IMG/VR virus record: IMGVR_UViG_3300037427_000179
Location: 1-31,060 of that record
DNA length: 31,060 nt
Strand: one strand, 5' to 3'
From: a virus
Shown here: positions 1 through 31,060 of the stretch, piece by piece
How the letters are laid out: the number at the start of each line of letters is the position of its first letter
How positions within the stretch are numbered: the stretch's first letter is position 1
Position numbers and translations under genes: made by a program
The notes under the pieces: generated by a model
What the model saw: the letters and a program-made list of their open reading frames with translations, nothing else
Databases searched by the model: none
What the model was told of the DNA's origin: nothing

Positions 1-435
1 CAAAGATTTGCCAGAGGCAGTGGGGCTTATCACTAGTCTTCTATTGTGTCTTAGAGCATCGTATACTCCCTCTATTTGATAGTCTCTTGGAGGAGTCTTA
101 GATATATGATTCATATAATCTTTAACACCCTCCTTTGATATCATTTCATTGACTTCAAAAGGAGTACCAAAATATTTGCTATCTTCAAATTTGTATTCAT
201 ATTTGTGATGCTTACAAAAAGAAACTACTTTGTCTAGTAGTCCTACATATATTTCTCCTGTCTGTAAATTAAACAAACGAATCTTACCATCCCAATGCCT
301 CTTTCTATACTGGGGCATAAACTTAGCACCAGGTATTTCAAAAGTAAATTGATCAGATAACTCATGAGCAACATGAGGTTCCGAGACGATCTTTAAAAAG
401 ACCTCATTCTTTTTGGTAATAGTAAGGTCGGACAT
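1..435 (-). CDS. uvsW: UvsW-type DNA/RNA helicase, N-terminal part (runs off left edge)
   Basis: The first 145 codons of a helicase that leaves the window at base 1. The reading frame starts at ATG 435. The N-terminal part has the T4 UvsW pattern, with a small basic domain containing RKRHWDGKIRLF (compare the T4 stretch with NWDGRIRL). A helicase Q-like motif (PPRDYQIEGV) follows, then Walker A, SPTASGKSL, at residues 137-145. In T4, UvsW is an SF2 helicase that unwinds R-loops and branched DNA and helps switch from origin-dependent to recombination-dependent replication. Its ATG overlaps the TAA of uvsY by one base, so the two are probably translationally coupled. The rest of the helicase core lies outside the window. 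Confidence 0.93.
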   Translation of the reverse strand, partial: MSDLTITKKNEVFLKIVSEPHVAHELSDQFTFEIPGAKFMPQYRKRHWDGKIRLFNLQTGEIYVGLLDKVVSFCKHHKYEYKFEDSKYFGTPFEVNEMISKEGVKDYMNHISKTPPRDYQIEGVYDALRHNRRLVISPTASGKSL

Positions 436-857
436 TAGCCACTCAACTGCTGCCAATCAATAATGTTTTTTAACTGGTAACTTCTATTGTTTATCTGTTT
501 AACAATATCTTCTAGATATGTCAACATCACATCATAATATTTTATTTTTAAAAGTATAGTTTGAATTCTTTCATCAGCATCCATATATCTTTTTAGAGAT
601 TCTTTATCCCTAACCTTTAAACCAAATGGTTCGGCCTGATACACTTCAGGGTCAGATTTTCCTGTGTAATAATTGTATCTATCTAATTTAATATTAGATT
701 CTTGGGTTAATGCTTTCTCTTTTAAAAGTTTAAGAGAATTATAAACATCCCAATACTTAGCATGAAGTGATGGTATTTTTGCTGCTTCTTCATGTACTTT
801 GATGATGTCAATCTGTGAGTCTTTTGCCCACATACTTTGTATAGTTTCAAGATCCAT
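435..857 (-). CDS. uvsY: UvsY recombination mediator
   Basis: A 140-residue protein, close to the 137 residues of T4 UvsY. It has the same layout: an N-terminal (M)DLETIQSMWAKDSQID segment, a central RYNYYTGKSDPE that matches the T4 motif with YYSGRGD, and a C-terminal helical part ending near the tryptophan of IIDWQQ. In T4, UvsY binds ssDNA and gp32 and loads the UvsX recombinase. ATG start at 857. It overlaps the previous gene's stop by one base (TAATG) and the next gene, uvsW, in the same way. The adjacency of uvsY and uvsW supports the identification. Confidence 0.93.
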   Translation of the reverse strand: MDLETIQSMWAKDSQIDIIKVHEEAAKIPSLHAKYWDVYNSLKLLKEKALTQESNIKLDRYNYYTGKSDPEVYQAEPFGLKVRDKESLKRYMDADERIQTILLKIKYYDVMLTYLEDIVKQINNRSYQLKNIIDWQQLSG

Positions 858-1426
858 TAGGTAGATTTAGTTAATGATGTAGTTCGTACCTTAAATTTAG
901 TATCAAGGATTTCATACATCAGATACTTAAAAGTAACTGATGCCGTAAGATATGTATAATCGTTTTCTTGTGCAGAAAATTCTAAAGTAGTTAGTGATAC
1001 AGGGAACATGTCAGTAAATTTGACATATGCCATTGGATTAAAATTGCTATTTAAAATAGTAAGAGTACCATCACTAAACTGTTGTAAGTTGTCAATGTTT
1101 CCTCTATCCATAACAAGATCACTAAATTGTTGAACTGACTTAGGATAACCTAATGCATATATCCAACTGTGAATTTCTAAATAATTTTCTAAATTTTCAT
1201 CTACTATAAAAGATAAAGTAAGATCTTCAAATTGAACTTGATCACCTGGTACAGGTACAGACTTTAGATAATTACCCACCATAATTTCACCCAACTGAAT
1301 ACCAGGTATTCTTGCTGATTGTGAAAAGAAATCAACCTTTGGTGCTTTCGCTAGATTGAATTGAAAACCAGATGGTGAAAGAAAATTCCTATTCTTAATC
1401 TGCTTTTCATAAAAGTTGTTAGCCAT
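857..1426 (-). CDS. Tail-tube-fold virion protein (gp3- or gp54-like)
   Basis: A 189-residue protein. It begins MANNFYEKQIKNRNFLSPSG and has the segment FNLAKAPKVDFFSQSARIPG followed by PVPGDQVQFEDLTLSFIVDE. This order (a 'sarlPg' strand, then a proline/glycine turn and an amphipathic beta strand) parallels the tail tube protein gp19 encoded at 7359-7979, so a tube-type beta fold is likely. In cyanomyoviruses such a protein may serve as tail completion (gp3) or tube initiator (gp54). I cannot separate these by eye and leave the symbol empty. ATG at 1426 overlaps the preceding gene by 8 bases, and the stop overlaps the uvsY start. Confidence 0.75.
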   Translation of the reverse strand: MANNFYEKQIKNRNFLSPSGFQFNLAKAPKVDFFSQSARIPGIQLGEIMVGNYLKSVPVPGDQVQFEDLTLSFIVDENLENYLEIHSWIYALGYPKSVQQFSDLVMDRGNIDNLQQFSDGTLTILNSNFNPMAYVKFTDMFPVSLTTLEFSAQENDYTYLTASVTFKYLMYEILDTKFKVRTTSLTKST

Positions 1427-1622
1427 CTTTATCCGTCAACTTATGAAATTGAGGTTTACCCATAGTTTTGTACTCAAGTTGTTTTCTCAGGAATAAAACC
1501 TCAGTCTGGAGGTCATCCCTTTCCTCTTCCAACTTTACGATTTCCTCTTGGTAGATGTGAATCATACTCTCCAGTTTGTCGTTCTGTTCATAGAGTTCGT
1601 ACCATGATGGTACTCGTTCCAT
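1419..1622 (-). CDS. Small coiled-coil protein, unknown function
   Basis: A 67-residue protein from ATG 1622. A TTG at 1646 would add eight residues, but neither start has a convincing ribosome site. Residues about 13-52 are strongly charged with heptad-like leucines (IVKLEEERDDLQTEVLFLRK), predicting a coiled coil. The tail is short and basic. I do not recognise a family. It lies in the short operon after the gp23 terminator, upstream of the tube-fold gene and uvsY. Confidence 0.7.
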   Translation of the reverse strand: MERVPSWYELYEQNDKLESMIHIYQEEIVKLEEERDDLQTEVLFLRKQLEYKTMGKPQFHKLTDKDG

Positions 1623-1669
1623 TTTATATACACAACTCTTGCACAAAAGAATTGCGTGGTCACCACTAT

Positions 1670-1777
1670 TTAGTCCTCTTCATTTAATTGATCTACCCAA
1701 TCTTCGTCTGGTGTAAAGACTATTGGACCTTCTGCGATCCTTTCTGCTAGTTCATCAAGCAATTCTTCATCTTCCAT
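1670..1777 (-). CDS. Very small acidic protein (35 aa), unknown
   Basis: ATG 1777 to TAA 1670 encodes 35 residues starting MEDEELLDELAERIAEGP and ending VDQLNEED. It is almost entirely acidic and helical. It is the first possible gene after the gp23 terminator and sits 20 bases below a TATAAT-like element. Its length is below normal gene-calling cut-offs. The position, ATG start and protein-like composition favour a real gene, but homology is untested. Confidence 0.5.
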   Translation of the reverse strand: MEDEELLDELAERIAEGPIVFTPDEDWVDQLNEED

Positions 1778-1797
1778 AATGAGAAACATTAAGTATT

Positions 1798-1803
1798 ATT
1801 ATA
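1798..1803 (-). promoter_or_regulatory. Possible sigma70-like -10 element
   Basis: On the minus strand the sequence reads GCTATATAATAATACTTAATG, with TATAAT at 1803-1798. It lies between the gp23 terminator and ATG 1777. The spacer region upstream is the terminator hairpin, so a good -35 box cannot be assigned. It could restart transcription of the uvsY-uvsW operon. Confidence 0.35.
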
Positions 1804-1807
1804 TAGC

Positions 1808-1834
1808 AAAAAAAGAGACCCCCTAAGGAGTCTC
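1808..1834 (-). terminator. Rho-independent terminator after gp23
   Basis: Minus-strand RNA forms an 8-bp stem with one G-U pair, arms GAGACTCC and GGGGTCTC around a TTAG loop (1834-1815). Seven T residues follow directly (1814-1808). It starts 23 bases after the gp23 stop codon, so it ends the main structural operon. Confidence 0.88.
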
Positions 1835-1857
1835 TATTTAGTGTATGTAATCTCAAT

Positions 1858-3303
1858 TTACATGAGGTTCTGAACAACAGTACGCTGATAGTAGCGGTTG
1901 CTGTTAGAAGTAATGCGTCCAAGTCCTTGACTAGTACCTTCAGCAAATGGGTTTGAAACAAGACCGTATCTTGTCTTAAATCCAATTTTTGGCTGGAAGG
2001 TGTTCTCTCCAACTGCACGAACCATCTGTAGTGGAACATATGGGCAGTAGAACAGACCAGCATCATAAGGTGAAGTACCTTTGTATCCAACAACATAGTA
2101 CTGATTAGCAGCACTGTTAGCAGAGAAAGGATCGATGTAGACCTTATACTTACCTTGGATAGTACCAGCAAATGTATTACCAGTATCATCAACTTGAAGG
2201 TTAGCGTTAAGAGCAGGTGTGTAATCAAGTACACCAGCCATCGTTAGAGCAGAAGCAACATCAGCACTTGTTAGGATGATGTTACCCTTTCCACGACGAG
2301 TTCTCTGTGCGATTCTGTTGGCATCTCTTTCGATGTTAAACAGAAGTCCCTTGAACTTCTCAACCGACCATCTACCATTGGAGTCAACATCTAGGTTAAA
2401 GAAACCTGCGTTTGCAACATTGACCTGTGAACCTGCTTCAGCAGTCTTGTAGATAGTACGGATAACCTCACGGTTAATCTCTGCAAGAATCTCAGAAGAA
2501 AGAATGTTTGCTAACTCAGCCTCAGCGTTCAATCCGTGGATTGCCTTAAGGTCTTGAGCGAGTTCTAAACTGTACTCTGCTTTTAGTGCTCTAGACTTAG
2601 CGGTTACAGTCACCTTCTCGATGGAGAATGCCATCTCGTTGAAGTGACCATTAGTGCCGTCGCCTAATGCTTCAGAGTCACCAGTTGCCATACCTTGACC
2701 AGTGCTGTACTGTGCTTGAACAGCATCAGAAGCATTGTTCTCTAGGATAGCAGGGTTTGTTCCTCTTTGAGTTGCGGTAGAACCGAAACCAACAGTACCA
2801 TCGTCGTCAGTAGCAGCAGTGTAATCACCCTGAGTTGTCTGACCAACATTGGTCCCTGCCTTGTTAGCAGAGAATGCTGAATCTGGTTCGTTGAAGAATG
2901 CCTCATCACCACTCTGATTGGTGTAGCGAGAGCGCATTGCGAATATAAGTCCAGTAGGACCATTCATTGGCTGAACACCTGCTAGTTCATAAGCAACTAG
3001 GTTAGGCATTGAGCGTCTGATCAATGAGATCAGAACTGGGTCGAAACCTGCAGTAGGACCAGCAGGTGTAGAACCACCACCAAATGCACCAGAAGCACCA
3101 ACAGCGTTACCACTGTTTGTAGGAGCTGCCTCAGTTAGCATTGAGGTTCCACTTTCAAAAGCTTGTTGTTCCTTAAGGAACTTTTCTTGGTTCTCTAGGA
3201 GAACTGCGGTTACGGAACGGCGGTGAGCATCCTTAATAGGATCTACCCCTTCTGCATCTAGCAGAGGAGCCCACTTCTCCATAATTGATTCGGCGTTGTA
3301 CAT
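1858..3303 (-). CDS. 23: Major capsid protein gp23
   Basis: A 481-residue protein (T4 gp23 has 521). The head starts MYNAESIMEKWAPLLDAEGV, the typical T4-like gp23 propeptide. LTE-A at residues 56-59 fits the gp21 cleavage consensus (L/I-x-E), so mature capsid protein probably starts at A59. Later blocks such as RSMPNLVAYELAGVQPMNGP and SRALKAEYSLELAQDLKAIHG are the hallmark gp23 sequences used in environmental surveys. It forms the hexamers of the head shell. It follows gp22 by 30 bases and is followed by a strong terminator. Confidence 0.98.
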   Translation of the reverse strand: MYNAESIMEKWAPLLDAEGVDPIKDAHRRSVTAVLLENQEKFLKEQQAFESGTSMLTEAAPTNSGNAVGASGAFGGGSTPAGPTAGFDPVLISLIRRSMPNLVAYELAGVQPMNGPTGLIFAMRSRYTNQSGDEAFFNEPDSAFSANKAGTNVGQTTQGDYTAATDDDGTVGFGSTATQRGTNPAILENNASDAVQAQYSTGQGMATGDSEALGDGTNGHFNEMAFSIEKVTVTAKSRALKAEYSLELAQDLKAIHGLNAEAELANILSSEILAEINREVIRTIYKTAEAGSQVNVANAGFFNLDVDSNGRWSVEKFKGLLFNIERDANRIAQRTRRGKGNIILTSADVASALTMAGVLDYTPALNANLQVDDTGNTFAGTIQGKYKVYIDPFSANSAANQYYVVGYKGTSPYDAGLFYCPYVPLQMVRAVGENTFQPKIGFKTRYGLVSNPFAEGTSQGLGRITSNSNRYYQRTVVQNLM

Positions 3304-3331
3304 TGTACCTTAAATAGAGTTTGTAGGTTTA

Positions 3332-3339
3332 ATTTATTT
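3332..3339 (-). promoter_or_regulatory. Weak late-promoter-like motif before gp23
   Basis: The minus strand reads AATAAATT, one mismatch from the T4-type late motif NATAAATA. It lies about 28 bases upstream of the gp23 ATG, across the gp22 stop codon. The spacing resembles the better copies before gp20 and gp22, but the match is poorer. Confidence 0.35.
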
Positions 3340-4428
3340 CTTACCCATTGATAGGGCTGACAGATACTGATTCATAGACGCTGAATTGTCTATGCCAGCA
3401 GCTTCGTTTGCTATACCTTCCGAAATGGTTTCGGATTTGCTTGAAACCTGAGGCTTGCCATCTTTAGGGAAATAAGATTCTCTAAGAGTTACAACCTTCT
3501 CACGGTAAGCGTCTTCACCCTCAAACTCAACACCTTCAGCTAGAGTCTTTAACTTCTCCTTTTGGGTCTCAGCAAGTCCTTCGGCTACTTCACGGAAAAT
3601 TCCATCAGCTGTTGATTCGCCAAGACGCTTGTTGAGAGAGATGTTCTTCTCTATCTGCTCATTGAGCTTGCCTTCCATATCATCTAGTTTATTTACCATG
3701 CTTTCCAGCACATCATATTTGTCGTCAGGGATTGATACATAATGATCTTCAAAAAGATTTTTCATTCCACTAAGGAATGATTCAGTCATTTCGGTCTTAA
3801 GACCATGCTCGACTTCAATAGCATTTTCCTTGAGCCACTCATCAGCGACATACTCAAGGTAAGCGTCAGAACGCTCTACCAACTCTGCCTTAACACCTTC
3901 TAGGTGCTCAGTCAAAGTCTTTTCATATTCGGTAGACATTTCTTCTTTAACAACAGCAACTTTAGAGTTAACTGCTGCTTCAAAGATTGTCTTGGCCTTT
4001 GTTTGGAACTCTTCAGAAAGTTCTTCACCACCGAATAGTGCAGCAAGATCTTCTTCTACATTAACTGTAGATACTTCTTCTTCTGCCACGGTAGTTTCTT
4101 CTGTAGTGGGTTCTTCAGCAACAACTTCAGCAGATTCTTCTGCTTCAGGGTTGTCACCTTGCTTTAGCACCTCTGTGCCAATAGACTTCATAGCATCAGC
4201 TTTACCAGCACCCTTATTAACGATATCTGATACCGTTTTAATGTTTGCTGACTTTACTTTAGCAGAGTCGTCTGTGGACTTATAGTTTTGAGGTGTTGGT
4301 CCGCCTAGATCCTCGTAAGATGCTGATGCTCCAGGTGAAGTGGAATCATCAACTTTCTTTAAAGGATCACCAGCTTTCGCACCCCTTGTTACAGGATTGT
4401 CCATTTCCTTAAGTTCCTTTGCGGCCAT
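3334..4428 (-). CDS. 22: Prohead core scaffolding protein gp22
   Basis: A 364-residue, highly acidic and helical protein, longer than T4 gp22 (269). The first 90 residues are polar and low-complexity, then a Glu/Thr-rich acidic stretch at about 94-130. The conserved gp22 core follows, with DEWLKENAIEVEHGLKTEM and ESFLSGMKNLFEDHYVSIPD, then a predicted coiled coil near 245-285. In T4 it builds the inner scaffold of the prohead and is degraded by gp21 during maturation. ATG 4428 lies 42 bases below a TATAAATA motif. It sits between gp21 and gp23 as in T4. Confidence 0.93.
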   Translation of the reverse strand: MAAKELKEMDNPVTRGAKAGDPLKKVDDSTSPGASASYEDLGGPTPQNYKSTDDSAKVKSANIKTVSDIVNKGAGKADAMKSIGTEVLKQGDNPEAEESAEVVAEEPTTEETTVAEEEVSTVNVEEDLAALFGGEELSEEFQTKAKTIFEAAVNSKVAVVKEEMSTEYEKTLTEHLEGVKAELVERSDAYLEYVADEWLKENAIEVEHGLKTEMTESFLSGMKNLFEDHYVSIPDDKYDVLESMVNKLDDMEGKLNEQIEKNISLNKRLGESTADGIFREVAEGLAETQKEKLKTLAEGVEFEGEDAYREKVVTLRESYFPKDGKPQVSSKSETISEGIANEAAGIDNSASMNQYLSALSMGKK

Positions 4429-4470
4429 TTCTGGTATACTCCGAATAGAATCGTTGTGGTAATCTAAGTT

Positions 4471-4478
4471 TATTTATA
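4471..4478 (-). promoter_or_regulatory. Late promoter motif TATAAATA before gp22
   Basis: Minus strand TATAAATA is identical to the T4 late promoter -10 consensus. It lies 42 bases before the gp22 ATG and just after the gp21 stop codon. It probably drives gp22-gp23, ending at the terminator at 1808-1834. Confidence 0.7.
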
Positions 4479-4483
4479 AAATG

Positions 4484-5134
4484 TTAGAGATTTGATAGGA
4501 AGTTTTGGAACAACCCAAGCTTGTTCTCCTCAAGCTGCTTATTGTCAACTAAAGTATTAACCTGCTTATAGGTCTTTGCTGCTAGTTGCTCTCTTACTAT
4601 TCCACCGTCCCAAACCCAGTCTTTACCTTCCATTATGCCAGATACAAAAGCATCAGGCGCAGAAGGATCAGAAACAATATCAGCAGCAGTAGCAAGCATA
4701 AAGTCATCAGAAACAACTTTTATACCATTTTCATTTACTGCTAATGTTCCGAGTCCACGAGATGAAACACCAAGTTTCACACCTTCATCAATAAGATTTT
4801 GGGCAATCTTACCCATAGGTGTAGAAAGAATTTTTGCTTTACCAATAAAATTTGACCCACTTTCTTTTAGTGAAACAATTTTATGAGAAACTCTGTCTAG
4901 GTTTACTGTTGGTCCCTCAGGATGCCCAAGTTCTCCAACTGCACGACCAGAAGACACAAAACTTTCATTATATCTTTGAACTTCCTTACGGAGTGTGTTC
5001 ATTGGATACATACGACCATTACGGTTCTGAATATCTCCCTGAAGGAAAATACCCTCGATAAACATAGACTTCTTACCGTTGCGATTTTCAACGATAACTT
5101 CTACATCATCAATCTGTTCTGTGATTAACTTCAT
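4484..5134 (-). CDS. 21: Prohead maturation protease gp21
   Basis: A 216-residue protein, close to T4 gp21 (212). It belongs to the herpesvirus-assemblin-like serine proteases. Visible active-site blocks are GRAVGELGHPEGPTVNLDRVSH, with the likely catalytic H71, and GVKLGVSSRGLGTL, with the nucleophile S124 or S125. It is assembled inside the prohead and cleaves gp22, the gp23 propeptide and other core proteins at L/I-x-E sites before packaging. ATG at 5134 is 4 bases below the stop of the 92-residue gene. Order 21-22-23 as in T4. Confidence 0.96.
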   Translation of the reverse strand: MKLITEQIDDVEVIVENRNGKKSMFIEGIFLQGDIQNRNGRMYPMNTLRKEVQRYNESFVSSGRAVGELGHPEGPTVNLDRVSHKIVSLKESGSNFIGKAKILSTPMGKIAQNLIDEGVKLGVSSRGLGTLAVNENGIKVVSDDFMLATAADIVSDPSAPDAFVSGIMEGKDWVWDGGIVREQLAAKTYKQVNTLVDNKQLEENKLGLFQNFLSNL

Positions 5135-5138
5135 TGGT

Positions 5139-5417
5139 TTAGTTTGTAAATCCTACTTTTGTAGCTGCAAATTGACCCTTACCCCATACGGTGTAATCTG
5201 CGGGCTTTTCAATAATAATATCAGCACCTGCGGCCAATGTGCATGAACCTACACCTGAGTATGCATTCACACCTGTTGGATCAGTTACACTAATAACATT
5301 AACAGCACCAGAGTCGTTGTAAACTCTAACCAATGTTGCTTTATCTACTGTGGAACTATTACCAATTGCAGCAGCAACTTTGATTTCTCCTGATAATAAA
5401 AGTGTTTGATTAGCCAT
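5139..5417 (-). CDS. Small beta-rich protein between gp67-like gene and gp21
   Basis: A 92-residue protein from ATG 5417. A longer frame upstream is out of phase with, and overlaps, the acidic end of the preceding gene. The sequence is rich in Val, Thr, Ala and Gly with alternating beta pattern (TLVRVYNDSGAVNVISVTD, DIIIEKPADYTVWGKG). There is no membrane segment or signal peptide. It occupies the place of T4 gene 68 but does not look like that helical core protein. A virion or capsid-associated role is inferred from position only. It overlaps the previous gene by 8 bases. Confidence 0.8.
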   Translation of the reverse strand: MANQTLLLSGEIKVAAAIGNSSTVDKATLVRVYNDSGAVNVISVTDPTGVNAYSGVGSCTLAAGADIIIEKPADYTVWGKGQFAATKVGFTN

Positions 5418-5619
5418 TAGCTTCCTCTTCCTCAGGTTGAGTTTCCACTTCAGTTTCCACTTCAGGCTCTGATTCCACACCAAACAAATTGCTTGATGCG
5501 GTTGGTCTTAGGTCATCAATTCTTTTTGCTGATTTAGCATAAAGAATATCTTTGATTGAATCACTAATATCTGCAGCAGACGCATCTGTCGCTATCATAT
5601 TGACGAGTTCTTCCATCAT
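5410..5619 (-). CDS. 67: gp67-like prohead core protein
   Basis: A 69-residue protein with tandem ATG codons at 5619 and 5616. The N-terminal half is amphipathic helix (SDSIKDILYAKSAKRIDDLR), and the last 20 residues are nearly all Glu/Pro/Thr. T4 gp67 has the same plan: about 80 residues, an LFAEAM-AARTIDLI type helix and a long acidic tail, and it lies directly after gene 20. In T4, gp67 is a core protein needed for head shape. The assignment rests on layout and position, since sequence identity is low. A TATAAATA motif lies 21 bases upstream. Confidence 0.7.
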   Translation of the reverse strand: MMEELVNMIATDASAADISDSIKDILYAKSAKRIDDLRPTASSNLFGVESEPEVETEVETQPEEEEANG

Positions 5620-5640
5620 GATTTAATATACTGATAAAGT

Positions 5641-5648
5641 TATTTATA
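5641..5648 (-). promoter_or_regulatory. Late promoter motif TATAAATA before gp67-like gene
   Basis: Minus strand TATAAATA overlaps the end of gp20 (stop at 5646-5644) and lies about 21 bases upstream of the gp67-like ATG. It is a perfect match to the T4 late consensus and probably drives the 67-(x)-21 group. Confidence 0.7.
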
Positions 5649-7323
5649 TCTCTCCTTCATTCTCTTTAGGCATTTTCTGTGGTTGAGGCTCTGGTGGCAA
5701 TGCTTCTTGCGCCATTGGATCCCCCATTGGATCTCCCATTGGATCCCCAAAAGCACCTTGTTCCATCTCTAACATTTGCTGATTTGGATCAGGTAAAACG
5801 CCTTTAGCAATTTCATCTTCAATTTGTTCATCTATTTCTACAATTTCTGAATCCTTTTGGCGCAATACATTTCTCCTTATATACTCTGTAGAATAATATC
5901 TACCAACATAAGGTTCAACCATACCAAGAAGACCTAGACGACCTTCCATTAATTCCTTATCTTTCAATTCAGCAAAGTGATTATCGTAGATAAAGTCGAA
6001 TTGAATATGCTCAGTCATTACCTCCCAATCTTCTGGGGTAACTATATTCTTAAGAAGTAATTGAGTTCTTAGCATATCAATAAAGATCTTACTGAAACGC
6101 TTACGCAATCTACCTACCCACTTACTGAACTTAAGTTCATCTCTTAGAATCTCTGAACTACGGCCAAGATTAAATCCATCCCCAGATCCAGCGATTCTAG
6201 ATTCAGGTACTCCCAAAGATCTGTACAACTTAGATTGGAAATACTCAATATCAGCCAACTCCCCAAGGTTCTGTCCACCTGGGAGTGTTGTAATCTCTGT
6301 TCCTCTTCCACCCTCTCTTCTAGGTAACCAGAAGTCTTCAAGCATGGACATGTATTTTTTATCATCTCTAACTTCTCCTGTTCCTGAATCATAAACTAAT
6401 TTGTTTCTGTAACGAGACATTACATCTCTTAGGTATTGCTCTGCTTTAATCTTTGGAAGGTTACCAACATCAATATAGAATATTCTCCTTTCGGGAGCAC
6501 GAGACATGCGGTAGATAACCAAACTGTCTTCAATCATTCTAAGTTGATTGAGTGACTTAATTGCTTTTTGGAGATATGATAAGACTGTACCTTTATTCCT
6601 ATCAACCAAACCAGAAGTACAATATGTAATCGAATCTTTTGCAAGTTTAACCCCCGACATTGCTGTACTTGCACCACCCATTGCCAGGTTAGTTGGATAG
6701 CGTGGTTCAGGAGTATACATGAAATACTCTTCTATCTTAGGAAAGTATACCTTCTCAGATTCATGCACATTACCTGTATTAAAAGCTCCTCCACCAGTTG
6801 CATCTTTCTTCTTTTCCTCCTTACGGACATATCGCATCTTCATAGGATCGATATACCTTAATTCCTGTATACCATCCTGAGGTTTTTTAATGTCTATAAC
6901 CTTATTATAATAGACTCTACCATCAACATACCAGTTTCTAAAAATCTCATGTGCTTTGGAATCAAAATCTAAGAGATCTTTAATGTGTTTAAACTCTGCT
7001 CTAATTCTATCTTTAATACCATCAGAGGCATTAAGATTATCCAGATCAATTTCTACTGGAGAATCATTAGTATCAGATACAATTGCTTCATTGACAATAT
7101 CCTCTACAGCATTATCCACCTCAGGGTGGAGTGCCATTTCTCTATATTTTCTTATTGCCTGATGTTCATTTTTATAGATCCCTTCTAGATCTATAACCTG
7201 ACTTGAGAATCCTGACTGTATATAATAATCAACCCCATCCTCGCCTGTCTGCGGAATGGGGGATACTACACCTTTAGGAAGGTCGTCTTTATCCTCAATA
7301 GAAAATCCAAAAAGCCGTGCCAT
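5644..7323 (-). CDS. 20: Portal vertex protein gp20
   Basis: A 559-residue protein (T4 gp20 has 524). It is the dodecameric ring at the unique head vertex through which gp17 pumps DNA and to which the neck attaches. Recognisable blocks include AVEDIVNEAIVSD, RYIDPMKMRYVRK, YRMSRAPERRIFYIDVGNLP and SLGVPESRIAG. These are the classical cyanophage g20 PCR regions. The C-terminus is acidic and ends with three GDPM units and a Pro/Gln-rich tail. ATG at 7323 is 29 bases below a GATAAATA motif. Confidence 0.98.
   Translation of the reverse strand: MARLFGFSIEDKDDLPKGVVSPIPQTGEDGVDYYIQSGFSSQVIDLEGIYKNEHQAIRKYREMALHPEVDNAVEDIVNEAIVSDTNDSPVEIDLDNLNASDGIKDRIRAEFKHIKDLLDFDSKAHEIFRNWYVDGRVYYNKVIDIKKPQDGIQELRYIDPMKMRYVRKEEKKKDATGGGAFNTGNVHESEKVYFPKIEEYFMYTPEPRYPTNLAMGGASTAMSGVKLAKDSITYCTSGLVDRNKGTVLSYLQKAIKSLNQLRMIEDSLVIYRMSRAPERRIFYIDVGNLPKIKAEQYLRDVMSRYRNKLVYDSGTGEVRDDKKYMSMLEDFWLPRREGGRGTEITTLPGGQNLGELADIEYFQSKLYRSLGVPESRIAGSGDGFNLGRSSEILRDELKFSKWVGRLRKRFSKIFIDMLRTQLLLKNIVTPEDWEVMTEHIQFDFIYDNHFAELKDKELMEGRLGLLGMVEPYVGRYYSTEYIRRNVLRQKDSEIVEIDEQIEDEIAKGVLPDPNQQMLEMEQGAFGDPMGDPMGDPMAQEALPPEPQPQKMPKENEGEI
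5712..5747 (-). repeat. Three 12-bp units encoding GDPM repeats in gp20 tail
   Basis: Three tandem copies of a 12-base unit (plus strand ccattggatccc with one c-to-t change in the middle copy) encode the residues GDPMGDPMGDPM near the gp20 C-terminus. The units stay in frame and the nucleotides are almost identical, which suggests recent slippage. Confidence 0.85.
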
Positions 7324-7352
7324 TATAATAGAAAGATACCTTGATACCTATC

Positions 7353-7360
7353 TATTTATC
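7353..7360 (-). promoter_or_regulatory. Late promoter motif GATAAATA before gp20
   Basis: Minus strand GATAAATA lies 29 bases before the gp20 ATG and touches the gp19 stop codon. It matches the NATAAATA late consensus in seven core positions. Confidence 0.6.
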
Positions 7361-7979
7361 AGCTTACATTACCGCCGTTTCCAGCAGCTTCCCACCACTG
7401 AACCTGTAAGGTCACAGTAAATTCTTCAACAGAGTCTGAAGAATCGTAGGATAAATCTATTTGAGAAACATTTGTTGGGAATATGCTATAGAACTTATAA
7501 GTCCTAAGAACTGGCATATTCTGATCTGAATTTTGTGATCCTGCGTCAACAGCAGATCTACCAAGTTGATACACAAATGCATCTCTGGTATAATCCTCAG
7601 GATTAATATTACCAGCATTATCAGATACTTTGGACATGGAGTTCATCCATCTCTCAAAGGAACCTCTGATTGCAAAGTCTGTATCGTTAATTACAGTGAT
7701 TGTCCATTCATCGAATGTCCTGTCTCCTGCAATTTTTAATTGGCGACCTCTGAAAGGTACGCTGATTGGAGCAATGTTTGATGCAGGAAGTGCAGCAGCC
7801 TTGACAAGGAATCTTGTCTTAGGATCTATGTCACTTACTGATTCATCTACCACTCCATCGGGGAATGCAAGAACCACCTCAAACAGATTAGGTCTTGCAA
7901 TACCACCCGTCAACCTCGACTTAAACTTGTCGATAGTCCTTTCCGAGGTCTTCGGTGGGTTTGCGGAATTGATTGCCAT
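7359..7979 (-). CDS. 19: Tail tube protein gp19
   Basis: A 206-residue protein, longer than T4 gp19 (163). It polymerises as hexameric rings to form the inner tail tube. The typical blocks are GGIARPNLFEVVLAFPDG near residues 25-42, then KAAALPASNIAPISVPFRGR, FDEWTITVINDTDFAIRG and a C-terminal beta strand with VTLQVQWWEA. ATG at 7979 follows gp18 by 26 bases with no obvious promoter between, so the two are likely co-transcribed. Confidence 0.95.
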   Translation of the reverse strand: MAINSANPPKTSERTIDKFKSRLTGGIARPNLFEVVLAFPDGVVDESVSDIDPKTRFLVKAAALPASNIAPISVPFRGRQLKIAGDRTFDEWTITVINDTDFAIRGSFERWMNSMSKVSDNAGNINPEDYTRDAFVYQLGRSAVDAGSQNSDQNMPVLRTYKFYSIFPTNVSQIDLSYDSSDSVEEFTVTLQVQWWEAAGNGGNVS

Positions 7980-8005
7980 TAGTCTTACCTAAAGTGAGTT
8001 AATAA

Positions 8006-10246
8006 TTAAACTTTTCCAATAACCTCATCAAAGGAAACACCTGTGCGTGTAGCAACAAAGGTTAGTCCGATGAAGTTAATAGATCTTGCTGGTTTAATGT
8101 AAATGTCAGCAACAAACTCATTGCTGTCAATGATCGAAGGTGTGTTATTGGTCTCATCGCATATAACGACGAAATCTTGAATACCACGCTTGGACTGTAC
8201 ATCACGAAGGAACGGTTCAACAATATTAATAAAGTTGATCCTTGTAATCTCATCGTTGAACTCAAACAGTACATCTTTCGCTGCAGCAGCAATTGCTTTT
8301 TCGAGGAAGATGAACAGACGACGAACATTAACTCTGTCAAAGGCAGAAGACCTACCTAATCCAGTCTTGTCACCGAAGAGGATAATACCTGCACCAGGTG
8401 AGAAGATGATTGGGTTAATTCTGTTAGAGTATAATTTGTCTCTATGTACTTTATTTGGTGTGTATGCTAGTTTAACAGCATTCAGAATAGCACCTCTTGC
8501 AGTTCCACCTGGTGAGAACCAAGGGAAGTTATTGATGTCATTTCTAGCACATGTGCCAGCAATGTCACCGTTCATAGGAACATATCTAAACTGTTGATTA
8601 AACCTGTCATACATGTACTTATAACCACTATCAAGAATGGCATAAGAACTTGATGTAATCGGAGAGTAGTAACTAACAATGTTATCTGTTACTGTATCCG
8701 TATTTAATTGAAGGGATTCACCTGCTCCAGATGCACTTAAGAAAGAACCTCTGTATGGTGATAGGAATGCGATAGCATCCTTTCTAAATTCAGCAATCTC
8801 AATCAATTTATTTGAGAGTGCCTGTGTTTCGTACTTACCGTGATTGGCACAACCTAAGAGTAAGAAATCAACATCGATTTCATCTGGGTTGCGGAGATAA
8901 TCGTATGCTTCTGAAAGAGCACCGATATCTAGGTTAAGTGCATTTGCTTCAGTGATTGTAGAAATACCATTGTAGTTCTTACCACCAGTAAGTACAGCAC
9001 TGTAATTACCGATAGAACTAAAGGTAATGTTCTCAGTATCCTGATCCCATCCACCATCTCCGAATGTATCCCACTTATCTTCGCTGAATCCTGTAGTAAC
9101 AATACCAGCAGGAGAACTACCAGCAAAGAGATTAGCAGAACCAACTTCGATTACCTTTCTCCAGTAAGAAGATGAACCAGCAGAATACTGGGCATCTTTT
9201 GCCTTCGACAAATTAGTAAACTTCTCTAATACTGAACCTGAGTTACCAGTTATAGTACCAGTGTCGTCATAAACAACTACATGAAGTTCATCAAATCTAG
9301 AATTTCTAGTTGATGCATAGGAAGATGTTCCTGGCTTATCAGCAATTTGATTCCACTTAACAACAGCACCGTTGTTTAGTGTAATGGATTGTTGATCAAA
9401 CCAATCTACAGAGTTAGTATAAGTCGTTAAACCAGAGTAAACTCCAGGTGCAAGACCATGCCAACTTCCATACCTTCTTATTTCACCAGTGTGAATACCA
9501 AGGTTACCTGTCTCAGAGAACTGATAAGTACCTGCTTGCTGATAATCAACAGCAGTTTCAGTTCCACCAGCAGAAACATGCGATATTAGTTTAACTGTAA
9601 TTGCAGCATTTCCAACATTAACAATCTGTCCTTTAAAGTATCCATCAAGAACACTAGTAGAACCAGAACCAGCAATAACTGTGTTTGCAGGAACTGTTTG
9701 TGTGACTGCGTAACCAACCTTTAGGTTTATAGGATCTACAGGAGTAACAGTAGAACCATAACCCAATACATTAGTAGTAACTATACCACTGAGTACTTGG
9801 TCACCAAAACCATCTATGGTTGCTACTTTAATACCATTTGACCAAGAACCAGGGTTCTTAGCAGCGTATGTTACGCCAGCAATAGTATTTTCGTTGTAGG
9901 CACTGTTAGTGTAATCCTCAGGACTTTTAATCTTAACACTAGCGGCTGTTCCAACGAAACCATTCTTGAGTTCTTCGTCATCTGCACGAACCACCCTCAT
10001 CACACCACCGTAGGCGAGATAGGATGAAGCAGTTAACCAATACTCATAGTGGTTGTCTTTAGGATACGGCTGGCCGAAAGTGTCCAGAAGATCCGCTTCT
10101 GTTTCAATTAGTTCTGGGGTCTCTACTGGTCCTTTTGCAAATGGAGCGGCCAAACCACCAGTTTTTGTCGATGTTGCATCGACTCTACCGTTAGTAAGAT
10201 CAACTTCCCTTACAACTATACCAGGAGATGCTAGATTAAGCGGCAT
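8006..10246 (-). CDS. 18: Contractile tail sheath protein gp18
   Basis: A 746-residue protein (T4 gp18 has 659). The start has the typical sheath N-terminus, SPGIVVREVDLTNG. The middle (roughly 110-440) is Ser/Gly/Thr-rich and beta-like, corresponding to the variable outward-facing domains. The C-terminal 250 residues carry conserved sheath blocks: KLAYTPNKVHRDKLYSNRIN, FSPGAGIILFGDKT, SAFDRVNVRRLFIFLEKAI and the end with INFIGLTFVATRTGVSF. It forms the contractile layer around gp19. ATG 10246 lies 37 bases below an AATAAATA motif. Confidence 0.98.
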   Translation of the reverse strand: MPLNLASPGIVVREVDLTNGRVDATSTKTGGLAAPFAKGPVETPELIETEADLLDTFGQPYPKDNHYEYWLTASSYLAYGGVMRVVRADDEELKNGFVGTAASVKIKSPEDYTNSAYNENTIAGVTYAAKNPGSWSNGIKVATIDGFGDQVLSGIVTTNVLGYGSTVTPVDPINLKVGYAVTQTVPANTVIAGSGSTSVLDGYFKGQIVNVGNAAITVKLISHVSAGGTETAVDYQQAGTYQFSETGNLGIHTGEIRRYGSWHGLAPGVYSGLTTYTNSVDWFDQQSITLNNGAVVKWNQIADKPGTSSYASTRNSRFDELHVVVYDDTGTITGNSGSVLEKFTNLSKAKDAQYSAGSSSYWRKVIEVGSANLFAGSSPAGIVTTGFSEDKWDTFGDGGWDQDTENITFSSIGNYSAVLTGGKNYNGISTITEANALNLDIGALSEAYDYLRNPDEIDVDFLLLGCANHGKYETQALSNKLIEIAEFRKDAIAFLSPYRGSFLSASGAGESLQLNTDTVTDNIVSYYSPITSSSYAILDSGYKYMYDRFNQQFRYVPMNGDIAGTCARNDINNFPWFSPGGTARGAILNAVKLAYTPNKVHRDKLYSNRINPIIFSPGAGIILFGDKTGLGRSSAFDRVNVRRLFIFLEKAIAAAAKDVLFEFNDEITRINFINIVEPFLRDVQSKRGIQDFVVICDETNNTPSIIDSNEFVADIYIKPARSINFIGLTFVATRTGVSFDEVIGKV

Positions 10247-10283
10247 CTTTTTCGTCCTCTATAGAATCCAATTTGTCTATGAT

Positions 10284-10291
10284 TATTTATT
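10284..10291 (-). promoter_or_regulatory. Late promoter motif AATAAATA before gp18
   Basis: Minus strand reads AATAATAAATAATC, with the NATAAATA motif at 10291-10284. It sits in the 81-base gap between the zinc-ribbon gene and gp18, 37 bases before the gp18 ATG. It probably starts the gp18-gp19 transcript. Confidence 0.62.
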
Positions 10292-10327
10292 ATTTGTAGT
10301 GTTTTAATCGGGGAAACAATACATGAA

Positions 10328-10558
10328 CTACCAGTCTGGATAACTCCAGATACCATTATCTTTCTTTCTACTAGATTTAATTCTTTTTATAGTACACCCT
10401 TTACACTCATAAGAATATGATGATGGGAGATGTGTACTTTTCTTATGTGTTAAATAAAAACCATCTATTAGGTTCTTGACACTACCACAGACTCTACATC
10501 TTCTTTCACTCAGTAATAAATCACCAAGTTCAAATTGTTCCTCTAAGTCGAATTCCAT
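10328..10558 (-). CDS. Small zinc-ribbon-like protein
   Basis: A 76-residue protein from ATG 10558. A TTG at 10573 would add five residues but is less likely. Two CxxC pairs, C21-C24 (CRVC) and C52-C55 (CKGC), about 27 residues apart, suggest a single zinc-binding fold. A basic segment follows (KRIKSSRKK), and aromatic residues end the chain. This pattern resembles the zinc part of phage endonuclease VII/HNH-type proteins, but no catalytic HNH residues follow, so a nuclease role is unsupported. It overlaps the nucleotidyltransferase gene by 16 bases. Confidence 0.75.
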   Translation of the reverse strand: MEFDLEEQFELGDLLLSERRCRVCGSVKNLIDGFYLTHKKSTHLPSSYSYECKGCTIKRIKSSRKKDNGIWSYPDW

Positions 10559-10971
10559 TGCTTTAGGATCCAACTACTAGAATTTTGTTTATGAGTTCCA
10601 CCAACCCCAAATGCAAATTGTACTCTAGGATCTTTATCAAACTCATAAATCTCAGGTATATTATCCTGTGTCCTATCTCCACCATTAGCAAATAAGACAT
10701 CATCAAATAGTACTAGAGTCTTTTTAATAAGATCTATAGAACTATCATTCTCATCATTAAATGGTACAGCACTATCAACCATTCTCAATTCTTTAATGAC
10801 TGCCAATCTTTCATCTATAGGCATAAATGGTTTACCTTTCTTTCTAGTTAACCATTCATCAGAATTTAATCCTACGATAAGGATATCTCCTAATTTCTTT
10901 GCTTCTTTAAAGTGTTCAATGTGTCCACTGTGGATAGGGTCAAATCCACCACTAACAATAACAACTCTCAT
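10543..10971 (-). CDS. HxGH-type nucleotidyltransferase (cytidylyltransferase-like)
   Basis: A 142-residue protein of the RfaE/HldE-C and glycerol-3-phosphate cytidylyltransferase superfamily. The N-terminus MRVVIVSGGFDPIHSGHIEHF holds the nucleotide-binding HxGH signature (H14, H17). GLNSDEWLTRKKGKPFMPIDER at about 34-55 is the usual second block, and the end carries GGTHKQNSSSWIL in the place of the ISSTxxR motif. It would transfer a nucleotide from CTP or ATP to a sugar- or polyol-phosphate; the substrate cannot be told. ATG 10971 overlaps the NifU stop as ATGA, which sets the start and argues against a longer N-terminus. Confidence 0.9.
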   Translation of the reverse strand: MRVVIVSGGFDPIHSGHIEHFKEAKKLGDILIVGLNSDEWLTRKKGKPFMPIDERLAVIKELRMVDSAVPFNDENDSSIDLIKKTLVLFDDVLFANGGDRTQDNIPEIYEFDKDPRVQFAFGVGGTHKQNSSSWILKQWNST

Positions 10972-11204
10972 AATACTTGAATAACTCCTACCACATCTGG
11001 TATTTCCATCATTAGTTTCTTTTCTATACCTTGTTTTAATGTCATAACACTCATAGCACATGTCTCACATGCACCACCCAATCTAACTTTTACTATACCA
11101 GTTTCCTCTTCTATTTCTACAAACTGAAGGGATCCTCCATCTGCTTCAATATAAGGAAGAAGTTCTTCTAGAACCTTAATTACATTTTCTTCTGTTAATT
11201 CCAT
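10968..11204 (-). CDS. NifU/Nfu C-terminal-domain Fe-S scaffold protein
   Basis: A 78-residue protein consisting only of the NifU C-terminal (Nfu) domain. It has LLPYIEADGGSLQFVEIE, then VRLGGACETCAMSVMTLKQG with the cluster-binding C46 and C49, and ends IPDVVGVIQVL. Such domains hold a transient 4Fe-4S cluster and hand it to target proteins. Cyanobacterial hosts use an Nfu-type scaffold for photosystem I assembly, so a virus-encoded copy could support host Fe-S supply during infection (inference). It overlaps the 53-residue gene by 10 bases and the nucleotidyltransferase gene by 4. Confidence 0.93.
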   Translation of the reverse strand: MELTEENVIKVLEELLPYIEADGGSLQFVEIEEETGIVKVRLGGACETCAMSVMTLKQGIEKKLMMEIPDVVGVIQVL

Positions 11205-11356
11205 AATCGTGTCAATTGACGAACATCAGATACACCAAATAATGCTTTACAAGTTTGCTCTGCATCTTCTCTTAGATTAGATGGTGAGGTAAACTCTACC
11301 TTCATAAGTCTATTACTCTCTAAGAGTACTTGAGCAGACCATTTAACTGGTTTCAT
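11195..11356 (-). CDS. Small protein (53 aa) between gp17 and NifU-like gene
   Basis: ATG 11356 to TAA 11195 encodes 53 residues beginning MKPVKWSAQVLLESNRLMKV and ending DVRQLTRLWN. The start overlaps the gp17 stop as ATGA and the end overlaps the NifU-like start by 10 bases, which is the packing seen throughout this genome. It is short and has a mixed alpha/beta pattern with one cysteine. I do not recognise a family. Confidence 0.75.
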   Translation of the reverse strand: MKPVKWSAQVLLESNRLMKVEFTSPSNLREDAEQTCKALFGVSDVRQLTRLWN

Positions 11357-13011
11357 TTGTACTCCCACATATATGACAGATCCCCATACTCATCAACCTT
11401 TGCCCATCTGTCACCTTCTTCATCTACAAACTCATCTTCATCATCAACACCATCTAATATAAAACCAAATGGAGCCATATCTTGTTCAATCTGATTCCTC
11501 TGTTCCTCATAGATACGCTTCCGCACATCTGTGTCAGTCATTTCCTTGAAGTAGTCTTGTGCTACTAACCACGCAAATATAACAAGACACATTGCAAGGT
11601 CATCATGGCAACCATCTTCTGCCTCCCATGATTGTTTCTTCTGTACAAAGGTTGTTAGTTCTGCGATAATATCATAATCATTCGTTACTATTTTATCATC
11701 TTCCATTAAAGTTTTCAAGTTAGAACAACCCAACTTCTTAACTGCTGCTGTCATCCTAACACCCATCTGCGTTCTGCTACCAGAAAATCCTGATCCTACT
11801 TGCTGACCATTCCTACCTCTCATAGCACACATAAGAAGATTTTCATATTCTAAATCGTAATTGAGAATAGATGCTACCTGTTCTCCTATATCATTAATCT
11901 CTACTAATACATATGCTTCATTGTACGCTTTTGCTATATCCATTATAATGTTAGGGAATAGCATAGGTTTAACTTCATTATTCCTATACCTTGCCACAGT
12001 CTTATGTGGGAATGTGGTAATATCGAATACTATAAAGCAGGAGTAATCACCATCAATACCTCTAGCAGTATCAACAGTGATAATGTAGTCATTACCTTTC
12101 ACAGGGTTTTCATAAATGAGGAGACCTTTTCCGTTGGTTTGTATTGGATCCTCGAACACGAGATTCCTAAGTTTAGTGACACTAATAAGCGTATCAACAG
12201 ATCCTAAAAATTCACATTCAAACTCAACCTTAAACTGCTGTTCTGATGTGTTCTTAATGGTCTGCTCTTTCCACTTAGCATCTCTACCAGGTACTTCAGA
12301 CCAATGAACCTCAGTAGCAGTGTATTCATTCTTACCCCTTTGTGCATCATGCCAATACCTATAGAAATGGTTCATACCACAAGGGGTAGATACCATTATG
12401 ACTTTCGTTGACTTACCAGAAGTAATAGTAGGGTAAACAGAACTAAAGAATGCTTCTGCGATATGATTTGGGACAAAGGCGAACTCGTCGAGGAAAATGA
12501 TATTGAATGACATGCCTCGGACAGCACTTGCAGATGTAGAAGCTGCCAATATCTTTGATCCATTCTCTAACTCCATTGATCCTTTGTTCCAGGATAAGAT
12601 ACCCTGTTGCATCCACTTAGGCAAGTTTTCATAAGCAGTCTGTAGTCTGCCAAGTAGTTCTCTGGCAGTTGCTGCTTTGTTTGCTAGGATACCTACATTA
12701 ACACTATCATTAAAAACAATATAATGCAAGAGGTATGAAACAGCAGTTGTGGATTTACCAGTCTGCCGAGGCATCTTGCATATATTAAATCTAGACTCGT
12801 GAAAATTTTTAATTAACTTCTCTTGGAAGTCATACATTTTAAATGGTACAAGACCTTCATCCAAAGATACAATTTTAATGTAATTCTTTGCAAAATATAT
12901 TGGGTCTTGTTTACATTTAATAAACTCCTCAACCTGTTTAGCATTAAACTCAACGGTTGTGTTTGCTTTCTTTAGATTGGGATTACCAAGATATATGTCT
13001 TGTTGTGACAT
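11353..13011 (-). CDS. 17: Terminase large subunit gp17
   Basis: A 552-residue protein (T4 gp17 has 610). It is the packaging motor ATPase and headful nuclease. The ATPase domain shows Walker A at about 80-88 (MPRQTGKST) and Walker B with catalytic glutamate at 171-176 (IIFLDE). Motif III follows near 206-212 (IMVSTPCG). The C-terminal RNase H-like nuclease has D314 in IITVDTARGIDGDYS, an acidic residue in VLVEINDIGEQ, and the last acid in GCHDDLAMCLVIFAW. The tail is acidic. ATG 13011 overlaps the preceding stop by one base (TAATG). It docks on gp20 during packaging. Confidence 0.98.
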   Translation of the reverse strand: MSQQDIYLGNPNLKKANTTVEFNAKQVEEFIKCKQDPIYFAKNYIKIVSLDEGLVPFKMYDFQEKLIKNFHESRFNICKMPRQTGKSTTAVSYLLHYIVFNDSVNVGILANKAATARELLGRLQTAYENLPKWMQQGILSWNKGSMELENGSKILAASTSASAVRGMSFNIIFLDEFAFVPNHIAEAFFSSVYPTITSGKSTKVIMVSTPCGMNHFYRYWHDAQRGKNEYTATEVHWSEVPGRDAKWKEQTIKNTSEQQFKVEFECEFLGSVDTLISVTKLRNLVFEDPIQTNGKGLLIYENPVKGNDYIITVDTARGIDGDYSCFIVFDITTFPHKTVARYRNNEVKPMLFPNIIMDIAKAYNEAYVLVEINDIGEQVASILNYDLEYENLLMCAMRGRNGQQVGSGFSGSRTQMGVRMTAAVKKLGCSNLKTLMEDDKIVTNDYDIIAELTTFVQKKQSWEAEDGCHDDLAMCLVIFAWLVAQDYFKEMTDTDVRKRIYEEQRNQIEQDMAPFGFILDGVDDEDEFVDEEGDRWAKVDEYGDLSYMWEYK

Positions 13012-13211
13012 TACTTCTTCTTACACTTACACTTATACTTAGCAAATGCAGCTGCAAGTATTACAACTATTGCTGCTATACCTACACCAGTTCCCCAACC
13101 AATACCTTGTGGTTCTGGTTCAATAAATGGTGCTAGTTCAGGTACTTCTTCTAGCATTTTTGTTGCTTCCTTTGGTATTGGAAGTTGTTTTAATAGTTCT
13201 TTAGTTGGCAT
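13011..13211 (-). CDS. Small single-pass membrane protein (66 aa)
   Basis: Starts at ATG 13211. The first 36 residues are soluble and Pro/Glu-rich. One hydrophobic segment follows at about 38-57 (GWGTGVGIAAIVVILAAAFA), and a very basic Cys/Lys tail (KYKCKCKKK) ends the chain. This is a C-terminal anchor topology with a positive end likely in the cytoplasm. I do not recognise it. It lies 3 bases after the nuclease gene and is coupled to gp17 by a TAATG overlap. Confidence 0.8.
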   Translation of the reverse strand: MPTKELLKQLPIPKEATKMLEEVPELAPFIEPEPQGIGWGTGVGIAAIVVILAAAFAKYKCKCKKK

Positions 13212-13214
13212 GGT

Positions 13215-13679
13215 TTAACCCTCCTGTAATGTGCCGTGAGCTCTGCGGATCTCTCGGAGATCCTCAAAGTTCTTTTGCTTAGTGCCTCCATCGTATGCCC
13301 AAGCATACCCCTCGGTGATCATCTGTTCATTCAGCGAAAGATCAGAGTCGCCAACATAGAGCCAACCAAGAAGCCTACCATACTTCCCAACCCCACCCTT
13401 AAGTTCAGTTCTAACAGTGAGTTCTTCATCGCCTTTAATTGTCTCCTCTAATTTCCCCTTCAACCAATTGGTCGCATCTAATCCAAGTGCCTTCTCCTCC
13501 AAGTCCCTCGTTCTCTTCTCTGGGGTGTCCACTCCAGCAATCCTTACTCTCTCTGTCTTCGCTAGGTCGAACCCTAGGTCTATTATCACATCTATAGTAT
13601 CCCCGTCCAAGACCTTCTTGATCTTCGTCACACGGAAATTGTAGCAGCTCTTCCTGCTTGGGGGTGTCATTGCTCCCAT
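13215..13679 (-). CDS. Staphylococcal-nuclease-like endonuclease (SNase/TNase fold)
   Basis: A 154-residue protein. I chose ATG 13679 because GAGG precedes it by 9 bases; ATG 13670 and TTG 13694 are alternatives. The SNase fold is clear: VLDGDTIDVIIDLG near 23-36, RVRIAGVDTPEKR at 44-56, KYGRLLGWLY at 99-108 and SLNEQMITEGYAWAY at 115-129. The catalytic residues of micrococcal nuclease are all present, as D27, R46, E54 and R102. It should be a calcium-dependent nuclease. No signal peptide is seen, so it acts inside the cell or on the virion. Possible roles are host DNA degradation or genome processing. Confidence 0.93.
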   Translation of the reverse strand: MGAMTPPSRKSCYNFRVTKIKKVLDGDTIDVIIDLGFDLAKTERVRIAGVDTPEKRTRDLEEKALGLDATNWLKGKLEETIKGDEELTVRTELKGGVGKYGRLLGWLYVGDSDLSLNEQMITEGYAWAYDGGTKQKNFEDLREIRRAHGTLQEG

Positions 13680-13700
13680 TGTTGAAATCCTCAAGTGAGC

Positions 13701-13708
13701 TATTTAGC
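13701..13708 (-). promoter_or_regulatory. GCTAAATA motif before the nuclease gene
   Basis: Minus strand GCTAAATA lies 21 bases upstream of the chosen nuclease ATG. It is one base from the NATAAATA late motif, and similar CTAAATA copies occur before other genes in the window. Confidence 0.35.
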
Positions 13709-13735
13709 ACATCTTCTACAGACGGTCTATTTCTC

Positions 13736-13903
13736 TCAGATTCCCACTCCCTCATCTGCTGAATCCATTGATTCGTGGGAAGGTTCAGGAATATAGGGGT
13801 TAGGATTCCAATCATCGTATTTGAATATCCAGAATATTGTAACACATACTCCTACTAGAAGTATAGCCAACATAATATTTACACTCTGGACAACTTCAGA
13901 CAT
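13736..13903 (-). CDS. Small membrane protein (55 aa)
   Basis: ATG 13903 to TGA 13736, 55 residues. The segment SVNIMLAILLVGVCVTIFWIF at about 7-26 is a strong N-terminal transmembrane helix, followed by KYDDWNPNPYIPEPSHE and an acidic end. One membrane pass with a short Pro/Asp-rich tail. It overlaps the preceding 37-residue gene by 8 bases. I do not recognise the family. A different frame overlaps its 3' end and is discussed as a finding. Confidence 0.7.
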   Translation of the reverse strand: MSEVVQSVNIMLAILLVGVCVTIFWIFKYDDWNPNPYIPEPSHESMDSADEGVGI

Positions 13904-14009
13904 ATGCTTCTGCTGCCAATCTAACTCCCAGTGATAGGGACACTCCCATAACTGTCAACCTACTCATCCACCACATGATCTCATGCTTATTCTGGTTTAA
14001 GTATTTCAT
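13896..14009 (-). CDS. Very small membrane-associated protein (37 aa)
   Basis: ATG 14009 to TGA 13896. The sequence MKYLNQNKHEIMWWMSRLTV continues into a Leu/Val/Gly stretch (MGVSLSLGVRLAAEAYV). It is a basic N-terminus plus one amphipathic or weak membrane helix. The ATG overlaps the previous stop (ATGA), and the end overlaps the next gene by 8 bases. This packing is the main support for it being real. Confidence 0.6.
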   Translation of the reverse strand: MKYLNQNKHEIMWWMSRLTVMGVSLSLGVRLAAEAYV

Positions 14010-14176
14010 TTTTCTAAAGTTGCAAAGTCAATAAAATGAGGATGCTCCCGTAGAAACGGAACATCCTCTTTTGCGTCTTGTATTGCCTCGTAGGAATCTA
14101 CAGCGTACTCGCAGATTTCTAAATGACGAAGTTGTGAGTCGTGATAACCGACTGTATAATGCTTAGTCAGGGGCAT
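14006..14176 (-). CDS. Small conserved-looking protein (56 aa)
   Basis: ATG 14176 to TGA 14006. It starts MPLTKHYTVGYHDSQLRHLE and continues ICEYAVDSYEAIQDAKEDVP, a compact alpha/beta chain with many His, Tyr and acidic residues and no membrane segment. A TCTAAATA motif lies 25 bases upstream, so it may begin a short transcript. Its coding RNA contains a 13-bp hairpin (14038-14068). Function unknown. Confidence 0.7.
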   Translation of the reverse strand: MPLTKHYTVGYHDSQLRHLEICEYAVDSYEAIQDAKEDVPFLREHPHFIDFATLEK

Positions 14177-14201
14177 GATAGTTTCAATCCCATACTAGCA
14201 A

Positions 14202-14209
14202 TATTTAGA
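14202..14209 (-). promoter_or_regulatory. TCTAAATA motif before the 56-aa gene
   Basis: Minus strand TCTAAATA lies 25 bases before ATG 14176, in the 68-base gap after the 2OG-oxygenase-like gene. It is a CTAAATA variant of the late promoter motif at normal spacing. Confidence 0.4.
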
Positions 14210-14244
14210 CCGTATAGTAGTAATTAATACTTATTATGTGTAGG

Positions 14245-14844
14245 TTACCTAACTAAGTATTCGTTTAAAGATTTCTTTGATATATCGTAACGAAACTTAC
14301 TATTATCCTTTTTTGGAATAGACTCTTTAAAGTTCATTGACACTACCGTTCTTTTACCATCAGTAGGTTGAACTTTATGTTTTAGAATAGATGGAAAAAT
14401 AACTAACATACCATCTTCAGGTTGTATTTCAAGTGTATCTTCAAAGATAAGTGGAGCACAATTATCTTCTACTTCTACAAAATAAGCACTAGACAATACT
14501 GATGGATAATGATCATGTGGTTCTGTATAATCACCATTCTCATATTGTATAAACCACATATTACTACATTCTAATGTTGCTTCTTCTTTAATATGAAAGT
14601 AATTATGTGAAAGAAAATTACATGCTTTAGTTGCTAACTTAACAAAATATTCAAATTGACGATTTGATTTATGAACAAACCAATCACTGCGCCATGCTTT
14701 CACATTGCTTTCATATTTGTCTGGATGTTTTTTCCTATACTCCTCTATGAGTCTAAGTAAGACCCCATCATTAGGTGGTTGAAGGATTGTTTTAAATACA
14801 GGAATCTCTTTGGATACTGTACTAATATCAAAGGAGGATTGCAC
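14245..14844 (-). CDS. 2OG-Fe(II) oxygenase-like protein (A)
   Basis: A 199-residue protein starting at GTG 14844, since an in-frame TAG lies directly upstream and no early ATG exists. The double-stranded beta-helix signature is FIQYENGDYTEPHDHYP with H110 and H112, then PEDGMLVIFPSILKHKVQP with H156, and KRTVVSMNF with R165. This resembles the family of putative phage and bacterial 2OG-Fe(II) oxygenases (Pfam 2OG-FeII_Oxy_5 type), which use H-x-H...H and an Arg for 2-oxoglutarate. The substrate is unknown. It overlaps the 49-residue gene by 17 bases. Confidence 0.85.
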   Translation of the reverse strand: MQSSFDISTVSKEIPVFKTILQPPNDGVLLRLIEEYRKKHPDKYESNVKAWRSDWFVHKSNRQFEYFVKLATKACNFLSHNYFHIKEEATLECSNMWFIQYENGDYTEPHDHYPSVLSSAYFVEVEDNCAPLIFEDTLEIQPEDGMLVIFPSILKHKVQPTDGKRTVVSMNFKESIPKKDNSKFRYDISKKSLNEYLVR

Positions 14845-14977
14845 CTATAATAAACCCCTTAGCGAATGATATACAAACTACTTGATAGTCTGTCAATCCA
14901 AATTTGTCTTGGCATTTCTTGATAATTTTCTTATCCCACTCGACTGCCTTATCGAATGCTCCTTTAATCTTTCCCAT
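14828..14977 (-). CDS. Small protein with hydrophobic C-terminus (49 aa)
   Basis: ATG 14977 to TGA 14828. The first 30 residues are basic and helical (GAFDKAVEWDKKIIKKCQDK), and the last 15 are hydrophobic (FAKGFIIGAILL). This is a tail-anchor-like layout. It begins inside the end of a 27-codon reading frame and ends inside the oxygenase gene start. The protein-like composition and tight packing support it. Function unknown. Confidence 0.7.
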   Translation of the reverse strand: MGKIKGAFDKAVEWDKKIIKKCQDKFGLTDYQVVCISFAKGFIIGAILL

Positions 14978-15047
14978 TTGTTTTTCTCCAAGGTTCTGAG
15001 TGTGATAAATCTAACCACTTTTTAAGTAATTTAATTATTCGCTTCAT
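14964..15047 (-). CDS. Possible micro-gene (27 aa)
   Basis: ATG 15047 to TAA 14964 encodes MKRIIKLLKKWLDLSHSEPW plus seven residues. It is strongly basic and amphipathic. It overlaps the next gene by 14 bases. The late-promoter-like CATAAATA directly abuts its ATG, so that promoter could not provide a normal leader for it. It may therefore be non-coding leader of the 49-residue gene. Confidence 0.35.
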   Translation of the reverse strand: MKRIIKLLKKWLDLSHSEPWRKTNGKD

Positions 15048-15337
15048 TATTTATGTGCTTCTTCAGAGCCTCCAACATAATCTATATCGGCATGATAATT
15101 CTCAGATGCACCAATATGGAATGGATTATACCTAGCAGTTGCCATGCGATACATTTTCTCATGCATAGTAACTACTTCTTCAGCAGTCTTCTCAAACTCA
15201 GGAGAAGATTCATGTCTTGATTGATAAGCATCTGCTATCTCTTCTTCTGGTCTTGGATTATCTGTAGCAATTGGCATAGAATCATGTGGGTGAGGTTTAT
15301 GGAACCATTCATCATAGGATATTTCTGGTAGTGACAT
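15047..15337 (-). CDS. Hypothetical protein (96 aa), His/Glu-rich
   Basis: Starts at ATG 15337, overlapping the previous stop by one base, and its TAA overlaps ATG 15047 by one base. It is soluble and acidic with nine histidines, including HKPHPHDS near residues 13-20. The central part (about 45-70) looks helical, with EFEKTAEEVVTMHEKMYRMA. No known motif is seen. Neighbours suggest a shared role with the oxygenase-like proteins, but nothing in the sequence proves it. Confidence 0.8.
   Translation of the reverse strand: MSLPEISYDEWFHKPHPHDSMPIATDNPRPEEEIADAYQSRHESSPEFEKTAEEVVTMHEKMYRMATARYNPFHIGASENYHADIDYVGGSEEAHK
15048..15055 (-). promoter_or_regulatory. CATAAATA motif upstream of the 49-aa gene
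   Basis: Minus strand CATAAATA overlaps the end of the 96-residue gene, 70 bases upstream of ATG 14977. It matches the NATAAATA late motif. Confidence 0.45.
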
Positions 15338-15954
15338 TAGCAGTAGTATAAATTACCTGATATAGAGATCCGATCTTCATCACACTCATAAAAGGGATAC
15401 ACACAATGCTTAAAAGATGATGGAAAGAATAACATCTTACCTTCCATCTCAGGATCCATTAAGTATGGATATGACCTGATCTGACCTGTTGTATCTATGT
15501 ATGCCATCTCAAAATCAGATGCTGAAGCACCTTCCATACCTTTAAGGAAATCAAGATTATGTTGCTCTTTACTTTTCGTTGGTATTTTTAACCATATAAC
15601 AAATGAAAAAACCCCACCATGATCATGAGAGGGATTAAATTCATGCTTCTTTTGATAATTTATCCAAAACCCTTCTAGATCATAGCTTTTTCTTGGTGCT
15701 AAATGATCTTGTTTGTTAAACCCATGTGGATAATTTTTTGCATATTCATTAACACATCCTCGCAATACATTATCTCTAAACCAATTATCCTCGTCTTTAA
15801 GATCAAGACTTTCACTTATATTTCCAGCTAAAGTATCTTTGACAGATACAGATGCTTTATCAGCATACTTCCATAATCTGTCAATGATATCTTTATCCAA
15901 TTCAATTTCCAACCACCCAGTAATGGGTGGAGTTATTGCATTATATCTAAACAT
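15337..15954 (-). CDS. 2OG-Fe(II) oxygenase-like protein (B)
   Basis: A 205-residue protein from ATG 15954. The core motif FNPSHDHGGVFSFVIWLKIP gives H110 and H112. GKMLFFPSSFKHCVYPFYE gives the distal H183, and EDRISISGNLY gives R195, the expected 2-oxoglutarate-binding Arg. The order and spacing fit the double-stranded beta-helix oxygenases. It is clearly different in sequence from protein A at 14245-14844, so the pair is not a recent duplication. Possible substrates include protein residues, nucleic acid bases or small molecules; none is indicated. Confidence 0.85.
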   Translation of the reverse strand: MFRYNAITPPITGWLEIELDKDIIDRLWKYADKASVSVKDTLAGNISESLDLKDEDNWFRDNVLRGCVNEYAKNYPHGFNKQDHLAPRKSYDLEGFWINYQKKHEFNPSHDHGGVFSFVIWLKIPTKSKEQHNLDFLKGMEGASASDFEMAYIDTTGQIRSYPYLMDPEMEGKMLFFPSSFKHCVYPFYECDEDRISISGNLYYC

Positions 15955-15967
15955 TTAAAATGTTTGT

Positions 15968-16234
15968 CTAAAAAGGATTGTTAGGTGCTATTGCTCCAAG
16001 ACCTGCAGATGCTTGTCCTGCTGGTGGTGCTAAATCAGGTGTTCCTATTGGGAGTGCTGATCCACCACCCAATCCACCAGGAAGTCCACTGCCTCCGAGA
16101 ACTGCTTCAATAGCTTGAGATTTAATTCCATCAATGATGGATGCACGATTGACATATAAGTATAGCCCACTACCGACAACGGCAACAGATACAGCAGCAG
16201 ACGCAATAGCAAGTACATTAATAATTTTTTGCAT
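15968..16234 (-). CDS. Small membrane protein with Gly/Pro-rich tail (88 aa)
   Basis: I chose ATG 16234, 4 bases after the previous stop; an upstream TTG at 16276 would overlap that gene. Residues 4-28 form one transmembrane helix or signal anchor (IINVLAIASAAVSVAVVGSG). The rest is low-complexity Gly, Pro, Ala and Leu (LPGGLGGGSALPIGTPDLAP), ending in NNPF. The tail is probably outside the cytoplasm or flexible. No family recognised. It sits beside a two-helix membrane protein. Confidence 0.75.
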   Translation of the reverse strand: MQKIINVLAIASAAVSVAVVGSGLYLYVNRASIIDGIKSQAIEAVLGGSGLPGGLGGGSALPIGTPDLAPPAGQASAGLGAIAPNNPF

Positions 16235-16238
16235 GACT

Positions 16239-16712
16239 TTACATTTTAAAGGTTTCTTTTGTGTCGGATACACCAACTATTTTTAGAGGTGCTTGTTCAA
16301 TCCGAATTGTTTGAGTAGGACCAGCTTTAGCAAGGATTGCCTCAATGTCAGCTGCTGATGCAGGAGGAGGTCCACCATTAGATCCACCACCATTCCCATT
16401 ACCGTTCATCTTCATAGTTCCGTCACCTTTCTTACTAGCAGTCTGAATTCCGAAGCTAGCTAAAACTCCTGTAAAAACTGAAGCTATAAATGTCGGATCT
16501 ATTTTCTGTTGTTCCAATCCTGGAACTGTCACATAGTTAAGGGTCAATATTCCTCCACTCCAGACCAACACGCCAATTCTGACCATCGTTGAGATGATCG
16601 CAGCTTGTTCGTCTGCATCAGGTAGTATAGCATCTTTTGCTTTCTGAAGCAACCCCTTCTTTTCTTCTTTGGGTTCTTCTACTGCTACTTCCTCTTTAAT
16701 TTCTTCTGGCAT
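16239..16712 (-). CDS. Two-helix membrane protein, holin-like candidate (157 aa)
   Basis: ATG 16712. A highly charged N-terminus (Glu/Lys, residues 1-35) leads into two hydrophobic segments at about 38-58 (IISTMVRIGVLVWSGGILTL) and 73-91 (PTFIASVFTGVLASFGIQTA). A short turn links them. A Gly/Asn-rich linker (about 100-115) and a soluble C-terminal part of some 40 residues follow. Two helices with charged ends fit many holins, but the long C-terminus is unusual and no lysozyme gene lies next to it. It follows gp16 by 21 bases. Confidence 0.7.
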   Translation of the reverse strand: MPEEIKEEVAVEEPKEEKKGLLQKAKDAILPDADEQAAIISTMVRIGVLVWSGGILTLNYVTVPGLEQQKIDPTFIASVFTGVLASFGIQTASKKGDGTMKMNGNGNGGGSNGGPPPASAADIEAILAKAGPTQTIRIEQAPLKIVGVSDTKETFKM

Positions 16713-16733
16713 GTATATAAGAGTAACTAGCTC

Positions 16734-17150
16734 TTATTTAGCATCTAGGAACCCTTGCTTTATCATCTTCTGCAACTCTGCAGTGCTACCAGTGAATATC
16801 GCATTATTGGTAACATTGTTTGTAGTCTTATGTTTGGTCTCATCAATCTCCTTAACTTTCTTTTGGAGATCCATTAACTTATCTGCAATATCAGCAGTTG
16901 ATTTTAATACCTGTCCTGCCACTTCAAATGCTCTGGGTGAACCAGACTCATTTGCTACATCCATTATACCATCTAAGGTTTCTTGACCTTTTGATATTAG
17001 AGAATATAATTGAGCACGAGAGTATTCATAATCTTTATCTATATCAATACCCATATCTTTCTTTACTGGAGATTCATTATGGGCATTAAATTTCTGCACA
17101 TAAGAATGCTCTGAAGTTGTATTTAATGCATCATCAATTGGTTTAGACAT
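16734..17150 (-). CDS. 16: Terminase small subunit gp16
   Basis: A 138-residue helical protein, a little shorter than T4 gp16 (164). The core YSRAQLYSLISKGQETLDGI followed by PRAFEVAGQVLKSTADIADK and a coiled-coil (MDLQKKVKEIDETKHK) is the T4-like small terminase pattern. In T4 it forms rings that bind concatemer DNA and stimulate gp17 ATPase. ATG 17150 overlaps the gp15 stop by one base. Its partner gp17 is 3.7 kb downstream instead of adjacent as in T4. Confidence 0.92.
   Translation of the reverse strand: MSKPIDDALNTTSEHSYVQKFNAHNESPVKKDMGIDIDKDYEYSRAQLYSLISKGQETLDGIMDVANESGSPRAFEVAGQVLKSTADIADKLMDLQKKVKEIDETKHKTTNNVTNNAIFTGSTAELQKMIKQGFLDAK
16735..16742 (-). promoter_or_regulatory. GCTAAATA motif at the end of gp16
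   Basis: Minus strand GCTAAATA overlaps the gp16 stop (GCTAAATAA) and lies 22 bases before ATG 16712. Some of the match is forced by the final Ala-Lys-stop codons. Confidence 0.3.
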
Positions 17151-17962
17151 TATACATCCTCCTGTCTAGTTGGACTATACTTCTTGGAATCACCAAACAT
17201 AGTAGTTGTCTCACTGAATCCAAAGTCATCCTCAGGTCCAGCACTAACTGGATCTGGAGTAACAGTATACCTCATCTCACGCTTGGCAGTTTCAGGTTTG
17301 TTATCTGCATAGTAATCAACCTGAACTTTCTTGATAAGACCATCTGTAGTATCAGCAACAGGACCGAATAGATATGTCTTAGCAGTAAATTGGAAGGTGT
17401 ACATCAATACTCTTCTAGTTGAAAAGTCTCCTTCATACTCATCAGTAAAAGATATATTTTCTAGTACAACTGGAATATCTCTTTTCTCTCCAATAGAAGA
17501 AATTAAATCTATTGTAAGATTAAATGCTGGTTGGAAAAATGGAAGTATCTGTTCTACAATCTGTAATGCATCATCATTTAACTTAGTCATTACATTAAGT
17601 TCAAACCCTACATTGTAAGGTACTGGAAGATATACTTTCTTTGCTTTCTTATTAGATGGGTCAGTACTATCAACTGCTTTAAATGTTCTAGTTATACTAC
17701 TCTTTCTACTAGGATCATAAGACATACTAGACATCTCAAATGACATCCTAGGTAATGTAATAGCAACTGCTTTACCTAATTCTTCTTGTTGCTCAAGTTT
17801 TGCTAAAAACTTTTGTTTTGGTCCATATATCAATGGAACCTTAGTTTCACTAATAGTATTACCTTGCCTATCATCATGTTGTATATTAATATCATTAAAC
17901 AATGTACCAAAAGCGATAATTGTTTTTCTTAATATTTCGTGATAAAAATAAGTACCTAACAT
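17150..17962 (-). CDS. 15: Tail sheath stabiliser/terminator gp15
   Basis: A 270-residue protein, nearly the same length as T4 gp15 (272). The start MLGTYFYHEILRKTIIAFGT and the central VYLPVPYNVGFELNVMTKLN, followed by VEQILPFFQPAFNLTI, are characteristic. It forms the hexameric ring that caps the finished tail and joins it to the neck. The C-terminal 40 residues are acidic and variable. It overlaps gp14 by one base at the start (TAATG) and gp16 by one at the end. Confidence 0.96.
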   Translation of the reverse strand: MLGTYFYHEILRKTIIAFGTLFNDINIQHDDRQGNTISETKVPLIYGPKQKFLAKLEQQEELGKAVAITLPRMSFEMSSMSYDPSRKSSITRTFKAVDSTDPSNKKAKKVYLPVPYNVGFELNVMTKLNDDALQIVEQILPFFQPAFNLTIDLISSIGEKRDIPVVLENISFTDEYEGDFSTRRVLMYTFQFTAKTYLFGPVADTTDGLIKKVQVDYYADNKPETAKREMRYTVTPDPVSAGPEDDFGFSETTTMFGDSKKYSPTRQEDV

Positions 17963-19620
17963 TAAACTATACCAAATGGATTACTTTCAGTGAAATCTAG
18001 AAGACTATCTGCTTCTGTTTCAAACTCATCATTCATAAAGAATTCATCACCCTGTGCGTGACTACTTAAATCATCAGAATAAGAGAAGACTTGATACCTA
18101 GCAGAAGATGCAGTTCCAGTAATATATTCACCAGATACGAAATCACCTGTATTTATTGAGATTTGTAATTGTCTAGTAGTTGCATTCCAACTCTTAACAT
18201 ATGCTTCAGAACCAGAAGTAGATCCAACTACTCTTTCGTTCAGATGATATGTTCCAATACCTGTGCTTAATGGAGCACTAATAGAAACAGTTGGAGTTGC
18301 CTCATATCCAGTACCAGCATCTGTTAGATATATTCTAAACATATTAGATCCAGACAAGGTTGCAACAGCAGTTGCTTGTGTCTGACCTGCCTTAGCACCG
18401 ACCATAGCACCAGTACCAACAAAAGTAGTAGTGACAGTACCAGTTCCACCTATAGAAGTACCAATACCAATACTAGATGAACCAATAGATGTTACAATAC
18501 CACCACCAGAAAGTGTTACAGCACCAAGAGACTTGAAGTTAATAGTATGACCAATAGCAATATTTGCCATAGTATTAATTCCAACAATCTCCATCATTCC
18601 AGCAGTTGCAATACCAGTAAATTCATACTGCTTATCAACATACTGAGGATGTTGAATGGTAACTATAGGTGGAGAAACATAGTTAGAACCTGGTTGCTGA
18701 ATTCTAATAGAACAAATACCACTATTTGTTAATGAAGCAGTTGCAGCAGCACCTACACCTGGAGTACCAAATCCAATAGTAGGAGGTTCAACATAAGCAA
18801 AACCTGGATTGGTTATAGCAACATAATCTATAGCAGCAAGTTGACCCTTAGTAGTCGTAATTGCTACAACAGCACCAAGAGATGTTGATACACCTGCAGG
18901 AGATGCTTGCACACTAACAATAGGTGGTGTATTGTATCCAGAACCATCATCATTTAATATAACCTTCTGCATTGCACCTGCTAATGCAAATGTATCAACA
19001 GATGCTTTAGCAGTAGATCCAATACCAGCAAGAGTAACAGTAGTTATCATTCCTTCTTCACTCAATCTCTCATCAATACCAACAACATTGGTATCGATAA
19101 TCTCGTCTTGAAGTTGGAAGAGTTCACATTGAAGTTCGTATGTATAGTTCTTACCCAACTGGAAGAAAGGAGATTCAAATTCTATATGCTTAATTTCAAA
19201 TAATCTTTCTCCTAATGGAAACCAAATTAAATCTCCTTCTTTAGGTCTTGTTCCAAAATCAATATCACCATCTCTAGCACCTTGTAAGTTTGTAGAATTA
19301 AATTGAAATGGTGCAATAAAATCCTCGAATCTTTCTCTTGATATTGTTAAAGTAACTTCATTTTGTAAATTAATACCAAACTTAGTCATAACATCACTAC
19401 CTTTAGCATACCCCTCATAGTTGTTTAAGTATGCTTCAATAATATAATTGTCATTAAATTTTGATGATTGCACTTCACCAAGTACATCATCTGTAGTAAT
19501 TTGTTTCCTTGGGATATAGTAAACATCTATGCCATGAATTGACAAGTGCTCATCTACCAGAGACTGTACTAACCTCTGTTCATCAGGTGAACCGTGTTGG
19601 AAAAAAGGTGATATAGGCAT
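17962..19620 (-). CDS. 14: Neck protein gp14 with large beta-repeat insertion
   Basis: A 552-residue protein, more than twice T4 gp14 (256). Residues 1-185 are the conserved gp14 body (SPFFQHGSPDEQRLVQSLVD; GIDVYYIPRKQ; EGDLIWFPLGERLFEIKHIE). The last 35 residues carry the expected C-terminus with FETEADSLLDFTESNPFGIV. Between them, about residues 186-520, lies a Gly/Thr/Ser-rich beta insertion. It has at least four units of the type G-x-G/N-Y-x-x-P-P-x-V/I, near residues 227, 273, 311 and 437. With gp13 it completes the head-tail connector. The insertion may decorate the neck or act as a collar or whisker element. Confidence 0.93.
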   Translation of the reverse strand: MPISPFFQHGSPDEQRLVQSLVDEHLSIHGIDVYYIPRKQITTDDVLGEVQSSKFNDNYIIEAYLNNYEGYAKGSDVMTKFGINLQNEVTLTISRERFEDFIAPFQFNSTNLQGARDGDIDFGTRPKEGDLIWFPLGERLFEIKHIEFESPFFQLGKNYTYELQCELFQLQDEIIDTNVVGIDERLSEEGMITTVTLAGIGSTAKASVDTFALAGAMQKVILNDDGSGYNTPPIVSVQASPAGVSTSLGAVVAITTTKGQLAAIDYVAITNPGFAYVEPPTIGFGTPGVGAAATASLTNSGICSIRIQQPGSNYVSPPIVTIQHPQYVDKQYEFTGIATAGMMEIVGINTMANIAIGHTINFKSLGAVTLSGGGIVTSIGSSSIGIGTSIGGTGTVTTTFVGTGAMVGAKAGQTQATAVATLSGSNMFRIYLTDAGTGYEATPTVSISAPLSTGIGTYHLNERVVGSTSGSEAYVKSWNATTRQLQISINTGDFVSGEYITGTASSARYQVFSYSDDLSSHAQGDEFFMNDEFETEADSLLDFTESNPFGIV

Positions 19621-19621
19621 C

Positions 19622-20443
19622 TTAACCGATCATATCAAGGACTGGAATTTCGTAAGTAGATAGCATTTTTTCTTCTATCTCTCTTATCTCTAGATCACCA
19701 TCTTCATAAATCTGACGACCATTTAATTCTATACCACCAGGGAGTTTTACTCCTTGGAATTTAATGAGGTTCTGACCCCATTGTTTTTTAATCTTTGCTG
19801 TTAAATATCTCTTCAAGAAAGAATCATTATATACTCCACTATAGTTAGAAGGATCCATAATTCTATAACACTCAATAATTATCCAATGTCCATCAGTTGC
19901 AGAAGCCCAATCAATATCCATATAAAGTCTATTGTTTCTCTTGTTGTATCTAATCTGAGTAGATGTAGTCAATAAGAAATTAATATCTTCTAGATATGTC
20001 TTGGTCATAGAATAATTTAGAAGACCATCATATCCCATATTAAAAGCAACATCATTCAAAAATAACTGATACTTCAAGTTAAACATACCATTGCTAAGTC
20101 CACTACTATCAAATTCCATCACCCTTTCTATACCAAGTATAGAATCTGGAACTGTTAGATAACTTTCATTTTCTTCAAATGTACCTGAAGTTGTTGATGT
20201 ACTAGCAATACCTACAGTAAATCCACCACCTCTTGATCTACCTTTTCTAATATCATTCTGTGTAAGTTGATATTTAAGAACTACTTTCTCAACACCATCA
20301 AAATGTCTCTCATAGAAAAACTGTAGAGAGTCATCCATTAAGTCATCAACTTGCTCATCGGCAACATTAATCTCCAAAATTGGAGCACCTAACTGCCTTA
20401 GACAGTAATCTGATAATGTTGCCCTCGTATTTGGTTTTGCCAT
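19622..20443 (-). CDS. 13: Neck (head completion) protein gp13
   Basis: A 273-residue protein (T4 gp13 has 309). The start DYCLRQLGAPILEINVADEQ with VDDLMDDSLQFFYERHFDGV is the typical cyanophage gp13 N-terminus. A conserved middle part has VPDSILGIERVMEFDSSG. The C-terminal part has KKQWGQNLIKFQGVKLPGGI. It binds the portal after packaging and, with gp14, prepares the head for tail joining. It overlaps the preceding giant gene by one base (TAATG), and gp14 begins one base after it ends. Confidence 0.95.
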   Translation of the reverse strand: MAKPNTRATLSDYCLRQLGAPILEINVADEQVDDLMDDSLQFFYERHFDGVEKVVLKYQLTQNDIRKGRSRGGGFTVGIASTSTTSGTFEENESYLTVPDSILGIERVMEFDSSGLSNGMFNLKYQLFLNDVAFNMGYDGLLNYSMTKTYLEDINFLLTTSTQIRYNKRNNRLYMDIDWASATDGHWIIIECYRIMDPSNYSGVYNDSFLKRYLTAKIKKQWGQNLIKFQGVKLPGGIELNGRQIYEDGDLEIREIEEKMLSTYEIPVLDMIG

Positions 20444-23400
20444 TAGAAGAATCCTCCATCAATTGAGTCTGTCCATGTTGGAACTCCACCAGCGTTTGTG
20501 GTCATCACATAGTTAGAAGTAGTTAGGAATCCAACTGTACTTGCTGTACTTACTAGTCTTCCATCTGCTTCAAAGTAACCCATACCATTTGGACCACTGT
20601 ATCCAATACCAGTGCTTCCACCCTGATCTGAACGATAGTATAAACCATTCTTAAATGTTGCATATCCTACGACATGTACATTGTCTTGAATAGTAACTTG
20701 ACCAACTGCAGAATCTAGAACAAGTTCTCCACTATTAGTTTCAATCTTAGTAGAAGAACTACCAGCACCAATCTTAATGTCGGATATTGTACTTACACCA
20801 GTAATAATAGTGTAGTTGAGTGTACTTACTCCAGTTACATTTAGGTTTCTACCTTGAACTTCATCATAGTATACATCACCAATAACATTTAAGTTACCAG
20901 CAACAAATACATCTTGCTGGAAAGTTGCTATACCAACAAAGGTTGAGAAACCAGCAAAGGTCATCTCAGTAGCAATACCAGTTTGAATCCTAGCATTAGT
21001 GATTGCAAAGTTGGTTGCTAAACCAGCATTGATCTTAGCGTCAACTGCATCAATGTTATTAACATCTACGAAGTTAGCAGTTACTACACCAGCAGTTGCT
21101 GTTATAGAAGATCCAATTGCAATTTCACCCTTATAAACACCATTGTCCTTAACAGTAACAATACCAAGCATCTCTGAACCAGATGCTCTAATGATTAATC
21201 TATCACCAATACCAGAAGCTGCTGTATCAGCATACATCAACTTAATAGTCTTATCATCAACTGTTAAGAAGTCACTGCTACCAGCAGCAGTCTGTACACT
21301 AAAGTAATCACTTCTTATTTGAAGTCTACCGTAAGTTCCATTACCATTAGCATGACGGAATTGAGTATGACCTCTATTGTTAAATGCATCAGTGTCAACA
21401 TGTTCAACCGTTAAGTCATCATTAGTACCAATCCTGACCATTACATTGTCAGGAAGATCTGTATGACTATTAATTCCAAGAGGAGCATTAACAGTTAATG
21501 AACCATCACCAATAGTCTGTCCAACTGTAAATGCAGTAGCAAGACCTGTGGCAATCTTAGCATCAACAACATCTAAATTATTAACATCTGCACTACTGCT
21601 AACTGTTACAACACCTGTAGCATTGATTCTCTCGAATCTAGCAGTGTCTAGAACATCTAATCTATCTCTAACAGTAGCGGTTCCAATACCAATCTTCTGA
21701 CTAGCATCAACACGCATTGCCTCTTCATTATCAGTAGAAAGACGGATAAGTCCATCAGTACCACTGTCAGTAAGAGCAACAGATGTATCACCCTTCTGGA
21801 AAGCATCTAACTGAATAACTGTAGCAGTTAAGATACCTAAGACATTTACATCACCAGTGATGTTGATATCTCCAGCACCAGCAGGGTCAATGTTAATATC
21901 ACCTGTTGTAGATTCAATACTATTTCCAGCAATCTGGATGTTACCGAATGTACCACTTGTAGGTGTAACACTACTGCTATCAGTACCATCTGTAATGGTT
22001 AGATTTGATAGTGCCTGAAGACTGGTTACCTGTTGTGAGAATGATACAGTACCATTTTCTTGGTCAACATAGAATGCCTCACCAACACGGAAGTCTCCCT
22101 TCTGGTCAATACTTACATAAGATATGTCACCGTTATTAACTTCTGTAGTCTCGTTAGCTTGTATTGCTAGGTTAGGGTCATTAGTTATATCTGCACCAGC
22201 ACCAACATGGTTGAAGTTGAGAGCAAATAATCTTAATGCAACACCATCACCATCAGCAATTACACCCTTCTGACCGTACTCAACAGCACAACCAACAGAA
22301 CGCATGTCAGCACCAAACTGACTGTAATCTGCTAGGGTTACCTTAGTAGCAGTTCCAATACCACCACCTGCTTGAACGATTCTTATATCCTGATTACGGA
22401 TTACATCATCAGTACATGTAGTAATACCATTAGCACCATTAAAGTCTAAGAGTAAAACAGTATCCTTATCACCTGTTAACTCAGCAGTAGGAGCAGTGAA
22501 GTTTGATGTGTACTTAGCAACTCCATACTCTACTCTAAAGTCATCTACCCAACCTGTAACAGCATTTGATGTACCGTCAAAGTCAGCACCAATTACTAAA
22601 CCTTTAGATGAACCATAATCTGTAGTATCTGAAGTCTTAATACCTCTTTGAGTACCATCAACAAATAGTCTTGTGTCTGTACCATCTCTTGCGATAGCAT
22701 AGTGCTTCCAAGCACCAGTAGCAATACCAGCACCAGATCCAGTGATGGCAGTGGTTGTACCAACTCTTAGGTCAACTTCACCAGCAGCACGGTAAGCAAG
22801 ACTCAAACCATTAGTATCAGATCCATTTGTTCTTAAGTCGAATAGAGTAGCACTAGAGAGTCCAGTTGTATTTGAGTATGCCCAGAATTCAACCGTAAAG
22901 TCTGTGTTAGTACCAAATCCAAGATCACCACTAGAAGGAACACTGATAGAATCATTAGTACCATCTAACTTAAGTGATGCAGTACCAAACTTCTTAACAG
23001 AGGTGTCTAATTGAGCACCATCATTAAATGTTATTGTCTTAGCAGTTCTGGAATTAAGAACTTCAAATCCAGTTTGCTTACCAGTTACCTCTAAGTAAGT
23101 GCCATCATAGTTGGCAACAATAGCAGTACCTAATCCAGTAGTACCATCAGTATCATAAAGAGTAATTGTATTACCAGTACCAACTGTGGTAATACCAGTC
23201 AATCTCAATCTTGTCTTACCAGCAGATGAAATACCAGTAGTTCCAGATACACCCTTAATCGCTTCAGAAGCAAAATAGGTGAATGCGTTTAGGTACTCTA
23301 CACGAGCACCGTTGGTCATTACAACACCCTGACTGTTAGGAACAATGAATGTAACCTCATTGAACAACATCGCTGCCTCAAGCGATCCTGACGCTAACTC

Positions 23401-26400
23401 AGCTCCATCTATATAAGCACCACCACCAGCAATGTAGGATGATGGGTTAGAATCTGCTGAACCATAACCATATGGATCACCTGCAGTAATATTACTTCCT
23501 TTGTTGTATACAGTTACACGCTGAACATAAGGTGATCTAGTGGTAATAGCAATACCAGGTTGGAACTTGAATGCAAAACCTTCGTTCTCTGATGTGTTAA
23601 AGAACATATCAGCAACAGTCAAGTCTTCAACAACTGATCTGTCATTCAATAAGAATGCGTCCTTTTGCTTAGTAGCATCAGTTGGGACAATCTTAGTAGC
23701 ACGAAGACCATTACCCTTAACTGTTACTCCGTTAGGAACATATAATGGGAATGTTTCTTCATAAACACCACCACCAATGTTCAATGTCTCATTAGCTCCT
23801 CTAATATCAGGAGAAACATTAACATTAATATAGAAGGTATCAGCATCTACAACAGTAACAGCAGTTGTTACACCAGAAATAGGATCAGTAGCACGAGGAT
23901 AAGTATGCGAAGTCGCATTGTTATCCATATTACAAGTAAATGATAACGAGTTGTTATCAAGAGTTATCGTATCATTTGTTGATAGTCCATGAGCACCAGC
24001 AAATGATAGAGTTAATCTACCATATTGAGAATCATATTCTGCTGCATTAGGAGACTTTTGGTTACCTGACTCAGCACCACTTTGGACATTAACTGCATTT
24101 GTAGCAGTACCACCATTATAAATGTGATCATACTTATTAGAAATTCTTTGTAATGCGTATCTAACAGTCCTAAATGGTCTGTCATCAGTACGCCCACGAG
24201 AAGGTTCGTTATCATCAACACCATGAGTGTCAACGAACCATACATCATCACCAGGATTGACAGTAGCAATACCAACTTGAGCAGGTTCACGCCAAGTGAT
24301 AGTACCGTTATCATTAGTACTTAATACATGCTGAGTATTAACACCAACAACTCCAGTAGAGTCGTATAGTGATGTTACAAAACCAGATGTTATGAATGCA
24401 GATGTTGCAATACCAACTTGAGTTACAAGGTTAGTAATCGCAAAGTCTGTTGCTAAACCAGCAAGTACCTTAACATCATTGACATCCATGTTGGTGACAT
24501 CAATCGTTGTGATTGATGCAGCAGTACCAACAATATCTGTAATGATACCAGCAGTGATCTTAACATCTTTAAGATCTGCTGTCTCAGTATCGAAAGTTGT
24601 AATTGTAGCATAAGTACCAACCAAAGAGGTAATGATACCAGCAGTAATCTTAGCATTAAGAATATCACCTTCTTGTACATCAAGAGTAGTGATTGAAGCA
24701 GCTGTACCAACTACATCAGTAACTGCAACTCCAACTAAGGATATAGTATCAGCACTTAGAGTTGTTATGTGTGCTGTTGTAATAGTTGCATAAGTACCAA
24801 CTAAAGATGTGACAATACCAGCAGTAATCTTGGCATTAACTATGTCACCTTCTGTAGCATCAATCGTAGTGATTGAAGCAGCAGTACCTACAATATCAGT
24901 TATGATACCTGAGGTAATCTTAACATCTTTAAGATCAGCAGTCTCAGTATCAAAGGTTGTTATTGATCCATAAGTACCAACCAAAGAGGTAATAATACCA
25001 GCAGTAATCTTAGCATCTAAAATATCAGCAGCATCTAAATGTGCTGTACCATCAATGTAAATATCTTGCCATTCCCTATCTTCAGTACCTAGATCATAAG
25101 TATCATCAGCAGCAGGGTTAACTATCTGATTAAATGTCCAAGCATTTCTTGTCAGATCCCAATTAATAGTTTTATCTGTAGTACCTTTAAGAGTTATACC
25201 ACCATCAGAAGCACTAGCATCACTAGCAGATCCAGTAGTAGTTACACCCAGTTCAATGTTTTTATCATTGACTTGTAAGATAGCACTCTGAAGGTAAGAC
25301 ATATTACCTTCAACATTAAGGTCACCCTTAATGAGAGTATCTCCAGTTACAGTTAAAGCACCACCTACTCTTATATCTCTAGTAACATCTACATCAGTAA
25401 TAGTAGCGTATGTACCAACTAATGATGTTACAACACCAGCAGTGATCTTACCGTAAACGGCATCCAGATAATCAAAGTCGGCCTGAGTGTAAGTAACACC
25501 GAAACCAGACAGAGATGTAACAACACCGACTGTAATGTATGCATTAGTTGTAAGACCAACTTCATTGCGAAGATTGGTTATATCAAAGTCTGTTGCTAAA
25601 CCAGCAACGATCTTTGCTTGCTCAACATCAGCATTGATAAAGTCAACACTTTGAATAGTAGCAGCAGTACCAACTTGAACATCAAAGTTTAAGTCATCAA
25701 CATAGGCAACACCATCGATATGGATATTTCTCCATTGTTGATCAGGACTACCAATATCATATGTGTCGTCATCATCAGGGATAAAGTTAGAATCAATGTC
25801 TGCATTGAATACAACATTATCTGTTACAGAATCACCAAGACCAATTGTACCGCCGTTGAATGTTACATTACCAGTGAAGGTAGTTGCACCACCAACTCTA
25901 AGATCATTGGTAATATGTAAATCTTGAGTTGTTGAATAAGTACCAACCCAAGATGTTGAAATACCAGTGGTAATCTTAGCAAAGTTAATATCACCATTTT
26001 CAGAATCAAATACTGTTATCGTTGCATAAGTACCAACTTGAGATGTGATGATACCAGCAGTAATATATGCAGCTTCTATACCAGCACTATTGTTATCAAT
26101 AACTGGAAGAGTTGTAACACCAGTAATATTGACATCACCATCCACATCGAGGAGGGCTGTTGGCGTGGTGGTCCCGATTCCGACCCAACCTTCCTTGTCA
26201 CCAGAAATCCACTTAACAGCACCTGAACCAATAATTAATTGATCATCTTGTGCAGGGTATCTAACATCTTGATCCTTACCAATGATAACATTATTGTTAC
26301 CAGTATTATAAAGACCTGCAGACTCACCAATAGCAATATTATTATCACCAAAAACATTATAAAGAGCAAACGCACCAATAGCAATGTTATTACTCTGGTT

Positions 26401-27786
26401 AGTTGATATACCAGCACCCCATAGTGCTTCTCTACCTATACCAATATTCTGATCGTGATCTTCCTTACCACTATTTGTTGTTATACCTGATCTTATAACT
26501 AAGAATCCATAAGTATCAGTTAATCCAATACTACCAGTGGATAGGTAGATAGCATCACCAACATCAGATAATAAATTATAATCATCCTGACCCTTAACTG
26601 TAAATTGCTTACCAATTAATTTTGCTAAGTGAGCATTAGTACAAGTACCAATGTTAAACGATAGGTTACCAGTAACAGCATTGTTAATTGTTCCTAAGTC
26701 ACCTAATTGGTCAATAGCAATTGCCCAGTCACCACCCTGTAGGTTGGCATAGCTATCTGTAGTACCATAGACTCTGTAATCGTATGGATCACTTGAAAGT
26801 GAACTAGCGTCAGAGAATGAAATGCTACTGACATCACCAGTCTCACCATAAGTGATAACAGACTGAGAACCTAAATCCTGTCCAACCTTATCACCAATAT
26901 AGATGTTATGTGAACCTTCTGCTTCCTGTCCTGCAAAGTTACCAAAGAATATATTAGACTCTGCTTTAGTTACACCACCCTTTTGAAAGGCACTTTGACC
27001 AATAGCAATGTTTCTCTTAGTTTGAGTTCCTAAACCAGCCTGATTACCAGCCCAGTTACCAATAAACATACCCTGACGATCAGTACCGTCAGTTTCTAAT
27101 TTACCTGCTTCTCTACCAATTCTTATTAACTGCGTTCTAAAATCATAGTTGTTCTCAATAGTTGAGATACCACTAATAGTTAAGTTCTTAGTAGTGGTAG
27201 CATGACTTACATTAATCTGCTCAAACTGTGCAGATGTAGAATTGAAATCATTAAATGTTCCACCAACACCAGAAAGAGCACTGATAATACCTACCTTACT
27301 TTGTAGGTTGAGAGTATCAGTAATGTCAGTTACATAAAGAGTAGGGATAGTACCTACACCAGTTATATTCCAGTTTCTTGCATTTACTTCGTCATATGTT
27401 AAATCGCCTGTGACCGCTAAATCTCCAGCGACAGACAAATTACCTGATACCGTGGCTGCAGCACCTACTAAAAGGTCAGTAGCTACACTCCAGGTGTTAA
27501 TCTGCCCTAATGGGTTAAGAATAACCGCCCTAGAACCAACTGGCTTACCAAAGTCAGCAGGGTTATCTGGCAACATTTGAGTGTAATACTCACCACCGAT
27601 TGCTATAGGGGGATTTGTATTACCGTCTGGATGACCAATATATAATTTCTTATAAGACTTACCTGCACCTACATTCGTAGTATCGTAAGTGTATACTAAT
27701 TCACCAAAGGATACACCAGTACCAACGGGTGCTGCGGTAGGAGGCGAAGTTCCTTTAGTCCTTTTTAATAGAATCGTTGCTGACAT
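20443..27786 (-). CDS. Giant modular tail-fibre/adhesin-like virion protein (2447 aa)
   Basis: The frame from ATG 27786 is uninterrupted. The start MSATILLKRTKGTSPPTAAP with a 'GELVYTYDT' strand and a 'KLYIGHPDG' segment is typical of cyanophage fibre proteins. In order: repeats of 'sGnLsVaGDLaVtGDLTYDE' type (about 110-145); YadA-like head units with NIAIG/NIYIG/NVIIG (about 255-310 and 465-505); many 'KITAGIITSLVGTYATITT' units, including six exact 30-residue repeats at 927-1106; a beta-helix-like part from about 1183 (VDTHGVDDNEPSRGRTDDRP); a LamG-like domain at about 1585-1785 (WKHYAIARDGTDTRLFVDGT); and a C-terminus ending DSIDGGFF. It likely binds the host surface. It may be trimeric. 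Confidence 0.85.
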   Translation of the reverse strand: MSATILLKRTKGTSPPTAAPVGTGVSFGELVYTYDTTNVGAGKSYKKLYIGHPDGNTNPPIAIGGEYYTQMLPDNPADFGKPVGSRAVILNPLGQINTWSVATDLLVGAAATVSGNLSVAGDLAVTGDLTYDEVNARNWNITGVGTIPTLYVTDITDTLNLQSKVGIISALSGVGGTFNDFNSTSAQFEQINVSHATTTKNLTISGISTIENNYDFRTQLIRIGREAGKLETDGTDRQGMFIGNWAGNQAGLGTQTKRNIAIGQSAFQKGGVTKAESNIFFGNFAGQEAEGSHNIYIGDKVGQDLGSQSVITYGETGDVSSISFSDASSLSSDPYDYRVYGTTDSYANLQGGDWAIAIDQLGDLGTINNAVTGNLSFNIGTCTNAHLAKLIGKQFTVKGQDDYNLLSDVGDAIYLSTGSIGLTDTYGFLVIRSGITTNSGKEDHDQNIGIGREALWGAGISTNQSNNIAIGAFALYNVFGDNNIAIGESAGLYNTGNNNVIIGKDQDVRYPAQDDQLIIGSGAVKWISGDKEGWVGIGTTTPTALLDVDGDVNITGVTTLPVIDNNSAGIEAAYITAGIITSQVGTYATITVFDSENGDINFAKITTGISTSWVGTYSTTQDLHITNDLRVGGATTFTGNVTFNGGTIGLGDSVTDNVVFNADIDSNFIPDDDDTYDIGSPDQQWRNIHIDGVAYVDDLNFDVQVGTAATIQSVDFINADVEQAKIVAGLATDFDITNLRNEVGLTTNAYITVGVVTSLSGFGVTYTQADFDYLDAVYGKITAGVVTSLVGTYATITDVDVTRDIRVGGALTVTGDTLIKGDLNVEGNMSYLQSAILQVNDKNIELGVTTTGSASDASASDGGITLKGTTDKTINWDLTRNAWTFNQIVNPAADDTYDLGTEDREWQDIYIDGTAHLDAADILDAKITAGIITSLVGTYGSITTFDTETADLKDVKITSGIITDIVGTAASITTIDATEGDIVNAKITAGIVTSLVGTYATITTAHITTLSADTISLVGVAVTDVVGTAASITTLDVQEGDILNAKITAGIITSLVGTYATITTFDTETADLKDVKITAGIITDIVGTAASITTIDVTNMDVNDVKVLAGLATDFAITNLVTQVGIATSAFITSGFVTSLYDSTGVVGVNTQHVLSTNDNGTITWREPAQVGIATVNPGDDVWFVDTHGVDDNEPSRGRTDDRPFRTVRYALQRISNKYDHIYNGGTATNAVNVQSGAESGNQKSPNAAEYDSQYGRLTLSFAGAHGLSTNDTITLDNNSLSFTCNMDNNATSHTYPRATDPISGVTTAVTVVDADTFYINVNVSPDIRGANETLNIGGGVYEETFPLYVPNGVTVKGNGLRATKIVPTDATKQKDAFLLNDRSVVEDLTVADMFFNTSENEGFAFKFQPGIAITTRSPYVQRVTVYNKGSNITAGDPYGYGSADSNPSSYIAGGGAYIDGAELASGSLEAAMLFNEVTFIVPNSQGVVMTNGARVEYLNAFTYFASEAIKGVSGTTGISSAGKTRLRLTGITTVGTGNTITLYDTDGTTGLGTAIVANYDGTYLEVTGKQTGFEVLNSRTAKTITFNDGAQLDTSVKKFGTASLKLDGTNDSISVPSSGDLGFGTNTDFTVEFWAYSNTTGLSSATLFDLRTNGSDTNGLSLAYRAAGEVDLRVGTTTAITGSGAGIATGAWKHYAIARDGTDTRLFVDGTQRGIKTSDTTDYGSSKGLVIGADFDGTSNAVTGWVDDFRVEYGVAKYTSNFTAPTAELTGDKDTVLLLDFNGANGITTCTDDVIRNQDIRIVQAGGGIGTATKVTLADYSQFGADMRSVGCAVEYGQKGVIADGDGVALRLFALNFNHVGAGADITNDPNLAIQANETTEVNNGDISYVSIDQKGDFRVGEAFYVDQENGTVSFSQQVTSLQALSNLTITDGTDSSSVTPTSGTFGNIQIAGNSIESTTGDINIDPAGAGDINITGDVNVLGILTATVIQLDAFQKGDTSVALTDSGTDGLIRLSTDNEEAMRVDASQKIGIGTATVRDRLDVLDTARFERINATGVVTVSSSADVNNLDVVDAKIATGLATAFTVGQTIGDGSLTVNAPLGINSHTDLPDNVMVRIGTNDDLTVEHVDTDAFNNRGHTQFRHANGNGTYGRLQIRSDYFSVQTAAGSSDFLTVDDKTIKLMYADTAASGIGDRLIIRASGSEMLGIVTVKDNGVYKGEIAIGSSITATAGVVTANFVDVNNIDAVDAKINAGLATNFAITNARIQTGIATEMTFAGFSTFVGIATFQQDVFVAGNLNVIGDVYYDEVQGRNLNVTGVSTLNYTIITGVSTISDIKIGAGSSSTKIETNSGELVLDSAVGQVTIQDNVHVVGYATFKNGLYYRSDQGGSTGIGYSGPNGMGYFEADGRLVSTASTVGFLTTSNYVMTTNAGGVPTWTDSIDGGFF
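24469..25008 (-). repeat. Six tandem 90-bp repeats in the giant fibre gene
   Basis: Starting at 25008 and stepping down by exactly 90 bases (25008, 24918, 24828, 24738, 24648, 24558) the codons restart the 30-residue unit ITAGIITSLVGTYATITT plus about 12 residues ending in -K. One unit (24738-24649) begins LVGVAVTDVVGTAASITT and is more diverged. A seventh, much diverged unit starts at 24468. Related single units occur near 25440, 26055 and 25960. Alternating 'SLVGTY' and 'DIVGTA' units suggest a 60-residue higher-order period. Confidence 0.92.
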
Positions 27787-28001
27787 TAGTATTCCCCTCC
27801 ATCAACTGTGGTGGATGGTAAAGTTGTTTGCGTTATAAATTTTGCAGACGCTGAGTCATAAACTAAAAAACTACCATTTGTTAAAGCACTAGCATTAACA
27901 TCGGTTAGTAAAACTAGTTTACCTCCTCCTCCACCGCCCCCTAGGGAGCCGCTGGCAATAACCTTAACTTGGCTGCCAGTACCAATTCTTAAAGATGGCA
28001 T
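27786..28001 (-). CDS. Small fibre-associated protein with poly-Gly run (71 aa)
   Basis: ATG 28001 to TAA 27788-27786. It has seven consecutive glycines near residues 21-27, preceded by SQVKVIASGSLG and followed by KLVLLTDVNASALTNGSFLV, then YDSASAKFITQTTLPS and an ending TVDGGEY. The last part resembles the short beta units and the DGG-aromatic end of the 2447-residue protein. It may be a detached fibre segment or a fibre tip partner. Both junctions are TAATG overlaps. Confidence 0.75.
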   Translation of the reverse strand: MPSLRIGTGSQVKVIASGSLGGGGGGGKLVLLTDVNASALTNGSFLVYDSASAKFITQTTLPSTTVDGGEY

Positions 28002-28336
28002 TACCTTGTTACCCCTGCTCTAACATTGACCATTCCTTCAACAACCTTTACCTTACTAGTGCCGTCTTGCAAAACAACATCGTAAAGGTAGCGACCAGGT
28101 TTAATATCGGTTGTTACGGTAGATGCCATAGAGATTTGGATTTCTCCACCTGTGGCATCAGATACAGTCGAAGCGAAGGCAACATAATTGCTGCTACCTG
28201 ACCACTTACGCAGTTGAGAAGTTACTGTAAATCCTGCTAGATTTAGGGTAGTGTTATTATCGTTATCACCAAGAGAAAATAAATGTTCAAAATCAGTACC
28301 CGATTCAATCTGCAAATTAGCGACATATACTGCCAT
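28001..28336 (-). CDS. Small beta-sandwich-like virion protein (111 aa)
   Basis: ATG 28336. The chain alternates short strands (AVYVANLQIESGTDFEHLFS; FTVTSQLRKW; EIQISMAS; GRYLYDVVLQDGTSKVKVVE) and ends GMVNVRAGVTR. It looks like an immunoglobulin-like baseplate or fibre-attachment domain similar in plan to phage BppU N-terminal domains, but this is a fold guess. No membrane segment. It lies 28 bases below an ACTAAATA motif and heads the string of TAATG-coupled genes leading to gp13. Confidence 0.75.
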   Translation of the reverse strand: MAVYVANLQIESGTDFEHLFSLGDNDNNTTLNLAGFTVTSQLRKWSGSSNYVAFASTVSDATGGEIQISMASTVTTDIKPGRYLYDVVLQDGTSKVKVVEGMVNVRAGVTR

Positions 28337-28356
28337 CTTGTATGCTGACTATTATC

Positions 28357-28536
28357 CTATAAGGTATTTAGTTTCTTTATCTCTACTAAAAGTTCTGTGA
28401 CAGCATCAATCTTTGTATGCAGTCGATCTATGTCAGATCTTAAAATTTCAAGATCAGTCAATGTTGTAGGATTTGCCTCTGATTCATTACCACCGTAATG
28501 ATATCTTAGGAACTCACTGGGTCCAGTTCTACTCAT
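28357..28536 (-). CDS. Small coiled-coil protein (59 aa)
   Basis: ATG 28536 to TAG 28357. Starts MSRTGPSEFLRYHYGGNESE and continues with a helical, heptad-like stretch (LEILRSDIDRLHTKIDAVTE) to the C-terminus. The start overlaps the stop of the preceding gene (ATGA). A short N-terminal plug plus a coiled coil is the same plan as the neighbouring 72-residue protein. Probably a structural or assembly factor; unproven. Confidence 0.75.
   Translation of the reverse strand: MSRTGPSEFLRYHYGGNESEANPTTLTDLEILRSDIDRLHTKIDAVTELLVEIKKLNTL
28365..28372 (-). promoter_or_regulatory. ACTAAATA motif upstream of the 111-aa gene
   Basis: Minus strand ACTAAATA lies 28 bases before ATG 28336, inside the last codons of the 59-residue gene. 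It is a CTAAATA variant of the late motif. Confidence 0.35.
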
Positions 28537-28751
28537 AATTTTGATGTAATTTTTGCGAGCATTTCCTTTATCTCAGAAATTTCTTGTTTCATATTATCCA
28601 AATCTTCTCTGTCCTTAATCCTAGACTGTTTCTCAATTTGCTTCTTAGTTTTTGCTTGTTGATAAGCCGCAAAACCAGAGCTATCAGTATTAATGATAGC
28701 TCCAGTTTTTTCGTCTCTGTACAAGTTTGGATGTCCTTCTACTCTGATCAT
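28533..28751 (-). CDS. Small protein with N-terminal 'GHPNLYRD' head and coiled coil (72 aa)
   Basis: ATG 28751, overlapping the preceding stop as ATGA. The first 30 residues (IRVEGHPNLYRDEKTGAIIN) form a compact beta head; residues about 35-72 form a charged coiled coil (KQEISEIKEMLAKI). The head motif is familiar from hypothetical proteins next to baseplate genes of cyanomyoviruses, from memory only. Role unknown. Confidence 0.8.
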   Translation of the reverse strand: MIRVEGHPNLYRDEKTGAIINTDSSGFAAYQQAKTKKQIEKQSRIKDREDLDNMKQEISEIKEMLAKITSKL

Positions 28752-31060
28752 GCTAATGCCAAAGATCTCATATTCTTAAACACTGGAACTTCTGCTTGAT
28801 TGGTTCCGTTCATTACAACCTTAATCACAAAACCAGTAAAAGGTTCTAGATCATTGATTGTATACTGATACTCTTTGAAATCCTCTCCAGGATTGACTAA
28901 AGCATCAGGACGGCCATCGTTCTTAGACGGATCTAAAACGGTGTCACCAAATCCATCCCCAGTGGTATCGACATTATTTAGATAGCCTGGGAACAGCATG
29001 AATTTCTGATCAGTTTCACTAGCATCTGGTCTAATCACACTATACAGAACCCTGAAGTCAGTAGATGCAGGTCTATATGCATCAAAGACAACTTTTAATG
29101 AGGTTGCTGGTTGTTTAATCTTAATAACCCTAGAGGTATAGTAAGAAGTGTGTGGATCATTAAACAATGCATTAACTCTTGGATCAGTTGAATAATTCTC
29201 GATTGGTTTATTCAATCTATTAGATGTGAATTCCATCTTGACCGTATCCAACATAATCGATGGAGAACTCCAGAATTGACCACCATTGCTTATAGCAAGT
29301 CTAGTAGTTAATGATTTGTTTCTAAAGAGATTAGTTAATCTCGCATTCTCATTAACTTCAGAAGCAACAATTCTAGTATTAGGAACTCTTGTTTGTTGAT
29401 TTAAAACAACATTCTCAAATCCTTTATCTACAAATGATTGCTCATTACCATCAATACTAGTTCCAGTTACGGTTCTAACACTGCAAGTAACAGTATCAGT
29501 TACACCAGGAGTTGTAACATCAATCAATGGTTTGAATGAGTTAAACTGAATATTCTTGGATGCATGGACATGATCTCCACCACCAAAAACATCTGAAGCA
29601 AATGACAACTGAGGTTGACTTAAAGCATTGATATCAGTAGTTCTACCTTCTCTATCAATCTTAATAACAAAGTCATCCATGTTTCTATCTAAAGTAGATA
29701 CATTATGCTCTGTATTAATCTTATTCAATGAGATTCCAGAAAGTTCATACTTTCTAATTTCAGATGCTGCAGAATGAGTAATAGATTGAGTATTGTTTAC
29801 CCCTCTGGTAATACCACTCAAAGTATTGATACCAACAGATGTATAAGAAATAATCTCATTTCCAAGTTGGGCATAACCAGTATTAGCAGCACTAACAAGT
29901 ACTCCTTCAAATACATTGAACCCTGTACTGTCACCAATAGCAATAGCACTAGTTGTAGAGTTAACTACAGTAGATGTTGTTGTTGGTAAAGTATTTGGTT
30001 TAGCACCTGCTATGGAAACTTTGTTACCAGTACCATACATGCCATGACCAAAGTAACCTACTTTAGCATATTCACCAGTGTAAAGGTTACCTGTTGCATC
30101 ATATCTAGTAACATCAAGACCAGAATCAATAGTGGTTCCTGCTTCATGATAGTAGATCACATCAGCAGCACCAGTAAATTCTTGTGCTTGTATATCAGTC
30201 AGATAAAGAGTATCTATTCCTGCAAGGGAACCAATACCTATCCTAACACCAGATCCAGATCCACTCATATCAGCAGTTACAACACCTACAATGTCACCTA
30301 TCTTATACCCTTGACCTGTTTCTAAAACAGTTGCTGCTGTAATTGGTGAAGCACCAGTACCAACAGTAATATCAAGTTTAAGTCCAGAACCTTGTCCTGT
30401 TATAGCAAATGTGTTTACACTAGCAGATGGAGTTCCATAATTGGATCCATTTGTATTAATTCCAATAGCAAGTGGTGAAGTACCTTTCTTAACTGGTCCT
30501 CCAGTATCTTCAATAGTTCCATAACGATAGTTCGCAGAAGCATCACCAACCTTCCTACCAGGAACAAATACAGTTCCGATAAGACCAGCATTAGTAGATG
30601 TGGTTATACCAAGAGCAGCCTTCTTAGGAAGACAATGAATAGGATTACCATTCAATACTGGTAAGATACCATTATTAGGTCTAATTGGAGGATTTTGGAA
30701 TGTAACTACAGCATCAGTTTCAGTAAACTCTGCTCTATACAGTTTGAAGCACATATCTTCAAACTGGCAGGGACTCCATGTAGAAGCATTTTGCGACTTA
30801 AACATAGAACCTAGCATAGTTTGATTACTATACACCCGTCCTGCAGCACTAGGTAAATCCTGTGCATTAAGAGCAGTCTGTCCCATCTCTGCTGTAAAGA
30901 TCTCATAGGTGTTCGTAGGAGCACCTACAATCAATGCATACTCCCCATGAGGTTCCAAGTATACTGGAGAAGGGAAGGTTGCTCTGGTTGGAACTGAAGC
31001 ATCAGTACTAACTGTTATATTTTCGGAATTTAACACCACACGAGCATCAGGAGATACCAA
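28748..31060 (-). CDS. Large virion structural protein, C-terminal 770 residues (5' end outside window)
   Basis: The frame is open at the right edge. The first visible codon is TTG, so the true start is upstream. The visible part begins with a structured domain (PVYLEPHGEYALIVGAPTNT; FEDMCFKLYRAEFTETDAVV). A Gly/Thr-rich repeat part follows, with GSNYGTP and GQGYKIGDIVG units like those in gp14. The rest is a large beta-rich region ending with ITRPD-like strands (DFRVLYSVIRPDASETDQKF) and FTGFVIKVVMNGTNQAEVPV. It is probably a baseplate- or fibre-associated protein by position upstream of the giant fibre. I cannot name the T4 equivalent. Confidence 0.8.
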   Translation of the reverse strand: MVSPDARVVLNSENITVSTDASVPTRATFPSPVYLEPHGEYALIVGAPTNTYEIFTAEMGQTALNAQDLPSAAGRVYSNQTMLGSMFKSQNASTWSPCQFEDMCFKLYRAEFTETDAVVTFQNPPIRPNNGILPVLNGNPIHCLPKKAALGITTSTNAGLIGTVFVPGRKVGDASANYRYGTIEDTGGPVKKGTSPLAIGINTNGSNYGTPSASVNTFAITGQGSGLKLDITVGTGASPITAATVLETGQGYKIGDIVGVVTADMSGSGSGVRIGIGSLAGIDTLYLTDIQAQEFTGAADVIYYHEAGTTIDSGLDVTRYDATGNLYTGEYAKVGYFGHGMYGTGNKVSIAGAKPNTLPTTTSTVVNSTTSAIAIGDSTGFNVFEGVLVSAANTGYAQLGNEIISYTSVGINTLSGITRGVNNTQSITHSAASEIRKYELSGISLNKINTEHNVSTLDRNMDDFVIKIDREGRTTDINALSQPQLSFASDVFGGGDHVHASKNIQFNSFKPLIDVTTPGVTDTVTCSVRTVTGTSIDGNEQSFVDKGFENVVLNQQTRVPNTRIVASEVNENARLTNLFRNKSLTTRLAISNGGQFWSSPSIMLDTVKMEFTSNRLNKPIENYSTDPRVNALFNDPHTSYYTSRVIKIKQPATSLKVVFDAYRPASTDFRVLYSVIRPDASETDQKFMLFPGYLNNVDTTGDGFGDTVLDPSKNDGRPDALVNPGEDFKEYQYTINDLEPFTGFVIKVVMNGTNQAEVPVFKNMRSLALA

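Follow-up and report, generated by a model that had tools for sequence, protein, structure and literature searches.

p53, Nfu and nucleotidyltransferase genes as probable exchangeable cargo in the gp17-gp18 slot of a cyanomyovirus-like genome fragment

The stretch of DNA analysed here, hereafter the window, is a virus record of 31,060 bases that carries a T4-like cyanomyovirus structural module. Among the matches listed, its portal protein is closest to that of the isolate Synechococcus phage S-T4, and since the identity is only 75%, the window belongs to an uncultured lineage. The locus lies on the minus strand. The gene of the terminase large subunit, gp17 (11353..13011; phrog_2, E 8e-77 in PHROGs), forms the upstream edge of the slot, and the tail sheath gene gp18 (8006..10246; phrog_23, E 1e-114 in PHROGs) forms its downstream edge. 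Four short genes lie between them, in the following order: p53, coding for a small conserved protein of 53 aa (11195..11356); Nfu, a NifU C-terminal domain of 78 aa with the pair C46-x-x-C49 (10968..11204; PF01106 and phrog_29737, E 2e-35); NT, an HxGH nucleotidyltransferase resembling RfaE/HldE domain II, 142 aa long when read from an internal ATG (10543..10971; PF01467 and phrog_7878); and ZnR, a 76-aa zinc protein of the 'endonuclease VII'-like kind (10328..10558; phrog_4723, E 2e-32). Along gp17, p53, Nfu, NT and ZnR the neighbouring genes overlap by 4, 10, 4 and 16 nt, and a gap of 81 nt separates ZnR from gp18. The preliminary description of this DNA had placed four short overlapping genes between gp17 and gp18, and their coordinates, overlaps and strand are confirmed here. 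Median dN/dS, calculated only from sequences as long as the window gene and more than 70% identical, was 0.12 for Nfu (82 sequences), 0.10 for NT (11) and 0.12 for p53 (34); thus these three genes are under purifying selection and are not chance ORFs. Upstream of gp17, on the same strand, lies a T4-GC228-like nuclease gene (13215..13694; phrog_452, E 1.5e-71), which is 88% identical to a P-SSM2 stretch holding the gene noted as T4-GC228. Two genes resembling 2OG-Fe(II) oxygenases (14245-14844 and 15337-15954) are situated between the small and the large terminase genes.

The preliminary description measured the locus against phage T4, in which genes 17 and 18 are adjacent. Such adjacency does hold in P-SSM2, where gp17 adjoins gp18, but many cyanomyoviruses already carry T4-GC282 between the two genes, and therefore T4 is the wrong baseline. 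A tblastn search with ZnR returned 113 phage records, all of them named Synechococcus, Cyanophage, Prochlorococcus or Marine virus. The relatives commonly lie beside the terminase gene, the records of S-SM2 and Syn1 note the counterpart as T4-GC282, and the gene is present in cyanophages that have no Nfu or NT in the slot. Judging from these relatives, the fourth gene is a resident cyanophage gene and not cargo, and the genes that appear as extra relative to cyanomyoviruses are only p53, Nfu and NT. Two zinc CxxC pairs are kept in all 57 distinct ZnR proteins. ZnR does not make up a module with the other three genes.

One would argue that the cargo is mobilised by ZnR acting as a homing endonuclease, as its PHROG bears the name endonuclease VII. 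Our yardstick for this notion was a D-H after the first CxxC and an N after the second zinc pair, which we take to be the catalytic residues of T4 endonuclease VII. The D-H is absent in 56 of the 57 distinct ZnR proteins and present in one, and CxxCN was sought in the same 57 proteins and found in none. The AlphaFold2 model of ZnR is middling (pLDDT 74.8), and the fold search with it gave no match with E <0.001, the best one being a beta-beta-alpha-metal nuclease at E 0.84. PMC3037559 does propose that endonucleases make this region recombinogenic, but the legend of its Fig. S7 states that most copies of the putative endonuclease at the 3' end of gp17 have lost the catalytic residues. We therefore reject a homing role of ZnR as very improbable. 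The main text and the Fig. S7 legend of that paper have apparently exchanged the labels T4-GC228 and T4-GC282; according to the record notes, T4-GC282 adjoins gp17 and T4-GC228 is a PF00565 protein.

The Nfu domain with C46/C49 that was described previously is upheld by PF01106 (E 6e-23, 81.2 bits against a cut-off of 27) and by direct reading of the two cysteines. The nitrogen-fixation protein NifU proper was considered and rejected, as TIGR02000 reached 48.4 bits against 273.3 and was matched only at profile positions 223-289 of 290. The nifU product of P-SSM2 is 86% identical to the window Nfu over all 78 residues, and 27 records of the phage collection contained Nfu matches; apart from cyanophages and marine viruses, these records are for the most part contigs that lack annotation or bear host-type genes. 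OR846744, OR844991 and similar contigs, named as 'Listeria/Staphylococcus phage' and unverified, carry a host-type Nfu and are probably host DNA. All 77 distinct phage Nfu rows have the CxxC. It is followed by AMS in 74 of these 77 and also in 2 of 22 bacterial or plastid rows, while both chloroplast NFU fragments have PSS at this place. The best solved relatives are the chloroplast proteins NFU2 and NFU1; domain 1 of plastid NFU2 is 51% identical to the window Nfu and scores 183, and a Crocinitomix Nfu scores equally well (180).

A genome scan with the window Nfu gave 18 loci and none in Cyanobacteria: 17 lie in Bacteroidota- or Ignavibacteria-type MAGs and one is a phage-like contig filed under Flavobacteriales. 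A contig of the Flavobacteriales MAG TMED123 (L084) is cyanomyovirus-like despite its bacterial bin, as it shows a phage Nfu followed successively by gp17, ZnR and gp18. In the plasmid search, the 60 listed of 78 matches included a single cyanobacterial NifU proper, which was kept outside the trees, and plastid NFU fragments stood in for cyanobacterial NfuA. In the first tree, where these plastid fragments represent cyanobacteria, a branch with an SH-aLRT of 92 has every phage Nfu on the same side; in the second tree, of 99 rows, the bacterial rows need two changes. Truncated hits, identical proteins, unlabelled loci, L084 and L136 were left out of both trees, and the second was also built without L001 (the window itself), L276 and 2m5o (long branches); the Nfu of L107, being identical to that of L042, was folded into the L042 row. 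L136 carries upstream of gp17 a divergent Nfu-like ORF (2607-2873) with extra cysteines and 27% identity to the window Nfu, on a contig that has NT in the slot. Viral nifU was reported earlier on GOS contigs (PMC2186209), in an oxygen-minimum-zone virome (PMC8940887) and on two Cariaco contigs (PMC7785012). The remark in PMC2186209 that sequenced marine viral isolates are apparently without nifU-like sequences does not fit the nifU record of P-SSM2. Our search for literature on cyanophage Nfu, which covered the papers on NifU and cyanophages in part, found none.

The third gene is an HxGH nucleotidyltransferase, as described before: H14-S-G-H17 was read directly and PF01467 was matched with E 1e-15 and 58.5 bits against a cut-off of 21. 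The nearest NCBIfam models are those of RfaE domain II and TagD, and both stay below the equivalog cut-offs (TIGR02199, 77.7 against 181.5; TIGR01518, 55 against 165.4). The HxGH residues (H14, G16, H17), NGGDR and NSSSW do not vary among the 44 NT rows of the alignment, and a GGD motif is also a feature of HldE. The AlphaFold2 model of NT (pLDDT 88.6) has its nearest folds in TagD (1coz, 2b7l), a Thermoplasma LPS-core protein (3glv) and HldC (5xf2). The 42 distant NT loci (L140-L181; 58-66% identity, from the best 80 of at least 598) are mostly ORFs of about 250-266 aa. Two of them were scanned (L152, L155) and both contain a PF01050 mannose-6-phosphate isomerase C-terminal cupin, which makes them an apparent one-protein sugar-activation enzyme. 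These NT-cupin fusions offer a testable lead on a family listed in databases as 'bifunctional heptose kinase/adenylyltransferase'. Sequences resembling glycosyl- and methyltransferases, as read by eye, recur near the distant loci. The NT of the window is without the cupin, and in cultured cyanophages a relative of about 50% identity has DNA polymerase as its neighbour and uvsX nearby, outside any LPS cluster. NT looks like an enzyme of sugar activation and not of electron transport, since relatives are fused to cupins and its nearest folds are those of TagD and HldC. Most likely, NT activates a sugar phosphate in glycan or LPS-type chemistry.

No family match was found for p53 in Pfam, PHROGs or NCBIfam. 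Of 79 distinct p53 copies whose end could be read, 31 share a 10-nt overlap with Nfu, 11 directly precede NT, 15 precede other ORFs and 22 have no gene called next to them; the other ORFs include, by Pfam, one ThyX and one NlpC/P60 protein. The p53 gene is portable and not specific to Nfu, which is its commonest partner.

The slot itself is known from the literature. PMC2984593 describes g15-g18 as hypervariable with metabolic cargo, and Sullivan 2010 (PMC3037559, section 27) says the same of gp17-gp18, both citing Millard 2009. We examined the best 80 of at least 592 Nfu loci and the best 80 of at least 598 NT loci, and since these are the best-scoring parts of longer lists, the proportions hold for near relatives only. 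The NT loci include 38 close ones, whose identity to the window NT is 79% or more. ZnR and gp18 follow NT in all 38, directly in 35 and with Nfu between in 3; gp17 is also seen in 33, and gene order and insert length make up 13 arrangements. p53 occurs in 8 of the 38 and Nfu in 5. The slot is also filled with halogenase-like ORFs (PF04820), an 85-89-aa ORF and a 186-aa ORF, the last of which had no Pfam match and resembles GIY-YIG by eye only. Two of the halogenase-like ORFs (L110:927-1610 and L114:2189-2992) match PF04820, a model of length 458, only from about 195-237 on, and thus their N-terminal part is missing or shifted. A search for the Nfu-NT junction pattern in viral contigs gave seven stretches. 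Nfu is joined to NT only in L263, which belongs to the same contig as L107; in L264 and L266-L269 NT comes after an insert of 1081 nt, halogenase-like where it was read (L110, L117), and L265 holds none of the genes of the block.

It could be that p53, Nfu, NT and ZnR form a functional operon that serves one pathway, as is suggested by the tight overlaps, by the same order in L107 and by the overlap between p53 and Nfu, which is exactly 10 nt in 31 of 31 pairs. However, the complete set is found in a single one of the 38 close NT loci (from the best 80 of at least 598), namely in L107, so the preliminary notion of a co-occurring set fails. Additionally, Nfu occupies the slot without NT at other slot loci, the order is NT-Nfu-ZnR in three of the 38, and ZnR is at home in slots with neither of the two. 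Thus we reject the one-pathway operon as highly unlikely.

In the best 80 of at least 592, Nfu lies in the slot in 35 and elsewhere in 45. A locus was labelled as slot when gp17, NT, ZnR or gp18 was a neighbour within 400 nt, and therefore contigs that end early may be miscounted as elsewhere; three loci were labelled by hand from annotation or hit positions (L083 and L273 as slot, L082 as other). On the tree of 99 rows, changes between slot and other positions number 15 (bootstrap 14-16), at least 7 of which are forced by well-supported branches, although the details are weak as the tree has only 78 columns. Our data show that the content of the slot is mosaic and that Nfu entered and left it several times. 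A T4-GC228-like nuclease lies downstream of 19 of the 45 non-slot loci and petE within 6 kb of 10 of them, a minority (the 45 being drawn from the best 80 of at least 592).

The transcription signals help to understand how such a slot could be tolerated. The cyanophage late promoter is given as NATAAATA in PMC2984593. A late-promoter-like ATAAATA lies 38 nt upstream of gp18 (10284..10290, minus strand) and a late-type CTAAATA lies 7 nt upstream of the T4-GC228-like gene (13701..13707, minus strand), both from a motif scan. Within 100 nt before gp18, [CA]TAAATA is present in 42 of 42 distinct relatives and ATAAATA in 40, where the base that precedes the motif is 42-46 nt away from the aligned gp18 start. 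The window has 13 copies of [CA]TAAATA on the coding strand and 1 on the other, and 8 of the 13 lie 8-60 nt before a start (P 6e-8 by a simple binomial with a hand-made start list and self-chosen limits). On both strands together the motifs are not enriched over shuffles (ATAAATA 6 against 11.7 expected, CTAAATA 8 against 8.3); the signal is in strand and position, not in number. The block of four genes in the window contains no late-type motif, and the stretches upstream of the relatives' genes have it in 0 of 85 for Nfu, 0 of 62 for p53, 0 of 51 for ZnR, 10 of 72 for NT and 2 of 22 for gp17. Scans of 7300-13400 stayed at the shuffle level for sigma-70 promoters (19 against 19.9) and for terminators (5 against 3.5).

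The conservation of this motif shows that gp18 keeps a late-promoter motif of its own, as predicted from sequence, downstream of the slot, and the cargo upstream of it could therefore be swapped without disturbing gp18. We infer that gp18 would start its own transcription unit and that the slot would be the tail of the gp17 unit, with the CTAAATA before the T4-GC228-like gene as the site where transcription of gp17 and the slot may begin. The cargo would then be read through from gp17 with tightly coupled translation. The earlier suggestion that the four genes are made together, late in infection, is compatible with this arrangement, from which it can only be inferred. A slot with swappable cargo in front of an independently started gp18 would explain why metabolic genes turn up among structural genes.

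What Nfu would do in the infected cell is best considered in the light of its cyanobacterial relative. According to PMC7058544, a review, cyanobacteria cannot do without NfuA, and the protein transfers [4Fe-4S] to PsaC in Synechococcus 7002 and [2Fe-2S] to ferredoxin in Synechocystis; this makes delivery to PsaC or ferredoxin a reasonable role for Nfu too. Most likely, the phage protein would dimerise and bind an Fe-S cluster with C46 and C49. We propose that it would pass the cluster on to apo-proteins of the infected cyanobacterium, such as PsaC of photosystem I and ferredoxin, and so top up the host NfuA during infection. By analogy, it is plausible that phage Nfu delivers Fe-S clusters to host photosynthetic proteins.

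Two other readings of Nfu have to be weighed. The clients could be Fe-S enzymes made by the phage, for example a phage ferredoxin or radical-SAM proteins, and not host photosystem I; phage Fe-S scaffolds have been argued, in the survey PMC5332604, to serve viral Fe-S proteins too. However, the 26 window ORFs that were scanned, from what is a genome fragment, include no recognised Fe-S client, and photosynthesis genes such as petE recur near the non-slot copies, so we regard service to phage enzymes as rather unlikely. Less likely still is that Nfu no longer carries clusters and has kept fold and CxxC for a decoy of host NfuA or for a redox or regulatory role. Both cysteines are kept in every one of the 77 rows, purifying selection is strong and AMS is also seen in the 2 of 22 bacterial or plastid rows, although the single phage group and its AMS in place of the plastid PSS would agree with such a change.

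Taken together, it is probable that the block is a p53, Nfu and NT cargo in the known gp17-gp18 slot, with Nfu serving in Fe-S delivery and NT in sugar activation. The cargo would be lodged after the 3' end of gp17 and ahead of the resident T4-GC282, and Nfu and NT would have become neighbours through cargo swapping and not as parts of one pathway. As the slot was already known for the swapping of accessory genes, the locus mainly adds another instance of an established pattern. In large parts of the ocean iron is limiting, and photosystem I contains much of this metal. With at least 592 relatives, Nfu is widely met in marine viral contigs, and as an Fe-S delivery protein it would give direct access to the question of how infection sustains electron transport. 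A bolder idea, that a single phage-specific Nfu lineage with the AMS loop, often preceded by an overlapping small partner of its own, p53, is a widespread device of ocean cyanophages for steering Fe-S clusters, the pair being mobile through T4-like cargo slots, is speculative and we hold it as doubtful.

Several known systems resemble parts of the locus. Chloroplast NFU2 and NFU1 and cyanobacterial NfuA have the same PF01106 domain as the window Nfu, the phage proteins differing from the plastid ones in the AMS that replaces PSS, and RfaE/HldE domain II and TagD have the HxGH, the GGD motif and the fold in common with the window NT. In P-SSM2 the 86% identical protein is PSSM2_228 (T4-GC223, annotated nifU), and its gene lies about 66 kb from gp17-gp18 and about 0.3 kb upstream of petE, whereas the window has Nfu in the slot. 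P-TIM68 carries an Nfu, gp100, after gp17 and before a T4-GC282-like gene and gp18, as in the window; gp100 is 49.5% identical to the window Nfu by tblastn and 60% over the aligned residues, and its loop is longer. The 63-aa ORF that precedes gp100 is not matched by p53, and the NT relative of P-TIM68 lies elsewhere in that genome. Of the published endonuclease-linked mobile cassette, the window has the other endonuclease type, T4-GC228-like, upstream of gp17. With the cyanomyovirus g15-g18 cassette of PMC2984593 and PMC3037559 the window shares the position after gp17, T4-GC282 and the metabolic nature of the cargo; the published slot cargo is zwf, gnd, petE and PTOX, while that of the window is p53, Nfu and NT.

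Follow-up and report, generated by a model that had tools for sequence, protein, structure and literature searches.

What kind of protein is encoded by the long frame that lies beside the neck genes of this virus, and how might it be held on the virion? The window, the whole 31,060-nucleotide stretch of IMG/VR record IMGVR_UViG_3300037427_000179, belongs to a T4-like marine phage of the Kyanoviridae type, whose terminase is about 80% identical to that of Synechococcus phage S-T4. The frame is open without a break over 2447 residues, on the minus strand from 27786 to 20443.

Gene order at the locus

More than 20 homologues of the fibre, full-length or partial and at 60-90% identity, were found, and such relatives occur on many IMG/VR contigs. 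The order VrlC, LtfC-like gene, 71-residue protein (sp71), fibre, gp13 and gp14 is kept in dozens of contigs and recurs in the cultured phages S-8S56 and S-CAM9 (Table 1). In S-T4 and Sf-CH5, the closest relatives in culture, the gene order is identical but for the missing fibre. The stop and start codons of sp71 and the fibre overlap as TAATG, as do those of the fibre and gp13. The fibre falls within the interval from VrlC to the neck gene gp14, as do the variable genes of the host-recognition cluster of cyanophages (defined in PMC7029224).

The initial annotation placed the fibre next to gp13, on its upstream side, which the gene order confirms, and considered this place unusual by comparison with T4. 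The latter point does not hold, because the T4 order is 10-11-12-wac-13, with fibritin (wac) directly preceding gene 13. Long fibres also stand ahead of gp13 in Syn19, S-TIM4 and S-8S56, and this position is the usual one for such fibres.

The LtfC-like protein falls just under the Pfam LtfC cut-off of 27 bits and is a candidate for a role in fibre docking or assembly. In phage DT57C, LtfC forms the collar where the fibre chains attach, and the LtfA-LtfC system of DT57C/T5 resembles the window in placing the gene for a small beta protein of LtfC type beside that of the fibre (PMC10713586). These phages are siphoviruses whose fibre docks through its N-terminus; an equivalent docking in the window phage is putative.

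Table 1. Features of the fibre and of its neighbouring genes; positions are those of the window.
Feature	Residues	Position	Strand	Basis or remark
gp14 neck protein		17962..19620	-	Pfam T4_neck-protein E=3.5e-27
gp13, head-tail adaptor Ad2		19622..20443	-	phrog_211 E=2.4e-42; overlaps fibre stop (TAATG)
Mosaic fibre protein, whole ORF	2447 aa	20443..27786	-	homologues; conserved order LtfC - 71 aa - fibre - gp13
C-terminal pentapeptide DGGFF, signature [DN]GGx[FY]		20446..20460	-	tail comparison
Conserved C-terminal module ending IDGGFF	2344-2447	20446..20757	-	sequence comparison
Independently exchanged segment	2030-2250	21037..21699	-	relatives comparison
Predicted beta-helix, part 2	1794-1918	22033..22407	-	model and fold search
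LamG/concanavalin A-like lectin domain inside beta-helix	1579-1793	22408..23052	-	Pfam, PDB profile, structure
Predicted parallel beta-helix, part 1	1198-1547	23146..24195	-	model and fold search
Insertion in first beta-helix turns	~1225-1328	23803..24114	-	relatives comparison
Stalk, exact 30-residue tandem repeats (KITAGIITSLVGTYATITTFD...)	926-1115	24442..25011	-	repeat analysis
NIxIG repeats, block 2, spacing 16-20 residues	447-505	26272..26448	-	motif
NIxIG repeats (YadA-head-like), block 1	259-305	26872..27012	-	motif; Pfam YadA_head no match
N-terminal fibre segment, possibly Mtd_N-like	1-101	27484..27786	-	common to S-8S56, Melnitz and P-SSM2 fibres
sp71, 71-aa protein ending VDGGEY		27786..28001	-	C-terminal signature as in fibre
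LtfC-like 111-aa beta-sandwich protein		28001..28336	-	PHROG 3304 E=2.3e-28; Pfam LtfC 25.5 bits
VrlC-like structural protein, C-terminal 770 aa, truncated by window end		28748..31060	-	phrog_358

Modules of the fibre

The N-terminal segment is similar to the Melnitz 'tail fiber' and to PSSM2_118 of P-SSM2 and is also seen, by eye, in the P-HM1 fibre. A direct Pfam scan of the fibre N-terminus gave no match to Mtd_N (PF18454); against a six-sequence set that takes in the Mtd_N-positive S-TIM4 ORF108 but also close fibre homologues, hhalign returned 98.3% (E 1.2e-14).

YadA-like head units had been proposed for the region that follows, and the underlying motif is real. N[IV]x[IF]G occurs seven times within residues 225-560 (at 259, 278, 294, 447, 467, 483 and 499, spaced by 16-20 residues within blocks), where 2000 shuffles gave 0.06 on average and never more than 2, and the seven positions are kept in close relatives. 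However, neither the window record nor any of 33 relatives matched Pfam YadA_head (PF05658) at E<=10, and no solved YadA head in the PDB was matched, a profile of residues 1-560 giving a chance match only; the likeness to YadA heads is therefore one of motif only. Searches of the PDB by phmmer with the whole protein and with the NIxIG block likewise returned chance matches only, and the AlphaFold monomer of residues 1-560 was unusable (pLDDT 39.5). The autotransporter-like character attributed to the fibre is weakly founded: the other YadA parts (stalk and anchor), sought in Pfam and NCBIfam, did not match it, and in whole-protein Pfam scans YadA_anchor was absent, the C-terminus being the different, conserved DGGFF module. 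Membership of the YadA-family trimeric autotransporter adhesins is not supported, neither YadA_head nor YadA_anchor having been found.

The stalk is strictly periodic, with a lag-30 autocorrelation of 0.33 (shuffle maximum -0.27) and motifs that recur every 30 residues exactly between 926 and 1106. These repeats are the "short leucine/threonine beta units" of the initial annotation; their repetition stands, but the unit is 30 residues long and rich in I, V, T and A, and leucine is not prominent.

The central part is predicted to adopt a right-handed parallel beta-helix, in agreement with the earlier suggestion but extending beyond the residues 1180-1350 to which it was assigned. At Z 15-18 the model (pLDDT 82) matched both enzymes and tailspikes of the parallel beta-helix type, and it superimposes with 7chu, 2pyg, 8iqe and 6c72 over 232-241 residues (Z 16.6-17.9, 3.1-3.2 Å). 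Its top Foldseek matches are to CBA120 tailspike 2, and among the VIA matches are depolymerase tailspikes (K2-2 and Fri1), AlgE4 epimerase, pectin methylesterase and a fucoidan lyase. The insertion in the first turns is missing from some close relatives and is present in several copies in P-SSM7 PSSM7_090.

Nested within the beta-helix is the LamG-like domain, confirmed by Laminin_G_3 (PF13385; residues 1608-1752, E=3.7e-17, 63.3 bits versus a cut-off of 27.6) and by a profile search of the PDB (E=1.5e-14). The predicted jelly-roll finds structural matches at Z ~18 over 173-181 residues (2.4-2.7 Å). Toxin receptor-binding domains also appear among the Foldseek matches; they share the jelly-roll fold, and we attach no functional meaning to them. 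Apart from the lectin domain, no solved structure for a fibre of this kind came up in the sequence search.

Relatives and the shared C-terminal tail

The LamG domain exists as two allele classes among relatives. In some of them the LamG core retains 46-54% identity while its flanks retain 75-90%; in others LamG is mostly at 82-98% and residues 2101-2250 at only 8-25%. One relative (L104) keeps the N-terminus, the head and the C-terminus with no match to the beta-helix or LamG. As judged from these comparisons, the stalk, LamG and the 2030-2250 segment have been swapped independently of each other, and both ends are conserved. None of 50,697 phage records covers the window fibre at 80% of its length.

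Among cultured phages, the 595-605-residue fibre of S-8S56 and S-CAM9 is encoded as in the window, before gp13 and with an LtfC-like gene and a small DGG-tailed gene upstream. Both ends of the S-8S56 fibre are similar to ours, the N-terminal one at 28% over 218 residues (E 7e-10) and the C-terminal one at 32% (E 1e-4). The difference is that these fibres have about one quarter of the length and that the S-8S56 protein lacks a Pfam LamG match and YadA-like motifs. In P-HM1, PHM1_093 carries the C-terminal module and a DGGTF tail and follows LtfC and a 73-residue gene, as in the window, while the beta-helix/LamG module, at 41%, resides in PHM1_095 ('gp7'); two proteins thus hold what the window joins in one chain. 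The beta-helix, the nested LamG and the region that follows are 43-50% identical to the 'baseplate wedge' AAJ63_gp268 of Synechococcus phage ACG-2014f, whose gene, unlike ours, lies elsewhere in the genome in a region without a DGG tail. S-TIM4 ORF108 and Syn19 GC402 (2162-2236 residues) are also giant, fibre-like and encoded after VrlC, directly before gp13, but DGG-tailed genes were not found in these regions. ORF108 is named 'YadA domain-containing' and carries Mtd_N; its direct homology to the window fibre is not supported, the similarity being at chance level (best E 0.038). This positional counterpart is described as a structural protein that mutates on new hosts (PMC6224464).

The most unusual trait of the fibre is that it and the adjoining sp71 both end in [DN]GGx[FY]. 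In the regions checked, this tail is confined to the present gene slot, and it persists where the fibre gene is absent; the C-terminal module also occurs in the proteins preceding gp13 in S-SKS1 and S-SRM01. That the tail marks every gene after LtfC is refuted by LtfC-like genes without nearby DGG tails in S-SSM7, Bellamy, S-SCSM2R, S-CAM1, S-N03 and S-SM2.

Probable role of the fibre on the virion

Based on the above data, we consider it likely that the protein is a virion fibre and an expanded mosaic form of the fibre from the host-recognition cluster known in cyanophages. The earlier proposal of a fibre made of several modules, one of them of a carbohydrate-binding type, is well supported by LamG, the beta-helix, the same-slot fibre homologues and domain swapping. 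The conserved N- and C-terminal segments would form a fixed frame, one or both ends tying the fibre to the virion, probably with the aid of the co-encoded LtfC-like and 71-residue proteins. The shaft of a plausibly trimeric fibre would consist of the YadA-like block together with the 30-residue repeats, and the beta-helix with its nested LamG would be a swappable cassette, which most likely binds, and perhaps cleaves, host surface polysaccharide. The fibre would thereby probably recognise host-surface sugars.

Its site on the virion may be the baseplate or the neck. A functional counterpart of T4 fibritin, standing as a neck whisker on gp13/gp14 and not primarily receptor-binding, would account for a gene exactly at the wac site, with a stop that overlaps the gp13 start; LamG would then be incidental or serve environmental sensing, and there is precedent in cyanophage A-1(L), in which the carbohydrate-binding module of the neck fibres does not attach to the host (PMC10966104). 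Position cannot decide between a whisker and a baseplate fibre, because the baseplate fibres gp10-12 of T4 also adjoin wac. We regard the whisker as unlikely: the fibre is about five times as long as wac and bears a lectin domain, no sequence or domain similarity to wac was detected, whole-protein Pfam scans of the fibre gave no fibritin/foldon match, the slot also carries LtfC-like and VrlC genes, and the strong exchange of the lectin domain fits receptor binding better.

The tailspikes and enzymes matched by the beta-helix model raise the question of whether the cassette degrades polysaccharide rather than merely binding it, as an active depolymerase with LamG as its carbohydrate-binding module. 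A common fold is no proof of activity, any catalytic residues would be putative, and such an enzyme appears doubtful, if slightly less so than the whisker. Far less probable is a gp7/gp10-like baseplate wedge protein, although databases mostly name the central module 'baseplate wedge', PHROG 13163/1469/19601 ('baseplate wedge subunit') covers residues 1328-2380, and the P-HM1 and ACG-2014f homologues are labelled gp7 or baseplate wedge initiator. The same phages have one more, distinct gp7 or baseplate-wedge gene beside gp8, and the match is limited to the beta-helix/LamG module and the part downstream. Since this module sits in different proteins and loci, the name tracks the module and not the gene position, and looks like annotation transfer.

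For the mosaic fibre that we favour, a more speculative and rather improbable extension is that [IVL][DN]GGx[FY] acts as a docking peptide for one virion partner, e.g. an LtfC-like ring or the neck. In such a scheme sp71 would fill the site or prime it, and fibres could plug in C-terminally whatever their length.

How fibres are built and attached in the abundant myoviruses of the ocean is poorly known. The slot offers a natural experiment, from no fibre (S-T4, Sf-CH5) through a mini-protein (S-SKS1, S-SRM01) and a 600-residue fibre (S-8S56) to the lectin-bearing form of 2400 residues in the window, and these variants are mostly within reach through cultured relatives. Because the C-terminal tail is shared, the way in which a cyanophage fibre plugs into the virion is directly testable; if the proposal is true, the docking tail would represent a modular fibre-attachment system working through the C-terminus.

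Gene order around the fibre

The 2447-residue frame proposed in the initial annotation is a genuine open reading frame. The window, a 31-kb record, is probably a piece of a larger virus genome, and its terminase is nearest to those of the Synechococcus phages S-T4 and Sf-CH5 (~80% identity), which on sequence grounds assigns the phage to the T4-like marine phages of the cyanophage family Kyanoviridae. Between the LtfC-like gene and gp13, all three gene junctions are TAATG overlaps, compatible with coupled expression. The LtfC-like protein finds matches in 125 phage records, mostly cyanophages, whether or not a fibre is adjacent.

Coordinates and features of the genes discussed
Feature	Position	Description
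gp18, tail sheath	8006-10246	746 aa
gp14, neck protein	17962-19620	downstream of fibre
gp13		downstream of fibre; PHROG head-tail adaptor Ad2
gp15		downstream of fibre
Fibre	27786 to 20443	minus strand
Fibre C-terminus	20446-20460	DGGFF; protein ends in IDGGFF
71-aa gene	27786-28001	upstream of fibre; ends in VDGGEY
LtfC-like gene	28001-28336	upstream; 111 aa; beta-sandwich; PHROG relative of T5/DT57C fibre collar protein
Two small genes		upstream
VrlC-like protein		upstream; C-terminal part
Relative L097	8001-12938 + next ORF	fibre in ORFs of 1645 and 694 aa
P-HM1 PHM1_104	L080:16817-22312	1832 aa; directly precedes gp13
S-SKS1 gap	L227:6555-13915	>7 kb between SWZG_00162 and SWZG_00160

The initial remark that a location just before gp13 is unusual for a fibre is not borne out: T4, other cyanophages and a published cluster all place such genes there. 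In T4, the baseplate, short-fibre and whisker genes 10, 11, 12 and wac directly precede gene 13. Structural proteins of 2162 and 2236 aa lie ahead of gp13 in Syn19 and S-TIM4, as the fibre does here, and S-8S56 and S-CAM9 carry fibres of 595 and 605 aa ahead of the gene in the gp13 position. This stretch has already been defined in the literature as the host recognition cluster, where the structural operon encodes proteins with concanavalin, YadA and Mtd domains (PMC7029224). S-TIM4 ORF108, the positional counterpart of the fibre, gains mutations during adaptation to poor hosts (PMC6224464). PHM1_104 matches the subtilase family Peptidase_S8 (E=5.6e-28) and, weakly, Ig-like domains.

Two neighbouring proteins also deserve mention. 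Residues ~198-323 of gp14 match PHROGs of giant virion structural and baseplate proteins as well as part of P-SSM7 PSSM7_090, as if a fibre-type domain had been inserted. The tail sheath is longer than P-HM1 gp18 (669 aa) and exceeds the 496-position PHROG profile, which is matched end to end; this greater length suggests inserted domains.

Modules of the fibre

The LamG domain of the initial annotation is borne out, and a beta-helix is predicted by structural modelling. LamG is recognized by Pfam (Laminin_G_3, E=3.7e-17), by a profile search against solved structures (E=1.5e-14) and by structural alignment to concanavalin-like domains (Z ~18). Residues 1190-2027 were modelled with AlphaFold from 57 sequences (mean pLDDT 82), and the model aligns to parallel beta-helix proteins (7chu, AlgE4, and the K2-2 and Fri1 tailspikes) over model residues 9-729. 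Because lectin matches cover mostly model residues 391-605, LamG is predicted to sit nested within the beta-helix. An extra ~100-residue stretch by the first helix turns is missing from some close relatives and recurs many times in a 7,124-aa P-SSM7 structural protein.

The stalk contains exact 30-residue repeats (residues 926-1106). As for the proposed YadA-like head units, the NIxIG motif is real, far exceeding chance frequency and conserved in relatives, but a YadA profile search of this block gave no match; its AlphaFold monomer model was unusable.

Domain exchange and a shared C-terminal tail

Full-length relatives are present in IMG/VR, and no phage record spans 80% of the fibre in one place. 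Identity along the alignment shifts abruptly between modules. Four relatives (L004, L005, L011 and L015) show 46-54% identity in the LamG core and mostly 75-90% in neighbouring regions; in L006-L009, LamG is mostly 82-98% identical, but identity over residues 2101-2250 drops to 8-25%. Variation in residues 600-900 is independent again. L104 retains the N-terminus, head and C-terminus and lacks the beta-helix/LamG match, while in L195 and P-HM1 the fibre frame and this module are two separate proteins. Such patterns are typical of a protein whose domains are exchanged while its ends stay fixed. The split fibre of L097, with DGGFF ending the second ORF, could reflect a frameshift or a two-chain fibre.

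The fibre and the 71-aa protein share a C-terminal tail, the pentapeptide signature [DN]GGx[FY]. Six-frame translation of 16 regions from annotated-collection phages gave 970 ORFs with a minimum length of 60 aa; the pattern [DN][GC]Gx[FY], at the protein end with at most one further residue, occurred 12 times among them, always in this gene slot. Four more instances came from ten further regions (602 ORFs), all likewise in this slot (S-CAM9, two; ACG-2014f; S-CAM7); none of the six phages in that set with different genes next to the LtfC-like gene had the tail. In IMG/VR, the LtfC-like gene, the 71-aa gene and the fibre form an almost invariant trio across loci, with both latter proteins tailed. 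S-SKS1 instead encodes a single 159-aa protein in which a 71-aa-type N-terminus is fused with the C-terminal module of the fibre (37% across 107 residues, E 8e-15), S-SRM01 a 213-aa protein with module and tail, and S-T4 and Sf-CH5 only a small tailed gene, without the fibre. The tail therefore predates the long fibre or exists independently of it. The S-SKS1 gap, at the expected place of VrlC, has no annotated gene and is probably a missed or broken annotation.

Proposed architecture

We propose that the fibre is most likely a trimer, in which the conserved ends would serve virion attachment and folding, the repeats would form the shaft and the beta-helix/LamG cassette would contact host polysaccharide. 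By analogy with DT57C, where LtfC forms a dodecameric ring that secures the fibre chains via strand donation (PMC10713586), the LtfC-like protein may take part in attachment. The C-terminal module may act in docking or capping, as its recurrence in small proteins hints. Overall, the fibre is genuine, well conserved and mosaic, a new, expanded version within an already known class; it is of interest mainly for the way its modules are exchanged and for the C-terminal tail that it shares with its small neighbour.
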